Below are positions 1 through 64,000 of a stretch of 64,000 nucleotides of DNA, in pieces (the stretch's first letter is position 1; each line of letters starts with the position of its first letter). The stretch comes from Bacteroidales bacterium. Lineage in GTDB: Bacteria; Bacteroidota; Bacteroidia; Bacteroidales; JAAYJT01. The stretch covers positions 1 to 64,000 of the forward strand of contig JACZJK010000032.1 in assembly GCA_014860575.1 (NCBI GenBank), written 5' to 3'. The notes under the pieces are model-generated. The model was not told where the DNA came from and searched no databases. It worked only from the letters and a program-made list of their open reading frames with translations. The position numbers and the translations under genes were made by a program.

Positions 1-2370
1 GCCCACGGTAAACAATGGAGCATAGGCCACAACGCTGAAATTGCCCGTCCAGGTGTCGTCGCCGCTTTGCATTTCAATAGCAAAGGCGATCGTGGTGTTG
101 TTGGGAACGTCGTCGGATACATCGAAGGTGAAGGCGTCTTCCATCATGAGCAACTGATCTGGCAAAATAGTGCCATAGTTTTCTGTACCATCAGTGATTG
201 TAACATATGGCGAAGCGCTTGTGAGAGTTGCGATAACATTGGTTGCCGGTTCAACACCCAGGTTCTTTAATTCCACACCTAACAAAATGGTTTCATCAAA
301 ATCAATTTGTCCGTTGCCATTTCCACTTTCACCGTCATTAATGGTTCTGGAAGTGTAAATTACATAGGGTCCTGCAGCAGGAATAATTTCAACACTATTA
401 ATATAAGTAACCTTGTTAAATCCAAAAACAGCAATTGTAAGTTCTCCTGGTTCACTTAAGGGCGGGAAAGTAATAGTTGTGGTGCCATTTTCAATATAAC
501 CGGTTCCTAAAATTTCGCCATTAATGGTTAAAGAAACTATTGCGCCTTCTGCATCAGCATCCACTACAAATTCATCGAAACCAAGGAAGGCTGCGGGCAT
601 GTGATTAACAACAATAGGCGTAGGGTTGTCGGTTCTGACTGTGAGGGAAGGATCGCCAAATAGTATCCATGTGTCGTGAGTTGATCTACCAGATGTACCG
701 TGCAAGTCAATCATGATCATACTTCCATTGGTTGAAACACCTCCCATGGTACGCTTTATGTGATCGCGTTGTTCCACAAGAATGGTTACCATCTCATCCT
801 GTCCAGTCTGAGGTGGCTGCCATGGCTGAGATATCCACGACATTTTAGTTGCGATGGCGCCTGTTGGCTCACCAGTGGTATTGTGAGTGGCTCGCATCCA
901 TGTTTCGGCAAAACAGGTTCCACTTGTAAACCTACCATTATCACATGCAACTGACCAAATGAATGGTAGTTTACCCACATTTGTTAGCTGGTTCACATGC
1001 GAGCTGCTATAACCACCAACGCTCCATCCGGTCATGTGTCCGTGGTTGCAGAAGTTAATGATGGTGGCTCCATCATTGATTCTTTGCGAAATCTGGGTTG
1101 CAGTGGTGTTAGTAACTCCGGGTACATTGCCGTCATATTCGCGATATACCGTACCATACGTGAAGTTTAACAGGCTGTCCCTTATAAAATCCATATGCTG
1201 ATAATCGTTTTCGCCATAGTGCCCCTGACCCGTTCCTTCATTGCGGGCAATCCCAACGCCATAATCAAGCCAGGTTGCTGTTTCATCAATATCACGCTCA
1301 TATTCAATTGTTCTCTGAACCTGGGTTTCAACATCGGCTACTGATTCGGCTGAAAAACGACCAACGAATAACTCATTATAAGAGTCGCTGCCAACAAGAT
1401 ATCCATAAAAATAATCAGAAAAACCACCCGACATAGATTGGCTGGGCACATGCTGATGGTCGCCAACCAGAAGCAGATGAGTAAGACCCACTGTGTTATA
1501 ATAGTTTAAAACAAATGCCTTAATAGCGGTAGTGGTGGTTCCAATAGTTGCAACATCAACTATTTCTGTTGGCCGGCCAATGGTCTTTTTCCACTCAACC
1601 AAAGGTTGCATGGCTTCCATGAAAGGTCCATGGCATATAATTAAGAGGTTTCCTTCTTCTTCCAGAACAGGGTAGCGGTTATGGGAATAGTTAATGAAAT
1701 GCCTGTCATAAACGGCCTTGAACTCTTGTGAAAGCGTTTCGGGCAATACTGAGCGCTGAAGCTGATTTTCCCCGCCATTGCCATCGTTATATAGTTCAAC
1801 CACTAAATTGTGGTAAACCCGGAGCGTTTTTTGAACCGGGTTGTAACTAAACGGGTATATTGTAACTACCTGACCACGATAATCGCGCAGGATATATGGT
1901 TCTTGCAATTCGGAGCGGATATCAGGAAAAAACGCATCCTGATTGTACATATCTCCATAAATATAAGGAATTAAAGCAGGGTCTTCGCTCCTGGTATAAT
2001 GTCCTTTTGATGGAGCCACCGGAATGTTTTCAAAATCCGTGTAACTGGCGCTTAGAACCCTAACCTGCATCAATGCCCGGTCAGGAATAATTGATGATAC
2101 GCCAAACATGGGTAATTCCGGAGCTGATTTTTCATTCAGGAAAACCATGTCAGGAACGCTGATCTGGTATTCTTTACCGCGGGGAGTTTCCACCGGGTTC
2201 ATGAAAAAACCATCCACATTAAACTGGATAATGATGCTTTGATCGGATGATTCTATCAAAGTGCTTTTTATAGCAACTGGATTATCAGAACCAATGCCTG
2301 TCCAGGTTTGGCCGGCTAAATTCAGCGCCAACACAATCAGGAATGAAATGAGGGTTAGTTTTCTATTCAT
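1..2370 (-). CDS. C25 family (gingipain-like) secreted cysteine peptidase, 3' part cut by window edge
   Basis: Reading frame translated from an ATG at 2370, open to the window edge (about 790 residues seen, C-terminus missing). It begins with a signal peptide (MNRKLTLISFLIVLALNLAG). A propeptide-like region follows, then a C25 caspase-fold domain with the expected dyad: His in FCNHGHMTGW (about residue 442) and Cys in SVACDNGRF (about residue 474). After the peptidase come Ig-like/CARDB-like beta domains. Members are exported, often through the type IX system, and degrade proteins outside the cell. The T9SS sorting domain would lie beyond the edge, so it cannot be checked. It lies 67 bases downstream of a second C25 gene on the same strand and is probably co-transcribed with it. 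Confidence 0.9.
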   Translation of the reverse strand, partial: MNRKLTLISFLIVLALNLAGQTWTGIGSDNPVAIKSTLIESSDQSIIIQFNVDGFFMNPVETPRGKEYQISVPDMVFLNEKSAPELPMFGVSSIIPDRALMQVRVLSASYTDFENIPVAPSKGHYTRSEDPALIPYIYGDMYNQDAFFPDIRSELQEPYILRDYRGQVVTIYPFSYNPVQKTLRVYHNLVVELYNDGNGGENQLQRSVLPETLSQEFKAVYDRHFINYSHNRYPVLEEEGNLLIICHGPFMEAMQPLVEWKKTIGRPTEIVDVATIGTTTTAIKAFVLNYYNTVGLTHLLLVGDHQHVPSQSMSGGFSDYFYGYLVGSDSYNELFVGRFSAESVADVETQVQRTIEYERDIDETATWLDYGVGIARNEGTGQGHYGENDYQHMDFIRDSLLNFTYGTVYREYDGNVPGVTNTTATQISQRINDGATIINFCNHGHMTGWSVGGYSSSHVNQLTNVGKLPFIWSVACDNGRFTSGTCFAETWMRATHNTTGEPTGAIATKMSWISQPWQPPQTGQDEMVTILVEQRDHIKRTMGGVSTNGSMIMIDLHGTSGRSTHDTWILFGDPSLTVRTDNPTPIVVNHMPAAFLGFDEFVVDADAEGAIVSLTINGEILGTGYIENGTTTITFPPLSEPGELTIAVFGFNKVTYINSVEIIPAAGPYVIYTSRTINDGESGNGNGQIDFDETILLGVELKNLGVEPATNVIATLTSASPYVTITDGTENYGTILPDQLLMMEDAFTFDVSDDVPNNTTIAFAIEMQSGDDTWTGNFSVVAYAPLFTVG

Positions 2371-2437
2371 CGTTTTCGGATTTTTACAAAGGCGGCGGTT
2401 CGGGCCGCCACCAATGTAAGGTTTGTAATTATTAATT

Positions 2438-5400
2438 TTATTGAATTATTATTTTTCTGATCAATACATCTTTCTCGGTATTCAATCGCAGGTAGTAAAT
2501 GCCCTTTGCATAATTGGAAACATTTATTTGATAGTTGGATGTTCCTGCAAGATTGCCAACCACATTACCAAAAACTACTTGCCCATGATGGTTTAACAAA
2601 GTGAAAGAAACGTTGCTTGCTTTGCCCTGTAAACCTATATTTAGCGATGAGGCTGCCGGGTTCGGATAAACCAAAACACTAAGATCGCTGCTAAAATCAG
2701 CGATAAAAGTGCATGCATCAAATGTGACTGAGATTGAAGCATCGGCCATGCATCCATTAATATCAAACACGGTGACTGAATAGGTTTGAACACCGATACC
2801 AACGCCGGTAGAATCTACCAGAATTGTTGGTGTGGTTTGGCCCCCGGGCATCCATAAATAACTAAAACCATTGGGGATGGTAGCATCAAGCATGATAGAA
2901 TGGTTCACACAAATGATTGTATCATTACCCAGATTAACAACAGGAGCTTCATTTACAATCATTGTATAATCAGCTGTTGCTACGTTTGTTCCGTCATTAA
3001 CCGTAACACTATAAGCTGTGGTAACAGCTGGATTTGCAATAGGATTGGGTACTGTAGAACTATTCAAGGTTGTTGCAGGAGTCCAGGTGTAGGTATAATT
3101 TCCGCTTCCACCAACTGCATTTGCATAAAGCTGCGCTGAATTTCCCTCGCATAGTGTTACCGGGTTGGATGATGGAACTGCTGCCAATGGGCCATCGCAC
3201 AGGAATGATGCTGCCCAGCCGGCCTTATTTACCGATCCGTCGGAGATGAATTTAAATGTGATCGCTCCAGTACTGTGTGTAGAAGTGATAACACCAGGGG
3301 TGGCAGTTCCACTGAATGGGCTGCCCGCAACTGGTGGTGCGCTTTCAGTTGGCCCGTCATAAATATGAAGGAAATCATAATTGGCCTCGGTGTCAAAGTT
3401 CAGGAAAGTAAATTTGAGATGATATCCTTCAACACAAGGTGTAAAAGTCATTACATGGTTTTCATTGCTAGCATAAGTGTTGGTAGGCCCGCCGGTATCG
3501 TAAAACATTCCATGACCTACCATGTGCGAAGCGGTAGTCATCAGGTAAACCGGATCGCCCGTAGTAAACGACCAAACAGGGCAGCCAACGGCTGGACCAA
3601 CAGCATTACGAGGAACTATTTTCCAATAATATGTTGTGTTGGGAACCAACTCTGGCGAAAAACTATTGGTATTAATAGTGTTTAGAAAAGGTGGATTCAT
3701 TGAAGGCCCAAAGTAAACATCAAACATGGTAGCATCAGCGGAATTCCATGTGAGATTAGTGGTAACCATAATGTTTGTGGCACCATCAGCAGGTGAGGGA
3801 TTGGAGGCGCATGATGGAGGATCAGAAGGTATATAACACTGAACTTCTGCTTCCCAACCTGAGCGACTCACTGAGCCATCGGAAGTGAACCTGAAAGTTA
3901 ATGCACCTTGAGCATTCATAGCTGTAATTGTGCCGGGATTTACCGTTCCGTGAAACGGGCTTCCCGGAAATTCAGGTGATGTAGCATCCGGGCCATTATA
4001 AACAAAGAGTTTATCATAACCTGATTCGGTATCAAACGAAAGAAAATTAGCCCTCATCATTGCATTGGGATTGGCAGGGAGGAAAGTCATGGTGATATTC
4101 TCATCATTGCCATAGTTCCCATTGAGGCCGCCTGAATCATAAAACAATCCAACACAGGTTGTAACTGTAGTATTGGCCATGTTGTACTCTGGAATAAGGC
4201 CAATAACAACCATGATGCTGGCAGAGTTTACATAAAATCCATCAGGTCCGCCTTCGGCAGCGAGGTCAAGGTTCACAGGATACCCAATTGGAGATGATTC
4301 ATCTGCTGTTACGTTGAACTGAATTTCAGCGGATTCACCGGCAGCAAGGCTTGCAACATTAACGCTGCCGGTATTAACTACAAGCAGCGCATCACCTGAA
4401 ATGGCTGAAATATCTATATCAGAAATGTCACTGCTTCCGGTATTTGTTATATTAAGTATAATGAGAGCGGTTTCACCCGGATCAAGAATACCATCATTGT
4501 TTCCGGTTCCTGAATCGTCAACGATAAAGTCAGTGCCTATGCTTAGAACAGGGGCTTGAACAGTAATGCGCAGGTTAGAAGTCCATGTATCGGAACCATC
4601 TGTAATTTCAAGTACAAAAGCAGCTTTATGCTGGTTTGGAACAAAATCGGCAATTGAAAAACTGAATGCGTCATCCAGGGTTACAGTTTCGCCGTTAACG
4701 ATAACGCCAAAGTTTTGTGAGGCTGTACTGGTTAGGGTCACATAGCTATCTGTTCCTGTGAGCGTTGCGGTAACTGCAGCGGATGGATCAGCGCCAACAT
4801 TTTTCAGTGTTACGTCAATACTTATATCTTCGCTATAATCTGCCTGACCGTTATTGTTGCCGGCAGGATCATTAATTGTATAAACATCAAGGACTACGTA
4901 AGGGCCTTCGAGGGCTGCAGCAGGCACCTGAATGGTGTAAGGGATGTATTGTGGTTTAGTTACAACAATGTCAACCATACCGGCTGAAAGAACCGGTTCA
5001 AGAGCAACCTCAACAATTCCTGTGGAATCAACCAGTGCGGCACCATGCAATACACCATCTTTTGAAATGGCTACATAAGAACCTGGTTCAGCTTCTACTT
5101 CGTAAACATCCAATCCAATGGGCAGAATTGGCATATGGGTAACATTGTTCGTGCTTCCTTGTGTGTGGTAAATAACCATTGAGGGATCGCCCAACACATT
5201 ATATGCCTGCCAGTAATACAGCGGGCTTGAATGGCTTGGATATCCTTGAATATCAACTTCCGTAACAGCAAGGTTTCCAACAAACATCAACCCTCCGGCT
5301 GACACATAATCACTAACGAAAGGCGCATCATAAGCACCCCAGGTTGTTTCGTCATAAGTGGGCACATATCCGTTATTGTTACCTTGAATTGGAAACGCTC

Positions 5401-7006
5401 CAACAGACCAGTAAAAATCTTCAAACCAATAAGAGCTTGGTGAAGATCCAATATACACTACAGCTCCTTTGTTGGCAGCCCTCATCCAGGTTTCGCCAAT
5501 ACATTCGGGATATCCAAAATCGGCGGCGAGGCAGCAATTGCCAATTGCCAGTGGATATTTATCCTGGTTCACAAAATTGTTAACCATGGATTGGGTAAGG
5601 GAGGGATCTCCCCAGGAGGTTTCACCGCAATGTGCTGTATAATTAATAAAACCAACGGCAATTTTTTCAGGACTGTAACAGCCTGTATATGGGCTGGTTA
5701 AATAAGTAAACACATCGGTATAGCCATGGGCTGTATTCCAGTAATTATTTGTTGCATAATGGACAGTTGGTTGACCAACCCTGGGGTTCCATGTTCCGTC
5801 AGCACCGGCAATCAGTGTTGTTTTATCGAGGTAGGTTGGGTCAGAGAATTGATATTGTTCGTAGTATAGGGATTTCGCAATCTGCGGAATTAATTGTGCT
5901 GAATTGGTTGCCGAGAAACGGCCGTAATACATTTCAGGAAAGTAATCTCCGTCAACGCTGGCATAATACAGGTCTGTCATTTTCCCTGATGATGATCCCA
6001 TAGTAGCGGGAATTTGTGGCGTGTCGCCTACAAAAAGCACAAAACTCGGAGCCGGATTTGTTGGTGTGCCTGCGTTGTATTGGTCATGAACCCAGGTTTT
6101 GATCGCATTGTATGTTGTTCCGATTTCATCCGTGTATGCAACTATCATTTCAAAACCCTTTTTGGTCTTCCATTCAATAAATGGCGCCAAATCATTTTCA
6201 AACATTGGATCGGCAACCACCAAATACTTTACGGGGTATTTGGTCAAATCGGGATGTAACGGGTAGCCATGGTTGGGATTGTTCAGAAGGCTATTGCGAA
6301 CAGGTTCAAAATAAGGGGAATAATTTGAGGCTTTGATATACTCATTCAGTTCGGCATCAACATTTGAATACGTAATTTCAATTTCAATGTCGTTATAAAC
6401 ACGTATAATGCCTTTAAGCGGGTTGTAGCTCACGGGTGCAACAGTGAGGTGTGCAAGCCTGTAACCTCTTAAAACGCCGAGAATTTCAACACTGGCTATT
6501 TCGTGTTCAATAAAAAAGTCTTTGTTATAAACAGTTTCATTATATTCAAAAGGTACTTCATCAATGTTCTGATCCTTTCGAACAGATGGTTGAACCGGCA
6601 TTACTTTATAGGTAATCCCATAGTCACTTAACTTGAATTCTTTTACATCATAGCTGAGAACCTTTACCGACACTTCGGCACCAAAGGGAATTTCGATAAG
6701 CTTTTTGGAAGCTGGTAACTTTGGTGATCCTAATTCTCCAATCCAATATGTGCCCTGGATCGCCAATTCGTTAAAAAGGCCTTTGCTGGTTTCAATTCCA
6801 AAAGTGCCAATTCCACTGTAAGAAAAAGAAACGTTCAAATTTTGCATATCATCCTTTTGAATCTTTACGTCGGTTTCTGACCGGCCCAGATCAATAGCAA
6901 TGTGCTGTGAATAAGTTAGTTGAGTGACGAAGAGCAAAACAAGTAGTCCAAGTGTCTTCCCGAAAACACCCCGACCTGTTAGGGCCGAATTGTAAAAATT
7001 TTCCAT
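2438..7006 (-). CDS. C25 family (gingipain-like) peptidase with CUB-like, FN3-like and PKD-like modules and T9SS C-terminal domain
   Basis: A 1522-residue secreted protease. Signal peptide near residues 15-33 (LGLLVLLFVTQLTYSQ). The C25 domain spans about residues 250-620, with candidate His in NYTAHCGETSWGD (about 458) and Cys in AIGNCCLAADF (about 487). Beta-rich Ig/CARDB-like segments follow. Two CUB-like modules start near 950 and 1158 (each with a YDSGG or YDTGG motif), with an FN3-like module between them (TTYYWKIVPRN). A PKD-like region follows. The end is a type A type IX sorting domain (VYPNPAASSLNI ... KGIYYLRL), which directs export across the outer membrane and surface attachment. 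The catalytic core is well supported; the target substrate is unknown. It is the first gene of a tandem pair. Confidence 0.93.
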   Translation of the reverse strand: MENFYNSALTGRGVFGKTLGLLVLLFVTQLTYSQHIAIDLGRSETDVKIQKDDMQNLNVSFSYSGIGTFGIETSKGLFNELAIQGTYWIGELGSPKLPASKKLIEIPFGAEVSVKVLSYDVKEFKLSDYGITYKVMPVQPSVRKDQNIDEVPFEYNETVYNKDFFIEHEIASVEILGVLRGYRLAHLTVAPVSYNPLKGIIRVYNDIEIEITYSNVDAELNEYIKASNYSPYFEPVRNSLLNNPNHGYPLHPDLTKYPVKYLVVADPMFENDLAPFIEWKTKKGFEMIVAYTDEIGTTYNAIKTWVHDQYNAGTPTNPAPSFVLFVGDTPQIPATMGSSSGKMTDLYYASVDGDYFPEMYYGRFSATNSAQLIPQIAKSLYYEQYQFSDPTYLDKTTLIAGADGTWNPRVGQPTVHYATNNYWNTAHGYTDVFTYLTSPYTGCYSPEKIAVGFINYTAHCGETSWGDPSLTQSMVNNFVNQDKYPLAIGNCCLAADFGYPECIGETWMRAANKGAVVYIGSSPSSYWFEDFYWSVGAFPIQGNNNGYVPTYDETTWGAYDAPFVSDYVSAGGLMFVGNLAVTEVDIQGYPSHSSPLYYWQAYNVLGDPSMVIYHTQGSTNNVTHMPILPIGLDVYEVEAEPGSYVAISKDGVLHGAALVDSTGIVEVALEPVLSAGMVDIVVTKPQYIPYTIQVPAAALEGPYVVLDVYTINDPAGNNNGQADYSEDISIDVTLKNVGADPSAAVTATLTGTDSYVTLTSTASQNFGVIVNGETVTLDDAFSFSIADFVPNQHKAAFVLEITDGSDTWTSNLRITVQAPVLSIGTDFIVDDSGTGNNDGILDPGETALIILNITNTGSSDISDIDISAISGDALLVVNTGSVNVASLAAGESAEIQFNVTADESSPIGYPVNLDLAAEGGPDGFYVNSASIMVVIGLIPEYNMANTTVTTCVGLFYDSGGLNGNYGNDENITMTFLPANPNAMMRANFLSFDTESGYDKLFVYNGPDATSPEFPGSPFHGTVNPGTITAMNAQGALTFRFTSDGSVSRSGWEAEVQCYIPSDPPSCASNPSPADGATNIMVTTNLTWNSADATMFDVYFGPSMNPPFLNTINTNSFSPELVPNTTYYWKIVPRNAVGPAVGCPVWSFTTGDPVYLMTTASHMVGHGMFYDTGGPTNTYASNENHVMTFTPCVEGYHLKFTFLNFDTEANYDFLHIYDGPTESAPPVAGSPFSGTATPGVITSTHSTGAITFKFISDGSVNKAGWAASFLCDGPLAAVPSSNPVTLCEGNSAQLYANAVGGSGNYTYTWTPATTLNSSTVPNPIANPAVTTAYSVTVNDGTNVATADYTMIVNEAPVVNLGNDTIICVNHSIMLDATIPNGFSYLWMPGGQTTPTILVDSTGVGIGVQTYSVTVFDINGCMADASISVTFDACTFIADFSSDLSVLVYPNPAASSLNIGLQGKASNVSFTLLNHHGQVVFGNVVGNLAGTSNYQINVSNYAKGIYYLRLNTEKDVLIRKIIIQ

Positions 7007-7072
7007 GATGAAGTTTTTGAAATTAATTATAATTGAATTTTAAAAATATTGCCTCCATTGATAACCAACCCA

Positions 7073-7080
7073 CAAAAGTA
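7073..7080 (-). promoter_or_regulatory. Bacteroidota -7 promoter box (TACTTTTG) for the C25 peptidase gene
   Basis: On the minus strand the sequence reads TACTTTTG, matching the Bacteroidota sigma-ABfr -7 consensus TAnnTTTG, 66 bases upstream of the ATG at 7006. No clear -33 TTG was found. Confidence 0.5.
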
Positions 7081-7121
7081 GTTTATTATGTATAAAGATT
7101 GTTCATAAATTCTTAAAAAAA

Positions 7122-8585
7122 TCATTTCCTGGATGAAATCTTTTCAACCATCAGAACAAATATCACATAGCCAATCAATAGTAGATTGCTGAAAATTCTT
7201 GCAATTATGTTGTTCTCTGGCTGGAAAATGGTACTCAGATAATAAAGCAGGACCGCAAATGCGATGAATAAAGTGATTTTCAGAACATTGTATGGAACCG
7301 GATAATGGCGCCGGCCAATGAAATAGGATAATATCATCATACTGCCATAACATGCAAGTGTTGCCCAGGCTGCGCCCATATATCCAATTTTAGGAATCAA
7401 TAAAAAGTTAAGTCCAAGAGTAACCATCATTCCAAAAACGGCAATCAGCGATCCATATAAAGTTTTCCCTGTGATCTTAAACCACACCGAAAGATTATAG
7501 AAGATTCCAAGAAATAAATTTGCCATCAATAATATAGGAATTACTGGAGCGCCGACACGGTATTCCTCACCTACAAACAAAATAAAGATGTCAATGTTAA
7601 GCATTATGGCGGCAAAAATAAAAGCACAAATGGCTACAAAATAGTTCATCACACGGGCATACAAAAGCTTTGCATCCTGATTTTTCATTTGTTCAAAGAA
7701 AAATGGTTCGGCTGCATACTTATAAGTTTGTATAAAAAGCGTCATAAGTATTGAGACTTTATAGCAAGCACCATAAATTCCTACTTGCACCATAGGATCG
7801 GAATCCACTGGCAATAAATACTTGAGCAGTATCCGGTCAAAGGTCTCATTCACAATTCCCGCAAGTCCAAGTATAAGTAATGGCCAGGAGTACGAAATCA
7901 TTTGCTTCCACATTCCTGGATCAAGTTTAAATCTGATCCCTTTTATGGTTTTCAGCAGAAGCAGCATTGTCAAACTGCTTGCAACCAGGTTGGAAATGAA
8001 GATATAACCTATACCAATTTGCGGATCGTAAACAAGATCAAGTAATGCTGAGGCGCCATAGGTTCGCAGAATATACGGGCATAAAAGAAGAAAAAACAGG
8101 TTTAACCCAATATTCGTGATAATATTAACACTTCTTATGAGTGCAAATTTGCCTGCCTTGCCCTGCTGCCTTAGCCGCGCAAATGGAATTGAGGCTATGG
8201 AGTCGAATCCAAGTATTAGTGCAAACCAAACAATATATTCCCGATTTTCAGCATAACCCATTGATGATGCAATGGAACCAGATGAAACCAGGGCAAGAAG
8301 CAGGAATATACCAGTGCTGATTGTGAGTGAGAGCAGCGCAGTGCTAAAAATGGTTTTGCCATCTTCTCCTGATTTTGAGAACCGGAAAAATGCTGTCTCC
8401 ATCCCATAACCAAGTAAAACGTATAAAAGTGCTACATACGCATATAGCTCTGTGACAACTCCATATTCGGCAGGTTCAAAAACCCTAGTGTAAAGTGGAA
8501 CCAATAAATAGTTTAATACCCTTCCGGCAATTGTGGGTAATCCGTAAATGGCGGTCTGACCGGCTAGTCGTTTAAGGGTATTCAA
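7122..8585 (-). CDS. Lipopolysaccharide/O-antigen flippase-like membrane protein (MOP/Wzx family)
   Basis: 487 residues, almost entirely hydrophobic helices (12-14 predicted). It opens with the typical family start LKRLAGQTAIYGLPTIAGR, followed by NYLLVPLYTR, the hallmark of polysaccharide biosynthesis/MATE-like exporters. Such proteins flip undecaprenyl-linked glycan units across the inner membrane. The gene stands alone with its own -7 box (8612-8619); no glycosyltransferases adjoin it here. Length is normal for the family. Substrate unknown. Confidence 0.88.
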   Translation of the reverse strand: MNTLKRLAGQTAIYGLPTIAGRVLNYLLVPLYTRVFEPAEYGVVTELYAYVALLYVLLGYGMETAFFRFSKSGEDGKTIFSTALLSLTISTGIFLLLALVSSGSIASSMGYAENREYIVWFALILGFDSIASIPFARLRQQGKAGKFALIRSVNIITNIGLNLFFLLLCPYILRTYGASALLDLVYDPQIGIGYIFISNLVASSLTMLLLLKTIKGIRFKLDPGMWKQMISYSWPLLILGLAGIVNETFDRILLKYLLPVDSDPMVQVGIYGACYKVSILMTLFIQTYKYAAEPFFFEQMKNQDAKLLYARVMNYFVAICAFIFAAIMLNIDIFILFVGEEYRVGAPVIPILLMANLFLGIFYNLSVWFKITGKTLYGSLIAVFGMMVTLGLNFLLIPKIGYMGAAWATLACYGSMMILSYFIGRRHYPVPYNVLKITLFIAFAVLLYYLSTIFQPENNIIARIFSNLLLIGYVIFVLMVEKISSRK

Positions 8586-8611
8586 TCCAGGTTAGTTGAA
8601 GAGTGAATGGC

Positions 8612-8619
8612 CAAAGGTA
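8612..8619 (-). promoter_or_regulatory. Bacteroidota -7 promoter box (TACCTTTG) for the flippase gene
   Basis: Minus-strand TACCTTTG matches TAnnTTTG and lies 26 bases upstream of the ATG at 8585, giving a short leader. Confidence 0.5.
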
Positions 8620-8679
8620 TAGAAATTTGATATTCCGGCTTAAATAAGAAATATCCTGTAAGTACGATAAGATTTCATG

Positions 8680-11600
8680 CTATTCAATACTTTCATCCAG
8701 GATTGGGAAACGCAACTCGAAAGTTGTTCCTGTTTTTTCTGATGACTTAAAACTTATGCTGCCACCAATACCTGATATGATGTTTTGAACAATGGCCAAT
8801 CCAAGTCCCATTCCGCTACTCTTGGTTGTGAAATAAGGAGAAAAGATTTTTCCCTCAAGTTCGGGGCTGATTCCTCCACCATTATCAGTGATTGCAACCA
8901 ACCAAAAACTATTTTCTGTATTGATTTCAATTTGTATTAAACCATCCTTTGCAATTCCGATTGCCTGCACTGAATTCTGAACCAGATTATTAAAAATTCT
9001 CAATATTTGCTTTTTATCAGCAAGGACGTTACAAGCATGATCATCAGAAGAAAAATTGGTTTGAATAGTGATATTTTCCAGATCATTATACAGCACAGCT
9101 ACATTACTTATAATTTCTTTAAGGTTAACTCTTTCGTGCGCGGCAACCGGCATTGTGGCAAAATCTGAAAAGGCAGACGCAATCTCAGATAGTGAGTCAA
9201 TTTGTTGAGTAAGTGTTTGGGTGAACTTTTGTAACCTCCCATCCCAATCGGAAGCTTTCTCATTCCACGCTTTTTGCAGATGTTGCACACTAAGCTTCAT
9301 AGGTGTAAGAGGGTTCTTAATTTCATGCGCAACCTGACGGGCCATTTCGCGCCAGGCACTCTCACGTTCCGATCGAGCAAGCAACTCAGCCGATCTTACC
9401 AATTCCCCGGTCATTCTGTTGTATTCTTCAATTAATTCACTGATCTCATCCTTTCCTTTCCATTCAATTTTCTGTGTTGATTCGCTTAGCTTCACCTTTC
9501 TGATATTGGCTTTAAGGATCATAAGTGGCCGAAGCAGGTAATCAGAAAGTAAAAGTGCAAGGAATAATCCTATTGCCATGAGTATTACATAAATGTTCGT
9601 GAAGGTTACAAGAAATGATGATATTTCCTGGCGCAACTCACTTTGACGTGCAAAGTATGGTAAATTAACAAAACCGATCAGGTTGTTTTGATCATTTCGT
9701 AATGGAAGATAGGCCGATAGATAGTCATAGCTTCCTATTGATTCGTTTTGGATAAAAGAAGCTTTGTTTTGAATGGCAAGTTGTTTGTATGCTTCCGGAT
9801 TCATCCTGTCCGAAACCAATCCCTCTTCAAATATTTGCGATCTGCTTGAAGCAAGCAACCAACCCTGCGGGTCGTACAGATTAATATCAGTAAAAAACAC
9901 CAACGAAAATTTGGTTAAAAGATCGCCAAGGTACCCTCGGATTTCATTATCCAACCTGTCAACATTTACTAATTTATGCTCGAGTTCTATCAGCACGGAA
10001 TGGCTCTTTTCGCTGAGGATACTTATGTTTTTATTATGATTGAGTCTTGAGATGAAAAATAATGTTGAAACGCCAATAATTAGAAATGAGATTAAAACAA
10101 TTCCAAACATTGAATATTGTATCCTGTTTCTGAAACTGATTTCCGAAAACGATAACCTGTATGGGAACCCAACTATGAGCCTGAAAGAAAAGACAAATAA
10201 TCCGAAGAAAATAAACAGATACGAAAATGGTGCTACCAAATCCAAAAAACCTGGTTTGGGAAGACTTACTACCAACTGCCTGTCAGGGCTCGTATTATAA
10301 AGCAGGTGGTTAAATTTATTCCGGTCGAAATAGGTAAAAGAGCCTTGTCCTGTGGGCCATCCTGCATCCTTAAAAGTGTATGTGTATTTCCCTGCACTAC
10401 TGGCAAGTTCGCCATTAATAAAATTTGCATAGGAATAATTATAAAGATCTCTTGATTTTTCTGAAGCCCCATCAAGAAGCAACTCTGGATAACCTAAGCC
10501 TTTTGTCACCGTTTTTGAGTCAATCTCAATATAAACTGTTACAGGGTTCTCAAACCCATGATGTAATACTGAAAACTCAAACCGGGCAAGGTAATTGGCT
10601 CCCGGAAAGATATAGAACAGGCTTTTGGATTCAGTTGAATCTCCGAGTGATTGGATATATCCTTCAAAGTATGATCTGCATTCTATTATGTAATCGCCAG
10701 GCCTGATGTGAAGTAACTTGCCGGGATAACAAATGGTCGCAAGAATCTGATAATTAGCCCAATATCGTCCGAAATGAGTTGTGATAATATGATCAGTGGC
10801 TTTTGCTTCAAGCTCGGGGTAATTATAGGTTTCCGAAAGTAAATCAATTAGAACAGTGTCGTTGTAAATTTCATTTTCGACTATTGAAAACTGATACTCA
10901 GCCACCTTGTCCCTGTCAGAAGCAAGCTCCAGCGCAATAAGCTTTCGTTCCTGCTTTTCTTTTCGGGTATTTAGCTTTTGCAGTGAATAAGTTGTGATTA
11001 ACGCAAATGCAACCAAATAAAAAATGACCCAGGCAAACGAAACCAATTTGGATTTAAGCTTCCCAATAAATACAAATGTTAAAATGTAGAAAAATAGAAA
11101 TAAGATGGTTGCCGGATCAAAGTGATTGCGTAAAATGCTAACAATAGAGGCAATCATTGTGGTTCCGACAATGAGCAGCACATAATGTTTCTTCTCAGGA
11201 AAAATTTCAAATGCAGCCATGCATAACCTGGCGCTTATAAGAAAAAAAGCAAAAAGCAAAGCTGCTATTACTAAAAAACCGAGAAATCCATGTACGCTTA
11301 TACCAAAAACATTTCCAAGGTTGAACGATATAACTGAATCAAATACAATACGATTGAATAAAAGCTGGTAAATATGAAAGAAGATAAAAACATGGAAAAT
11401 CAGCGTAAATGCTGTGACCAGTTTTTTGTATTGCGGTATCTGCGGTCGTAAATTAAATCGAAATGAACTAAAGAAATACCATGCAATAATAAGAAGCATT
11501 GCTGCATTAACGATCAAATCGCCGAGTGATGGAACGATGCCGGATATCGCAAGATAAGATGGCCCAAAAAGCTTTGTTGAATATAAAACCTCCGGGATTG

Positions 11601-12402
11601 TAAAATAAAAAGTAATCACCCTTAGAATTACGACGAAGGCAACAAACAAGGCGAAAAACCATTTCTTTTCTTTATGATAAGCGCTTACCGTTAAATAAAT
11701 CTGATAAAGCGTAACAACAACAAATAAGAGTGCTGCGAGATATAGCGCCAGAAGGAGTAATGCAAATGAATCTTTTATATCATTTTCCTCAGGTAATACT
11801 AATGAGAACAGATACTTACCCGCTTTATCAAATATGTCAAGCTGATTTCTTTCAAAACCAATTCTGGTTCCATCAGGAAGATCGAAGCATTTGTTAAACT
11901 CGTTCTTAATATACTCATTTTCATATTTATAGCTCCTCTTTATAGTTAAAAGACCAACATACAAACAAGTATCGTTGCTCAAAGTTTTTACTAAGTAATA
12001 ACCATTTTCCAGTTGGATGAAACCCTGACTAAATAGAACAGAATCGTAGATGTAATCAACTGGGGTGGTGTTATTGGACCAATAAATCAAATTGTTATCA
12101 AGGTAAGCGAGAAAATAAACATCCATCTCACATAGCTCTTTATCCAGGGCCGTGTTAAAAAGTTCTTCAACCGGAACTTTGGCTAAGCGTTTTAGATGCT
12201 CTTCAAGCAGATCGGATTTTTCAGAAAGTTCATTTTGAACCCTGGTAACATATCTTTCTTTGTGATTGGTATATTGAAAATAGTATCCAATAAGAATGGC
12301 TATAATAATCAGTACTGCACCGATTGCAAAACCATTGAACAGCTCTTTTTTAAAAATCAGTTTTCTCATCTGTAACTGTTCTAATTTGTTGGATATAATC
12401 AA
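8680..12402 (-). CDS. Large multi-pass membrane sensor histidine kinase, NtrY-like core
   Basis: 1240 residues. The N-terminal two thirds hold an extracytoplasmic segment after TM1 (about 23-45), a block of roughly eight membrane helices (about 210-480), a second sensor segment, and two more helices flanking a third sensor loop. A HAMP-like linker leads to the HisKA domain with the phospho-acceptor His in RQVAHEIKNPLTPMKL (about 1025), a sequence typical of NtrY-type kinases. The ATPase domain shows an N box (NNLVQNSVQAI, about 1139), G1 (DNGGGI, about 1173) and G2 (GMGLGLAIVQNI, about 1197). No response regulator gene is adjacent, so the partner is unknown. An internal ATG at 12369 (MRKLIFKKELFNGF) is an equally good start. 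Confidence 0.9.
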   Translation of the reverse strand: MIISNKLEQLQMRKLIFKKELFNGFAIGAVLIIIAILIGYYFQYTNHKERYVTRVQNELSEKSDLLEEHLKRLAKVPVEELFNTALDKELCEMDVYFLAYLDNNLIYWSNNTTPVDYIYDSVLFSQGFIQLENGYYLVKTLSNDTCLYVGLLTIKRSYKYENEYIKNEFNKCFDLPDGTRIGFERNQLDIFDKAGKYLFSLVLPEENDIKDSFALLLLALYLAALLFVVVTLYQIYLTVSAYHKEKKWFFALFVAFVVILRVITFYFTIPEVLYSTKLFGPSYLAISGIVPSLGDLIVNAAMLLIIAWYFFSSFRFNLRPQIPQYKKLVTAFTLIFHVFIFFHIYQLLFNRIVFDSVISFNLGNVFGISVHGFLGFLVIAALLFAFFLISARLCMAAFEIFPEKKHYVLLIVGTTMIASIVSILRNHFDPATILFLFFYILTFVFIGKLKSKLVSFAWVIFYLVAFALITTYSLQKLNTRKEKQERKLIALELASDRDKVAEYQFSIVENEIYNDTVLIDLLSETYNYPELEAKATDHIITTHFGRYWANYQILATICYPGKLLHIRPGDYIIECRSYFEGYIQSLGDSTESKSLFYIFPGANYLARFEFSVLHHGFENPVTVYIEIDSKTVTKGLGYPELLLDGASEKSRDLYNYSYANFINGELASSAGKYTYTFKDAGWPTGQGSFTYFDRNKFNHLLYNTSPDRQLVVSLPKPGFLDLVAPFSYLFIFFGLFVFSFRLIVGFPYRLSFSEISFRNRIQYSMFGIVLISFLIIGVSTLFFISRLNHNKNISILSEKSHSVLIELEHKLVNVDRLDNEIRGYLGDLLTKFSLVFFTDINLYDPQGWLLASSRSQIFEEGLVSDRMNPEAYKQLAIQNKASFIQNESIGSYDYLSAYLPLRNDQNNLIGFVNLPYFARQSELRQEISSFLVTFTNIYVILMAIGLFLALLLSDYLLRPLMILKANIRKVKLSESTQKIEWKGKDEISELIEEYNRMTGELVRSAELLARSERESAWREMARQVAHEIKNPLTPMKLSVQHLQKAWNEKASDWDGRLQKFTQTLTQQIDSLSEIASAFSDFATMPVAAHERVNLKEIISNVAVLYNDLENITIQTNFSSDDHACNVLADKKQILRIFNNLVQNSVQAIGIAKDGLIQIEINTENSFWLVAITDNGGGISPELEGKIFSPYFTTKSSGMGLGLAIVQNIISGIGGSISFKSSEKTGTTFELRFPILDESIE

Positions 12403-12517
12403 TTAAAAAACGACCCTATAACGCGCTTTCTGGCGCACGATCTCCGCAGCAATTATGCCAGTATTTCATTTTAGCCCTTGCTTCGCTTATAAAGCCTTAA
12501 AATAGTCTAAAAATGGA

Positions 12518-13417
12518 TTATGCCTTTTTTAGCAAGTAGACTAAACTCGAATATCCAAAACTGTCCTTTTTTGCCAAGCTGTTTGAGCGTATTCCATTCG
12601 CAAACGCCTTAACATAATTCATTTTTCCATGCTTGTATTTTTCGCTCAAAAGACAAATATAAAACGAATCAAATTTCATTGGATGGATTTCAACAATTCT
12701 GAATCCTGATTTTTCAGCCAGCAGTTTTACCGATTCTTTTGTAAAATGATACAAATGTCTTGGCACGTCATAAGCAGCCCAAAATTTGCCATATTTTTTT
12801 GCATCCCACGACTCATAATTAGGAAGAGCAAGAACAAGCATGCCGTTCTTATTGTTGAGAAGTTGGTAATTTAATTCTAGCTGAGATAATGGATCAGCGA
12901 TATGCTCCAACACATGCCACATTGTTATAACATCCATTGATCCTTTTTCAAGAATTGATAAATCAACTTCATGTTGCAATATAATCCCATGACGCTCAAA
13001 AGCAATTTCCCGGCCTTTGGCGTTAGGTTCAACTCCTGTAATGTTCCATTTTTGTTTGCGGCAATAATTTAAAAACTCAGCAGTTCCTGCTCCAATATCT
13101 AATATTTGGCCAATCTCCTGATGCTCTTTTATCATTTGCATTTTTCGGCCTAAAGCAATCTTTCTGGCCTGAAGGTAAAGCAAGTTTTTCAGAGAGCGTT
13201 GAGCTGTGTTGTGCGAAGTATATTCATTGGAATTATAATATTTTATAATAGATTCGGGATCAGGCTGAGGTAAGGTATAAAGCAATCCACAAGTTAAGCA
13301 TTTGCATAACTCAAATACTTCCTGGCTAAGAAAATAGTCATTCAATCTGAGAAATTTATGGAATTCAGTTCCATTACAAATAAAACAACGCTGAGTTGGC
13401 AGTTCTTCTATGGCCAT
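12518..13417 (-). CDS. Class I SAM-dependent methyltransferase with N-terminal zinc-binding motif
   Basis: 299 residues. The N-terminus carries CFICNGTEF and CKCLTCGLLY cysteine pairs, a zinc ribbon like that of sugar C-methyltransferase relatives. The Rossmann SAM-binding motif is ILDIGAGTAEFLNYC (about 107-121), with motif II/III features MDVITMWHVLEHIADP. This resembles Methyltransf_23 proteins acting on glycans, lipids or quinones; the acceptor is unknown. It starts 28 bases after the mnmG stop, and the gap holds a parS-like palindrome. The gene is probably read through from mnmG. Confidence 0.85.
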   Translation of the reverse strand: MAIEELPTQRCFICNGTEFHKFLRLNDYFLSQEVFELCKCLTCGLLYTLPQPDPESIIKYYNSNEYTSHNTAQRSLKNLLYLQARKIALGRKMQMIKEHQEIGQILDIGAGTAEFLNYCRKQKWNITGVEPNAKGREIAFERHGIILQHEVDLSILEKGSMDVITMWHVLEHIADPLSQLELNYQLLNNKNGMLVLALPNYESWDAKKYGKFWAAYDVPRHLYHFTKESVKLLAEKSGFRIVEIHPMKFDSFYICLLSEKYKHGKMNYVKAFANGIRSNSLAKKDSFGYSSLVYLLKKA

Positions 13418-13423
13418 GTGATG

Positions 13424-13439
13424 GTTTTCACGTGAAACA
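13424..13439. promoter_or_regulatory. parS-like palindrome (ParB/Noc-type site), 3' side of mnmG
   Basis: GTTTTCACGTGAAACA matches the bacterial parS consensus TGTTNCACGTGAAACA at 14 of 16 positions, including the whole CACGTGAAACA half. It lies in the 28-base gap between mnmG and the methyltransferase gene. A second site lies at 15324-15339. Function as a ParB site is inferred from sequence only. Confidence 0.55.
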
Positions 13440-13445
13440 TTGCAA

Positions 13446-15317
13446 TTATCTTCCCAGGAAAATAAGTAATACCATTATATCCGACGGAGACACGCCACTT
13501 ATTCTTGAAGCCTGGCCTATTGAAGTTGGCTTTATTTTACTCAGTTTTGCACGAGCCTCAAAAGAGAGAGAGTTAAGCTGTTGATAATTGAAATCTTCGG
13601 GTAATGGCATGTCCTCGTGTCGGGACAATTTTTGCGCGAGCTCTTGCTCTTTTAGCAGGTAGCCACCATATTTAATTAAAATTTCAGAAGCAGCAACCTC
13701 CTCATTCAAATCGTCGCCCATTGAGGAAATAAAGGATTTAAGCCTGGGAATATGGTTGATCATATCAAAAAGTGATATCTGCGGCCTTAGCAAAATGTTG
13801 GCTAATTTAACCTTTTGCGAAACCGGTTGTGTATCGCATTTCAGAAGCAACTCATTGATACTTTCCGGATCAATACTTTCATTTTTAAGCTCTGTTAAAA
13901 TCTTAGTGATCCGCGCTTCTTTCTGTTGCACTCTTTCTATGCGATCGCTATCAGCCAGGCCCAACTCATGACTTAAATGAGTTAATCGTATATCTGCATT
14001 ATCCTGACGAAGCAATAAACGATATTCAGCCCTTGAAGTAAACATCCGGTACGGCTCGTCAACTCCTTTGGTAATAAGATCGTCAATTAAAACTCCAATG
14101 TATGCATCAGAGCGTTTCAAAATGAACTCCTTTTTATTTGAACACTTTAAGTGCGCGTTCATTCCAGCCATCAATCCTTGAGCTGCCGCCTCCTCATAAC
14201 CGGTTGTTCCGTTTATCTGTCCTGCAAAATATAGGTTCTCAATTAATTTTGTTTCAAGAGTGTACTTTAGTTGTACGGGTGGGAAATAATCATATTCGAT
14301 AGCGTAGCCAGGCCTGAATATTTTTACATTTTCCAAACCGGGAATCTTCTTCAATGCTTTAAACTGGACATCTTCCGGTAAAGAGGATGAAAATCCGTTC
14401 AAATAATACTCAACAGTGTCCCAGCCTTCAGGTTCAACAAATAGCTGGTGTCTATCCCGGTGTGCAAATCGGTCTATTTTATCCTCGATTGATGGGCAAT
14501 AGCGTGGCCCTACACCTTCAATACGCCCTGTAAACATTGGCGAAAATTCGAATCCCGTTCTTAAAATATCATGTACCTCGCTATTCGTATAGGTAATAAA
14601 ACAGCTTAATTGTTTAGTTAAAGCAGTATTGGTTTTAAAAGAGAAGTGACCAGGAGATTCGTCTCCCTTTTGTTCTTCCATTTTGGAGAAATCTATTGAG
14701 CGTCCATCAATTCTAACGGGTGTTCCGGTTTTCATTCTATTCGATTCGAAACCCAAAGCCCTCAGGTCTTCCGTAATTCCTTTCGACGCCTTCTCCCCTA
14801 TTCTGCCACCACCAAAGCTTTTGGTTCCAATATGTATTATTCCGTTAAGAAATGTTCCATTTGTTAGAATTACTGATTTAGAATAGATCTCTAATCCCAT
14901 AGATGTTTTCACACCGGCAACCTTGCCATCTTTCACAATCAAACCTGTTACCATGTCCTGCCAGAAATCCAGATTGGGGATTCTTTCCAGCATCAATCTC
15001 CACTCCTCTGAAAATCTCATCCTGTCATTTTGTGCTCGAGGACTCCACATTGCCGGGCCTTTGGATTTATTGAGCATCCGGAATTGGATCATGGTTTTAT
15101 CGGTAACAATTCCTGAATATCCACCCAGCGCATCAATTTCTCTTACTATTTGTCCTTTTGCAACCCCGCCCATTGCCGGGTTGCACGACATCTGAGCAAT
15201 AGAAGCCATGTTCATGGTGATCAACAAAACCCTGGAACCCATATTTGCTGCTGCAGCTGCGGCCTCACTGCCTGCATGACCTGCACCAACAACAATCACA
15301 TCATATTCTTCAAACAT
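13446..15317 (-). CDS. mnmG: tRNA uridine-5-carboxymethylaminomethyl modification enzyme MnmG (GidA)
   Basis: 623 residues, the normal MnmG length. With MnmE it installs the cmnm5 group on U34 of certain tRNAs, using FAD and methylene-THF. FAD-binding motif [18 protein letters not shown] is at the N-terminus; family signatures [38 protein letters not shown] and [16 protein letters not shown] follow. The C-terminal helical domain that contacts MnmE/tRNA is present. mnmG/gidA lies near the replication origin in many bacteria, which fits the parS-like palindromes found immediately on both sides. A TATTTTTG -7 box lies upstream (15364-15371), so it may be transcribed separately from ybeY. Confidence 0.98.
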
Positions 15318-15323
15318 TATAAC

Positions 15324-15339
15324 TGTTTCACGTGAAACG
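15324..15339. promoter_or_regulatory. parS-like palindrome (ParB/Noc-type site), 5' side of mnmG
   Basis: TGTTTCACGTGAAACG matches the parS consensus TGTTNCACGTGAAACA at 15 of 16 positions. It lies 6 bases before the mnmG ATG, between the predicted promoter and the start codon, so a bound protein could also affect mnmG expression. Confidence 0.7.
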
Positions 15340-15363
15340 TAAACTTAATTTTTAACCCTCCTG

Positions 15364-15371
15364 CAAAAATA
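15364..15371 (-). promoter_or_regulatory. Bacteroidota -7 promoter box (TATTTTTG) for mnmG
   Basis: Minus-strand TATTTTTG matches TAnnTTTG, 46 bases before the mnmG ATG, in the 97-base gap after ybeY. Confidence 0.4.
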
Positions 15372-15414
15372 GTGTATTCTTTGTATCCTGAGGGAAAGCC
15401 TTGTTGAAAGGCTG

Positions 15415-15831
15415 TCAAGGATAAAGCGACAGGTAAAGTTCTTCCTTTTCCCGTATCAGCGAGATTTCTTCATCCGTGCGATCATTGAATCCAACAAGAT
15501 GTAAAATGCCATGAACCATGACTCGTCTAAGCTCTATCTCATCAGAGATATCAAACTTCCTGGCGTTATCTGATACTCTGTCGGTACTAATATATAGATC
15601 GCCTGATATAATTCCCTGTCTATCAGAATAATCAAAGGTAATAATGTCCGTAAAATAATCGTGGTTCAGGTGTTTTTTGTTCATCTCCAACAATTCTTCA
15701 TCTGAACAGAAAATAATATCAATTTGTCCAATACTTCTACCTTCGCTCTCAGCAACTCTTTTAAGCCATGCTTTGATCAAGGCCTTATTTTTAACTGTAA
15801 AATTGTGGGAATTTGAGTGAAATAATATCAT
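15415..15831 (-). CDS. ybeY: Endoribonuclease/rRNA maturation factor YbeY
   Basis: 138 residues, family-typical size. YbeY is a zinc endoribonuclease involved in 16S rRNA 3' maturation and ribosome quality control. The metal motif reads HGILHLVGFND: two His are kept, but the third position (His in the HGxLHLxGYDH form of E. coli) is Asp. I take this to be a lineage variant rather than inactivation, because the rest (DIITFDYSD, ISGDLYISTDRV) is well conserved. The gene starts 3 bases after the DUF4175 gene stops, so the two are almost certainly co-transcribed. Confidence 0.93.
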   Translation of the reverse strand: MILFHSNSHNFTVKNKALIKAWLKRVAESEGRSIGQIDIIFCSDEELLEMNKKHLNHDYFTDIITFDYSDRQGIISGDLYISTDRVSDNARKFDISDEIELRRVMVHGILHLVGFNDRTDEEISLIREKEELYLSLYP

Positions 15832-15834
15832 ATC

Positions 15835-18800
15835 TTATTGAACCTGAATGAAATAATCGTTTACCTTGGTTCTATAGAATGTATTCATTTGAGGAGGAAC
15901 AGTTCTTAGCATTTCTCTTTCATTCATTTTTTTTCTATAGAATTCCATAACAGAATCCGAATTGCTAACCGGATAATTTTGTGCTTCCCGCGATTCTCTC
16001 TTTTCTTCCCTTTCTCTTTCCATTTCAGCACGTTCAGATTCTAAAAGTCTTGTCATTATCCTCTCTTGCCTCATCAGGGTTTCATTTGTTATTCTCTTAT
16101 TTACCAGGTCTTTTTCTGATTCTTCCATTTCTTCAATTGCCCTAACAGCATTGCCATCGTTACCTCCGGTTTCTTTGCGAACCTCTTCAAGGTATTGTTG
16201 CATTTGTCTTCGCAGTGCTTCTTGTTGTGCGGCCATCCTTGCAAACTGCTCACTCATTGATTGACCTCCAGGCTGTGGCATACCTTGTTCTCCCGGCTTT
16301 CCTTTTCCTTTCTGCATTTGCTCCATTTGCTGGTTAAGCTGTTGTTGCAAATCCTTCATTGTACTCATTGAGGGTTTACCCTGCCCCTGCCCCTGCCCGG
16401 GCATTGGACAACTTTCGCCATCAGAGGGTTTGCTCGCCATTTGCTGCATCATTTGCTCCATAGATTCGCCGAGCATTAACGCAAGATTGTTAATAGATGT
16501 CATGATAAACTGCTGCCGGGTGGAAGTAGTTCTAGTGTCTCTTGCCTCAAGTGATTTCAATGCTTCTTCAACATTATTGTTAATCTGCGCTATCTCTCGC
16601 AAGACAAAAGGCTGTATTGCTGCCTGACGCTTTGCAATTGCCTGAAGAGAATCCTCAATTTGTTTAAGGCTTGTAATGAGCTTGTTTTGTTCTGAAAGCA
16701 ATTCATTATACCTGGGATCCACAGTGTTAATTTCTACAGTTTTGTCAATCAGGTTTTCCTGATCAAATGAAACATCAATCAGGTCTTCCAGCAGTTTTCT
16801 TATTAACCTTATATCTTCACCCAGTTGGTCATTTTGGCCTTCCATCATCATATTCATCAAATTCTCACTCAATTGATCCATTTTTTGTGAGGCATCTTTT
16901 TGATGAGGTGAGGCCTTTGATTTCTGATTCTTCTGCAAATTTTCACGGCTTTCCTGCATCGAGCCTTCAATATCCTTTTCAAGCTCTTCGGTTTCAATCA
17001 TCTCATATTGCGAATCGAGTTCCTCGTTCTGCTCTTTAATATCCTCTAATTCCTCTTTAATCTCCTGAAATTCATTTTCAATTTCCGCTTGTTGTTTATC
17101 CAGGTCCTCAGAATTCGCATCAGGATTTTTGGATTGTTCCGCGAGTTCGTCTTGTTTCTGAGCAAGCTCTTTTAGTTTCGCAACCGTTTCAGTTATTTTC
17201 TTTTCAATTTCGAGTTGCTTAAACAGTTCAAGGTTTCTGTCGAGGTTTTGAAGAAGCTCTTCATTGCTCATCTGCATCTTGTTCAGCATATCCTGCATTT
17301 TACTTCTATCTAACTCTTCCAGCAACTTCTGAAGTTCCTCGAACATTTTCTTCATTTCGTCAGTCATCAATTCATCAAACAGCTTTTGAAGTTCCTGCTG
17401 CTTACGGATTATTTCCTCACTAAATGGTTTTACTTCATCTTGCATCCTGTTCAGCTCGGCATGATTATCCTTGACCCGTTCAGCCTTTTCCTGCAAACTG
17501 GCTTGTTTTTCAAGCATTTCATTAAGCTTGCTGGTGTCTTCCCAGCTGATGCTTTCTTTCTGAAGAATGGATTTTTGCAGTTGGTCAATTTCGCGCGAAA
17601 GTTCAAATAACTCTCTTTGTAACTGGCTAATTTCTGAAGAAACTTCAGCTTGTTTTTCAGCAATCTGTTCTTCGCGTTCAGCCATTCCGGGAATTTCAAG
17701 AGCTCCGATCCCCGTCCGGCTTGATTTGCTGCCCATCACCCGGTCGTTATCCCATATTTCGAACCAATATTCAATACGATCACCTGGCTCAATTTCAATT
17801 CCGGAGAAATCAAATGTGTAGAAAAAAGATTGCGAATTAATGTTCTTGTCAATATTCACCAGCGTGGTTTCGCTTTCAATAATTCTGTCAGGTGATTTGA
17901 TGTTTTGTCTTCTATAATGAAACTCAAGTTTATCGAACCCATAATCGTCCTTTATTTGCCCGGTGAAATAGGCACTGCTGAAATTACTTGAATCAATAAA
18001 AGTCTCAACATTGATTTCGGGATAAATATCAGGTATTATTGTTATTTGATGCAATAATGAATCCCTGGCAATAGCATGTTTATTGATTGGAACTACGACA
18101 TAATCCATTGATTCCATCGCCCTCATTTTCCCACGGAATTCATTATCAGAAACCCTTTGCATGATAGGGCTATCGGATAGTGATGTGGTGATGTTAACTG
18201 AATCCGTTGATTCTGTGTAAAACGACCAGGTAACAAAAGTGCCGCGTGGAACAGAAAAATCCCCTGTATTCCTGACATTTTCATCGGGTCGCCTGGTATA
18301 ATCCGGAAACTCGAGTGTAACATCATAAGTGATGATAAGTGGCTTGGGCAATACTATAATATTGTATGTTTCGCTGTAAAAACCTTCTCCCTGCAACCGG
18401 AAGCTTATATCTTCATTAAGGTTCCGAAACCTGTATATGAATTCATTTTTCGCAAGCCGCGCAGTTCTGGCTGAGGTGTTTTTATACTCAATAAAGACTT
18501 CAGCAGGCAATTCATTTCCTTCCAGTTTGATATGTAGATCCAGGTCGTCGCCTTTCAGAACCGTCAGAATATTATCCGAAATGATAAAGCGGAAAGGTGC
18601 CGGGCGTTCATATTGTAAATGGTAGTTTGAAATTCGTTTTGCCGGGTCCTTAATTAGTGTTGGCGCTGCTATAAACAGGATCAGCACAACAAGTAAGGGA
18701 ACGAGTGCATAGGGGGTTTTTCTTATATTCTCTTTTTTATCAATCGCATCTGTAAATGGCAATAACTTTATTCGCTCAGTCTTTTGTGCTATCGCCGCCT

Positions 18801-19194
18801 CCACTACTTCAAGGTTTGCCTTTTCCGGTTCCATCATCGTGCCCAACTGAAGTGTATTGATCAATTTATCATTGATTTCAGGAAAGTGCCGGCTGATGAT
18901 AGCCGCTGCCTGTTCGTAGGAAATAATTTTCCCTACCCTGAATAATTTCAGCAATGGAGCGATGATGTAAATTGACAATATTGCAATGGCAATCGTTATA
19001 TAGCCAAAGAAAATTAGCGCCCGAACGGTTTGTCCAAAGTAAGTAAAGTACTCCAACAGGTTCAGAACCAAAAAAAATACTACCAATAAAGCAACTGAAT
19101 AGATGATGCCTCTTATAATCTGGTTTTTGTAATATAACCGGATAAAGGCATCAATCTTAACAATCAGGGCTTCTAATGACTTATTATTATGCAT
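15835..19194 (-). CDS. DUF4175 family membrane protein with long coiled coil
   Basis: 1119 residues. Two N-terminal membrane helices (about 25-45 and 57-80) and a third near 163-182 are followed by a beta-rich region. A long Gln/Glu/Lys-rich coiled coil spans roughly 490-760. A Met/Gln/Gly-rich low-complexity stretch follows (GQGQGKPSMSTM, about 930-1010), then a charged C-terminus (RAEMEREREEKRES). This matches the large DUF4175 proteins of Bacteroidota, whose role is unknown. The topology suggests an inner-membrane protein with a large helical domain. It is the first gene of a DUF4175-ybeY unit, with a likely promoter at 19325-19332. Confidence 0.85.
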   Translation of the reverse strand: MHNNKSLEALIVKIDAFIRLYYKNQIIRGIIYSVALLVVFFLVLNLLEYFTYFGQTVRALIFFGYITIAIAILSIYIIAPLLKLFRVGKIISYEQAAAIISRHFPEINDKLINTLQLGTMMEPEKANLEVVEAAIAQKTERIKLLPFTDAIDKKENIRKTPYALVPLLVVLILFIAAPTLIKDPAKRISNYHLQYERPAPFRFIISDNILTVLKGDDLDLHIKLEGNELPAEVFIEYKNTSARTARLAKNEFIYRFRNLNEDISFRLQGEGFYSETYNIIVLPKPLIITYDVTLEFPDYTRRPDENVRNTGDFSVPRGTFVTWSFYTESTDSVNITTSLSDSPIMQRVSDNEFRGKMRAMESMDYVVVPINKHAIARDSLLHQITIIPDIYPEINVETFIDSSNFSSAYFTGQIKDDYGFDKLEFHYRRQNIKSPDRIIESETTLVNIDKNINSQSFFYTFDFSGIEIEPGDRIEYWFEIWDNDRVMGSKSSRTGIGALEIPGMAEREEQIAEKQAEVSSEISQLQRELFELSREIDQLQKSILQKESISWEDTSKLNEMLEKQASLQEKAERVKDNHAELNRMQDEVKPFSEEIIRKQQELQKLFDELMTDEMKKMFEELQKLLEELDRSKMQDMLNKMQMSNEELLQNLDRNLELFKQLEIEKKITETVAKLKELAQKQDELAEQSKNPDANSEDLDKQQAEIENEFQEIKEELEDIKEQNEELDSQYEMIETEELEKDIEGSMQESRENLQKNQKSKASPHQKDASQKMDQLSENLMNMMMEGQNDQLGEDIRLIRKLLEDLIDVSFDQENLIDKTVEINTVDPRYNELLSEQNKLITSLKQIEDSLQAIAKRQAAIQPFVLREIAQINNNVEEALKSLEARDTRTTSTRQQFIMTSINNLALMLGESMEQMMQQMASKPSDGESCPMPGQGQGQGKPSMSTMKDLQQQLNQQMEQMQKGKGKPGEQGMPQPGGQSMSEQFARMAAQQEALRRQMQQYLEEVRKETGGNDGNAVRAIEEMEESEKDLVNKRITNETLMRQERIMTRLLESERAEMEREREEKRESREAQNYPVSNSDSVMEFYRKKMNEREMLRTVPPQMNTFYRTKVNDYFIQVQ

Positions 19195-19324
19195 TAAAGT
19201 TTCTATCCTTTCATTTGAGTAAACGCTTAAAACACCAGCTTAGTTTACTGAGATGCGATGGAACAACCATATATAACGTTTTGCAGCTATACCCAGTAGA
19301 CGTTTTGCGGGCTTCGTCACTGTC

Positions 19325-19332
19325 CAAAGGTA
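19325..19332 (-). promoter_or_regulatory. Bacteroidota -7 promoter box (TACCTTTG) upstream of the DUF4175 gene
   Basis: Minus-strand TACCTTTG matches TAnnTTTG. It is 130 bases before the ATG at 19194, leaving a fairly long leader. A TTG lies 26 bases further upstream, a longer spacer than the usual 19-20. Confidence 0.4.
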
Positions 19333-19410
19333 CATTAATTCTGCGTGGTGCGCTATTTCAAGCTGCTATTTCATAGGCTATTGGGCAAAGGAGTTGTGTG
19401 TGGCAGGATT

Positions 19411-19875
19411 TTAGTTAATTAACTTGTAATCAAATGTTTTAATTATCATGACTCTTCTTTTTCTTGGCTCTAGCATTTTTGTTTTTGACGCGAACAACTT
19501 GCCACATTCAATAAGCATTCCACCCTTATTCTTAAGCCAATCCTTGTCTTTAATAATTCTAAACTTGGAGATAAATTGCAAGTTGTTAATCTCTCCTATT
19601 TCTTTGCTTTTATTAAGAGTGTCAATTTTTAAGACTTGATATTCCAATGAAATATATTTCTTTCCTTTCAGGAACTGACCTGAGGCTTCTATTTTCAAAT
19701 TAAGATATTGAAAGGATGTATATTCAAATGAATTATCTTCAAACAAGGTTAATTCTTCAATGTATAAAGGGCCTGGTCCACAAAATCCTGCATCATTAAA
19801 ATATAAGTAGATGCTTTTTTGTCCTTCTACAGAAAAGGATAATGTTACAAGAATTAATATCAAGTAGTGTTTCAT
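19411..19875 (-). CDS. Small exported protein of unknown function
   Basis: 155 residues from the ATG at 19875, preferred to 19896 because the signal peptide (MKHYLILILVTLSFSVEGQ) begins there directly. The mature part is beta-rich and Lys-rich, with no family I recognise. It is more AT-rich than the flanking cyclase and DUF4175 genes. It starts 31 bases after the cyclase stop on the same strand, so it is probably co-transcribed with it. It could be a recent insertion between two conserved genes. Confidence 0.6.
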   Translation of the reverse strand: MKHYLILILVTLSFSVEGQKSIYLYFNDAGFCGPGPLYIEELTLFEDNSFEYTSFQYLNLKIEASGQFLKGKKYISLEYQVLKIDTLNKSKEIGEINNLQFISKFRIIKDKDWLKNKGGMLIECGKLFASKTKMLEPRKRRVMIIKTFDYKLIN

Positions 19876-19906
19876 TCTTTTTTTAGCCAATAACATTTAG
19901 CAGATT

Positions 19907-22024
19907 TTAATTTTCCCTCATATCAACACCCGACCAGTCTTTCGGTAAGCCCTTTAAAAGTGTTTCCTGGCAACGCTCAGTATATAGCCGGGCAACCATG
20001 TCGGCTGGATTTTTTTTCAGAATATCCTGAAAAAGTTCAGTGGCTTGTTCAAATTTCTGATTCCGGTAAAGATCAACCGCTTTTCCGAATTCATTCCGGG
20101 TTTCCCACTTAAGTTTTTTAATGTTCTCATCATCGCCATTGAGAACCTCAAAAATATAAACGGAATCGCGTTTCCCTTTTACCCTTGCAATATCAAGGAA
20201 GCGATATTGAAAATGCAAAGGGTTTTTAAGTTTAATCAGGGCATCTTCGCTGATAATAATAGAAGCTCCGTAAATTTTTGTCAGTCCTTCAAGCCTCGAT
20301 GCAAGGTTGACGGCATCACTGATAACCGTGCCCTCCATTCTCCCTTCGCTCCCAACTATGCCAAGCATCAGGTTCCCGGCATGAATACCAATTCCTATAC
20401 TGATTTCTTTCTTACCCATCCCCCGCCTCTCGTCGTTGAAGCTAACAAGCTTCATCCGCATTTCAACGGCAGCGTTAATAGCATCATCAACGCTTTCGCC
20501 GAACAGCGCCATAATTGAATCGCCAATGTATTTATCAATAAACCCATTGTTTTTCCTGATCACCGGCTCCATTAAACCCAGATAATGATTGATGAAATCA
20601 AAATTTTCTTTAGGAGTCATCTCTTCTGATAAATCAGTAAATGACCTGATATCGGAAAATAAAATGGTCATTTCTTTCTGAACCTGATCGCCTAGCTTAA
20701 TATCAGTGAAGTTATCCTTACCCAGGAATTGCAGGAATTGACGAGGAACAAACCGAACATACGCTTCATTCATTCCCGAAATCCTGTCAATGTATTCCAT
20801 CAAACGTGAAGTCATGTTGTTATAACCTTCGCTTAATTCGCCAATTTCATCATTGGTTCGCACAACGGTATAATTATTTACATGCCCCTCTCCTGTCCAG
20901 CGCATGTTGTAAAGCAGTTCCTTCACCGGGCTGAGAATTCCTGCTGTTGTCCAGCGCACAAAAAACATAATGTAAATCAGTGCAACGATAATGCCCATTG
21001 ATATGCCGCTAAACATCAGTAAATTGTCGAATGCATTGATATACCACATGCGCTCCATAGTTTCCTGACCAGTCTCGACCATCGAATGGTATGGACCCAG
21101 TAAAATTTGTTGATGTTCTGCGGTTATTGTACCCAGATCCCGGATTGGTGTAAGAGCCAAAATTATATAGAGCATCACAATGACCAATGGAAGCAATGTT
21201 GTCATTCCGCTTGATATCCATAAGCGGTTGCTGATCCGGCCTTTGCGCAGGTATTTTAGCCTCGAATACAATTCTTTTTCGGCGAAAACATGTTCAAGGT
21301 ATATTATGTGAACCCTGTGTTTCTGCCAGAAAAACACAAATAAAACAATCAGCAGGTAGGCGATGAGTGAAACGTAAAAGAACTGCAGGAAAAGGTCGCG
21401 GCTGATAGCATCTTCAAAACCCTTCCCGGTTTTCAGGACATAAAACATATATCCATGAAGGATAAAATAGCCAACTAGCAAAATCCCGGCATTGATATAT
21501 GGGGTGAATAGCAAGATCCTTTTGCAGTATTTACTAAGTTTTTCGGGGATTGGTTTGCGCCTTCGCTTTTTATTGAAATATCTTTTTAGCGGGGCATTCG
21601 CAATTAATCCTGCCACAAGTGTAAACAGTATAACAAATCTGAAAATTATGACAGCAGTCGTCGAAAAAGGCGAATCAGTGCTATCGGTAGTCACTTCTAC
21701 CCTGCTTCCCGGACTTACCACTTTGATTAATGAATCCCGCTCTCTCTCCATTTGTATTATTGCGTCATCCCGCATTTGCAATGGAAGGGAACCTAATTCA
21801 ATGAGATTTCTTTCCAGCTCTGCCAAACGGGCCACATTTCCCTGGTTCAGTGTGTCCGATTCCTTTGATATTCTTTTCATTACATTATCGCGGGCTTCAA
21901 ATAGCTTAGGAGCCATTTTTAATGACATCACCATCAACACAGGCAAAATCAACATGAAATATATCAGGATAGAAAAGAGGTAAATCCTTAAAACATGGTA
22001 CCTAGGAATTCCTTTGTTTCGCAT
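19907..22024 (-). CDS. Membrane adenylate/guanylate cyclase with HAMP domain (class III)
   Basis: 705 residues. About six membrane helices (near 12-32, 125-147, 167-192, 206-230, 268-292 and 330-355) lead into a HAMP domain and a class III cyclase catalytic domain (about 435-615). Metal-binding Asp residues are in FSDIRSF (about 452) and GDSIMALFG (about 500). The Lys before the second Asp (DKYIGD) and Asp in ISDAVNLASRLE (about 573) favour ATP, so cAMP is the likely product; Asn and Arg of the same motif are the transition-state residues. A short helical TPR-like tail ends the protein. All catalytic residues appear intact. Confidence 0.9.
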   Translation of the reverse strand: MRNKGIPRYHVLRIYLFSILIYFMLILPVLMVMSLKMAPKLFEARDNVMKRISKESDTLNQGNVARLAELERNLIELGSLPLQMRDDAIIQMERERDSLIKVVSPGSRVEVTTDSTDSPFSTTAVIIFRFVILFTLVAGLIANAPLKRYFNKKRRRKPIPEKLSKYCKRILLFTPYINAGILLVGYFILHGYMFYVLKTGKGFEDAISRDLFLQFFYVSLIAYLLIVLFVFFWQKHRVHIIYLEHVFAEKELYSRLKYLRKGRISNRLWISSGMTTLLPLVIVMLYIILALTPIRDLGTITAEHQQILLGPYHSMVETGQETMERMWYINAFDNLLMFSGISMGIIVALIYIMFFVRWTTAGILSPVKELLYNMRWTGEGHVNNYTVVRTNDEIGELSEGYNNMTSRLMEYIDRISGMNEAYVRFVPRQFLQFLGKDNFTDIKLGDQVQKEMTILFSDIRSFTDLSEEMTPKENFDFINHYLGLMEPVIRKNNGFIDKYIGDSIMALFGESVDDAINAAVEMRMKLVSFNDERRGMGKKEISIGIGIHAGNLMLGIVGSEGRMEGTVISDAVNLASRLEGLTKIYGASIIISEDALIKLKNPLHFQYRFLDIARVKGKRDSVYIFEVLNGDDENIKKLKWETRNEFGKAVDLYRNQKFEQATELFQDILKKNPADMVARLYTERCQETLLKGLPKDWSGVDMREN

Positions 22025-22048
22025 GGCTATTTAGTTGAAAACAATCGT

Positions 22049-22056
22049 CAAAGTTA
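22049..22056 (-). promoter_or_regulatory. Bacteroidota -7 promoter box (TAACTTTG) for the cyclase gene
   Basis: Minus-strand TAACTTTG matches TAnnTTTG, 24 bases before the ATG at 22024, in the divergent cyclase/gltX gap. Confidence 0.45.
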
Positions 22057-22162
22057 TAAAACAATGAGCATAATGAATCAGTTTATAACGAATACTCTGC
22101 TTGTCAAATTATTATGAACCGCTATGCAATCAACATTTATAGCCTTGCTGCTTCGTTCTTCC

Positions 22163-22170
22163 TATCTTTG
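22163..22170 (+). promoter_or_regulatory. Bacteroidota -7 promoter box (TATCTTTG) for gltX
   Basis: TATCTTTG lies 19 bases upstream of the ATG at 22190. It also lies downstream of the alternative ATG at 22124, so it decides the gltX start in favour of 22190. Confidence 0.6.
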
Positions 22171-22189
22171 CATAACAATTCAAATAACC

Positions 22190-23737
22190 ATGAAATTACC
22201 CGAAACCCGCGTCAGGTTCGCACCAAGTCCAACAGGACCTTTACATATCGGAGGTGTAAGAACCGCCCTTTACAACTATCTGCTTGCCAGAAAAAATAAT
22301 GGTAAAATGATTCTGCGTATTGAAGATACTGACCAGGGGCGTTTTGTTCCCGGAGCCGAAGAATATATCATTGAGTCGTTGTCCTGGTGTGGTATTGAAT
22401 TCGATGAGGGTGTGCATGTAGGAGGCCCGTATGCTCCTTACCGTCAGAGCGAACGCAAGGAATTTTATGTGAAATATATAAATCAATTGCTTGAAACCGG
22501 GCATGCATACTATGCTTTTGATACACCCGAAGAACTGGATGCCAGAAGAAAAGAAGCGGAAACACTGAAATATCCACCATTTCAATATGATGTGGTAACG
22601 CGCAATAAACTCAGGAATTCATTGGTATTGAATGAGGAAGAAGTAAAGCAACTGATTGCCAATCAGACTCCTTATGTTGTCAGGATCAGGATTCCCGAAA
22701 ATGAAACCATTGTTTTGCAGGATACCATAAGAGGTACCGTGGAGGTTGAAAGCAACTTACTGGACGATAAGGTTTTGTTTAAATCTGATGGGATGCCTAC
22801 CTACCATCTGGCCAATGTTGTTGATGATTATCTGATGAAAATCACCCACGTAATCCGTGGTGAAGAATGGTTGCCATCCGCCCCGCTGCATGTGCTCCTT
22901 TACCGTGCTTTTGGATGGGAATCCGTTATGCCGGAATTTGCACATTTGCCTTTGTTGCTTAAACCCGATGGTAAAGGAAAACTAAGTAAAAGAGACGGCG
23001 ACAGGCTTGGGTTTCCGGTTTTCCCCTTACAATGGAATGACCCGGCAAGTGGAGAAATTTCATCAGGCTACAGGGAATCAGGTTACTTGCCGGATGCTTT
23101 CATTAATATGCTTGCCATGCTTGGCTGGAATCCCGGAACTACTCAGGAAATTTTCACAATGCAGGAACTGATAGATGCTTTTTCGTTGGATCGTGTAAGC
23201 AAATCAGGCGCTAAGTTCGACGCGGACAAAGCCAAATGGTTTAACCACCAGTATCTTCAGAACCAACCAGCAACTGATCTTGCCAAACTGCTTCTCCCGT
23301 ATCTCACTCAAAAAGGAATTGAAGTTGACGAAAGCAGGATCGCACAGATTATTTCGCTTATAAAAGAGCGCGCAAATCTCATTCCTGAACTTTGGGATCA
23401 AATGGCGTTTTTCTTTTTCCGACCCGAAACATACGATGAACAACTTATCAAAAAACGTTGGAAACCAGAAACTTCCGGATCACTGATGGAAATCACATCT
23501 TTACTCGAAAGCACAAATAAAAAAAAGGCAGAGGAATTATCCTCGCAAATTAAAGGTTACATTGAAGATAATCAACTTAATATGGGAGTTATTATGCTTC
23601 CTTTGCGTATTGCGTTGGTTGGTTCGGCAATGGGACCGGATTTGTTTGAGATCATGGAAATACTTGGAAAGGATGAAACCATACTTCGCATAAAATCAGC
23701 CATAAAAAAAACAGATTCTACAATTAGTACCAAATAG
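22190..23737 (+). CDS. gltX: Glutamyl-tRNA synthetase
   Basis: 515 residues starting MKLPETRVRFAPSPTG. The upstream in-frame ATG at 22124 is rejected because a -7 box lies between the two. It is a class I synthetase charging tRNA-Glu: the HIGH motif is in PTGPLHIGGVRTAL and the KMSKS equivalent is GKLSKRDGDRL. The anticodon-binding C-terminal helical domain is complete. It is followed after 2 bases by rnr, forming a probable operon. A separate GlnRS gene (glnS) is at 40076, so this enzyme is expected to be discriminating. Confidence 0.97.
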   Translation: MKLPETRVRFAPSPTGPLHIGGVRTALYNYLLARKNNGKMILRIEDTDQGRFVPGAEEYIIESLSWCGIEFDEGVHVGGPYAPYRQSERKEFYVKYINQLLETGHAYYAFDTPEELDARRKEAETLKYPPFQYDVVTRNKLRNSLVLNEEEVKQLIANQTPYVVRIRIPENETIVLQDTIRGTVEVESNLLDDKVLFKSDGMPTYHLANVVDDYLMKITHVIRGEEWLPSAPLHVLLYRAFGWESVMPEFAHLPLLLKPDGKGKLSKRDGDRLGFPVFPLQWNDPASGEISSGYRESGYLPDAFINMLAMLGWNPGTTQEIFTMQELIDAFSLDRVSKSGAKFDADKAKWFNHQYLQNQPATDLAKLLLPYLTQKGIEVDESRIAQIISLIKERANLIPELWDQMAFFFFRPETYDEQLIKKRWKPETSGSLMEITSLLESTNKKKAEELSSQIKGYIEDNQLNMGVIMLPLRIALVGSAMGPDLFEIMEILGKDETILRIKSAIKKTDSTISTK

Positions 23738-23739
23738 TC

Positions 23740-25899
23740 ATGAATAAGAAAAAAACTACTCGCAAAATTAATCCTGTTTCAAAAAACACTTTTATAAACA
23801 GTGTGCAGGCAGTGTTTACCGATCATCCTTATCGCGCCCTCAATTTCAGGCAAGTTTCATCGCATCTTGGGCTAAGCGATAAAGCAAGTAAAGAACTCGT
23901 TAAGCAGATTCTGGATAGTTTGAGCAAAAAGGAAATCATTGTTGAGCTGAACCGCGGAAAATACCAGCTCAACCAGGAAAAGATGATGGAGTTAATACCT
24001 CAAAACTTTGTGACTGGATCAGTAGATATGAAGCAGACCGGAAAAGCTTATATTATTACTCCCGATCTTGATGAGGACGTTTTTATCGCCTATAACAACA
24101 CCGGGCGCGCGCTTCATGGTGATAAAGTTAAAGTCCATCTGTTCCCAAAACGCAAGGGTCGTAAAATAGAAGGCCAGATTGTAGAAATCGTTTCCCGTGC
24201 AAGGATTAATTTCGTGGGAACCATGAATATAAGTGGAAAAATGGGATTTCTCACTCCCGATGATGTCACTATTCCGGTTGATATTATGATATTGCCCGAA
24301 AATCTGAAAGGAGCTAAAAACGGTGAAAAGGTTGTTGTAAAAATGACCGAATGGCCAGAGCATGCCAAAAACCCAATGGGCGAAGTAACCGAAGTGCTTG
24401 GCAAGCCAGGCGATAATGAAGTTGAAATGAAATCCATCCTGGTAAATCACAACTTCCCGCTTTCTTTCCCGAAGGCTGCTGAAAATGAAGCAGGAAAAAT
24501 AAAAGAAACCATCAGTAAAGAAGAAATAAGCAGTCGCAGGGATTTCCGCGAAGTGTTTACGGTTACAATTGATCCTGAAGACGCCAAAGACTTTGATGAT
24601 GCCCTGTCATTGCAAAAGGTGAAAGATGATGTCTGGGAAGTTGGCGTGCACATTGCTGATGTTTCTCATTATGTGAAACCAGGTTCCGCGATTGATGCCG
24701 AAGGTTATGACCGGGGCACCTCTATTTATCTGGTAGATCGTGTGATCCCAATGCTTCCCGAAAAGCTTTCAAATATGGTTTGTTCACTGCGGCCAAATGA
24801 AGAAAAGCTCTGTTTTTCAGCAGTTTTTTTAATGAATGAAAAAGCTGTGGTGCTGGAGGAATGGTTCGGAAAAACAATTATCAATTCTAACCGCCGCTAC
24901 AACTATGAAGAAGTACAGGCAATGATTGAAGGCGGTGAAGGCGATTACAAGGACGAGCTTTTGTTTCTGAACGGACTGGCACAAAAGCTTCGCAATGAAC
25001 GCTTCAAAGGAGGGGCAATTAATTTTCACTCTGTAGAGGTTAAGTTCAAACTCGATGAGAATGGGAAACCGTTAAGTACTTATATCAAGGAAAACAAAGA
25101 AGCCAACTGGCTGATTGAAGAATTCATGCTGCTGGCAAACCGCAAGGTCGCCGAATTGATTGGAAAGAAAAAAGGCGCTGCAAAACCCAAAACTTTTGTG
25201 TACCGCGTGCATGATGAACCCAATCCTGAAAAATTAAACCGTTTCACCGAATTTATCGGAAAGCTGGGTTACAGCATGAAGACCGGCTCAAGAAAAAGTA
25301 TGGCACAATCTTTTAACCGTTTGTTTGAACAAATATCCGGTAAAGGCGAAGAAAACATGATTGAAGCCATCGCTATCCGAACCATGGCCAAAGCCGAATA
25401 TTCAACTCAAAATATCGGGCATTACGGTTTGGATTTCAGGCATTATACACATTTCACTTCACCAATACGGCGCTATCCCGATCTGATGGTCCACCGCTTG
25501 TTAGAACGCTATTTGTCAGGCAAGCCTTCTGTTATCGAGGAAGAATACGAACCAAAATGCCAGCACTCATCTGAAATGGAAAAGAGAGCCGAGCAGGCAG
25601 AGCGTGATTCGGTAAAATACAAGCAGGCTGAGTTTATGATGGACAAGATCGGGCAGGAGTTTTATGGACTGGTTTCCGGGGTGAGCAAATGGGGAATTTT
25701 CGTAGAAATTGAAGGCAATAAATGTGAAGGAATGGTATCACTCAAATACATGAACGACGATTTCTATTACCTTGATGAAGACAATTACCGCGTGGTTGGC
25801 CAACGCTACGGACAGGAATACAAGCTTGGCGACCGGGTAAAAATACGAGTACGAAAAGTGGATCTGCAGAAAAAGCAGATGGACTTTGTACTGGTGTGA
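23740..25899 (+). CDS. rnr: Ribonuclease R (RNB/VacB family 3'-5' exoribonuclease)
   Basis: 719 residues. An N-terminal winged-helix region and cold-shock-like OB domains (about 80-230) lead to the RNB catalytic domain. Its signature DPEDAKDFDDALSL (about 275-290) holds the Mg-binding Asp cluster. A C-terminal S1 domain (about 640-719, FYGLVSGVSKWGIFVEI) binds RNA. It degrades structured RNA processively. The lysine-rich N-terminus (MNKKKTTRKINP) is common in Bacteroidota homologues. It starts 2 bases after gltX. Confidence 0.96.
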   Translation: MNKKKTTRKINPVSKNTFINSVQAVFTDHPYRALNFRQVSSHLGLSDKASKELVKQILDSLSKKEIIVELNRGKYQLNQEKMMELIPQNFVTGSVDMKQTGKAYIITPDLDEDVFIAYNNTGRALHGDKVKVHLFPKRKGRKIEGQIVEIVSRARINFVGTMNISGKMGFLTPDDVTIPVDIMILPENLKGAKNGEKVVVKMTEWPEHAKNPMGEVTEVLGKPGDNEVEMKSILVNHNFPLSFPKAAENEAGKIKETISKEEISSRRDFREVFTVTIDPEDAKDFDDALSLQKVKDDVWEVGVHIADVSHYVKPGSAIDAEGYDRGTSIYLVDRVIPMLPEKLSNMVCSLRPNEEKLCFSAVFLMNEKAVVLEEWFGKTIINSNRRYNYEEVQAMIEGGEGDYKDELLFLNGLAQKLRNERFKGGAINFHSVEVKFKLDENGKPLSTYIKENKEANWLIEEFMLLANRKVAELIGKKKGAAKPKTFVYRVHDEPNPEKLNRFTEFIGKLGYSMKTGSRKSMAQSFNRLFEQISGKGEENMIEAIAIRTMAKAEYSTQNIGHYGLDFRHYTHFTSPIRRYPDLMVHRLLERYLSGKPSVIEEEYEPKCQHSSEMEKRAEQAERDSVKYKQAEFMMDKIGQEFYGLVSGVSKWGIFVEIEGNKCEGMVSLKYMNDDFYYLDEDNYRVVGQRYGQEYKLGDRVKIRVRKVDLQKKQMDFVLV

Positions 25900-25902
25900 T
25901 AT

Positions 25903-25986
25903 GGAACGCTGATGACGCTGATTAAACTGATGATCGCTGATTAATAAATCCGTGCAAATCTGCTAAATCCACGTCATCCGCGTTCC
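25903..25986. repeat. REP-like imperfect palindrome between convergent genes
   Basis: Arms at 25903-25917 and 25972-25986 are inverted repeats (15 bases, one mismatch; left arm GGAACGCTGATGACG). The interior repeats the GCTGAT/GATTAA theme several times. It fills the 88-base gap between rnr and the convergent DUF554 gene almost exactly. Elements of this form, carrying CGCTGATGACGCTGATTAA-like text, are known as dispersed intergenic repeats in many bacteria. It may also end both transcripts. Confidence 0.6.
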
Positions 25987-25987
25987 T

Positions 25988-26671
25988 TTAAATCAAGTTT
26001 ACCAGATAATACATCACCACCGCCATCAGCAATGCCGGCAACAGGTTTAATATCTGGATTCGTTTGATTTCAAGAATATTGATACCCATGCCTAGTAAGA
26101 TGATTCCACCGGCGGCTGTGATCTCCATGATTAAAGGTTCGGAAAGTACATTTTGTAATGAGCCGGCAAATAATGTTATTCCACCCTGGTAAATCAGCAA
26201 TGGAATCACAGAAAACATCACACCAATTCCCATAGCCGCCGAAAGCGCGATGGATGAGAATCCATCCATCACCGATTTGGCAAGCAGCAATTCCGGGTTT
26301 TGGTTCATACCTTCTTCAAGGGCGCCAAGCACGGTAAGGCTTCCCATGCAGAAAAGAAGAAAGGCGGTTATCAGCCCTTCAGTGAACCTTATATTATTGA
26401 TTTTTAGTTTATTTTTCAGCCACTCCCCTACCTTATTCAGGCGTTCATCAAGGTTGAGCAATTGGCCGATGATGGCTCCAGAAACTACTGACAAAATTAA
26501 TATCACCCAGTTCTGCGACCGGAATGCCATAGCCACTCCAAAGAAAATGGTTACCAACCCAATGCCCTGAAATACAATGCTAGTAATCTTTTCAGGCAAT
26601 CGTGTTTTAAGCAGCAAACCTAGCAGACTTCCTGCAATAACCGCAGCAACATTAACAAAGGTTCCCAGCAT
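25988..26671 (-). CDS. DUF554 family inner-membrane protein
   Basis: 227 residues with about seven hydrophobic helices. The start MLGTFVNVAAVIAGSLLGLLL and the internal GALEEG and MDGFSSIALSAAMG motifs are characteristic of DUF554 (YdfK-like) proteins. These are putative transporters with no settled substrate. The gene is convergent with rnr and lies 16 bases downstream of the MORN-repeat gene on the same strand. Confidence 0.88.
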   Translation of the reverse strand: MLGTFVNVAAVIAGSLLGLLLKTRLPEKITSIVFQGIGLVTIFFGVAMAFRSQNWVILILSVVSGAIIGQLLNLDERLNKVGEWLKNKLKINNIRFTEGLITAFLLFCMGSLTVLGALEEGMNQNPELLLAKSVMDGFSSIALSAAMGIGVMFSVIPLLIYQGGITLFAGSLQNVLSEPLIMEITAAGGIILLGMGINILEIKRIQILNLLPALLMAVVMYYLVNLI

Positions 26672-26687
26672 TTAATTTATGAATTGA

Positions 26688-28211
26688 TCATTCATCGAAT
26701 TCTGGTTTAATTTTTACCCCATCATACTTTACTTCCCTGTTATTACTGTAAGTGATAACAAGCAAGGGTGTGCCGTCTTCATTGTAGCGGATCCAATCAC
26801 CTTCCTTACGGCCCATGATGTATTCTTCTTCGTCTTTCTTATTTCCGTCTTCCCAGTAGTAAATATGCTTTCCATTTGGATTGTCATCAATAAACTGTCC
26901 TTCAAAACTTAACTGGCCGTTACTGTAATAATGTTTCCAAACTCCATTTCTTCGACCCGAACTGTATGAACCTTCAATTTTGTGGTTCTCAAAATTATAA
27001 ATCCATTTGCCTTCTTCGAGGCCCTCAAAATATTCGCCTTCTGAAATAATTTTTCCAAAAGGGTCAAACTCTGTTACAAGGCCATCCTGTAATCCGTTGA
27101 TAAATAATTCTTCCCTCCAAAGATTTCCATTATCATAATACCAAACCCACTCTCCAACAGGCTTACCTTCATCATCATAAGTCCCCTTTTGCTCAAGTGT
27201 ACCATTCTCATGATAATAAATCCATTCTCCGGTTTTCTTATTATTCTTGTAAGTGCCTTGTGCTCTTAAGCTACCGTCAATGTAATAATCTTCCCAATCA
27301 CCTTCTTTGTTTCCTTCTTCATCAATGATCCCTTTGCCGATCACGTTACCAGCGGCATATACGATAGCTTCTGAAATTGATCCGTCTTCGGCATATTCCC
27401 TGCTTACGCCTTCAGGTAAATTATTACGATAAGTTGTTACCCGGCTTATAACACCAGTTTCATAATATTCCGTTACGACTTCAAGGCGGAAAATTTCAGG
27501 AGCATCAATAATTTCCTCATCATTAACAAACTTTTTAAGATCAAGCAGATTTCCATTGCGATCGTAAGTTTTAAAGAAACCGTCTCTTTTTCCGTTTCGG
27601 AATGTTCCTTCCATTTGCAATGCTCCATCATCGTAAAAATATTTCCACCTCCCCTGTTTTAATCCGTTATGATCATGACGGTTAATACTTTCCCGGTTTA
27701 TTATAAAGCCCCGACGGTATTCAATTAAAGTAATGATGTTGCCTTCATGGTCGTATTCAAACCCATTCCCTTGCTCAAGTCCGTTTTCAAACGGGATGGT
27801 TCGCATTAATGCACCATCAGTAAAAAAGTGTTCAGTAAGTCCCGTTTTTACATCTTTAACGAAACGCTCCACAATGATTTCATCCACGCGGTAAGTTTTT
27901 CTGATTCCGTCTTTAACACCAGCTTTATAGCTGATTTCTAAACTAATATCGCCAGTTTCATCATAAAAAGTCCAAACACTATCTAATTCGAAATCAACTC
28001 TGTTGCCTTCCGATTTGATGATGCCGTTTTCATGGTAAGTTTTCCAATACCCATCGGGCTTTCCATTTCTCATTGTACCTTCGCTGGAAATATTTCCGTT
28101 GGTATGATAAAAAATATTGTAACCATCGGGGTTGAATGCTTCCTGGGAAAATGTAGTCATCCAACTCATCTGAGAAATAACGACTACCAATATTTTAATC
28201 AGGCTTTTCAT
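26688..28211 (-). CDS. Exported MORN-repeat (YwqK-like) protein
   Basis: 508 residues from the ATG at 28211. The 28259 ATG adds 16 residues before the signal peptide MKSLIKILVVVISQMSW and is less likely. The mature protein is a chain of roughly twenty 22-24 residue MORN-like units (pattern xYYxNGxLxxEGxYxxGxxxGxW), for example GTYKNNKKTGEWIYYHENG. Such repeats form long beta hairpins and are often annotated as YwqK-family antitoxin domains in Bacteroidota, but no toxin is adjacent. The likely location is periplasm or outer surface. Function unknown. Confidence 0.85.
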   Translation of the reverse strand: MKSLIKILVVVISQMSWMTTFSQEAFNPDGYNIFYHTNGNISSEGTMRNGKPDGYWKTYHENGIIKSEGNRVDFELDSVWTFYDETGDISLEISYKAGVKDGIRKTYRVDEIIVERFVKDVKTGLTEHFFTDGALMRTIPFENGLEQGNGFEYDHEGNIITLIEYRRGFIINRESINRHDHNGLKQGRWKYFYDDGALQMEGTFRNGKRDGFFKTYDRNGNLLDLKKFVNDEEIIDAPEIFRLEVVTEYYETGVISRVTTYRNNLPEGVSREYAEDGSISEAIVYAAGNVIGKGIIDEEGNKEGDWEDYYIDGSLRAQGTYKNNKKTGEWIYYHENGTLEQKGTYDDEGKPVGEWVWYYDNGNLWREELFINGLQDGLVTEFDPFGKIISEGEYFEGLEEGKWIYNFENHKIEGSYSSGRRNGVWKHYYSNGQLSFEGQFIDDNPNGKHIYYWEDGNKKDEEEYIMGRKEGDWIRYNEDGTPLLVITYSNNREVKYDGVKIKPEFDE

Positions 28212-28789
28212 ATTCTCATTTGATACTGCAAGATTACTGCAAGATGATGGCTTGCACAAATCCTGTTTTAAGCGTGCTTATTATAAATGAATTTGAATAA
28301 AAAATATTATAAGTATTAAAGGGTGTTAATTGTGTTCGCATTATTTGCGCATAAAATTAGGATTTTGAGTTATCAATTTTCTATTAACACCCTGCTAACA
28401 ATTATGAATGATCAATTTATTGTAAATCAGTAATCCGAAATTGAATTAACAATTTGAAGTAAAAGAAGAATGTTAATAAAATTCATTGCTAAATTAGACC
28501 ATTTTTGTTCATCAGGAGTGGAATAACTATTAACAAGTACTACTGTTTTAACCTTATGAACCCAAAAGGGAAAAATCTGTGTTCATAAATTCTATTTATT
28601 AAAAAGCGGTAACAACTTATTAACAAATAAAGCCTGTTGAATGTTAATATTTCTTAACTGATTGATTTCTATCATTTTTAGAAATTAGTCTCTTGGCTTC
28701 AAATCAAAATAATTCCCTAGCTGGCAATACGCTAAAGTCGGAACCATTCATTTTTAGCTACTTTTGTTTTAAAATAAATTAACATTGCC
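28212..28789. other. AT-rich intergenic region with clustered TTAAC motifs
   Basis: 578 bases with no gene, between the divergent MORN-repeat and rpiB genes. It is very AT-rich and contains about ten TTAAC/GTTAA pentamers in both orientations between 28325 and 28783 (for example at 28384, 28446, 28472, 28530, 28548, 28620, 28643, 28654). Several extend to TATTAACA. No exact TTATCCACA DnaA box was found here. It could be a regulatory or origin-like region, or simply AT-rich spacer. Confidence 0.4.
28759..28766 (+). promoter_or_regulatory. Bacteroidota -7 promoter box (TACTTTTG) for rpiB
   Basis: TACTTTTG matches TAnnTTTG, 23 bases upstream of the rpiB ATG at 28790. Confidence 0.55.
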
Positions 28790-29230
28790 ATGCAAACAAA
28801 AGAGTTGGCATTAGGATGTGATCATGCCGGATTCAAATTAAAAGAAGCGCTTATTAATTATTTGAAGGAGAAGAAAATTGAATTTGAAGATTACGGAACC
28901 TTTTCTGAAGAGAGTGTTGATTATCCTGATTTTGCACATTCAGTTGCAGATGCGGTTAATAGTGGCGTTTCAGAAAGAGGAATTTTAATTTGTGGAAGTG
29001 GAAATGGTGTAAACATGACAGCCAATAAATATCCAAATGTAAGAGCTGCTTTATGTTGGAATACTGAAATAGCAAGGCTTGCACGCATGCATAATAACGC
29101 TAATATTATCTCATTTCCAGGACGGTTCATTGATAAAGAAGAAGCCTTAAAGGCTCTTGATGCTTTTCTTAATACTGACTTTGATGGAGGCAGGCATGCA
29201 ATAAGAGTTCAAAAAATACCATGTAAATAG
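28790..29230 (+). CDS. rpiB: Ribose-5-phosphate isomerase B
   Basis: 146 residues, the normal RpiB length. It interconverts ribose 5-phosphate and ribulose 5-phosphate in the non-oxidative pentose phosphate pathway. Family signatures are GCDHAGFKLKEAL near the N-terminus and GILICGSGNGVNMTANK with the active-site Cys (about residue 67), then NVRAALCWN. The RpiB/LacA/LacB family also includes allose-phosphate isomerases, but the context favours RpiB. It is followed after 1 base by the LutB-like gene. Confidence 0.95.
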   Translation: MQTKELALGCDHAGFKLKEALINYLKEKKIEFEDYGTFSEESVDYPDFAHSVADAVNSGVSERGILICGSGNGVNMTANKYPNVRAALCWNTEIARLARMHNNANIISFPGRFIDKEEALKALDAFLNTDFDGGRHAIRVQKIPCK

Positions 29231-29231
29231 C

Positions 29232-30617
29232 ATGAGCACCAAGCCAATCACATATACTGACTTTGTTAGGTCTACTGAAAAAGTTGCATTCGATCGGGAG
29301 CATCGTAAAAAGATAAACTACAATATCTCAAAATACGATGCTGCTGTTAAAAATGGAAAAAGGCAGTTTAGTAACCTTGACCTGGCAAAAAAGAAAGCTG
29401 CCGTTATAAAATACAAGGTTATCAATGAACTTGACCGTTACCTTGTTGAGTTCGAAAAGAATTTTGAAGAAAGAGGTGGAAAAGTAATTTGGGCACTCGA
29501 TGCAGAAACTGCTGTAAAAGAAGTGCTGAATATTGCCAAGAAGCACAAAACCAAAATGGTGGTCAAATCGAAAAGCATGGTCACCGAAGAAATTGAGTTG
29601 AACAAACATCTCGCGAAGAATAAGATAGAAGTTGTTGAAACCGATTTAGGTGAATTCATTGTTCAGCAATTAGGGCAGGCGCCATATCATATTGTGACCC
29701 CAGCCATGCATCTGTCAAAGGAAGATGTAGCCAAACTTTTTCATGAAAAGTTTGAAATGCCTGAAAACAGCAGTCCTGAGCAAATAACTCATTTTGTAAG
29801 AAAGCTTTTGAGGGAGAAATTTAGCCAGGCTGAGATTGGAATTACCGGCGCTAATTTCCTGATTGCTGATACCGGCTCCATTGCAGTTAATGAAAATGAA
29901 GGCAATGGCATGATGACAATGTCAGGACCCAAAATTCATATAGCAATTACAGGAATTGAAAAAGTAATCCCATCAATAACTGATCTTGACTTATTTTGGC
30001 CATTGCTCTCAACCCATGGAACTGGTCAGCGGCTAAGCGCTTATTGCTCTGTTATCAATGGGCCACGACAGCAAAATGAAGCAGATGGCCCGGAGGCTAT
30101 GTATGTAATTTTAATTGATAACGGGCGAACCAATTTATTGGCTCAACCCAACCAGCGTCGTGCCTTGACCTGCATTCGTTGTGGTGCTTGCCTTAACGCC
30201 TGTCCTGTTTACAAAAATATTGGCGGGCATGCTTATGGAACCACTTACAGTGGTCCGATAGGCGCCGTTATTGCACCCTACATGCTTGATTTTGAAAAAT
30301 TCAAACATTTAAGTTTTGCTTCATCACTATGTGGTAATTGTACAGAAGTGTGCCCCGTGAATATCAACCTGCATGAGCTGTTGCTGCACAACCGGAATGA
30401 TTCAGTTAAACGCAACACCAGTACATTCTATGATAAAATCAGCATGTTGGTGATGAAAAGATTTATGATGAAAAGAAGCAGAATAGATGGTGCAAGCGCA
30501 GGTTTTAAAAACAAAATTCTAAGAAGATTCTTCAAAAAGGCCTGGGGTAGCAGAAGGCAAATGCCTGTAGTACAACCCAAATCGTTCCGTCAACTTTGGG
30601 AAGAGCGCCAGCAGTAA
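29232..30617 (+). CDS. LutB-like iron-sulfur protein (LUD domain plus two 4Fe-4S motifs)
   Basis: 461 residues. The LUD domain (about 60-300) includes VKSKSMVTEEI and ANFLIADTGSIAVNENEGNG. Two cluster-binding motifs follow: CIRCGACLNACPVY (about 314-327) and CGNCTEVCPVNI (about 364-375). A basic C-terminal tail completes the LutB architecture. LutB works with LutA and LutC in L-lactate oxidation to pyruvate. Neither partner is adjacent here; instead the gene forms a two-gene unit with rpiB (1-base gap). It could be a quinone-linked lactate oxidoreductase subunit whose partners lie elsewhere. Confidence 0.88.
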   Translation: MSTKPITYTDFVRSTEKVAFDREHRKKINYNISKYDAAVKNGKRQFSNLDLAKKKAAVIKYKVINELDRYLVEFEKNFEERGGKVIWALDAETAVKEVLNIAKKHKTKMVVKSKSMVTEEIELNKHLAKNKIEVVETDLGEFIVQQLGQAPYHIVTPAMHLSKEDVAKLFHEKFEMPENSSPEQITHFVRKLLREKFSQAEIGITGANFLIADTGSIAVNENEGNGMMTMSGPKIHIAITGIEKVIPSITDLDLFWPLLSTHGTGQRLSAYCSVINGPRQQNEADGPEAMYVILIDNGRTNLLAQPNQRRALTCIRCGACLNACPVYKNIGGHAYGTTYSGPIGAVIAPYMLDFEKFKHLSFASSLCGNCTEVCPVNINLHELLLHNRNDSVKRNTSTFYDKISMLVMKRFMMKRSRIDGASAGFKNKILRRFFKKAWGSRRQMPVVQPKSFRQLWEERQQ

Positions 30618-30621
30618 GGAA

Positions 30622-31128
30622 CTAATGCAATCCTTCAAATGAAGGGTGCGAAAGTATTCCGGCTAAAACATCTCTTACAGTTTCATCGCCATATGTTTGT
30701 AGTTTTTCTGAAAGTACTTTTTTTCGCTCCGGGCGATCTTTGATTTCTTTTATGATTGAGATCAACTCACGATATTGGGAAATTCTTAAAGCATCTTCAA
30801 GAGCCAATTGAATTGCGGACATATCCACCTGATCGCTCTCCTTTTTATCGGGTAAGCCAAAAGTCTCAAGTTCAACAATAATCGTTTCCAATATTTCACG
30901 ACCGAGTTTTTTAACAATATCAGAAGAGGATGCACCGGAAGTATCCCTCAAGGTCCAACTGCTGTAATCATAATTAATATTTCGTATCTGGTTGATTTTT
31001 TCTGAATCCCGGCCAAAGATCCGATCCAAAACCAGTACTGTGGTGCTTTTCCAGATATTGAGATCAAATTCTTTTTCGGCCAATTTCTCAATTTGTTTTC
31101 TCAGGAGTTCAATTTCTTTTTCAGCCAT
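30622..31128 (-). CDS. Conserved cytosolic protein of unknown function
   Basis: 168 residues from the ATG at 31128 (MAEKEIELLRKQIEKLAEKE). The upstream ATG at 31191 is rejected because a TACCTTTG -7 box lies between them (31156-31163). An N-terminal coiled coil is followed by an acidic helical domain with FGRDSEKINQIRNINYDYSSW. No signal peptide or membrane helix. I do not recognise the family. It is convergent with the LutB-like gene (4-base gap) and divergent from dnaG. Confidence 0.7.
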   Translation of the reverse strand: MAEKEIELLRKQIEKLAEKEFDLNIWKSTTVLVLDRIFGRDSEKINQIRNINYDYSSWTLRDTSGASSSDIVKKLGREILETIIVELETFGLPDKKESDQVDMSAIQLALEDALRISQYRELISIIKEIKDRPERKKVLSEKLQTYGDETVRDVLAGILSHPSFEGLH

Positions 31129-31155
31129 GTTGCTTTTATAATTAGTAGTGAATAA

Positions 31156-31163
31156 CAAAGGTA
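31156..31163 (-). promoter_or_regulatory. Bacteroidota -7 promoter box (TACCTTTG), decides start of the minus-strand gene
   Basis: Minus-strand TACCTTTG lies 27 bases upstream of the ATG at 31128 and inside the longer reading frame from 31191. Confidence 0.5.
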
Positions 31164-31211
31164 GCAATGTATTGTGTAATTTAGCCATCAACGAAATAAA
31201 TCACTAAATCA

Positions 31212-33167
31212 TTGATTTCAAAAGAAATAATTCAAACAATTATTGAAACCGCCAGGGTAGAGGAGGTGATTTCTGATTTTGTGAACCTTAAAAAAAGAGG
31301 CGCAAACTACATTGGGCTCTGCCCTTTCCATAATGAGAAAACTCCGTCTTTTTCGGTTTCGGCAACAAAAGGGATTTATAAATGCTTTGGGTGTGGAAAG
31401 GCTGGCAATGCTGTTAATTTCATTATGGAACACGAGCATTATACTTATCCTGAAGCCCTTCGGTTCCTGGCAAAGAAATATAATATTGAGGTTGAAGAGG
31501 AAGCCCAAACGCCTGAATATATTCAGGAACAAAATGAAAAAGAGAGCCTCTACAATATCAATCAGTTTGCGCAAAAGTTTTTTACTGATTGCCTGAACAA
31601 TCACCAGGAAGGAAAAGCTGTTGGATTAACTTATCTGAAAGAGCGCGATTTTACAGACGATAGCATTGAGCGTTTTCAACTTGGCTATTGTCCGGATACA
31701 TGGAAAGAGTTTACCGAACACGCATTAAAAAATGGTTATGAGCTGAAATTCCTGTTTAAAAGTGGATTAACTGTTGAGCGCGAAGGAGGTGATCATTTCG
31801 ATCGCTTCCGTGGTCGGGTAATTTTTCCGATCCAAAATCTTACTGGCAGGGTTCTGGGATTTGGCGGTCGCATCCTGAAAAAAGATCCCACCAAACCAAA
31901 ATATGTCAATTCGCCTGAGTCTGATATTTACAGCAAAAGTAAAGTCCTTTACGGGCTATTTCTGGCGAAGAATGCTATAAATTCTGCTGATAACTGTTTT
32001 CTGGTAGAGGGATATACTGATGTTATATCCTTGTTTCAAAATGGGATTCAGAATGTGGTTGCATCATCCGGAACATCGCTTACTACGGAGCAAATCAGAT
32101 TAATCAAACGCTATACAAATAACATTACCATTCTTTACGATGGTGATGAAGCAGGCCTGAAAGCTTCATTCCGTGGTATTGACCTGATCCTTGAGCAGGG
32201 AATGAATGTTAAAGTAGTTTTGTTTCCTGAAGGGGAGGACCCGGATTCTTATGCCAGAAAATACCGTCCCGCGGAAACTAAAACTTACCTGGCCGAAAAT
32301 GCAAAAGATTTCATCAGGCTAAAAACCGGTTTGTTACTCGAAGATGTTAAGAACGACCCTGTTAAGAAAGCCGGTCTGATAAAAGAAATAGTCGGGTCAA
32401 TTAGCCTCATTCCGGATGAAACAATGCGGCTTGAATACATAAAAGCATGTGCCGATCTCATGGATGTTGATGAGCCAATCTTGTTAAATGAACATAAGAA
32501 AAACCAAAGAAACAAACACAATAATACCAGAATTGCGGAAAGCCAGGATGAATCGGAGTTTATCCAACCAAGCAATATTACTGCCACGCAGGTTGAGTTT
32601 AAAACTGACAGTAGTGCCTTTCAGGAAAGTGAGATTATAAGGTTGTTACTTGCCTATGGAAATAAAGAAATTGCATTTGAAAAAGAAAACGAGTTTGGCC
32701 GCTTTGATTTATATCATGTAAGTGTGGCGGCATTTATCATCAACGACTTAAATACTGATGAAATAGTTTTTGAGAATCCAGGTTTTCAATTAATATTTAA
32801 CCAGATGGCAGAAAGTTTGAACCGGGATGGAATACTGCCGGACTTTCAATATTTCACTTCACATCCAGATCCTGCAATTGCCAGCCTCTCAATTGAACTT
32901 ATCAGCAACCGGCACGAACTCAGCGATAATTGGAGAATAAATAAAATCTATGTAAATGGTGAAGAGCAGTACTTAAAACAAACCGTTACAACATCGGTGT
33001 TGGCATTAAAGGCAAAAAAAATCAATCAAATTCTCCGAACCATTCAATCAAAAATGAGAAACAGCGCCAGTATAGAAGAGCAATTGGAACTACAAAAAGA
33101 AAATCAACGTTTTAAAGAAATACTGATCAGGATTAATAAAGAGCTTGGCCGGGTAATTGGATCGTAA
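31212..33167 (+). CDS. dnaG: DNA primase
   Basis: 651 residues, starting with TTG at 31212. There is an in-frame TAA at 31197 and no ATG between, and the text ISKEIIQTIIETARVEEVI matches DnaG N-termini. The CHC2 zinc-binding domain has CPFHNEKTPSF and CFGCGKAGNA (about 38-65). The Toprim catalytic core shows VEGYTDVI (about 265) and LYDGDEAG (about 310). The C-terminal helicase-interaction region is divergent, as usual in Bacteroidota. It makes RNA primers for replication. Confidence 0.96.
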   Translation: MISKEIIQTIIETARVEEVISDFVNLKKRGANYIGLCPFHNEKTPSFSVSATKGIYKCFGCGKAGNAVNFIMEHEHYTYPEALRFLAKKYNIEVEEEAQTPEYIQEQNEKESLYNINQFAQKFFTDCLNNHQEGKAVGLTYLKERDFTDDSIERFQLGYCPDTWKEFTEHALKNGYELKFLFKSGLTVEREGGDHFDRFRGRVIFPIQNLTGRVLGFGGRILKKDPTKPKYVNSPESDIYSKSKVLYGLFLAKNAINSADNCFLVEGYTDVISLFQNGIQNVVASSGTSLTTEQIRLIKRYTNNITILYDGDEAGLKASFRGIDLILEQGMNVKVVLFPEGEDPDSYARKYRPAETKTYLAENAKDFIRLKTGLLLEDVKNDPVKKAGLIKEIVGSISLIPDETMRLEYIKACADLMDVDEPILLNEHKKNQRNKHNNTRIAESQDESEFIQPSNITATQVEFKTDSSAFQESEIIRLLLAYGNKEIAFEKENEFGRFDLYHVSVAAFIINDLNTDEIVFENPGFQLIFNQMAESLNRDGILPDFQYFTSHPDPAIASLSIELISNRHELSDNWRINKIYVNGEEQYLKQTVTTSVLALKAKKINQILRTIQSKMRNSASIEEQLELQKENQRFKEILIRINKELGRVIGS

Positions 33168-33171
33168 ATAC

Positions 33172-33202
33172 TTTGTTCGGTTTTATCAAATAATTACCTT
33201 TA
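33172..33202 (+). promoter_or_regulatory. Bacteroidota promoter: TTTG (33172) - 19 bases - TACCTTTA (33195)
   Basis: A -33 TTTG and a -7 TACCTTTA (one mismatch to TAnnTTTG) are separated by 19 bases, the canonical spacing. The DUF2892 gene starts 33 bases downstream. Confidence 0.6.
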
Positions 33203-33235
33203 GCCCCTGTTATAAAATTACGAACCTTAAGCATA

Positions 33236-33451
33236 ATGAAAATGAAAAAGAATGTTGGCACCTTTGACGCTATTGTACGGTTCATCATAGCCGTTGGAAT
33301 TGGTGTGTTGATTTACCGCGAAATCCTTACCGGAACTCTTGCCATTTTACTGGGAATTGTAGCTGCTGCATTGCTAATTACCGGATTGGTAGGCTGGTGT
33401 GGAATTTATAGACTATTGGGCATCAGGACCTGTCCTAAAACAAGTAAATGA
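33236..33451 (+). CDS. DUF2892 (YgaP-type transmembrane) small membrane protein
   Basis: 71 residues with two hydrophobic helices (about 13-31 and 33-53). The MKKNVGTFDAIVRFIIAVG start and the GWCGIYRLLGIRTCP end are typical of DUF2892 proteins. These proteins, or this domain fused to rhodanese, often occur with sulfur-transfer, thioredoxin or ArsR genes, which matches the cluster that follows. Two Cys near the C-terminus are conserved in the family. Confidence 0.85.
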   Translation: MKMKKNVGTFDAIVRFIIAVGIGVLIYREILTGTLAILLGIVAAALLITGLVGWCGIYRLLGIRTCPKTSK

Positions 33452-33518
33452 TTTAATCACGAAATTCAACTTAATTTTTAGGGCATATGATTTGGTGGCA
33501 AAAATTTGCCGCCCAAAA

Positions 33519-33549
33519 CTTGCCTTTGCCTCTTTATGGATTATCTTTG
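33519..33549 (+). promoter_or_regulatory. Bacteroidota promoter: TTG (33520) - 19 bases - TATCTTTG (33542)
   Basis: A CTTG/TTG -33 element and a perfect TAnnTTTG -7 box are spaced by 19 bases, 40 bases before the ArsR-type repressor gene. This is one of the clearest promoters in the window. Confidence 0.65.
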
Positions 33550-33589
33550 CAAATAGAACTATCCAACTCCCCCACATTATCGAAAACTA

Positions 33590-33895
33590 ATGATTATGAA
33601 AACCAAAGATTATTCAAAGAAGCATAATGATATTGCCAGGATCACAAAACTGTTCAGTCACCCTGCGCGCATCCAGCTATTGGATATTCTTATGACCAAG
33701 GGTTATTGTAAAAGCGAAGACATGATGGAGGGTTTTCCGGTCTCTTTTACCACTGTGTCACAGCATTTAAAGGAATTCAGGGAGCTTGGGCTGGTTTATA
33801 AAAAACATAATGTATCAGGCATTTCGTACCACCTTAACCCGGAGAAATTTAATTTGATGAGAAACCAGCTTAATGATTTTTTTTCTTCTAAATAG
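33590..33895 (+). CDS. ArsR/SmtB-type winged-helix repressor
   Basis: 101 residues (start 33590, or the second Met at 33596). The winged-helix core reads LFSHPARIQLLDIL and PVSFTTVSQHLKEFRELGLV, typical of ArsR. The usual ELCVCDL metal motif is absent; a single Cys (YCKSEDMM) remains in the alpha-3 region, so the inducer is uncertain. It probably regulates itself and the redox/metalloid genes downstream. Confidence 0.88.
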   Translation: MIMKTKDYSKKHNDIARITKLFSHPARIQLLDILMTKGYCKSEDMMEGFPVSFTTVSQHLKEFRELGLVYKKHNVSGISYHLNPEKFNLMRNQLNDFFSSK

Positions 33896-34051
33896 GTAAA
33901 AACGTTTTTCTGGCATTGTTTTTAGTGGTGATAATCCGGGTAGCTGAAAACCCTTTAAAGAGCAATAAACAATCAAAAAAACTCTTAAAAAATAAATCAT
34001 TTCAATTAATTATTTGTTCATTTGTAAAAATTAACCCAAAACTAAAAGAAG

Positions 34052-34519
34052 ATGAAAAAGAATCTCATTGCATCGGCTGGTATTATTTTGTTAGTGCTAA
34101 GTTTCACCGCCTCTGCTTTTGCCCAGACCGAGTCCACTACTAAAGGGCCAGTTATCGAATTCGATAAAGAAACTCACGATTACGGAACCGTTTATGTTAA
34201 TGGCGATGGTAATTGTGTATTTACCTTTACAAATAAAGGTAATGAACCATTGGTTCTCTCTAATGTAAGGGCAGGATGTGGTTGCACCGTTCCCGAATGG
34301 CCTCGCGAGCCGGTTTTACCTGGAAAAAGTGCACAGATAAAGGTAAAATATACCACGTTAAACAGACCACATACCATTAATAAATCAATTGTAGTCACAT
34401 CAAACTCAATTGTTGACAATACGATTGTTCTAAGGATCAAAGGAGAGGTGGTTGCAGCACCTAACCAGGCATCACCGGAAAAAGTACAAAGCCAGCTTTC
34501 AGCGCCCGGGACTAAATAA
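34052..34519 (+). CDS. Exported DUF1573 protein, copy 1
   Basis: 155 residues with a signal peptide (LIASAGIILLVLSFTASAFA). The DUF1573 Ig-like core includes GPVIEFDKETHDYGTVYVNG and NVRAGCGCTVPEWPREPV. Its Cys pair (CGC) may bind metal or redox partners. Function is not established for the family, which is abundant in Bacteroidota. It is followed by a strong terminator (34541-34576). A close paralogue starts 617 bases downstream. Confidence 0.88.
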   Translation: MKKNLIASAGIILLVLSFTASAFAQTESTTKGPVIEFDKETHDYGTVYVNGDGNCVFTFTNKGNEPLVLSNVRAGCGCTVPEWPREPVLPGKSAQIKVKYTTLNRPHTINKSIVVTSNSIVDNTIVLRIKGEVVAAPNQASPEKVQSQLSAPGTK

Positions 34520-34540
34520 AAAGGTTTTAAACAAACTCAT

Positions 34541-34576
34541 AATGAGCCACTTAAAACGAGTTGGCTCATTTTTTAT
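34541..34576 (+). terminator. Rho-independent terminator after DUF1573 copy 1
   Basis: Perfect 9-bp stem AATGAGCCA/TGGCTCATT with a 12-base loop, followed immediately by a T-run. A second small hairpin motif (ATTTCG...CGAAAT) lies just after at 34583-34602. Confidence 0.8.
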
Positions 34577-34619
34577 TAAAATATTTCGGGATTCGACGAA
34601 ATGATAAATAAATTATTAA

Positions 34620-34627
34620 TAATTTTG
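34620..34627 (+). promoter_or_regulatory. Bacteroidota -7 promoter box (TAATTTTG) for DUF1573 copy 2
   Basis: TAATTTTG matches TAnnTTTG, 41 bases before the ATG at 34669. Confidence 0.45.
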
Positions 34628-34668
34628 CCGCATCCTTAAATTTTAAGGATCAATTAAAAAGTATAATT

Positions 34669-35136
34669 ATGAAAAAGGTAGTTTTTTCTTTAACCGGCAT
34701 GATCTTCTTGATGCTGTCGTTTGGCTTTTCCTTACTGGCACAAGAAGAAGCGAAAGTCTCAGGGCCATTGATTGAGTTCGACAAAGAAACCCACGATTAT
34801 GGGACAATTTATGTTAATGGCGATGGTAATTGTGTATTTACTTTTACCAACAAGGGAAACGAACCGCTCCTCTTAACTAACGTAAGGGCCGGATGCGGTT
34901 GTACCGTACCCCAGTGGCCACGCGAACCAGTGCTGCCAGGCGAAAGCGCTGAAATTAAAGTCAAGTACACAACTGTCAATAGGCCACACACGATCAACAA
35001 ATCTATTGTAGTTACATCAAATTCTGTTACCAAGAATACTGTTGTCCTGAGAATTAAAGGTGAAGTAGTGCAGGCTCCGGATCAGGCATTGCCGGAAAAG
35101 ACAAAAAGCTCTTTATCATCTCCAGGGCCTAAATAA
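34669..35136 (+). CDS. Exported DUF1573 protein, copy 2
   Basis: 155 residues, the same length as copy 1 and nearly identical over the DUF1573 core (EFDKETHDYGTIYVNG, RAGCGCTVPQWPREPV); the signal peptide and the C-terminal tail are more divergent. The duplication includes the 3' flank: both genes are followed by a terminator and then by a near-identical 27-base segment (34576-34602 and 35187-35213). It likely acts in the periplasm; role unknown. Confidence 0.88.
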   Translation: MKKVVFSLTGMIFLMLSFGFSLLAQEEAKVSGPLIEFDKETHDYGTIYVNGDGNCVFTFTNKGNEPLLLTNVRAGCGCTVPQWPREPVLPGESAEIKVKYTTVNRPHTINKSIVVTSNSVTKNTVVLRIKGEVVQAPDQALPEKTKSSLSSPGPK

Positions 35137-35155
35137 GGATTAATGATATTATTAC

Positions 35156-35186
35156 GAGCCACTTGATTACGAGTGGTTCTTTTTTG
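35156..35186 (+). terminator. Rho-independent terminator after DUF1573 copy 2
   Basis: Stem GAGCCACT/AGTGGTTC (one G-T pair) followed by a T-run to 35186. It occupies the same relative place as the terminator of copy 1. Confidence 0.7.
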
Positions 35187-35297
35187 TTAAAATATTTCGG
35201 GATTCGTCGAAATAGGAAATGATTATGGTTTGTACAACATATCTTAATATTCTTTACTACCAAAAAATGATTTGTGAGGTTTAACTAACTAATTCTG

Positions 35298-35768
35298 ATG
35301 ATTATGAAACAAAAAATGATTGCATTTATGAGCTTTGTATTCGGATTGATCCTTTTTTCAAATTGTTCACGACCAGATACAGCTGCAAAGGAAGAGAACA
35401 GCTATGTTTCTGTGGTTGCAGATAATCTTGAGGATTACCCTGTAAGGGTTTTATCTTTTCACACAAGCAATCGCTGCCAAACTTGCCTCACCATTGAAAA
35501 AATTGTACGGGAAACGGTTTTGACAGAGTATAAGGAGCAGGTTGAAGACGGAACACTAAAGCTTTATGTCATGAATGTTGAACAGGCCGAAAATCAAAAA
35601 ATAGCTGAAGAATATGTGGCTTATGGTTCGGCTTTGTTTGTTAGTTCCGGTGTCGGCGAACTCACAGAAATAAGTGATCTGACCAACAACGCCTTTATGT
35701 ATGCCGGAACAAACGCTGATAAATTCATAGAAATTTTGCGCTCAACGCTTAATCAGCACCTTGAATAG
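35298..35768 (+). CDS. ArsF-like thioredoxin-fold lipoprotein
   Basis: 156 residues (start 35298 or 35304). A lipoprotein signal ends at LFSNC. The mature part has a thioredoxin-like motif NRCQTCLTIEKIV (about 57-69), followed by a family-typical LKLYVMNVEQAENQKIAEEY segment. It matches the small proteins annotated as ArsF-family, found with ArsG-type transporters. The name comes from an aromatic arsenical/nitroaryl operon, so the true substrate here is uncertain. It may act as a periplasmic redox partner of the membrane protein encoded 2 bases downstream. Confidence 0.65.
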   Translation: MIMKQKMIAFMSFVFGLILFSNCSRPDTAAKEENSYVSVVADNLEDYPVRVLSFHTSNRCQTCLTIEKIVRETVLTEYKEQVEDGTLKLYVMNVEQAENQKIAEEYVAYGSALFVSSGVGELTEISDLTNNAFMYAGTNADKFIEILRSTLNQHLE

Positions 35769-35770
35769 CT

Positions 35771-36493
35771 ATGGAATACCTGCAATCATTACTTGAGGCT
35801 TCCTCTTTTCCGATCTTTACAGCCTTTATTTTGGGTTTGATGACTGCTGTAAGCCCTTGTCCGCTGGCAACAAACATCACTGCTACGGCCTTTATCGCCC
35901 GTGAGATCAACAACAAAAAATATGTGTTCCTCAGCGGAGTAGTTTATACCCTTGGACGAGCCATTACCTACACGCTTATTGGTGTGATACTGTATTTCGG
36001 AGCAAGCACATTTCAAATCGCTCATTTTTTCCAGAAATATGGCGAGCGTCTACTCGGGCCGCTGCTGCTGATTTTTGGGATTTTCATGCTGGATTATATT
36101 AAAATAAATATACCCGGATTGCGCGGAGGTATTGTCAATAAGCTTTTGGAGCGTATCAAAATCAATAACCTCTGGAGTGCCTTGCTTATTGGCGTATTGT
36201 TTGCACTGGCATTTTGTCCCTATAGCGGTGTATTGTATTTTGGCATGCTAATCCCGATGACTGTCGCCAGCCCCGACGGCCTGATCCTTCCATTTGTTTT
36301 TGCCATTGCCACCGGGCTACCTGTAATTTTAGTGGCTTATTTGCTGGCATACAGTGTTTCAGGGATCAGCAGTTTTTATAACAAGATGAAAATCTTTGAA
36401 AAATGGTTCAGAAGGGTAGTTGCCATTGTTTTCATTGTGGTCGGACTGTATTATATTTTCGATTTCTATATTAATCCTTTTCTTATCTCGTAA
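35771..36493 (+). CDS. ArsG/CcdA-like (DsbD-family) membrane protein
   Basis: 240 residues with about six helices. Two symmetrical Cys-Pro sites in membrane segments (AVSPCPLATNITATAFI and ALAFCPYSGVLYFGMLIP) mark the DsbD/CcdA superfamily of thiol-electron carriers. Relatives next to ArsF-like lipoproteins are called ArsG-type transporters. It could pass electrons to the preceding lipoprotein or export an organo-metalloid. It is in one operon with its neighbours (2- and 5-base gaps). Confidence 0.75.
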   Translation: MEYLQSLLEASSFPIFTAFILGLMTAVSPCPLATNITATAFIAREINNKKYVFLSGVVYTLGRAITYTLIGVILYFGASTFQIAHFFQKYGERLLGPLLLIFGIFMLDYIKINIPGLRGGIVNKLLERIKINNLWSALLIGVLFALAFCPYSGVLYFGMLIPMTVASPDGLILPFVFAIATGLPVILVAYLLAYSVSGISSFYNKMKIFEKWFRRVVAIVFIVVGLYYIFDFYINPFLIS

Positions 36494-36498
36494 TAGCT

Positions 36499-37776
36499 AT
36501 GGAAGCTAAGAAAGAACTTAAGATTTTCGCCTGGTTACTGGTATTTTTCCTGGCAGCATATTTTCTACCTATTGGCGAAACCCGTTTTGACAATGCCGTT
36601 TACGAAGCGCTTGTGCTTACCAAGTGGTATGCCCGTGAACATGTATTGCTTTGTTTGATACCCGCGTTTTTCATTGCCGGTGTAATTGCAGTTTTTATCA
36701 GCCAGGCAGCGGTTATCAAATATTTTGGGGCGAAAGCCAACAAATATTTGGCGTACCTGGTAGCGTCGGTTTCCGGCACCATTCTGGCGGTATGTTCCTG
36801 CACAATTCTGCCTTTGTTTTCAAGCATCCATAAAAGAGGAGCTGGATTGGGACCAGCCATTGCCTTTCTTTATTCCGGCCCCGCCATAAACATTTTGGCA
36901 ATCATTCTTACTGCAAGAATTCTGGGGTGGGAACTTGGTTTGGCAAGAATCGTAGGGGCGGTGGTTTTCAGCCTGGTAATTGGGCTGCTTATGGCGTTTT
37001 TCTTCAGGAAAGAAGAAAAAGAGCGTAACGATGCTCAAATGAATGTTCCGGATGTACCGGAAACAAGGCCCATGTGGCAAACTTCTTCTCACTTTTTTAT
37101 TCTCGTATTTATCCTCGTATTTGCCAACTGGGGAACCCAGGATATTTTCGGCATCAGTAAATGGCATATTACAGCATTTTTTGGCATTGCTTTCATGTTT
37201 TCGCTGGTATATATTCTTAAAATGAAGTGGCAACATGTTGTGCTGGCTGCCTTACCGGCGATTGTAAGCAGTTTTATTTTTAGTGCCCCCGAAATACCGT
37301 TTATCCTGGCTGTTGCCGGTTTGGTTGTTTTAACCCTTTCAAAAGAAGGAGAACCCCGTGAATGGCTTTATGAAACCTGGGGTTTCACAAAACAGATTTT
37401 ACCTCTGCTCGCTGCAGGAGTGATGATTGCCGGACTATTACTTGGAACCGAAAACGGCGAAGGGCTTATTCCCAATGCCTGGGTAGCCACATTGGTTGGT
37501 GGAAATTCGTTATTCTCTAATTTGTTTGCTTCTGTGTTTGGTGCTTTCATGTATTTTGCAACCCTAACAGAGGTTCCCATTTTGCAAGGATTGATTGCTT
37601 CAGGGATGGGCCAGGGTCCTGCGTTAGCCCTTTTACTTGCAGGACCAGCGCTTTCATTGCCCAATATGCTGGTTATCCACAGTGTAATGGGTTTTAAGAA
37701 AACCGCTACATTTATTCTGCTCGTGATAATTATGGCCACAATTTCAGGGTTGATTTTTGGATCATTTTATAATTAA
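36499..37776 (+). CDS. DUF318 permease (ArsP/two-component-type permease)
   Basis: 425 residues and about ten helices. The DUF318 signature CSCTILPLFSSIHKRGAGLGPAIAFLYSGPA contains the conserved Cys pair; a second half repeats the fold (EVPILQGLIASGMGQGPAL ... LAGPALSLPNML). Members include ArsP organoarsenical exporters and uncharacterised permeases found next to redox-active disulfide proteins. Here it is followed by exactly such a protein 6 bases on. A role in metalloid or thiol-related export is likely; substrate unproven. Confidence 0.88.
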   Translation: MEAKKELKIFAWLLVFFLAAYFLPIGETRFDNAVYEALVLTKWYAREHVLLCLIPAFFIAGVIAVFISQAAVIKYFGAKANKYLAYLVASVSGTILAVCSCTILPLFSSIHKRGAGLGPAIAFLYSGPAINILAIILTARILGWELGLARIVGAVVFSLVIGLLMAFFFRKEEKERNDAQMNVPDVPETRPMWQTSSHFFILVFILVFANWGTQDIFGISKWHITAFFGIAFMFSLVYILKMKWQHVVLAALPAIVSSFIFSAPEIPFILAVAGLVVLTLSKEGEPREWLYETWGFTKQILPLLAAGVMIAGLLLGTENGEGLIPNAWVATLVGGNSLFSNLFASVFGAFMYFATLTEVPILQGLIASGMGQGPALALLLAGPALSLPNMLVIHSVMGFKKTATFILLVIIMATISGLIFGSFYN

Positions 37777-37782
37777 GCAATT

Positions 37783-38037
37783 ATGAAAAAAGTTGATATC
37801 ACTGTTTTAGGACCGGGTTGTCCCAATTGTATCAGGCTTGAGACTATGTGCCGGGAAGCAATTAAAAATATTGATGTTGAAGCCAGTATAAATAAAATAA
37901 CGGATCATGAAAAGATTGCCGATCATGGAGTTTATCTGACACCGGGCTTGATTATCAATGAAAAGTTAGTGCTCAGCGGAAAAATGCCAACGCTGGCAAC
38001 ATTAGAAAACTGGATTAAAACGGCAGCAAAAGAGTAG
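37783..38037 (+). CDS. Thioredoxin-like mini-protein (redox-active disulfide protein), CPNC
   Basis: 84 residues with the start MKKVDITVLGPGCPNCIRLE. This is the small thioredoxin-fold family (Thioredoxin_3) usually encoded next to DUF318 permeases. The CPNC pair is at residues 13-16; the conserved cis-Pro region is YLTPGLIINEKLV. No signal peptide, so it is cytosolic. A paralogue lies at 38809. Confidence 0.88.
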   Translation: MKKVDITVLGPGCPNCIRLETMCREAIKNIDVEASINKITDHEKIADHGVYLTPGLIINEKLVLSGKMPTLATLENWIKTAAKE

Positions 38038-38055
38038 ATTGAATTTTATCAGACA

Positions 38056-38472
38056 ATGCTAACAGATTTGGAAGATTCAGGAATTAAGATCGGCAAGATT
38101 CATCATCTGTCGCCCAGGGAGGCATTTGAAGCGGCTAAAAAAGGTGCCGTATTTGTTGATGTACGCCATGCTTATGAAACGTGTTACAAGGGATTTGGTG
38201 TTGAAGAGGTTATATACATTGATCACGAGGAAATAAAAGAAAGATACACCGGACTGCCACAGGATAAATTCCTTGTTATTGCAGATTCGGTTGGGCTTCA
38301 CAGCAAGGAAGTGATTGAATTCCTGCAGCAAGTAGGATTTACACATCTTGCAAATCTTAATGGCGGTATCTTTGATTGGGAAAGAGACGGATTGCCATTG
38401 AAAACAAATAAGAAGGAAAAATTAACCGGATCCTGTGCATGCATGCTAAAACCGCACGGGAAACGAAAATAA
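38056..38472 (+). CDS. Rhodanese-like protein lacking the catalytic cysteine
   Basis: 138 residues with a rhodanese fold: LSPREAFEAAKKGAVFVDVRHAYE at the start and LNGGIFDWERDGLPL at the end. The active-site loop, normally CxxGxRS, reads DSVGLHS, so Asp77 replaces the sulfur-accepting Cys and His replaces Arg. Classical sulfurtransferase activity is therefore unlikely. A C-terminal tail adds a CAC motif (SCACMLKPHG), which might bind metal. It sits between a thioredoxin-like gene and an ArsR-type gene, suggesting sensing or scaffolding. Confidence 0.8.
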   Translation: MLTDLEDSGIKIGKIHHLSPREAFEAAKKGAVFVDVRHAYETCYKGFGVEEVIYIDHEEIKERYTGLPQDKFLVIADSVGLHSKEVIEFLQQVGFTHLANLNGGIFDWERDGLPLKTNKKEKLTGSCACMLKPHGKRK

Positions 38473-38479
38473 TGATTGA

Positions 38480-38797
38480 ATGAAAACGAAAAGTGTATAC
38501 ACAACAGATATTGAAAAGTTCGCCAGGTATTCAAAAGCAATGGCTCATCCGGCCCGTGTTTTTATTATCCGTTATTTAGCCGATAATGCTGATTCCTGTT
38601 GCTATAGCGGCGATGTGGCTGAAGAGCTGCCCATTGCCCGCAGCACCTTGTCAGAGCACCTGAAAGAATTAAAAAATGCCGGATTGATTCAAGGTGAGAT
38701 CAATCCTCCGTTTATAAAATACTGCCTGAATAAGCAAAACTGGGAAGAATACTCAACCCTTTTTAATTTACTAGTACCTGTAAAAACAACTATTTAA
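38480..38797 (+). CDS. ArsR/SmtB-type repressor, second copy
   Basis: 105 residues. The winged-helix core is KAMAHPARVFIIRYLADN and ELPIARSTLSEHLKELKNAGLI. It contains a vicinal Cys pair (ADSCCYSGDVA, about 32-37) in the position where many ArsR proteins bind thiophilic metalloids, unlike the first ArsR protein in this cluster. It starts 7 bases after the rhodanese-like gene. It is a plausible sensor for the permease/thioredoxin operon. Confidence 0.88.
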   Translation: MKTKSVYTTDIEKFARYSKAMAHPARVFIIRYLADNADSCCYSGDVAEELPIARSTLSEHLKELKNAGLIQGEINPPFIKYCLNKQNWEEYSTLFNLLVPVKTTI

Positions 38798-38808
38798 TAA
38801 TTATTACT

Positions 38809-39042
38809 ATGGAAATTAAAGTATTAGGACCCGGATGCATGAAATGTAAGAACATGGAAAAAGTGGTTCGCGAAACAGTTGAACAAAACAACATTGATGC
38901 ACAAATAAGCAAAGTAGAAGATATCATGGAAATTATGACTTACGGAGTGATGACCACACCAGCGCTTGTTGTTGATGGAAGAGTAGTGATCAAAGGATAT
39001 ATTCCCTCCAAAGATGAAGTCTTAAGAGTGCTAACCCAATAA
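38809..39042 (+). CDS. Thioredoxin-like mini-protein, CMKC
   Basis: 77 residues, MEIKVLGPGCMKCKNMEKVV at the start, a Thioredoxin_3 family member with the redox pair at residues 10-13 and TTPALVVDGRVVIKG for the cis-Pro region. It is the last gene of the cluster, 11 bases after the second ArsR gene, and is followed by a terminator. Confidence 0.88.
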   Translation: MEIKVLGPGCMKCKNMEKVVRETVEQNNIDAQISKVEDIMEIMTYGVMTTPALVVDGRVVIKGYIPSKDEVLRVLTQ

Positions 39043-39143
39043 TACTGTTTGAAATGAAACCTGGTAATACCTTTGATGTTCATTTGATTCAACGTATTAC
39101 CGGATCAGTTTGATTTGATAAAAACGGGGATTATCTTAAAATA

Positions 39144-39176
39144 AAAAGAAGAAGCGCGTTAAACACTTCTTCTTTT
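39144..39176. terminator. Bidirectional rho-independent terminator
   Basis: Perfect 11-bp stem AAAAGAAGAAG/CTTCTTCTTTT with an 11-base loop, A-rich before and T-rich after. It separates the rightward redox cluster from the leftward tRNA-Cys. Confidence 0.75.
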
Positions 39177-39182
39177 CATTTG

Positions 39183-39253
39183 AGGTCTCAAGCGGATTCG
39201 AACCGCTGTACGAGGTTTTGCAGACCTCTGCCTAGCCACTCGGCCATGAGACC
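39183..39253 (-). tRNA. tRNA-Cys (anticodon GCA)
   Basis: Cloverleaf on the minus strand: acceptor GGTCTCA/TGAGACC, anticodon stem GAGGT/ACCTC around CTGCAAA, T arm AGCGG-TTCGAAT-CCGCT, discriminator U as expected for tRNA-Cys. CCA is not encoded. Confidence 0.95.
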
Positions 39254-39291
39254 AATTGTGTGCAAAGATATAAAGAAAAAACAAATTCCAA

Positions 39292-39489
39292 TTAGCAGCT
39301 TTCTTTGACTTTAACTGCATACTTGCCCAAACACTCGGAGCATAGGCAATCGCTGAAATGTTGCCGGATCAATTCCATATTTTCCTTTGGGATCACATAG
39401 GCCATGCACCAGCATTCAATTGAGTGCGAACACTCAAACGTAACGCCACATGATGGGCAGGTTTTTATCTTAGGTGTTGGGTTCTGCAT
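39292..39489 (-). CDS. Small cysteine-rich CWC-type protein
   Basis: 65 residues with ten Cys, including CPSCGVTFECSHSIECWC, the pattern of the Cys_rich_CWC family, which probably binds zinc. Its start overlaps the end of folB by 20 bases, so the two are translationally linked. Cellular role unknown. Confidence 0.8.
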   Translation of the reverse strand: MQNPTPKIKTCPSCGVTFECSHSIECWCMAYVIPKENMELIRQHFSDCLCSECLGKYAVKVKESC

Positions 39490-39850
39490 CTGTCCAATCG
39501 TCGGTTGATAATGTTACACAAACCTTGTCAACCTTGCCGCCGAGCGGGGGATTGAGCTTTGAAATTTTCACTTCAGCAGCATTGATGGCCGGAAAGTTGT
39601 TCATAACCGATTTCAGAATACGGTGAGCTACATGCTCAAGCAGATGGGCTTTGATTTCCATCTCTTTTTTCACCAGTTGATACACCGTTTGATAATTCAC
39701 GGTTTGCCTCAGGTCGTCGCTTACTTCGGCATCGCTGGTATCGGCTTCGAAATAAAAGTCAACAATAAAGCGGGTTCCAATTACCTGCTCTTCGGCAAAG
39801 CAACCGTGGTAGGCAAAAAATTCCATGCCTTCAACCGATATCATTCCCAT
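39470..39850 (-). CDS. folB: Dihydroneopterin aldolase
   Basis: 126 residues, family length. It converts 7,8-dihydroneopterin to 6-hydroxymethyl-dihydropterin in folate synthesis. Signatures: EGMEFFAYHGCFAEEQVIG at the N-terminus (with the substrate-contacting Tyr/His region), YQTVYQLVKKEM, LLEHVAHRI and a late VKISKLNPPLGG. A -3' overlap with the CWC gene is conserved-looking operon structure. Confidence 0.93.
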   Translation of the reverse strand: MGMISVEGMEFFAYHGCFAEEQVIGTRFIVDFYFEADTSDAEVSDDLRQTVNYQTVYQLVKKEMEIKAHLLEHVAHRILKSVMNNFPAINAAEVKISKLNPPLGGKVDKVCVTLSTDDWTDAEPNT

Positions 39851-40035
39851 AGTTTTCTAATTTTTAAGAACCGCAAATTTACTAAAATGCAGCTTTGACT
39901 GATAAAGATACTGTTGTGGTCTGATTGTCTTAAACAACCTTCATCTGTTCGCAGTAATTTGACTTTGTATTGTAAAGTCTTGTGTATCCAGTCATGGTTC
40001 CCGAAATCTTTATCTAACCTTTCATGTAATACTAT

Positions 40036-40043
40036 TACTTTTG
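40036..40043 (+). promoter_or_regulatory. Bacteroidota -7 promoter box (TACTTTTG) for glnS
   Basis: TACTTTTG matches TAnnTTTG, 32 bases upstream of the glnS ATG. Confidence 0.55.
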
Positions 40044-40075
40044 CAAACTGTTAAAAAACAAAGCAAACCTCTTTT

Positions 40076-41779
40076 ATGAACGAGCCAGTGAATGAAAAAG
40101 AAAGCGGCAAATCGCTGCATTTCATCCAAACAATTATCGAAGAAGACCTGCGCCAGGGTAAAAATGAGAAAAGGGTTCACACACGCTTCCCACCCGAACC
40201 CAATGGTTACCTGCATATTGGACACGCCAAATCTATCTGCCTGAATTTCGGACTGGCCTTGCAGTATGGCGGAATGTGCAACCTTCGATTTGATGACACC
40301 AACCCGGTTAAGGAAGATGTTGAATATGTTGATTCTATCAAAGAAGATGTTCGTTGGCTGGGTTTCGATTGGGAAAATCGTGAGTATTATGCTTCCGATT
40401 ACTTTGAAGCGCTATACGAATATGCCATCATCATTATTAAGAAAGGAAAAGCCTTTGTTTGTGATATGAGCGCTGCCGATATAAGTGCGAACCGTGGAAC
40501 TCCAACACGCCCCGGCTCAGAAAGCCCTTACCGCAACCGAAGCGTCGAAGAAAACCTTGATTTGTTCCATCGCATGCGGGCCGGAGAATTTCCGGAAGGA
40601 TCAAAAGTATTGCGCGCCAAAATTGACATGTCGTCGCCCAATATGCATATGCGCGATCCGATCATGTACCGCATTATGTTTGCCCATCACCACCGCACGG
40701 GCAACCAGTGGTGCATTTATCCAACCTATGATTATGCGCACGGCCAAAGTGATTTCATTGAAGGAATCACACACAGCATCTGTACCCTTGAGTTCGAAGT
40801 ACACAGGCCATTATACGACTGGTTTCTGGATCAGATTGTGGAGCCGGGCTCTTATCGTCCCCGTCAGTACGAATTTGCCCGTTTGAACCTCAGTTACACA
40901 GTGATGAGCAAACGTAAATTGCTGGAACTTGTTAAAGCGAAGTTTGTCAATGGCTGGGACGACCCGCGTATGCCGACAATCAGTGGTTTAAGACGCCGTG
41001 GATATACTCCTGAAAGCATTCGCTTTTTTGCTGATAGAATTGGGGTCGCAAAACGCGATAACGTGATAGATGTGGCCTTGTTGGAGCACAGCATCCGTGA
41101 AGACCTGAATAAGCGCTCCTTACGAAGAATGGCGGTAATTAACCCTATAAAACTTGTAATTGATAATTACCCGGATAGCCAGGTAGAGTATATTGATGCC
41201 GGCAATAATCCCGAAGATCCGGATGCAGGAACGCGCAAGCTGCCATTTTCAAAAGAACTTTTTATCGAGCAGGAAGATTTTATGGAAGACGCTCCACCCA
41301 AGTTCTTCAGGCTTAAACCCGGTGGAGAGGTAAGGCTTAAATATGCCTATATCATCAAATGCGAAAGTGTTGAGAAAGATGAAAACGGCGCAATTAGTAT
41401 TATTCATTGCTCTTACGATCCTGAAACCCGTAGCGGATTACCACAAAGCAACCGCAAGGTAAAAGCCACCATTCACTGGCTTTCGGCCACACATGCCCGA
41501 CCTGCTGAAATAAGATTATTTGACCGTCTTTTTAATGTTGAAATGCCTGATAATACCGAAGAAGGGCAGGATTACAAAGACCATCTGAACCCTGATTCGT
41601 TGAAAGTGGTTCAGGGATTTGTGGAAGATTCTTTCAAGGATGTGCAAGCGCTGGACAAGTTCCAGTTTGAACGCCTCGGTTATTTTTGCATTGACCCCGA
41701 CAGCACTAAAGATAAACCAGTGTTCAACCGTACCGTAACATTAAGGGATGCCTGGACCCGGATGGAAAAAAACCAATAA
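40076..41779 (+). CDS. glnS: Glutaminyl-tRNA synthetase
   Basis: 567 residues. A class I synthetase with HIGH motif in [17 protein letters not shown] and KMSKR equivalent [11 protein letters not shown]. The catalytic core is followed by the two beta-barrel anticodon-binding domains (ending near [20 protein letters not shown]). It charges tRNA-Gln directly, so the organism does not depend on the GatCAB route for Gln. A tRNA-Gln gene follows 49 bases downstream with its own promoter. Confidence 0.97.
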
Positions 41780-41809
41780 ACAAATTTGGCGAACATAACT
41801 GGATTTTAT

Positions 41810-41817
41810 TACTTTTG
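41810..41817 (+). promoter_or_regulatory. Bacteroidota -7 promoter box (TACTTTTG) for tRNA-Gln
   Basis: TACTTTTG lies 11 bases before the mature tRNA 5' end, leaving only a short leader. Confidence 0.55.
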
Positions 41818-41828
41818 CACCCCTTTAC

Positions 41829-41901
41829 TGTCCGATGGTGTAACTGGTAACACGTCTGACTCTGAATCAGAAGAGTCTAGGTTCGAGCCCTAGTCGGACA
41901 A
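41829..41901 (+). tRNA. tRNA-Gln (anticodon CUG)
   Basis: Cloverleaf: acceptor TGTCCGA/TCGGACA, D arm GTGT-AACTGGTA-ACAC, anticodon stem TCTGA/TCAGA around loop CTCTGAA (anticodon CTG), T arm CTAGG-TTCGAGC-CCTAG, discriminator A. The U1-A72 pair is typical of bacterial tRNA-Gln. CCA is not encoded. Confidence 0.95.
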
Positions 41902-41913
41902 CTTGGAAATGAG

Positions 41914-41948
41914 CCGTTTGCAATTAAAATAATTGTAAGCGGTTTTTC
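41914..41948 (+). terminator. Rho-independent terminator after tRNA-Gln
   Basis: Stem CCGTTTGCAATT/AATTGTAAGCGG (12 bp with two G-T pairs), 5-base loop, followed by TTTTT. Confidence 0.75.
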
Positions 41949-42541
41949 ATTTAACATACTTTTTAGCATACCTTAGCGGAATTAGCCAAATTCAAAGAAC
42001 TCCAGTTATTCAAACCGTTGCGTTAAAAACCTATGCAAAAATAGCGTAATAATGTTAACTGACCCATTTTATCTTAATCCATTCTTTGAATAATCAATCA
42101 AAGTGATTATTATCAGCCTGTTAAACCTAGCCAGCAAGGGTCTGTTAAGCATAATTCCTAATTAATGATATTTGGTTGATGAAGCAATAAAGATATGGTG
42201 TGCGCGAAACACTTGAAGGTCTAAAAAAAGTTTACCAACTGACATTTATTTCATTGATAAACATACCCTTGGCTAAAAAGTTAAATTCACTGGTCACAAT
42301 CCGAATTCGCCGACTACTCTGAATGATCATGCCTGAAAAAATGTATTCATTAAACTGTCATTACGAATTCGCTAACCAAAGGGGGTAAAACCGGAAATAA
42401 CTTTTTGACCTCAACCTATTAAGAGGTCAGAAAAAGTTATTCTGGTTTTAGCACCGTTTTAAACCAACTCCCACCAGTTACAGATTCAAATGAAATGGTA
42501 CCAGTGGGTGTTGGTTTGTGTTCTGCTACAAGCAGAATTAA
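41949..42541. other. Gene-free gap at the left edge of the accessory region
   Basis: About 590 bases without a credible reading frame. It holds a long imperfect hairpin (42387-42449), an imperfect inverted pair near 42466-42514 and a small perfect stem-loop (42521-42537, TTCTGCT/AGCAGAA) just beyond the last gene of the leftward operon. No copy of the tRNA-Gln 3' end was found on the far side of the region. Confidence 0.4.
42387..42449. repeat. Long imperfect inverted repeat (about 26 bp per arm)
   Basis: Left arm 42387-42412 and right arm 42423-42449 are complementary except for a few bulges; shared core ATAACTTTTT with GACCTC at the loop side. Loop about 10 bases. It may end the leftward operon or be a recombination or MITE-like relic. 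Confidence 0.55.
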
Positions 42542-42955
42542 TTAGTCTTCGCCTGGCATCATGATAAATATAGCAGGCTGCGGATCATCAATATCATTGG
42601 CTGAGCAAACTGCTTTCAGTGTCACAATTCTTGATAGCCGGTCATTCTCAAAAGTTTCATTGATTAACCAGTCCTCTTTATCTGGTAGGCGACATGATAA
42701 TTTGAACCTGATAATATTTACATTCGGATTTGTCCCGGCATATACGCGGAACATCCAAAGGATATCCCAAAGTCTGCCATCTTCATCCTGCTCTCCATCC
42801 ATTTCAGGCGGGACTTTCACATATTTTTCAAAGACTGCTTTGCTCAGATAAACTGGTGTTCTGATTCCTGCTTCATCCAGGTATTGCTGATCAATCTTTA
42901 CAAGTGTACCGTCAGCAACAGCTTCTTTTGTTGTATAGCTGAATATTACTTTCAT
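42542..42955 (-). CDS. Accessory-region protein, DUF6573-like
   Basis: 137 residues from the ATG at 42955, chosen because it follows the upstream stop at 42966 and has an AGGA preceding it; the frame is open to 43021. The text MKVIFSYTTKEAVADGTLVKI, the AGIRTPVYLSKAVFEKYV segment and GRLWDILWMFRVYA resemble a phage/plasmid protein family (DUF6573-like). No enzymatic motif. It is the last gene of the RecT operon. Confidence 0.65.
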   Translation of the reverse strand: MKVIFSYTTKEAVADGTLVKIDQQYLDEAGIRTPVYLSKAVFEKYVKVPPEMDGEQDEDGRLWDILWMFRVYAGTNPNVNIIRFKLSCRLPDKEDWLINETFENDRLSRIVTLKAVCSANDIDDPQPAIFIMMPGED

Positions 42956-42965
42956 TTGTCCTGCT

Positions 42966-43154
42966 TTAATAGTTTTCCAATCCATTCCTGTTATACCCGA
43001 AGGCTTCCAGGGTATCTTCAACTGTTAATTCTGGTGGTTGAATTCCCATCAGATAGTGTCTGCCATTTTCAAGGCGTTGGTTCAGTTCACGTACTATGGC
43101 TCTGAGCCTCCTGATTTCTTTCATCCGTTCTGTTGAAATTTCGCAATCATTCAT
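42966..43154 (-). CDS. Small hypothetical protein of the RecT operon
   Basis: 62 residues; an Arg/Glu-rich N-terminal helix (RMKEIRRLRAIVRELNQRLENG) and a Tyr-containing tail. Its start overlaps the previous gene's stop by 4 bases (ATGA), supporting real translation. Family not recognised. Confidence 0.6.
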   Translation of the reverse strand: MNDCEISTERMKEIRRLRAIVRELNQRLENGRHYLMGIQPPELTVEDTLEAFGYNRNGLENY

Positions 43155-43411
43155 TGTAGGTGATTTTGAGTTTCAATTTTATCAGCAAGTTCAGTACCGG
43201 CAGTGATAGCGATAATGCAGATTTCACTTACACTTTTGCTCGGATATGCATAGGTCATCAGGCTTTGAAAAGCAAGACCAATAAAGTATTCACGCCTTGT
43301 CAGCTCTTTCGCCATAGGTGTTGTGTATATCTTATCACCAGTGTTAAGTACTGATACTTTCTCGCTCAGATTAAATATTTCGGCAGCAAGGTCATATATT
43401 GCCTGGCTCAT
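43151..43411 (-). CDS. Small hypothetical protein of the RecT operon
   Basis: 86 residues, mostly helical (AIYDLAAEIFNLSEKV). The central LTRREYFIGLAFQSLMTYA segment resembles small phage/ICE proteins that are widespread in Bacteroidota. It overlaps both neighbours by 4 bases, so the chain is translationally coupled. Confidence 0.65.
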   Translation of the reverse strand: MSQAIYDLAAEIFNLSEKVSVLNTGDKIYTTPMAKELTRREYFIGLAFQSLMTYAYPSKSVSEICIIAITAGTELADKIETQNHLQ

Positions 43412-43608
43412 AACAAATTCTCCTTTGAAGGTTCATTTTGCTGTTGACCCGGCATTTCAACTATAGTAGACTGCTCATTGCAATTAAAGCACCATTCGAG
43501 GCTTGTACCTGAATCAGCATCATAGATGTGATCATTGTTAACGTTAACCCATTTGCAGCGGGCAACTTCTTCTGAGCCGCAATTACTGCATACCTGTTTA
43601 TAGTTCAT
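43408..43608 (-). CDS. Small zinc-ribbon protein of the RecT operon
   Basis: 66 residues with two Cys pairs (CSNCGSEEVARCKW and WCFNCNEQ) that could bind one zinc ion. The LEWCFNCNEQST segment is common in small phage-type proteins. Start lies 12 bases after the preceding gene; its end overlaps the next gene by 4 bases. Confidence 0.65.
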   Translation of the reverse strand: MNYKQVCSNCGSEEVARCKWVNVNNDHIYDADSGTSLEWCFNCNEQSTIVEMPGQQQNEPSKENLL

Positions 43609-43620
43609 AGCTGTATGTAT

Positions 43621-43848
43621 TTATCCACAATAAGGATTACCCCTGCCGTGATAAACTTCTTCATCGGCAGCATTGGAGAGGAAAACCTTGTAAGCAACTT
43701 CACCACATGAGAGACAGTAAATAAACTTTCCTCTTGGCCAGTAATAACAGTTTATCCCTTTTGGAATATTACAGTTACAGGTTTTACAGGTTGCAGGGTA
43801 TCGGGTTTTAATAATACGGGGATCATCAATATAACTTGTCATAAACAT
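43621..43848 (-). CDS. Small Cys-rich protein of the RecT operon
   Basis: 75 residues from the ATG at 43848 (MFMTSYIDDPRIIKTRYPAT); the frame opens at 43974 and other ATGs exist at 43899 and 43890. CKTCNCNIPKGINCYYWPRG and YCLSCGE suggest a zinc-bound fold like those used for RNA or DNA contacts. Start uncertain; family not named. Confidence 0.6.
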   Translation of the reverse strand: MFMTSYIDDPRIIKTRYPATCKTCNCNIPKGINCYYWPRGKFIYCLSCGEVAYKVFLSNAADEEVYHGRGNPYCG

Positions 43849-43918
43849 TGGAATTAATGATGCGTATCCAAAAAACTGATTGGATCGCATCAGGTTCATA
43901 AATAATCCAAAGAAGTAA

Positions 43919-44224
43919 TTACAGATAATTAAGATACCTGAACCAGGAATGGAATCCATCTGGCCCGGTACCATCTAATTTTAGAGCATGACCTGTAGGG
44001 GATTCACAGATTTGAGAATTCGACCACAGTTCAAGGACATTGGCTGTAGGCTCTTCAACTTCAGTCAGAAATTTGAAGATTATCGGACCAACTAAAAATT
44101 CATGACCATTCTTTTTGAGGACAAGTTTTGAACTATCAGTAGGGATCAGATCAATGACCTCTCCCTGATGGAAAGCATGGCCATTGCAGGAAAAGTCAGA
44201 GGATAGTGTAAAGTTCATACCCAT
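43919..44224 (-). CDS. Hypothetical protein of the RecT operon
   Basis: 101 residues from the ATG at 44224, just after the stop of the DUF4120 gene. The sequence (CNGHAFHQGEVIDLIPTDSS, LVLKKNGHEFLVGP) looks like a small beta-barrel. No family recognised. Confidence 0.55.
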   Translation of the reverse strand: MGMNFTLSSDFSCNGHAFHQGEVIDLIPTDSSKLVLKKNGHEFLVGPIIFKFLTEVEEPTANVLELWSNSQICESPTGHALKLDGTGPDGFHSWFRYLNYL

Positions 44225-44229
44225 TATTT

Positions 44230-44535
44230 TTAAGTGTGAATAGCCCATCCCTGGGTTTTACCAACACATACAGAGAATGTAGGAGCTCCACCACTTCCAT
44301 AACCATCATGTTTGCCATGATAGATGATACCACCATTGCCGCAAAACTTATCTTCTTTCTTCCTGACAAATTCAAAGGATTTAGGTGCGAAGTCATTGTA
44401 TACGATAGTTACAGTACCCAGCTCATCATCAACTTTGTTGAGCCTGTCAATACAGTTTTTCAAACTGCCGTCATTGTTCTTACGGGCAAACTCCAATGTC
44501 TCCTGAAGCATGCCACCAGTCAGATCATTGATCAT
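44230..44535 (-). CDS. DUF4120 family protein
   Basis: 101 residues. LEFARKNNDGSLKNCIDRLN, VTIVYNDFAPKSFEF, GGIIYHGKHDGYGSG and the ending GWAIHT match DUF4120, a family found mainly on Bacteroidota conjugative and integrative elements. No known activity. It overlaps the SymE-like gene by 4 bases. It supports a mobile-element origin of this operon. Confidence 0.78.
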   Translation of the reverse strand: MINDLTGGMLQETLEFARKNNDGSLKNCIDRLNKVDDELGTVTIVYNDFAPKSFEFVRKKEDKFCGNGGIIYHGKHDGYGSGGAPTFSVCVGKTQGWAIHT

Positions 44536-44741
44536 TCTGAACCTCCTTCCCTGGCTGGTTGAATAATTAGTTTTCCATCAGAAACTTTGATTTCCGCATA
44601 TTGGTAGGGCTTAAATCCAGCCCTTTCAAGCCACTTGCCTTTTAGCAGTAATAGTGGAACTTCCCAGCCACTGGAATACCTGCGGTTAACTGGGTTAGTA
44701 CTTTCACGGTACTCAGATTGTATTTTGAGTGTACGGATCAT
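44532..44741 (-). CDS. SymE-like small protein
   Basis: 69 residues. RTLKIQSEYRES, PLLLLKGKWLERAGFKPYQ and VSDGKLIIQP follow the SymE pattern (AbrB-type swapped-hairpin fold; E. coli SymE is an SOS-induced RNA/DNA-binding toxin). No antisense RNA or antitoxin could be identified. It is read together with DUF4120 downstream, so it may be a regulator rather than a toxin here. Confidence 0.75.
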   Translation of the reverse strand: MIRTLKIQSEYRESTNPVNRRYSSGWEVPLLLLKGKWLERAGFKPYQYAEIKVSDGKLIIQPAREGGSE

Positions 44742-44780
44742 AATCTTTTTGTTTTAGGAGTTTTAAAAAGTGCGATTCTA

Positions 44781-45506
44781 TTAGAATGGATTGATAGCCA
44801 GATCAACTGTCAACCCTTTTTTTGCAGCATAAACCTGTTTGCCGGTGAGTGCGATGATTTCATCAATAAACCTTAGCTCATTACTGTTCCTGTCAGATAA
44901 ATGGATCAGGACAATGTTTCGCACAGCACTCAGGTCATTGGCTAACAGGACTGCTTTGGTGGTTTTAAGCTCCAGGTGTGATGTAAGGAGCCTGTCACGC
45001 ATTGCGGGATGCTCAACACCATTGAAGATATTCGATTCAAGTATATCATCCGAATAGTTGGCTTCAATAATGATGTGGTTCAGCCCGGAGAATTTAAACT
45101 GACACAGGTAGGTATCCGTCAGAAATAAGATTCTGCCGCAGTCGGGATGGTCAATAAGATAACCATAGCAAGTTACATCGTGCATTACCTCAAATGGAAT
45201 AATGCGAAACATTCCCATTTTGTAACCTTTTGCTGCTATAGCAGAATGATTGCGGTGATGCTTAACAGTAAATACATCTTCTGGTGCGAGCACATCAATG
45301 CCGGCAGCATTGTAATCAGCAATATAACCAGCATGGTCTTGATGCCCATGACTTACAATACAGCCTGCAATGATTCCGATCCTGAAATCCAGTGCCTGCT
45401 TTACATCTTTGAGCCTTATTCCCGCTTCAATGACAAGGGCCTCTCCTTCGTTAAAAAGGAGATACCCATTGCCACTGCTGGATGAACCCAACACATGGAG
45501 CTTCAT
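44781..45506 (-). CDS. MBL-fold metallo-hydrolase next to RecT
   Basis: 241 residues with the start MKLHVLGSSSSGNGYLL and the metal motif SHGHQDHAG (about residues 52-60), later D in LFLTDTYL and H in IVLIHLSDRN, completing the MBL active site. It starts 2 bases after recT ends. MBL-fold genes sit next to recT in several phages and elements, where they may supply the exonuclease normally paired with the annealing protein. That role is inference. Confidence 0.85.
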   Translation of the reverse strand: MKLHVLGSSSSGNGYLLFNEGEALVIEAGIRLKDVKQALDFRIGIIAGCIVSHGHQDHAGYIADYNAAGIDVLAPEDVFTVKHHRNHSAIAAKGYKMGMFRIIPFEVMHDVTCYGYLIDHPDCGRILFLTDTYLCQFKFSGLNHIIIEANYSDDILESNIFNGVEHPAMRDRLLTSHLELKTTKAVLLANDLSAVRNIVLIHLSDRNSNELRFIDEIIALTGKQVYAAKKGLTVDLAINPF

Positions 45507-45508
45507 AA

Positions 45509-46321
45509 TTAAAACCCAGGATCAGTTTTGTCAGAATTTCCACCATTTTCAGAAACATCCTCGAATTCTACATCAGCAACAAATTCTTTGCTACCGGTGG
45601 TTTCCTTCACATCCTTATCCCTAATCACAGTATCGGAACTGATGTCGCCTTCTATTGCACCCATCATTTCTACCGATAAGTAGCCATAATGTGACAACAG
45701 GTTGCGGATCACTGTTTTCTTTGCCATTGCATCAAAGTCAGTTTGCCAGGCTGAAGCATTATGCTCATAGGATTTGGAGTACTTCTTTGCATGGGCAATA
45801 ATGCCATCTCTGGTCATGTAAAGTGTTTTCGCAAATCCATTCAACAGCTCGATATGGGCGAAGTAACCTTCCACTTTGTCGGATGATTTTGTTCCGGAGA
45901 AATCAATTTCACCGGTGAGTTTGTTGACTTGCCTCAACTCACCCTCATACACCATATCTGAATTGATGATACGATATTTAGCAGTACGCATGGCCAGTTG
46001 AATATATCCCTTATAACCTATCTGGAATGTAGCAATGACGCCACCTTTGGACTTATAAGGCACAATCCAGGCAAATCCAAGTGCTTTGTTGATGGGCAGC
46101 TTCAGGACGGCTGCTTTCAATGCTTCCATCACCAACTGTTTTGGCTCACAGTCCTGGAGGGATTTGTCACTATTAAACAAGTCAATTACGGATGCAACGA
46201 AAGTTCCTGAGTTTTCCTGTAAAGCATTGCGGAACTGTTCTTCAACAGAAGGTGCTTTCAGGATATTTTTCAGGGCATCAATCTTTTTCAGCCCTGTATT
46301 AGAATTGGTTTTTTCTTCCAT
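45509..46321 (-). CDS. recT: RecT family single-strand annealing recombinase
   Basis: 270 residues. The conserved RecT core is visible: LGFAWIVPYKSKGGVIATFQIGYKGYIQLAMRTAKY (split in two parts near 95-130), then KSKDKVEGYFAHIELLNG-like text and AMAKKTVIRNLLSHYG. RecT binds single strands and promotes annealing in phage-type recombination. It is preceded by an SbcC-like ATPase and followed by an MBL-fold hydrolase, a full recombination module. Confidence 0.93.
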   Translation of the reverse strand: MEEKTNSNTGLKKIDALKNILKAPSVEEQFRNALQENSGTFVASVIDLFNSDKSLQDCEPKQLVMEALKAAVLKLPINKALGFAWIVPYKSKGGVIATFQIGYKGYIQLAMRTAKYRIINSDMVYEGELRQVNKLTGEIDFSGTKSSDKVEGYFAHIELLNGFAKTLYMTRDGIIAHAKKYSKSYEHNASAWQTDFDAMAKKTVIRNLLSHYGYLSVEMMGAIEGDISSDTVIRDKDVKETTGSKEFVADVEFEDVSENGGNSDKTDPGF

Positions 46322-46335
46322 GATAAAATTGGATT

Positions 46336-48252
46336 TTAAGTTTCAATAACAAGTTCAGGGTCTTTGCTCACTGACAAGTTGATCAGTTGCGATTGGGTCG
46401 GGATAATCTGATTGATTCCTTCCCGGTTATCAATAAAGATTGGGGCGTTTACACCGTAATATTTGGAAAGTTTATTGATAATGTCCAGCCCGATAATGGC
46501 TTTGGCGGCTGAATTCAGATCAGCATAAGGTACTCGATGATAAGTTGCCTTGCATGTAGGAATTTCCTGGCCATTGATCTGCTTTTCAAACAATCGCCAC
46601 TTGACCAGTTCAAACATGGCACTGACCTTTTCTTCAATTGCATCAGCTATTGCCTTCTCAAAATTCTGGATTACAAATTCAGTCTTTTCGAGGTTGGCCA
46701 ATTCCTGGGCGAGTTTTTGCTGCTGTTGCTTCAGGTCATGAATGCGGGAATTTCCCTTGTTAATCTGATCCTTCCAGGCAAGTACATCTTTTAAGTTTCC
46801 TATTACGGATTGAAGATGGTATTTGTGCTTTTTCAGTTCAGCTACATCAGGTTGATTCATGGGCTGGCGATACTGCTCTTCCATCGCATCAATCTGGTTG
46901 GCAGCTTCAATGTAACCAGGAATATCTTTTGCAATAAGAGCCGGTTCTTCCACCTGCTGTAATTCATTGCCAAGCCCACCCAAAATACTCTGAAGCTGTG
47001 ATACCTGCTCTTTAATGCTTTCAGACTGTTCAACCAATTGTTGATGTTCAGATTTAAGGACTTTCCCTCGTTCAGAAATTTCACCTACTTTTCTTGCCTT
47101 TGCATTGTTGAATGCTTCCATCAACTCAGTCCGGTGATTTTCAACATCATCAAAAGGTCTTTTACAAGCAGGACAAACTGTTTCATTGTAACTGAACTGC
47201 CGGGATTGTTCCAGGTGCCATTCTTCACGGAGCTTTTCCCTGGCTTTAACATTATCAGCTATGGCCTTATTCAACTCCTTCAAGCGGTTCTCACGATGAA
47301 GAATATCCTTGCGCACATTCTCCATGTCGGATTTTACCCTTGCATTTTGAGCCAGAATATACCGGTAGCCTTTCAAATGTTCTTCCCGGTAGGCAGCAAC
47401 AATATCAGCTAGTTTTTCCTTTGCCTCATGAATTTTCCTCTGAAGCTCGGTTCTTTCCTGAAATTGCTGCTGGTAAGCTTTGGATTTATCAGTAATTGCT
47501 TCCTCAACAGATTGAAATTCTGATTGAGCTTGCTGTAACTGCTTGTTAAGCTCAGTCCAGTCCTGTTCCTTTGGCAAGGATCTGTTGACTTCATCAATAC
47601 GGGTAGGTATCAAATCCAGTTCTGATTTAATCCTGCGCTTTTGATTGGCAACTTGTTTTCTGTACTCTACCAGGTTTTTACCAGTCAGTTCCCTGAGCAA
47701 AGATTCAAACTCTGGTATGCCCCTCGCTACAGATTCATCAGTAACATCATTACCTGCCATTTCAAACAGTATCTTGCGCTGAGCTTCCCAATGCAAGCTG
47801 TTGAAATAATAGGGGCTGGTAATCATTTTAAAGACATCCTCACTGCAAATCGCATCAATCTTTTCCTGGTATTCCCTTACAGTTACAGGCACTTCATTGT
47901 AAAACAAAGTGGTCTCGTGGCCCGAAAATTCAGCCTCAATTGAGCCACGTTTCTTAATCCATTTCTCAGCGAACACTCTTTTGAGGATAATCCGCTTATT
48001 GTCAACTATTAGTAAGCCTTCCACTTCAACATTTTTAGGAGAGCCATTTCCATTATTGGAAATATATTTGACCTCAAAATCACGCCTGTCAGTAGAGTCT
48101 TTACCAAATAGCAACCACAGGAATGCATCCATGATGGTGGTCTTGCCAGTAGCGTTGTCTCCCCTGATATTTGTAACCTGAGAGAAGTTGACCTCCAGGG
48201 ATTTTATGCCTTTGAAATGGTTTATGCGGAGACGTAATAATTCTATGTTCAT
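46336..48252 (-). CDS. SbcC/Rad50-like AAA ATPase with zinc hook
   Basis: 638 residues from the ATG at 48252 (MNIELLRLRINHFKGIKSLE); the 48333 start adds a poor N-terminus. Walker A is GDNATGKTTIMDA (about 31-43). Long coiled coils flank a CPAC zinc-hook motif (TVCPACKRPFDDVENH, about 358). The C-terminal part has IFIDNREGINQI near the Walker B/D-loop position. Such ATPases work with a nuclease to process DNA ends; here no SbcD-type gene is adjacent, and the MBL-fold gene could be a partner. Confidence 0.85.
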   Translation of the reverse strand: MNIELLRLRINHFKGIKSLEVNFSQVTNIRGDNATGKTTIMDAFLWLLFGKDSTDRRDFEVKYISNNGNGSPKNVEVEGLLIVDNKRIILKRVFAEKWIKKRGSIEAEFSGHETTLFYNEVPVTVREYQEKIDAICSEDVFKMITSPYYFNSLHWEAQRKILFEMAGNDVTDESVARGIPEFESLLRELTGKNLVEYRKQVANQKRRIKSELDLIPTRIDEVNRSLPKEQDWTELNKQLQQAQSEFQSVEEAITDKSKAYQQQFQERTELQRKIHEAKEKLADIVAAYREEHLKGYRYILAQNARVKSDMENVRKDILHRENRLKELNKAIADNVKAREKLREEWHLEQSRQFSYNETVCPACKRPFDDVENHRTELMEAFNNAKARKVGEISERGKVLKSEHQQLVEQSESIKEQVSQLQSILGGLGNELQQVEEPALIAKDIPGYIEAANQIDAMEEQYRQPMNQPDVAELKKHKYHLQSVIGNLKDVLAWKDQINKGNSRIHDLKQQQQKLAQELANLEKTEFVIQNFEKAIADAIEEKVSAMFELVKWRLFEKQINGQEIPTCKATYHRVPYADLNSAAKAIIGLDIINKLSKYYGVNAPIFIDNREGINQIIPTQSQLINLSVSKDPELVIET

Positions 48253-48265
48253 GATATTGATTATT

Positions 48266-49147
48266 TTAAGTTTCAACACAGATATTTTCCGGTGCAAGTG
48301 CAGGTACAATGAATTCACATGCTTTTTGAGCACGGCTGGCAGCCCAGGTAATCCAGGTAGGATTGTCTTTCAATACACGTAACCATCCTTTGATGTAAGC
48401 AGCAGTATTTTCAGCATCGTAGTTGATTCCTGCTACGGTTTGCAGGTATGCAGCACCCAATTCAGCCACCAGTTCTTCCTTTGAATAATTCTCGTTATTA
48501 CGGAATTGGTCTGATTCAAAACGGTTCAGGCGCTTCTTATGTCCTGTTGAATGAATCAGCTCATGAAAGAATGCAGCATAGTAGGCATCGCTGTTGAAGA
48601 AGTATTTCTTGTCAGGCATTTCCAATACATCCAATGAAGGTATATATGATGGTGTGTCGTGCATTCCAAGGCGTATTTGAGGCGGATCAGGCATATTGCC
48701 GATAATCTCTTCAGCCTGAATATTGCGTTCGTTAGAAAGGCTCTCTGAGGCCCTGGAAAGGGTGTTGATTTTTGCCTTGCCGATGTCATCAAAGGAGCAC
48801 TGTTCAACATTGAATACCAGGTAGTAGCGAAGTAAAAAGTGAACATTTTGTTTGGCCTCGCCAGTAACCTTATCCGTTGTTGAATCAATCAATCGTTTCC
48901 AGAAAACTACAAGCCTGGATTTTTCACCTTTATTGACGCAACCACCATTTTGTCTCACCTGGTTAAAGGTTCCCCATACTGGTGATGTAAACTGATCAGT
49001 TGAAAGCAACAGGTAGTTGATTCCCTGGTAATGATGGCCATTCAAACTAACCGGCTGCGGAACTTCCCATAATCTTTTCCACGAACTAACTTTTTCAAGA
49101 TTGTCAATAACCTGTTGGGTTACCTGTTCAAATAAATTGCGTTTCAT
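48266..49147 (-). CDS. ArdC-like protein: ssDNA-binding domain plus zincin-like metallopeptidase
   Basis: 293 residues. The N-terminal domain (about 1-130) has WKRLWEVPQPVSLNGHHYQGINYLLL-type text typical of ArdC/DUF1738 single-strand binding, and the C-terminal domain holds the zinc protease motif FHELIHSTGHKKRLNR (HExxH, about 195). Such proteins occur on conjugative plasmids and ICEs, where ArdC helps entering DNA escape restriction. It is the first gene of the 12-gene leftward operon. Confidence 0.9.
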   Translation of the reverse strand: MKRNLFEQVTQQVIDNLEKVSSWKRLWEVPQPVSLNGHHYQGINYLLLSTDQFTSPVWGTFNQVRQNGGCVNKGEKSRLVVFWKRLIDSTTDKVTGEAKQNVHFLLRYYLVFNVEQCSFDDIGKAKINTLSRASESLSNERNIQAEEIIGNMPDPPQIRLGMHDTPSYIPSLDVLEMPDKKYFFNSDAYYAAFFHELIHSTGHKKRLNRFESDQFRNNENYSKEELVAELGAAYLQTVAGINYDAENTAAYIKGWLRVLKDNPTWITWAASRAQKACEFIVPALAPENICVET

Positions 49148-49325
49148 GGTATCACCGGATTAATTATATGATATAATTTCTTTCGGTTACGGAGATAATA
49201 TTGCCTTTGTGCATGATATAAATAAGAAAGGGACAGTACTTAAACTGCCCCTCTCACAAGCTGCTTTTAAAACTCCCAAAAACAGCAAAAGGGTTGCCAG
49301 GTCTATAACTGGCTCACAATGGCAT

Positions 49326-49345
49326 ATAAAAGCCCCGTAGGGCCT
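49326..49345 (-). terminator. Hairpin terminator after the 49352 gene
   Basis: On the minus strand AGGCCC-TAC-GGGGCT (one mismatch) is followed by TTTTAT. It separates the 118-residue gene from the ArdC operon. Confidence 0.5.
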
Positions 49346-49351
49346 GGAGTG

Positions 49352-49708
49352 CTAGCCTACGCTAACATTCCAGAACCTTGGGTAATCCACACCACCGTGG
49401 TTGTGGTATCCTTTGAACTTGCCATAAACATTACCACCGAGTTGTTTTGCCTGAAGCATTGCTGGCAATGGATAAGCGGCCATTTCTCCAATAAGGATTT
49501 CCATTGTTTCCTCCTTATGGATTACTGTTACGAAAGCCCATTGGTTACGATACCTGAAGCTTCGCATTTTAAAAGTGTACTCCTGGTCAAGATTAAAACC
49601 AGGTGCAGTCATTTCTTCTACCACGTCTGCGGGAGTCCTGACTGTCTTGGGCGTGCCATTGACTGTTGTTGTCGGCATAACATTTTGATTTTGGGTGGCG
49701 TTAGCCAC
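49352..49708 (-). CDS. Hypothetical accessory protein
   Basis: 118 residues. The N-terminus is low-complexity (MANATQNQNVMPTTTVNG); the rest forms a beta-rich domain (YTFKMRSFRYRNQWAFVTVIHKEE) with a His/Gly turn (KFKGYHNHGGVDYPRFWNV). The start could also be Met11. No family recognised. It is transcribed separately from the RecT operon, since a terminator follows it. Confidence 0.55.
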   Translation of the reverse strand: MANATQNQNVMPTTTVNGTPKTVRTPADVVEEMTAPGFNLDQEYTFKMRSFRYRNQWAFVTVIHKEETMEILIGEMAAYPLPAMLQAKQLGGNVYGKFKGYHNHGGVDYPRFWNVSVG

Positions 49709-49709
49709 T

Positions 49710-49790
49710 GGTGAGTTTTAAAAAGCTGGCCGGGTAACAACCCAGCCCAAGCTGGAGGTGGGGTTGTTTTGGAGTCAGTCCAAACTCACC
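49710..49790. repeat. Nested inverted repeat upstream of the 49352 gene
   Basis: Outer arms GGTGAGTTT (49710-49718) and AAACTCACC (49782-49790) are perfect inverted repeats; inner arms AACAACCC (49736-49743) and GGGTTGTT (49761-49768) also pair perfectly. The 340-base gap 49709-50050 otherwise shows no gene. It could be an RNA structure, a terminator for the gene at 50051, or a replication or recombination site. Confidence 0.45.
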
Positions 49791-50050
49791 AATATCCAAC
49801 CTTCAAAAAATTTTTTAAAAAATTAAAATTTTGAGGTGGTTTGTATAGCCGGAAATGATAAGGCAATTTATTTCCCTTATAGCAGGAAATTTTGGATTGT
49901 TTGATTCTGGCTGAGAGAATCAAGGTTGGAATGAATAATGGCTATACAAGCAAAATATTCCCGTTAATACTACGGAATTTTGATTAGCGAGGTTGGATTA
50001 AAAGGATTATAGCACAATGAGTCTGATTGTCCTGTTCAATCTATGTGTAA

Positions 50051-51085
50051 TTAGTCTTTGATGCAACGAACAGAAAAACCATATGCCTTACTAGCGGTGG
50101 CGCGTCTGAGTATATCGCCACCGCTGTAACTTAGGGAGCGGAGCCAGAGGTAGTTTGTATAGTACTCATTAGAACTCCACCAGACACCGATGTAGCCAAT
50201 GTTTACGAAGCTACCATCGTTGTCGCGAGCGCCACCCGGAAGCGCCGAAAAGCCACTACTATTATCAGCAGCAGTATTGGGGCTATTCCACAAAGTAGTT
50301 GCTTTTAATTTGCCACCGGCAACATTTTCATCGCCTAAATAAATCGTGAGTTGTGTCCATTCGCTATCAGAAGGTAAATGCCAGCCCGGAGGGCAGGCTT
50401 TTCTTGCAGTTTCCCAATCGTATAGTCTGCCATAAATATTGCAGTTTGATTTGGAATCGTCATAGCACCAGCTTCCGCTTCCGGTCTCATAATTTAAGTT
50501 TTCAGCCATCCAGGTTTGGTTGCCTATTCTTGCGGATTTGTATGTTTTACCGTCACGGGAATCTTTGAATGAGCCTGTTTGCAGTGCATCCAAATGAGCC
50601 AATCTGTCCAGCTTTGCATAACATTCGTGGAGCCGTTCTCGGTATCCTGGTATTGCATTTAGGTATGGTTTTATTTTTTCATCCAGTCGAAAATCTGCGG
50701 CTTCCATCTCGAAGAGATCGAATATCGCCTCGGTAAGTTGCAATCGCTCGCGAGCGAGACTGATCCCTTCTTGGCGAGCTTTCACAGACAGGTTACTTGT
50801 CATTATGACCGTGCGCACTCCGGCCTCCGCCTCACTGATAGCCAACTCAAGCATAGGGGCGATAACAAGACAACTCTCAATGGTAGGAGACTCGACCTGG
50901 GCTGATGCACCAACCTTTGGCACTGCATGCTTAGTCGTTTGCTGCTCCGAAGATTGTTCAACAGCTGCGGCTGGCGCTTGAGTCACGTTGTCACTCTTGC
51001 CCAGAGAACCATTCGAGTCGCCGCTAAAGGAGCATGAGGAGGCGACTATCAGAAGCGCGAGGATAATTGCGAGCTTTGCTTTCAT
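50051..51085 (-). CDS. Lipoprotein with Fibrobacter-type paralogous C-terminal domain
   Basis: 344 residues from the ATG at 51085, where a lipoprotein signal starts (MKAKLAIILALLIVASSCS); the frame opens at 51196. The C-terminal 180 residues carry the 'Fibrobacter succinogenes major paralogous domain' pattern: DGKTYKSARIGNQTWMAENL, GRLYDWETARKACPPGWHLP, GFSALPGGARDNDGSF, YGFSVRCIKD. The N-terminal half is helical and encoded by visibly more GC-rich DNA, so the gene may be a chimera. The domain is a surface-associated C-type-lectin-like fold of unknown ligand. Confidence 0.82.
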   Translation of the reverse strand: MKAKLAIILALLIVASSCSFSGDSNGSLGKSDNVTQAPAAAVEQSSEQQTTKHAVPKVGASAQVESPTIESCLVIAPMLELAISEAEAGVRTVIMTSNLSVKARQEGISLARERLQLTEAIFDLFEMEAADFRLDEKIKPYLNAIPGYRERLHECYAKLDRLAHLDALQTGSFKDSRDGKTYKSARIGNQTWMAENLNYETGSGSWCYDDSKSNCNIYGRLYDWETARKACPPGWHLPSDSEWTQLTIYLGDENVAGGKLKATTLWNSPNTAADNSSGFSALPGGARDNDGSFVNIGYIGVWWSSNEYYTNYLWLRSLSYSGGDILRRATASKAYGFSVRCIKD

Positions 51086-51448
51086 GATCCGGACTCTTTC
51101 CATACCGATAACGGATGGCAAAATCAAAAGTTGGGGCATTTTGTAACTCCAATTTTTAAATTTAATCCAATGTATACTTAATGCTATTTCGTTCATATTG
51201 GTAACCGTACATTTTTTTAATCAATTTCCATTGGTAGAAGGAAAAATATAGCGATAATTCTCTGTGTTTTCATAAAGATATAGATTAATAAAATTTGAAT
51301 ACTTTGTTAATATTTTATTTATCTTATTGTATTGCTCCTAGGTTTTTTCTGTTTCGCCCCGTTTTTTAGAGTGGGTTCTGGACTCCACTATGTTAAAAGA
51401 ATTTGTTACGTTGGGTGGTCAGCCCTACCTTGACAGATTTTTCATTGT
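51086..51448. other. Gene-free stretch upstream of the lipoprotein gene
   Basis: No credible gene is seen. The part next to the lipoprotein gene is GC-richer; beyond about 51200 it becomes AT-rich (TTAATATTTTATTTATC near 51306). No promoter box was recognised with confidence. Confidence 0.35.
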
Positions 51449-51634
51449 TCATCTACCGCCTACATGATTATCATCAGACACAATCAAAACCATTAATAGT
51501 TCTTTAATAGAAATATCATTCACCTGAATCAGGCATTCAATAAAATCAGTATTGAAATATAGGGATTTTTGCTGGATGAAATCTCCGTAATACGGATGTT
51601 TGCTGATGCGATATAGTTTTAAAACTGGCAGCAT
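51449..51634 (-). CDS. Possible small protein with its own promoter
   Basis: 61 residues (MLPVLKLYRISKHPYYGDFI ...). A TATATTTG -7 box on the minus strand (51660-51667) precedes the ATG by 25 bases, which makes a real gene plausible. No homologue recognised. The remaining bases to 51910 hold no gene. Confidence 0.35.
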   Translation of the reverse strand: MLPVLKLYRISKHPYYGDFIQQKSLYFNTDFIECLIQVNDISIKELLMVLIVSDDNHVGGR

Positions 51635-51659
51635 CGGTTGTTTGGGGTTGATGAGGATA

Positions 51660-51667
51660 CAAATATA
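51660..51667 (-). promoter_or_regulatory. Candidate -7 box (TATATTTG) for the 61-residue gene
   Basis: Minus-strand TATATTTG matches TAnnTTTG; no -33 element was assigned. Confidence 0.3.
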
Positions 51668-51910
51668 AGCACAAAATATTCGAAATTAACACGTTGCTAT
51701 GGATTTTATTAAGAATGTTGAATTAAGTTACGATTCGGTCTAATACTACTGTGATTTGAGGGCTATTTGAAGCAATGTATGTAATTTCTGACTATGTAAA
51801 TATTAATGCGGTAGGGTGAAGTAATGTTGCGATAGGTGGTTTTTAGGGGAGAGAGAAAAATTATATTTATGATGGTAGGGGAAAAGTGCTAGATTTCAAA
51901 TAACATAGCA

Positions 51911-53263
51911 TTAATCTTTTTGGTGTTTTCTTACAAAATCGCGAAACGGACCAATAATCCGGCTTATCTCTTCCGCCTCTAAACCCAATTGCGGATGCTT
52001 TTCTTGAGTGTTTGCTCCATTTTTTGCCAGTAGTTCACATATATTTGTATGCCCACCAAATATTGCGGATATATAAGGAGAATTACCATCGTTATCCTTT
52101 GAGTTTAAATCAGCGCCTTCATTTATTAGTAATTGTACGATTTCATAGTGGCCTTTGCCACAAGCCGATGATAATGCTGTACTCCCATTTACGTCTTTTA
52201 AATCAACTCTTGCACCTTTCTCTAAAAGCAACCTTACAATTTTTATGTGACCATTGTGCGCTGCAAGTATTAGTGGCGTATAACCGTCTTTGTCCTTTTT
52301 ATTGATCTCTATACCTCTATTAAGAGCATTGCCGACTTGGTTGTATTCACCATCTCTGGCAGCAAGTGATAGCTTGTCTATTAATGATTGGTTAAAAGCA
52401 TATCCCAAAGTAACACCGAATGGGATAGTTATTGCAGAAAGCATAATCATCATGATTGCATTAAGCAAATCATAATCGGCATAAAGAAAACTAAGAGATA
52501 TCATATGGAACAGCATAAAGTAAACGGCCCCAATTATCATAACTCTATTATATATTTGGTTAGAGAAATTTTTGAGTAAATCGAAGTCACTATAAAGCAT
52601 AATACCAAAATATAGACTTAAGACGATGTTAATAATAAGCACAATGGTCCAAAATAAGCCGCCAAACGAAAGAATACTTAATAATTGTGACGACAATGCG
52701 TGGCCAAATACTACAATATATCCGAGCCCTGGGTGTTCAAGGTGTATAAATTGCTGAGCAAAATAAGTTAAAGTAACGGCCAGCAAAATACATGCACCGT
52801 TGTTTTTTTTATTTAATATCTTGCACAAATACCGTTGCAATATCACAAATAGAAATGCCACTATTATTGATCCAAATATTATTTCCGTGAAATTGAAAAA
52901 CACAAGACGCGGTTCGAAAAACGATTCAAATGGAGGAATTCCTTTTGATATACCAGTTATTGCAATAAACTGCGAAAGTGAAAGCGCCGTAACTACAATT
53001 ATCAGAAAGATGACCGCAATCTTTAAGACTCTGTCATTGCGTGCCAATACAACTCCGCCCATAAAGCCAGCTCCAAATAAAACAGCCAAAAGGGGAAATG
53101 GTAGTATTGGAAATAGCATCCAAATGTGAAGGAGCGTCAGCACTATAGTAGAAATAACACCGCCTGTATACTTTTTATATAGCCTACGTATGCCTGCTCC
53201 CAGAAGATAAAATAGACAGATTATCAACAAAGGAAGGGGAATAAGATTTGCGATGTCATTCAC
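51911..53263 (-). CDS. Multi-pass membrane protein with C-terminal ankyrin repeats
   Basis: 450 residues. The first about 300 residues contain eight to ten hydrophobic helices (start MNDIANLIPLPLLIICLFYLLG). After a short linker come four ankyrin repeats (about 318-440), with DKDGYTPLILAAHNGHIKIV and DVNGSTALSSACGKGHYEIV. The membrane part resembles no transporter family I can name. Ankyrin repeats facing the cytoplasm usually bind proteins. Alone between accessory genes, AT-rich. Confidence 0.78.
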   Translation of the reverse strand: MNDIANLIPLPLLIICLFYLLGAGIRRLYKKYTGGVISTIVLTLLHIWMLFPILPFPLLAVLFGAGFMGGVVLARNDRVLKIAVIFLIIVVTALSLSQFIAITGISKGIPPFESFFEPRLVFFNFTEIIFGSIIVAFLFVILQRYLCKILNKKNNGACILLAVTLTYFAQQFIHLEHPGLGYIVVFGHALSSQLLSILSFGGLFWTIVLIINIVLSLYFGIMLYSDFDLLKNFSNQIYNRVMIIGAVYFMLFHMISLSFLYADYDLLNAIMMIMLSAITIPFGVTLGYAFNQSLIDKLSLAARDGEYNQVGNALNRGIEINKKDKDGYTPLILAAHNGHIKIVRLLLEKGARVDLKDVNGSTALSSACGKGHYEIVQLLINEGADLNSKDNDGNSPYISAIFGGHTNICELLAKNGANTQEKHPQLGLEAEEISRIIGPFRDFVRKHQKD

Positions 53264-53338
53264 GTTATTATTCGTTGATTTTATTGTTTTACAAAATGCT
53301 TTTAAATTGGCAAAGGACTTATGGTGCGCGGGACCTTA

Positions 53339-53363
53339 CGCTCGTTGAATGCTATTGTTAAGC
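53339..53363 (-). repeat. attC-like half-site (integron cassette type) 3' of the 53384 gene
   Basis: On the minus strand, downstream of the stop codon, GCTTAAC (53357-53363) fits the attC R'' consensus RYYYAAC and is followed by AATAGCATTCAACG, text very like many attC sites (AACAAT..TTCAA). The closing GTTRRRY half is not found, so the site would be decayed or cut. Confidence 0.35.
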
Positions 53364-53383
53364 GGGTCCAAGACTTATCCCCG

Positions 53384-54124
53384 CTATTGACTTGTCCCGT
53401 CCATATACACGAGCTCGTTCTCGCAAAATGGGCACCCTGCACTCATGCCAAGATCAATTGAGCACCCACCGCACATCCCCATTTGGCAATGGTTGCAGAA
53501 GAGGAACGCGCCGCGCCCACTACCGATTTTTACAACACCTGGTGGTGCGGGCGCATTCCACAATCTAAGACGCTCTTCCAGGGTTATCCCACATTTTCCA
53601 CACACATCTTGCTGACCTTTGGTGCTCTCCTTTGTTGATGGTTGACGAGGATGCCGAAGCTCTTCTAGCTCGGCACGCAACTGGGGTGAAAGCTCATAAT
53701 TAACTGCGCGGGGTGCGTACCCCCATCCACTTTTCTTGCACCTGTCATGTTCAATACGGTACCACTCGTCGGTTATAAAGCGGCCATGCGCATCAATCTG
53801 CCCATCTTCCGAAAGAACCAAGCAATCAAGCATTGGTTGTTCGATAATTCTACGGTGTTCGGGGGCGAGTCCAGCGATATTAGATCCACTAAACAGCTGG
53901 CGGATGTATGCGATAGACGCCTTCTGGCCACAAACAGCGACGCAATAGTCATAGTAGCTATTTACGACCTCGGACTTAGGGCGTAACACATCACCACTCG
54001 CGATTGTGCAAAAGGCAAGCCGCGTTGGGTCCGCGTGTTCCATAAACAGGGCCATAGCATTATACCCTTGGTCAACGATGTCAAGATCGAAGACGATGCC
54101 AACAGCCGGAAAAGGAAATCTCAT
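53384..54124 (-). CDS. GC-rich foreign gene: hypothetical protein with C-terminal zinc fingers
   Basis: 246 residues. The N-terminal 150 residues have no recognised family (MRFPFPAVGIVFDLDIVDQG). The C-terminus has four CxxC knuckles (CGKCG, CNHC, CGGC, CPFC), a treble-clef or RING-like zinc domain. Its DNA is markedly GC-richer than its neighbours, and it has a strong Shine-Dalgarno (AAGGAGG at 54130-54136, 5 bases before ATG), which native genes here lack. The attC-like text on both sides suggests arrival as an integron cassette, probably from a proteobacterium. Confidence 0.75.
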   Translation of the reverse strand: MRFPFPAVGIVFDLDIVDQGYNAMALFMEHADPTRLAFCTIASGDVLRPKSEVVNSYYDYCVAVCGQKASIAYIRQLFSGSNIAGLAPEHRRIIEQPMLDCLVLSEDGQIDAHGRFITDEWYRIEHDRCKKSGWGYAPRAVNYELSPQLRAELEELRHPRQPSTKESTKGQQDVCGKCGITLEERLRLWNAPAPPGVVKIGSGRGAFLFCNHCQMGMCGGCSIDLGMSAGCPFCENELVYMDGTSQ

Positions 54125-54129
54125 CTTTA

Positions 54130-54136
54130 CCTCCTT
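54130..54136 (-). promoter_or_regulatory. Strong Shine-Dalgarno (AAGGAGG) of the GC-rich gene
   Basis: Minus-strand AAGGAGG with a 5-base spacer to the ATG at 54124. Bacteroidota genes rarely use such sites, so this marks the gene as foreign and fixes its start. Confidence 0.8.
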
Positions 54137-54150
54137 GAATCTTTAATGCA

Positions 54151-54188
54151 GCCTAATGTGATGCTCACCAGCTGGCGGGCTTGAGAGC
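54151..54188 (-). repeat. attC-like 3' end upstream of the GC-rich gene
   Basis: On the minus strand ATTAGGC (54151-54157) differs by one base from the attC core GTTAGGC and is preceded by GC-rich text (CTCAAGCCCGCCAGCTGGTG) like an attC arm. Support is partial. The rest of the gap to 54632 shows no gene. Confidence 0.3.
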
Positions 54189-54632
54189 ACCTTTCACTAA
54201 TAATTTGTCAATACATAAATCATAGAGTGTCGTCATCTAAATTAATGACACTAAAAATCCACTGCATGCAATCAGAATTGCACACAAATATAGGCATAAA
54301 AGAGGCGAAATTAACCCTGTTGATGAAATATTCATTCAACATACTTCAATATGCAACGATCTTGATTCATCAAGCAATTAGGGATTAAGGCAGGAAAGCT
54401 AATTTTTGGCTATATTATTATAAGATGGAGATTATGGTTTAGTGCTGCTATTGTGGTTTTAGGGGTGTGATGGATTTGGTGTCCGGTAACATCAATAGCT
54501 CGCTAAAATACAGTAATTAATCTCTGAAATAACACTCAATGTATAAAAGTGCGGATTAATTTATTATTCGTATGCTTTTTGCCAGTATTCGTCAATTTTT
54601 TGGTATGACTTAACAATGAAAATGACCTGCTT
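54189..54632. other. Gene-free AT-rich stretch
   Basis: About 440 bases with no reading frame of note on either strand; AT-rich in contrast to the gene before it. Nothing else recognised. Confidence 0.3.
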
Positions 54633-55007
54633 TTAGCCAGTTTTGTGCACCCTTTTATGATGATTTCTACTATAAATATCTACCAGATTTTCAAAAAACC
54701 TTCCGAACCATTCAATGCAATCCTGGGTATCAGGATAGGAAAAATAATGGAAGCCACCTCTTTGAGGAAAATATTGAATGAATATGTGTGTCGGTACACT
54801 ATCCATATCAACCAGTTTAGATGATACTGACATTCCTATCTTTACCAGGTAATGTTGCGGATATTCGGAACTTATCTGGTATTTCATCATCATTCTCTCA
54901 ATGAAATCCTGGTGTCCGCTACTAATCCTGTAACCTGGCAATTCATCTTCCAGTGGTTGTCGTGTAACTGCGTAAACTTTGATTTTGGGTAAGCTGTCAA
55001 CGTTCAT
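54633..55007 (-). CDS. Hypothetical accessory protein
   Basis: 124 residues, soluble (MNVDSLPKIKVYAVTRQPLE start). Mixed alpha/beta text, Met-rich MMMKYQISSEYPQHYLVKIG and an aromatic GGFHYFSYPDTQDCIEWFG segment. No family recognised. Gene-sized frame with no competing frame in the region. Confidence 0.55.
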   Translation of the reverse strand: MNVDSLPKIKVYAVTRQPLEDELPGYRISSGHQDFIERMMMKYQISSEYPQHYLVKIGMSVSSKLVDMDSVPTHIFIQYFPQRGGFHYFSYPDTQDCIEWFGRFFENLVDIYSRNHHKRVHKTG

Positions 55008-55177
55008 GCAACGAATTTAATGCGAAAATTTTAAATCTGGCAATTCTGAGTGTATATTTGTAATGCGCTGCCGTATGATGGGTATGGCAGTATTAAACAT
55101 GGTCAACCACTTAATACTCCTGCCATGTTGTATAAGTTGGCCAGGTTTTTATTTGGTGACATTGAAAATACAAAAGT

Positions 55178-55417
55178 TCAAATATTGAGCTTAATCTGAT
55201 TAAGGTAGGTTTCAAGGAGATTTAAACTTCGAAATGGCCTTAACTTCACAATTTTGTTACTGTTTTGATTATACCAGGCTTCCACATAGAAATCAGATAA
55301 CATGTACAGGTTGATGGCCAGATCATCTTCAAAACGGTTCATTACATAGATGCCTTGTTCCCATAGTAGCTGGGATTTCGCATCATTTGATAAGGCTATG
55401 TACTGGTAAAGATTCAT
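55178..55417 (-). CDS. Small hypothetical protein, Bacteroidota element type
   Basis: 79 residues (MNLYQYIALSNDAKSQLLWE). The pattern xYxxLxxxxqxxLLWexGiyv ... LYxLxdFYVEVWYN-like ... IVxLRPF is seen in small proteins common on Bacteroidota elements. No known function. It starts 4 bases after the next upstream frame ends. Confidence 0.6.
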   Translation of the reverse strand: MNLYQYIALSNDAKSQLLWEQGIYVMNRFEDDLAINLYMLSDFYVEAWYNQNSNKIVKLRPFRSLNLLETYLNQIKLNI

Positions 55418-55421
55418 ATTA

Positions 55422-55634
55422 TTACCATGCAGCTAATAGTGCCAATGAACAGAGTAGAGCAAGAATAAGCAGTCCAATCAATATCTCCGACCAGGAATAA
55501 AGTCCTTTGTGGTTTGGAGTAAAAAGGCACAGAAAATCTGAAAGATACAGACGAAGAATTCGCTGCGAGTAATTTAAGTGTGAGGCTAAACTTTTATTGG
55601 AATTAAACATATATTTGCTGTTGATCATAGCCAA
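55422..55634 (-). CDS. Possible small membrane protein
   Basis: 70 residues (or 68 from Met3) with a C-terminal hydrophobic helix (SEILIGLLILALLCSLALLAAW). The start abuts the end of the transposase relic and the stop lies 4 bases before the next gene. It could be a short remnant; moderate to low support. Confidence 0.4.
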   Translation of the reverse strand: MAMINSKYMFNSNKSLASHLNYSQRILRLYLSDFLCLFTPNHKGLYSWSEILIGLLILALLCSLALLAAW

Positions 55635-56361
55635 TTAGATCATTGTTTCGGTTGTTTCAGTGTGAAATTCATAGTCCTTGCTCAATCTACAGTAGCTTTC
55701 AAACCAAGAAAAGGTTCGTTCGACTACCCATCTTTTGGGTAAGACTTTAAATTCCTTTTCTTTGTCGCTCCTCATAACTATCTCTATTATCCTGCCGTAT
55801 AATATTTTCACATTGTCAACAAGTTCGCCTCTGTATCCTCCATCGGCAAAAATTTTGGAGAGCCGATCAAAACGACCTCTTAATCGGCTAATGACCTCTT
55901 GCGCAGCTTTACTGTCATGAAAGTTAGCTGCATGTACAAACTACCACTAATAGCAAACCAAGTGTGTCTGTAACAATATGTTGTTTTCTCCCTTTTATGT
56001 TGTTACCACCATCAATGCCTCTACATTAACCTACTGATCTTGAGATTTTTACTGAACGACTATTGATGCATGCAGCACTGGGACTTTCCTGATGATCTGA
56101 TTTTGTGCGGACAAGATTCCTCAGAGCCTCATGTATTTCCTCAATCAAACCATTGTTTTTCCATTGCCTGTAATAGTAATAGACAGTATTCCAGGGAGGA
56201 AAGTGCAAAGGCAACATCCTCCATTGCCAGCCTGTTTTTAGTAAATAGAAAATCGCATCAAAAATTTCTTTAAGCGCGTGTCTGCGTTTTCGGGTGACAT
56301 TTAAAAAAATTGTTATAATTTTCCATTGATTTTCAGTCAGGTTGGTTGAGTAATTTTTCAT
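55635..56361 (-). pseudogene. IS5-family transposase, degenerate (nonsense, frameshift, Asp-to-Asn)
   Basis: Frame from the ATG at 56361: MKNYSTNLTENQWKIITIFL, the DUF4096 domain (WQWRMLPLHFPPWNTVYYYY) of IS5-family enzymes. A TAA at about 56026 interrupts the frame ([19 protein letters not shown]); a one-base indel follows near LLLVVV. The frame then resumes ([43 protein letters not shown]) and ends at 55635. The first catalytic Asp is Asn (CINSRSVK instead of CIDSxSVK); the second Asp and the Glu are kept. It is inactive. The terminal inverted repeats were not located. Confidence 0.85.
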
Positions 56362-56575
56362 GTCTGTATGAATTAGTGTGGTTAATAATCATAAAGATAC
56401 AATTATATATTCAGTCAACCTGCTGATTATCAATTTGTTATTAACATTTCATTGTTCATAAAGTAACCCAAAATTGAAAACCAAAACAGTTTCTAAAAGA
56501 TCCTTAAGATAGTCAGTGAGGGAAGCAGATTTTCTGATCACGCATGAATGTGGTATTAAGTCAACTAAATTTTAT

Positions 56576-56583
56576 TAATTTTG
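56576..56583 (+). promoter_or_regulatory. Bacteroidota -7 promoter box (TAATTTTG) for the isomerase/NTase operon
   Basis: TAATTTTG matches TAnnTTTG, 47 bases before the ATG at 56631. No clear -33. The 269-base gap from the IS relic contains no other feature. Confidence 0.4.
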
Positions 56584-56630
56584 AACTTGGTTAGCATCGA
56601 TTACTATAACTTATTTAAAAAAGTGATTAT

Positions 56631-58550
56631 ATGAGTATTGTATTAAGTGTAAGTTCATTTCATAAACAATTTGTAACCAAAAAAATTGATCTGGCTAAGT
56701 TTTTTATTATTTCCAACAAACTTGGTTTCAGATCTGTTGAGATATGTGACAGAAGTATTGAAAAAACCGACCGAATTTATTTGGAATCAATCAGAAACTT
56801 ATTGAAAAAAAACTCTCTTTCCCTGTGTGCTCTAGATATACGAAATGATTTTACATATGGGGAAAAGGAAAAACTTCTACAACAAATTAATCATGTAAAA
56901 AAATGGATTGAAATTGCATCATTCTTTCAGACTCCTATCGTCAGAATCTGGGGTGGGCAAGCAAGCACTACGGATACTGCTTTACAAAGAGTCTGTGATG
57001 CCATATCCTCACTAATACCCCATGCACAAAAGCATCATATTAAATTGGCCCTTGAGAATCACGGAGGAATTTGTGCAAATTTTGAAAACGTATTAAAAAT
57101 TATTCACAGAATCAGTTCTGAAACACTGGGGATATGTTGTGATTTTCAGTACTTCTCAGAGGAAGATCTTTATATTGGAATCGAAAGATTCGCACCACAT
57201 ATTATCCATGTTCATGCAAAGAGTTTTAGTTTTGATGATCATGGTGAAGAAACAAGAATCAGTTATAGGACCATAGGTGAAATATTGCATAAGCACGAGT
57301 ATTCAGGAAATTATTCGATTGAATTCGAGGGAAAGGGGAATGCAAGAGAAGGTATTATTAATACTAATCGTCTAATTGAAAACTACTTTCTTAATACTCC
57401 TTTGCGAAAAACTGAGGCAATGGCTTTTTTGCCAAGAATGAGGAAGCTCAACATTGAACTAAATAAATGCAATAATCAATATCTGAAGGTAATAAAAACA
57501 AAGAACATATGGACGGATGCCAGAAAACACATTTTGGAATTTGCTGAAAATCTTGCTTCAAAGCCTGAAGTTGAAGGGGTAGTTGTATTGGGTGGACTGG
57601 CTGACACAACCTTCAGAAGGCATATTGATGACTGTTCTGATCTGGATATAGCTGTGTTTATTAATGTACCGGAGGCTCTTGGATATAGCAACTCAAAAGA
57701 GTTCGTCAGGGATAAGCAGGAATTTCTTCCTGAATGGTTACCAGAGTTTCAGTTTTATATACCGGTTAATAAGATGATGATGGAGGTGAATTGCCATCAG
57801 TTGATCTATCAGATAGAAATATCGCCTGATTTGCAATGGGATGAAAGTAAAATAGAAGCGTATAAATTTACAGGAGAAGTTCTATTTGATAGACATGGGC
57901 TTATTAAAGACCTTATATTCAACAAGACTGCTTTTATTGCAGAAAAATCTAATAGAAAACTGATTATTTTAGCTGGCCAACTTCCTTGGTATAGTTGGAT
58001 AAATCCAGAAAAGCAATTAAAAAGGGGATATCCTGAAGCATGTCATTACCTGCTTAATAAGGCATTGGATCTGATTTTGGAAATGGTTTACAACATTAAT
58101 GATCGTGAAAAACCCCATCATAAATGGCTAATTCAAACTTCTGAAACCTTGAATTGGCTACCTCAAAATTTTTTGGAAATAATAAATGAAGCCATCATTA
58201 TCCGAAATTATACGAAAAAAGAAATATTCAGAAGAATAAAGATTGTTAAAGCACTGGGTCAGGCTGTAATTAATTATGGAATTGATAACAATATGATCCC
58301 GAAAGATAGTTTTAAATTTACATCTTTATATCTGGATCATGAGAGGCAACTTTTACCGATAACTTATGCTGACCACTTAGTAAATAAAATAATGGAGGAT
58401 AATGTGATGTCTGAAGAAGAAGAGCAGGCTTTTCGCGGATTAATCAATTTCTCCTTACTAGCGAATGGTGATTTAAAGGCTGTTAATATTCGAAAAAATG
58501 CCGGATACTTTGGTGTAAATAATAAAATTCTGAAAACCTTTATAAGATAA
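56631..58550 (+). CDS. Fusion of TIM-barrel sugar isomerase/epimerase and nucleotidyltransferase-like domain
   Basis: 639 residues. The N-terminal domain (about 1-255) is a xylose-isomerase-like TIM barrel: VRIWGGQAST (about 103), LALENHGG (about 140), CCDFQYFSEEDLY, HIIHVHAKSF (about 196) and EFEGKGN near the end, consistent with metal-binding Glu/His/Asp residues. The second part (about 300-600) holds an NTase-like motif, VVVLGGLADTTF ... CSDLDIAVF (about 315-342), with the DxD carboxylates but Gly for the usual Ser. A helical C-terminal domain follows. I know no named protein with this architecture. It leads an operon of five more genes, with 3-base spacing to the DAHP synthase. Substrates unknown. 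Confidence 0.82.
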   Translation: MSIVLSVSSFHKQFVTKKIDLAKFFIISNKLGFRSVEICDRSIEKTDRIYLESIRNLLKKNSLSLCALDIRNDFTYGEKEKLLQQINHVKKWIEIASFFQTPIVRIWGGQASTTDTALQRVCDAISSLIPHAQKHHIKLALENHGGICANFENVLKIIHRISSETLGICCDFQYFSEEDLYIGIERFAPHIIHVHAKSFSFDDHGEETRISYRTIGEILHKHEYSGNYSIEFEGKGNAREGIINTNRLIENYFLNTPLRKTEAMAFLPRMRKLNIELNKCNNQYLKVIKTKNIWTDARKHILEFAENLASKPEVEGVVVLGGLADTTFRRHIDDCSDLDIAVFINVPEALGYSNSKEFVRDKQEFLPEWLPEFQFYIPVNKMMMEVNCHQLIYQIEISPDLQWDESKIEAYKFTGEVLFDRHGLIKDLIFNKTAFIAEKSNRKLIILAGQLPWYSWINPEKQLKRGYPEACHYLLNKALDLILEMVYNINDREKPHHKWLIQTSETLNWLPQNFLEIINEAIIIRNYTKKEIFRRIKIVKALGQAVINYGIDNNMIPKDSFKFTSLYLDHERQLLPITYADHLVNKIMEDNVMSEEEEQAFRGLINFSLLANGDLKAVNIRKNAGYFGVNNKILKTFIR

Positions 58551-58553
58551 ATT

Positions 58554-59567
58554 ATGGTTATTGAGCTTTTTTTAAATACTGATGGAAATACAGTGAATGA
58601 ATTTTGCAATTCATTGCAAAACCCTAACCGGATTGTTAAGGAACTAATTATTGATAAAAGGAAATTTCTAATAATTTCCGGTGATAAAGAGAACATAGAT
58701 GTGGAAAAAATTAAAAGTTTACCTTTTATTTCTTTTGTCAGCGATAAGGAAATATCTGCTTACTTTTGCTCTAGGTCCTTTAAAGAAGAACCATCAATTG
58801 TAAATGTTAACGGTGTAAATATAGGGCACGGATCATTCAGGGTTATTGCTGGTCCTTGTGCGGTAGAAAACAAGGAGGATTTGTTTGAAACGGCAAAAGT
58901 TCTCAAAGAACTAGGTGCTGATATTTTTAGAGCGGGAGCCTATAAGCCTAGAACGACTCCTTATAATTTCCAAGGTATGGGAGAAGAAGGCCTAAAACTG
59001 CTTGCTGAAGTCCGAAAGAGATATGATATTCCCGTTGTTTCGGAAATTTTGGATCCATTTGACATTCCAATGGCAGAGAAATATCTGGACATGATTCAAG
59101 TCGGCACGCGAAATATGACCAATCAGGCCCTGTTAAAGCATCTTGGAAAATGCTCCAAACCAATCTTGTTGAAAAGAGGGTATGCGTCTACTATTGAAGA
59201 TTTGATTAAAGCTGCAGAATTCATTGCAGTTAACGGTAATCCGAATGTTATTCTTTGTGAGCGCGGAATCCAGACTTTTGAAAAACAAACTAGAAACACC
59301 CTTGATATCAGCGCAATCCCGATCCTTCATTCATTATCTCACTTACCTGTCGTAGTAGATCCTTCGCATGCTGCCGGGCGAAAAGATATAATCCCAACAC
59401 TGGTCAAATGTGCTATCGTGGCTGGAGCTGATGCCATAATGGTGGAAGCTTACAATAAACCAGATACGATGATCAGACCAGGAGACAAAAACCAAACGTT
59501 GACGATTGATGAATTCAAGAAGTTAATGGAAACTATAAAAAAAATCTTACCTTTTAAAAACAAGTAA
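58554..59567 (+). CDS. 3-deoxy-7-phosphoheptulonate (DAHP) synthase, type I-beta
   Basis: 337 residues: a short N-terminal ferredoxin-like regulatory domain (about 1-80) and the catalytic barrel. Metal ligands are present: Cys in VIAGPCAVEN (about 103), His in VVDPSHAAGR (about 268), Glu in AIMVEAYNKPD and Asp in the same motif. KPRTTPYNFQGMG and GTRNMTNQALLKHLG are typical. It joins PEP and erythrose 4-phosphate in the shikimate pathway; relatives serve pathway-specific chemistry. Here it is inside an operon with no other shikimate gene, so a pathway-specific role is possible. Confidence 0.93.
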   Translation: MVIELFLNTDGNTVNEFCNSLQNPNRIVKELIIDKRKFLIISGDKENIDVEKIKSLPFISFVSDKEISAYFCSRSFKEEPSIVNVNGVNIGHGSFRVIAGPCAVENKEDLFETAKVLKELGADIFRAGAYKPRTTPYNFQGMGEEGLKLLAEVRKRYDIPVVSEILDPFDIPMAEKYLDMIQVGTRNMTNQALLKHLGKCSKPILLKRGYASTIEDLIKAAEFIAVNGNPNVILCERGIQTFEKQTRNTLDISAIPILHSLSHLPVVVDPSHAAGRKDIIPTLVKCAIVAGADAIMVEAYNKPDTMIRPGDKNQTLTIDEFKKLMETIKKILPFKNK

Positions 59568-59573
59568 AAGACA

Positions 59574-60974
59574 ATGAATATTAAATTCTACAACACATTA
59601 ACAAAGACAAAAGAAGATTTTCAATCAATTGAGCCTGATTGGGTAAGGCTGTATACATGCGGACCTACAGTCTATAATTATGCGCACATAGGGAACCTTC
59701 GAACATACATTAATGAGGATTTGTTGCGAAGAACATTGGAGTATTTTGGTTATAAAGTGAAGCATGTTATGAATATTACAGATGTTGGGCATCTGGAATC
59801 TGATGCTGACACGGGTGAAGATAAAATGATGCTAGGAGCACAACGAGAGCACAAGACAGTATGGGAGGTAGCAAGATTTTATGAAGATGTTTTTTTTAAG
59901 GACTGTGCCGAACTCAACATTTCACCTCCCAATATAAAATGTAGAGCAACTGACCATATAAGTGATATTATCAACTTTATTCACAAATTAGATGAAAAGG
60001 GATATGTTTATGAGGTTGACGGGAATGTGTATTTTGATATTTCGAAATTTCCCAGATATGGACAGCTGATCAATTTTGATAAAATTAAACATCAGCGTAT
60101 CGCACGGGTCGAAACAGATTCAAGGAAAAAGAATAATGAGGATTTTGTATTATGGTTCTCTATTTCCAAATTCCAGAATCAGATAATGCAATGGGATTCT
60201 CCCTGGGGAAAAGGATTCCCGGGATGGCATATTGAATGCTCTGTAATGGCAATTAAATATCTTGGAGAGCAACTTGATATTCATTGCGGAGGAATTGATC
60301 ACATTCCGATACACCACACCAATGAAATTGCTCAGTCTGAAGGTTATCTTGGACATAAGTGGTGCAATACATGGATGCATGGTGAGTTTCTGGTCACAGA
60401 TAAAGAAAAGATGTCAAAATCCAAAGATAATTTTCTTGATCTGCGGGAACTGAAAAATAAACAGTACACCCCTCTGGAGTACCGATATTATTGTTTAAAT
60501 ACACATTATCGCAGGCAGTTAAATTTTGGATTCGATAATATGGATAGTACGTCAGCAGCTTTCAGAAGTTTACAAAACACAATACAAGACTGGAATGACA
60601 ATCCTTCCGATACTGACGTGGAATCCTCCCTGTATAATGCCTATTTGAAAGATTTCAAATCAGTCATAGCTGACGATTTAAATATTCCGCTTGCTGTCCA
60701 GTTACTCTGGAAATTAGTCGGGGATAAAAAAATATCAAAGAACGAAAAACTGCGTCTTACTCTACAATTTGATAAGGTTTTCGGACTTGGGCTAGAGTCT
60801 ATTGTTAATGTAGGCTTGCCGGATGAATTGCTGTCTCTAATAAAAGAAAGAGAATTATTGCGGAAAGCAAATCGCTGGGAAGAAGCTGATCAGGTCAGGG
60901 CTAAAATAGCAGATTTGGGATACGGAATAAAAGATACATCAGGAGATACAAAGTGGTTTAAGATTATCCGATAA
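59574..60974 (+). CDS. Cysteinyl-tRNA synthetase-like enzyme
   Basis: 466 residues, full-length. Class I motifs: HIGH equivalent YNYAHIGNLRTYI with zinc Cys in LYTCGPTVY, GWHIECSVMA (zinc Cys), HCGGIDHIPIHHTNE (zinc His and Glu) and KMSKSKDNF. The DALR/anticodon-binding region and the C-terminal ANRWEEADQVRAKIADLG motif are also present. All elements of CysRS are there, but the sequence diverges in the core (LWF for LWK, HHTNE for HHENE). It could be a housekeeping or second CysRS, or a tRNA-independent cysteine ligase like MshC. The operon context makes the latter worth testing. Confidence 0.88.
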   Translation: MNIKFYNTLTKTKEDFQSIEPDWVRLYTCGPTVYNYAHIGNLRTYINEDLLRRTLEYFGYKVKHVMNITDVGHLESDADTGEDKMMLGAQREHKTVWEVARFYEDVFFKDCAELNISPPNIKCRATDHISDIINFIHKLDEKGYVYEVDGNVYFDISKFPRYGQLINFDKIKHQRIARVETDSRKKNNEDFVLWFSISKFQNQIMQWDSPWGKGFPGWHIECSVMAIKYLGEQLDIHCGGIDHIPIHHTNEIAQSEGYLGHKWCNTWMHGEFLVTDKEKMSKSKDNFLDLRELKNKQYTPLEYRYYCLNTHYRRQLNFGFDNMDSTSAAFRSLQNTIQDWNDNPSDTDVESSLYNAYLKDFKSVIADDLNIPLAVQLLWKLVGDKKISKNEKLRLTLQFDKVFGLGLESIVNVGLPDELLSLIKERELLRKANRWEEADQVRAKIADLGYGIKDTSGDTKWFKIIR

Positions 60975-60991
60975 CCAGCCAGCTTACAAAA

Positions 60992-62287
60992 ATGCCACCT
61001 GAAGAAGACTATTATTATGACACGGAATCTAACTTATGGTTAAATAATAACCGGAATTTTTCCTCTTTTCTTCTCAATAATTATTTTAAAATTGATTATG
61101 AGTCTATCGATGATTTTGAGATAATCTATAGATTTCAGAATGAGGTGCATAATTTGCTTTATCGGTTCATTAACGGTCGGTTTCCAGAAAATTATTGGAC
61201 AGGGAAAGTCAGTATTAATTTGTCAGCGCTAAAAAAAATTGTACTTACCCTGCAGAAAAGAATTTCAGGCAATCCGCTTCTCTTCAAAGGCCAAATTGCT
61301 ACTGTTCCTGAAATGTATTTTTACCCAGTAAAAATTGTGGCGGGTATTCTTTCCGAAGCATATATATTACTTGAAAGTTTAATTCCTATTAATCAAACAA
61401 GCATCATAGTCAACGATGTTAAGTCATTGGAAAATTGGAGGTTGAACAGTATCCCGGAGGATCATAATTACCTCAAACCTGTCTTCAGACTATCTGAATT
61501 TATTAAGAATTTTCGGCATTTGATTAATTCCTTTTTCATTCATGGGAGCGTTGCCACTCATGAGTATATTAAGAATTATAGCGATCTGGATACCCTGGTC
61601 ATTATAAAATCAGAAACTGTAAAGAATTTCGAAGCAATTTTAGAACTTCGAGAATATATTATTAAAACCAATATTTGTCTATTTCAAATTGATTCCTTGA
61701 TGCATCACGGCATAATGTGCTTCTCCGAGATTGACACTAGATTCTACCCTGAAACTTATTTTCCACTCTTAATATTTGATTACAGTATTTGCATCTACTC
61801 AAACTCAGACAGTATGATATTTTATCCCCGTGACGTAAGGAAAGATACCTATGCTATGCTGGCACAATTTTATGAATACTTCAGCAATCAACATTTTAAA
61901 TATAATTATAATACAAATGCTTTCTATTCAAAAAATTACCTCCAGAATCTTTTAATATTGCCTTGTTTATATTATCAAGCAATGAACCAGAGGTACATAT
62001 ATAAAAAGGACAGTTTTGAGGAAGTGTCAAAAACATTTTCTTCTGAAGCTTGGCTTCCTATCAGCGAAGCATCCTGGATAAGGCTACTATACAAGAACAA
62101 ACCACTGCTTTCCTTTTTCTTTAATTTAATGTTGAATAAAGTTGTCAGTTATAAATTGTTGCTTTCCTTAGAGAAAAAGTTGAAAAAGGATCTTACTTGT
62201 TTTCAGAATTTCCAGGGGAATAATTTTAAAAAGTCCGGATTTGAGCTAGTTCAGAAGATGATTCTTAACCTTGTTGAGCATGTGTGA
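60992..62287 (+). CDS. Nucleotidyltransferase-like protein of unknown substrate
   Basis: 431 residues. The first 170 residues are helical. An NTase core then shows IHGSVATHEYI and NYSDLDTLVII (about 182-205), the GS...DxD signature of the pol-beta superfamily. The rest is helical, Tyr/Phe/Lys-rich, and without a match I recognise. It resembles neither CCA-adding enzymes nor known antibiotic NTases. It starts 17 bases after the CysRS-like gene and overlaps the next gene by 17. Confidence 0.7.
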   Translation: MPPEEDYYYDTESNLWLNNNRNFSSFLLNNYFKIDYESIDDFEIIYRFQNEVHNLLYRFINGRFPENYWTGKVSINLSALKKIVLTLQKRISGNPLLFKGQIATVPEMYFYPVKIVAGILSEAYILLESLIPINQTSIIVNDVKSLENWRLNSIPEDHNYLKPVFRLSEFIKNFRHLINSFFIHGSVATHEYIKNYSDLDTLVIIKSETVKNFEAILELREYIIKTNICLFQIDSLMHHGIMCFSEIDTRFYPETYFPLLIFDYSICIYSNSDSMIFYPRDVRKDTYAMLAQFYEYFSNQHFKYNYNTNAFYSKNYLQNLLILPCLYYQAMNQRYIYKKDSFEEVSKTFSSEAWLPISEASWIRLLYKNKPLLSFFFNLMLNKVVSYKLLLSLEKKLKKDLTCFQNFQGNNFKKSGFELVQKMILNLVEHV

Positions 62288-63380
62288 AAAAAAGTTTATA
62301 AGCGGCTCAGGTCAGTCAGTACGCGACTCGATACTGAAATTATCAGTGAATGACTATAAGGAAGTACTTGACTTCTATATTGAGAAAATATCGAAAAAAA
62401 CTTCTATTAGATCCATTTATCAGGCGGGCAGGTGCAATACATCGGGATTCTCCGATATTGATCTGATTATTGTTACAGGCGAAGACTTTTCGATATCACA
62501 TCATCGCAGAATAATGGATGCATCTGATGCACGGGTAAAATACTTGTTTGTACACAATCCGGTGTTCTGCACCGAATTATTATTCAAAAAACTTCAATAT
62601 TGGTATACCGTTTCCGAAATTAAGCATCTTTATGGTGAATCACTTGAAATTGATTATTTATCGGAAACAAATCCGAATCATATTTTAAAGATTAATAACT
62701 GGTTTATAACCAAAATACCTCGTTGTTTCTGGAGGTCAAAGCTTGCTGACGTTGGGGATGTCAGAACGATGCTTAATCACATGTATTCATTCAGGCATAC
62801 TGTTAACCTGATTAAACCTTTTCTGGGGATGTCCTATGACAAATGGGATGATATGATTGATGTTGTTAGTAAAATGAGAAATGACTGGTTTGAATTAGGT
62901 CCAACAAAATATTCATGCTTGATACAGTGTTTGTCAGAAGTGATAGCCTTATCCTATGAAATGATGGAAAAATGGGCTGAATTTATTCAATCGTATTTTA
63001 ATATTCAGTATATGAAAGAGAAATATGGAGAGATAATATATGGCGGATATAACACAAATATAGTATTTTCATCCGATTGGGCTATCCCTGAGGCCGTCCG
63101 ATATACCCCAGAAGAATACCGAAAGTTCAGTTCCTTGGTGATAAATCTTCCATCCGTTATGGCTTTCCCCCTTATGAATTATTCAAAGAAGGAACCGAGC
63201 CTTATCGGTAAATACATCAAAAAAAAATTGTTTGTAAATCGAATTGAATTCATTGCAAGTCATGACAATGACATGTTTTTTAACCACTTGGAAATACTTG
63301 ACGATTATCTTAACTACCAGGGTCAGATAGGAAATCCGTACGCAGAAATAATATATACACTTGGAGCAAAAGCAACCTGA
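62271..63380 (+). CDS. Second nucleotidyltransferase-like protein
   Basis: 369 residues (start 62271, or Met4 at 62280 with 8-base overlap). An NTase-like core is visible near the N-terminus: YQAGRCNTSGFSDIDLIIV (about 49-67), the DxD pair kept but Arg for the usual Ser after Gly. The rest is helical and rich in aromatic residues (LNHMYSFRHTVNLIKPFLG). Overlap with the previous gene indicates translational coupling. It may work on the same substrate as its neighbours. Confidence 0.68.
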   Translation: MLSMCEKKFISGSGQSVRDSILKLSVNDYKEVLDFYIEKISKKTSIRSIYQAGRCNTSGFSDIDLIIVTGEDFSISHHRRIMDASDARVKYLFVHNPVFCTELLFKKLQYWYTVSEIKHLYGESLEIDYLSETNPNHILKINNWFITKIPRCFWRSKLADVGDVRTMLNHMYSFRHTVNLIKPFLGMSYDKWDDMIDVVSKMRNDWFELGPTKYSCLIQCLSEVIALSYEMMEKWAEFIQSYFNIQYMKEKYGEIIYGGYNTNIVFSSDWAIPEAVRYTPEEYRKFSSLVINLPSVMAFPLMNYSKKEPSLIGKYIKKKLFVNRIEFIASHDNDMFFNHLEILDDYLNYQGQIGNPYAEIIYTLGAKAT

Positions 63381-63425
63381 TCAAGATGTTCTTTTACCGT
63401 TTAATATAAATGTTAATCACCAACG

Positions 63426-64000
63426 ATGCAGACAATATTTTTCAAAAATATTTTATTTTCAATCTATGAAGTTGGACTGTTTTTATTGAAAATAAAGGCG
63501 CTCTATAATAGTGTCTTAAACAGGAATTCCTTTATCAATCCTTTACGGGTACGAAAGATACTGGTTGTTAAATTTTATGGTATTGGTAATATGGTTCTAT
63601 TTACTCCTGTCCTGAAAAGACTGAGAAAGAAAATGCCAGGTGTAAAAATAGTATTATATACAAATTCGAAAGCATTAGAGGTAATCAAGGGGACCAATTA
63701 TTACGATGATGCAATATTGCTCGAGAACACCCAGAAGCTTAAAAAATTTCGGGCTGAGTATTACAGGTTTATAAATAAAATAAGACAGGAAAACTTCGAT
63801 ATGATCTTTTTTTCATTCCCCCTGGAAGCAAACTGGCTAATACCTATTTTGGGAATTACAGGATCAAAATATCTGATCGGATATAATACTTCAGACCACA
63901 AAGCCTACTTTACCCATTATCTTGAGTGGGATAAGCAGAAGCATGAGGTGGTTTTGAATTTTGAACTGCTAGGGCTTTTAATATCTGGACCCTTGACGGA
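63426..64000 (+). CDS. Family 9 glycosyltransferase (heptosyltransferase-like), 5' part
   Basis: Open to the window edge (191 codons seen), ATG at 63426. After a short N-terminus (MQTIFFKNILFSIYEVGLFL) the GT9 start motif appears: RKILVVKFYGIGNMVLFTPV then LRKKMPGVKIVLYTN. Members add heptose or similar sugars to lipopolysaccharide core. The Asp normally found in the GxGD loop is Asn here (GIGNMV), as in some family members. It suggests that the operon acts on a surface glycan. Confidence 0.85.
   Translation, partial: MQTIFFKNILFSIYEVGLFLLKIKALYNSVLNRNSFINPLRVRKILVVKFYGIGNMVLFTPVLKRLRKKMPGVKIVLYTNSKALEVIKGTNYYDDAILLENTQKLKKFRAEYYRFINKIRQENFDMIFFSFPLEANWLIPILGITGSKYLIGYNTSDHKAYFTHYLEWDKQKHEVVLNFELLGLLISGPLT

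Follow-up and report, generated by a model that had tools for sequence, protein, structure and literature searches.

The window analysed here, a stretch of 64,000 nucleotides from a Bacteroidales bacterium, ends within an operon of 11 intact co-directional genes (contig positions 56631-71066), five of which lie outside it on the same contig (C32), where coordinates run on from the window numbering. The six rightward genes of the initial annotation, spaced by 3, 6, 17, -17 and 45 bases, all proved to be open frames, and extending the contig rightward, as had been advised, yielded the five further genes and the operon end.

Layout of the operon and its genomic setting

All genes of the operon are read on the forward strand. 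ORF1 (56631-58550) encodes a divergent xylose-isomerase-like TIM barrel fused to an NTase-like domain, ORF2 (58554-59567) a type Ib DAHP synthase homolog, and ORF3 (59574-60974) a full-length CysRS, the second copy of the genome. ORF4 (60992-62287) encodes an NTase and ORF5 (62271-63380) an NTase-like protein. The window end at 64000 cuts ORF6 (63426-64580), a GT9 glycosyltransferase gene that is completed on the contig. It is directly followed by the genes for a PLP aminotransferase (64608-65741), a B12-binding radical SAM enzyme (65734-67746), a GT2 with predicted membrane stretches (67743-68987), a divergent alanine racemase (69009-70112) and, as the last gene, a zinc-type dehydrogenase (70116-71066). 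Neighbouring genes among the 11 are -17 to 45 bases apart, and three of the junctions are overlaps. The start of ORF5 is probably the in-frame ATG at 62280, three codons in, which leaves an ORF4/ORF5 overlap of 8 bases. The composition of the operon is also distinct. Its mean GC3 is 0.351, compared with 0.402 in 16 core genes (Mann-Whitney p 0.004) and 0.407 in 21 genes from the rest of the surrounding island (p 0.0002), both comparison sets being hand-picked among the larger frames.

This island spans about 55.9 kb, and both of its ends are an exact 45-bp copy of the 3' end of a tRNA-Gln (CTG) gene (41829-41902, forward strand). The left attachment repeat consists of the last 45 bases of the tRNA gene (41858-41902), and the right one lies at 97723-97767, close to a tyrosine recombinase gene (96120-97433) at that end. 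Such a repeat at the 3' end of a tRNA gene, together with an integrase, identifies the region as a predicted integrated mobile island. To the left of the operon there is an IS4/5-family transposase-type frame on the reverse strand (DUF4096, 111 aa; 56026-56361), and the island also holds CBASS-like and type III R-M genes. PADLOC, run on 10 of the 11 operon proteins (the racemase was left out), returned weak matches, the best being 2.5e-07 for the radical SAM enzyme, and several genes neighbouring the operon matched strongly. Given the weak matches, a defence role for the operon was rejected, and the defence reading was retained for the island.

A canonical CysRS beside an altered DAHP synthase

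ORF3 scores 446 bits against TIGR00435 (cut-off 340) and 26.2 against the C-terminal CysS_C domain (cut-off 23), and it keeps 72 of 74 conserved CysRS columns. AHIGN and KMSKS, the class I signature motifs, are readable in its sequence. ORF3 is a complete, canonical CysRS that is predicted to charge tRNA-Cys. Both this completeness and the score against the MshC model TIGR03447 (187.9), which falls far below the cut-off of 485.1, weaken the earlier proposal of cysteine addition by a CysRS-like enzyme. Nor is ORF3 the only cysS of the genome, since a 487-aa copy is present on contig C28. Two CysRS matches at E 1e-20 were found in 2 of 296 genomes, namely this one and a second (G140) in which the pair may be one gene in pieces.

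That the ORF3 lineage is foreign to the usual CysRS of the phylum seems likelier than any exact position in the tree, because the tree was a quick build and ORF3 sits on a long branch. CysRS genes of the ORF3 lineage occur on Burkholderia, Paraburkholderia and Vibrio plasmids, where the other operon genes are absent within about 10 kb; these hosts presumably carry a chromosomal CysRS copy too. Plasmid records matching ORF3 numbered 624, of which 503 were from Klebsiella. The Klebsiella-type plasmid CysRS was dropped as another type, being about 33% identical to ORF3 among the matches listed.

Extra aminoacyl-tRNA synthetase copies within biosynthetic clusters have been described, namely AcmD (ascamycin) and SbzA (SB-203208); the AlaRS copy AcmD is at once a source of Ala-tRNA and a means of resistance to the product, and Cys-tRNA is already known to serve in natural-product formation through TglB (PMC12945691). 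Like ORF3, AcmD and SbzA lie amid biosynthetic genes in genomes with another copy. Their clusters use alanine or isoleucine instead of cysteine, and no aminoacyl-tRNA-dependent transferase (AcmF-like, PEARL or CDPS) was recognised in the operon. The idea of a CysRS that adds cysteine has a precedent in these two enzymes, yet no acyl-tRNA transferase was recognised among the operon genes. Limited searches of the open-licence literature turned up no Cys-tRNA-dependent natural-product pathway with a CysRS copy of its own.

ORF2 reaches 341.6 bits against TIGR01361 (cut-off 267.75). It keeps the positions aligned with T. maritima C102, H272, E298, D309 (also given as D311), R126, K131, R186 and R237, which are catalytic or ligand residues. 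Nevertheless, 26 of its 100 conserved columns are changed, whereas homologs show 0-6 changes each in a comparison of 29 sequences from one phylum, and the outside controls T. maritima and A. pernix show 6 of 99 and 7 of 94. Seventeen of the ORF2 changes fall at sites kept in 27-29 of the 29 homologs and in both controls. Neither the KDO-8-P synthase equivalog (95.4 against 314) nor the NeuB equivalog (18.4 against 399.65) is reached, and the Pfam NeuB domain is passed (27.4 against 22.1). ORF2 retains its catalytic core and has diverged as might be expected of a specialised enzyme. A close parallel is BagF/FevY (NCBIfam NF041229), which serves secondary metabolism as a type Ib DAHP synthase, belongs to the same homologous family and, like ORF2, is an extra in-cluster copy. 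ORF2 scores 284.7 bits against that model, short of the cut-off of 700, and in contrast to the BagF/FevY setting no chorismate-using enzyme was recognised among the operon proteins. A type II DAHP synthase is dedicated to the product of the phz cluster (PMC6435475), and the fev/bag cluster includes an annotated DAHP synthase (PMC6692506).

Nucleotidyltransferases, glycosyltransferases and their distribution

The family assignments of the initial annotation (TIM barrel, DAHP synthase, CysRS, GT9 and the ORF4 NTase) all exceed their cut-offs. For the fusion proposed in ORF1, the TIM barrel (residues ~1-255) is well supported (PF01261, 95.3 bits against 31.1), and the NTase label is weak. The C-terminal part bears an SDLD motif, and DUF4037 scores 15.7 on the whole protein and 17.1 on this part alone, both below the cut-off of 22.1. 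ORF4 passes PF01909 (22.5 bits against 21) with a GS...DxD motif at 185-200 (GS...SDLD), and it also bears MHHG. ORF5 (G...SDID, HNP) matched no Pfam or NCBIfam NTase model; we call it NTase-like through its homologs, since it aligns to a tandem protein over the latter's second NTase, and those homologs are likewise below the PF01909 cut-off. What had been read as two more NTases are the halves of one rare tandem NTase, split here into ORF4 and ORF5. Structure predictions of the two proteins were unusable (pLDDT 43.5 and 43.9), and the best PDB match of the tandem NTase profile, streptomycin 3''-adenylyltransferase, came at an E-value of only 0.035.

The complete GT9 gene scores 114.5 bits against PF01075 (cut-off 22) without reaching the LPS heptosyltransferase I, II or III equivalogs, the best being TIGR02195 (114 against 134.6). 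A tandem NTase adjoins GT9 in genome G132 (locus L008) and is fused with it in Ignavibacteriota IGN3 (L047), with PF01075 scores of 63.5 and 65.5 bits. The tight run of sugar-type enzymes, NTases and GT9 described initially holds, and its NTase-GT9 association recurs elsewhere. Both of these loci lie near flagellin genes and share the tandem NTase, GT9 and GT2 with the operon. Unlike in the operon, the module is part of giant proteins that contain TPR-type repeats, and genes for a DAHP synthase, a CysRS, a racemase or a radical SAM enzyme were not noticed within about 20 kb. An Acidobacteria tandem NTase locus (L046) has no adjacent glycosyltransferase; it adjoins rhodanese and EamA genes, with a GT4-type gene at a distance of some 8 kb.

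Among the genes beyond the window, the GT2 product has three hydrophobic stretches, and its best NCBIfam match, PgaC, scores 95.5 against a cut-off of 422.3. In sequence, the radical SAM enzyme is closest among PDB entries to OxsB (E 2.9e-30), an enzyme of oxetanocin biosynthesis. For the aminotransferase, the GntC score is about level with its best NCBIfam score (141 against a cut-off of 415). The racemase scores 215.5 bits against TIGR00492 (cut-off 168) and shares at most 33% identity among the matches listed. It carries the substitutions Y276F, H196N and V63T, each in a column that 30-31 of 31 sequences conserve. These 3 changes among 27 columns lie inside the homolog range of 0-4, and the racemase is probably only mildly changed.

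No second copy of the operon was found when its rarer genes were searched; the single-gene searches covered ORF1 to ORF5, the radical SAM enzyme and the racemase. Counts in these searches include the own genome and come from overlapping genome sets of one phylum. ORF4 is present in 1 of 119 relatives, that is, in none of the 118 others, and the gene is therefore not simply scattered among kin. The ORF4 profile matched in 2 of 395 genomes, ORF5 in 2 of 247, and the radical SAM enzyme at 1e-30 in 1 of 168. ORF1 was matched in 71 of 296 genomes and at full length in the own genome alone, the remaining matches being to the TIM half save two marginal ones to the NTase part; at E 0.01, this part gave 6 of 296, five of them marginal. 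A single scan of genome contigs, for which a two-row alignment supplied two short patterns, returned 75 stretches and 2 loci. The same type of scan, which detects close relatives alone, found no relative of ORF5, ORF1, the radical SAM enzyme or ORF4 in viral contigs. Plasmids gave no match to ORF5 or the ORF1 NTase part, and phages none to ORF4. No paper describing such a gene set, or a comparable cysS copy, was found in the open-licence literature. Altogether, the parts of the operon are individually known, and their combination has no second example in the searches made; co-selection of all 11 genes therefore cannot be shown.

Possible functions of the operon

We tentatively favour, with a confidence somewhat short of even, a horizontally acquired 11-gene pathway for an amino-acid-decorated glycoconjugate, carried as cargo of the tRNA-Gln island. 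The ORF1 isomerase, the DAHP-synthase-like aldol enzyme and the dehydrogenase would produce an unusual sugar or sugar-acid unit, and the aminotransferase and the divergent racemase would provide amino-acid-type parts. The B12-radical SAM enzyme may tailor this unit, the pol-beta-type NTases may nucleotidylate it, and GT9 and the membrane GT2 would join it to a membrane or surface glycan as the putative acceptor. The extra CysRS could supply Cys-tRNA, or sustain its charging when the housekeeping enzyme is inhibited by an intermediate of the pathway. In favour of this pathway we count the tight co-directional arrangement, the low GC3, the attachment repeat with its recombinase, the NTase-GT9 loci, the hydrophobic stretches of GT2, the altered DAHP synthase and the racemase changes, as well as the unchanged CysRS with the precedent of AcmD and SbzA (PMC12945691). 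Against it stand the families missing from the Pfam and NCBIfam results for the operon proteins (transporter, flippase, KdsB-type synthetase, acyl-tRNA transferase, ligase and regulator), the Acidobacteria locus, the position of the racemase changes inside the homolog range, the lack of a second operon and the unusable ORF4 and ORF5 models. GT2 and CysRS could also be independent passengers.

The main rival to the glycoconjugate pathway is a specialised metabolite of diffusible kind, a glycosylated compound that is either amino-acid or nucleoside-like. CysRS, perhaps along with the racemase and DAHP synthase, would then be a self-resistance or dedicated-supply copy, and the NTases would adenylylate the metabolite or one of its intermediates. 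We regard this metabolite as a serious but rather unlikely alternative. An extra canonical CysRS, a divergent extra DAHP synthase and a racemase within one operon would fit such a product, as would the relationship to OxsB, the GntC score, the weak link to streptomycin 3''-adenylyltransferase, the dual role of AcmD (PMC12945691) and the DAHP synthases of the phz (PMC6435475) and fev/bag (PMC6692506) clusters. However, the Pfam and NCBIfam results for the operon proteins include no known core scaffold enzyme of specialised-metabolite clusters, exporter or regulator, every natural-product model in the NCBIfam listings stays below its cut-off, and the membrane GT2 and GT9 indicate a membrane acceptor.

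The operon could instead be composite cargo, in which a second CysRS, a DAHP synthase, a racemase and glycan genes are unrelated passengers gathered on the island and merely point the same way. The island setting, the degree of divergence that differs from gene to gene and the plasmid-borne CysRS of the ORF3 lineage without the other operon genes are consistent with such an assembly, which the close spacing and overlaps of the 11 genes, a GC3 below the remainder of the island and the integrity of every frame make unlikely. It is very improbable that ORF3 is an MshC-like ligase that joins cysteine and a sugar into a low-molecular-weight thiol. MshC, the mycothiol ligase, is a CysRS homolog that shares the catalytic domain and cysteine activation with ORF3, the TIGR03447 model matches at 187.9 bits, and sugar enzymes and glycosyltransferases adjoin the gene. 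Unlike MshC, ORF3 retains the full CysRS C-terminus and misses the ligase cut-off while reaching that of cysS, with 2 of 74 CysRS columns changed.

The tandem NTase-GT9 module ties the operon to rare flagellin-adjacent glycan loci of another lineage, and an unchanged CysRS beside a strongly altered DAHP synthase is a testable hint of new chemistry. A far more specific version of the favoured pathway, which we consider quite improbable, is a mobile pathway in which a dedicated Cys-tRNA supply, a neofunctionalised DAHP synthase with a new aldol product, the racemase and the B12-radical SAM enzyme would build a sugar unit bearing both cysteine and a D-amino acid, to be set on a surface glycan by the split tandem NTase and GT9. 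If true, this would represent a new tRNA-dependent decoration of glycoconjugates, disseminated on islands that bring phage defence with them as well.

An eleven-gene operon on a tRNA-Gln island

The initial annotation described a six-gene operon at the end of the window, and a re-reading of frames and gaps bore this out: all six frames are open and spaced as described. They encode a TIM barrel/NTase fusion (ORF1), a DAHP synthase (ORF2), a CysRS (ORF3), an NTase (ORF4), an NTase-like protein (ORF5) and a GT9 (ORF6). Reading the contig past the window end (C32, 98,477 bases, in a genome of 4.4 Mb and 66 contigs), we found that the run continues to a total of eleven genes (C32:56631-71066). ORF6 ends at C32:64580 and is followed by genes for a class I/II aminotransferase (C32:64608-65741), a B12-binding radical SAM protein with a CxxxCxxC motif (C32:65734-67746), a GT2 (C32:67743-68987), an alanine-racemase-type protein (C32:69009-70112) and a zinc-type dehydrogenase (C32:70116-71066). 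The intergenic gaps are, in order, 3, 6, 17, -17, 45, 27, -8, -4, 21 and 3 bases, and the genes listed next lie on the opposite strand.

The operon sits on an island of ~55.9 kb. The last 45 bases (41858-41902) of a tRNA-Gln gene (41829-41902) recur exactly at C32:97723-97767 as an attachment repeat, and a second repeat of 20 bp just inside both island ends (41953, 97578) perhaps represents recombinase arm sites. The island also carries a tyrosine recombinase (Phage_int_SAM_5; C32:96120-97433), RecT and ArdC homologs, a CBASS-like set of CapP-type peptidase, CD-NTase (PDLC00803), stand-alone E2 and NucC-type effector (C32:71798-76416), and matches to a type III restriction enzyme and methyltransferase (C32:76854-82401). 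Mean GC3 is 0.351 in the operon versus 0.407 in 21 other island genes and 0.402 in 16 core genes of the same contig, the comparison genes being hand-picked among larger frames. Those 21 genes show no difference from the core set (p 0.68); even against its own island, then, the operon stands out in composition. A tRNA-Cys gene (39182-39253) lies 2.6 kb outside the left island end, its nearness to a CysRS cargo being probably coincidental. Two adjacent, closely similar 155-aa genes (34052-34519 and 34669-35136) are apparently a tandem duplication.

Divergent enzymes and a second CysRS

ORF2 retains the residues at the metal-ligand positions of T. maritima, plus several arginines and lysines. It is changed at 26 of 100 columns that 93% or more of 29 homologs share; these homologs themselves deviate at 0-6, T. 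maritima deviates at 6/99 and A. pernix at 7/94, and 17 of the 26 changed columns are unchanged in both. The ORF1 TIM barrel keeps E142, D171 and E231 and alters other columns kept in 28-29 of 29 relatives (e.g. N to Y174, D to S211); the score of its NTase part falls under the DUF4037 cut-off. Among the matches listed from 85 genomes, none exceeds 33% identity to the racemase. With 3 of 27 conserved columns changed, as against 0-4 in homologs, its difference is mild. Besides these proteins the genome has a further two with PF00793 and a further six PF01168 matches, which makes ORF2 and the racemase extra family members.

ORF3 passes the cysS model and still has the C-terminal domain. Of 74 columns conserved across 35 CysRS sequences, 2 are changed in ORF3 and 0 to 10 in the individual sequences of that set. 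ORF3 is not the sole cysS: another CysRS, 38% identical, lies on a second contig (C28). At E 1e-20, two CysRS matches per genome were seen in 2 of the 296 genomes. A quick 36-sequence tree places ORF3 in a supported group (SH-aLRT 95-99) with Vescimonas, two genomes of its own phylum (G388 and G180, one CysRS match each, 47% and 46% identical) and genes carried on plasmids of Vibrio coralliilyticus, Paraburkholderia and Burkholderia, apart from the phylum's other CysRS. On V. coralliilyticus plasmid NZ_CP009266.1 (L011) this CysRS gene adjoins a nonribosomal peptide cluster, which also carries a serine O-acetyltransferase gene; on the Burkholderia plasmid the gene has no such cluster adjoining it. 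PMC12945691 gives AcmD and SbzA as precedents for aaRS copies inside clusters and describes TglB as using Cys-tRNA. Separately, cysS-like DNA appeared in 503 Klebsiella plasmid records of the plasmid collection; most Klebsiella rows among the matches listed have no annotated gene and match only from query residue 24 on, as if truncated.

A split tandem NTase and its neighbours

Consecutive parts of one 1141-aa protein of genome G132 match ORF4 (2e-12) and ORF5 (1e-8) in pairwise blastp, and the same order recurs in two further proteins, one of 2337 aa from an Ignavibacteriota genome (IGN3) and one of 914 aa from an Acidobacteria MAG. Because these matches are consecutive within single proteins, ORF4 and ORF5 are a rare tandem NTase that is here divided between two genes. 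Between the halves, the motif regions can be aligned (hhalign E 8e-4, at a probability of only 24%). The best solved relative of the tandem profile, streptomycin 3''-adenylyltransferase (E 0.035), gives only a hint of kinship.

The gene that follows the tandem NTase in G132 codes for GT9 plus GT2, and IGN3 has these two fused with the NTases themselves; the GT9 parts score 63.5 and 65.5 bits against 22 for PF01075. These giant proteins (L008:9019-17534 in G132, L047:9713-18253 in IGN3) lie near flagellin genes, and flagellin glycosylation loci are possible. The two neighbourhoods resemble each other and may have to be counted as a single event. Rhodanese- and EamA-type genes adjoin the tandem NTase of the Acidobacteria MAG, and a GT4-type gene is ~8 kb off; thus the NTase-GT9 link fails there.

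Proposed product

Judged from sequence, the operon may, tentatively, make an amino-acid-decorated sugar unit and put it on a membrane or surface glycan. ORF1, ORF2 and the dehydrogenase would act as sugar-type enzymes and the aminotransferase, racemase and CysRS as amino-acid-type enzymes, with the radical SAM enzyme tailoring and the NTases and two glycosyltransferases alongside. One of these glycosyltransferases has hydrophobic stretches that probably span the membrane.

The main rival, rather unlikely in our view, is a diffusible product, with the CysRS providing supply and self-protection. A composite cargo comes next and is less probable again.

With the rarer operon genes as queries, no second operon copy was found in samples of one phylum, species genomes (a single, pattern-limited scan), plasmids, phages and viral contigs. 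The parts of the operon belong to known families.
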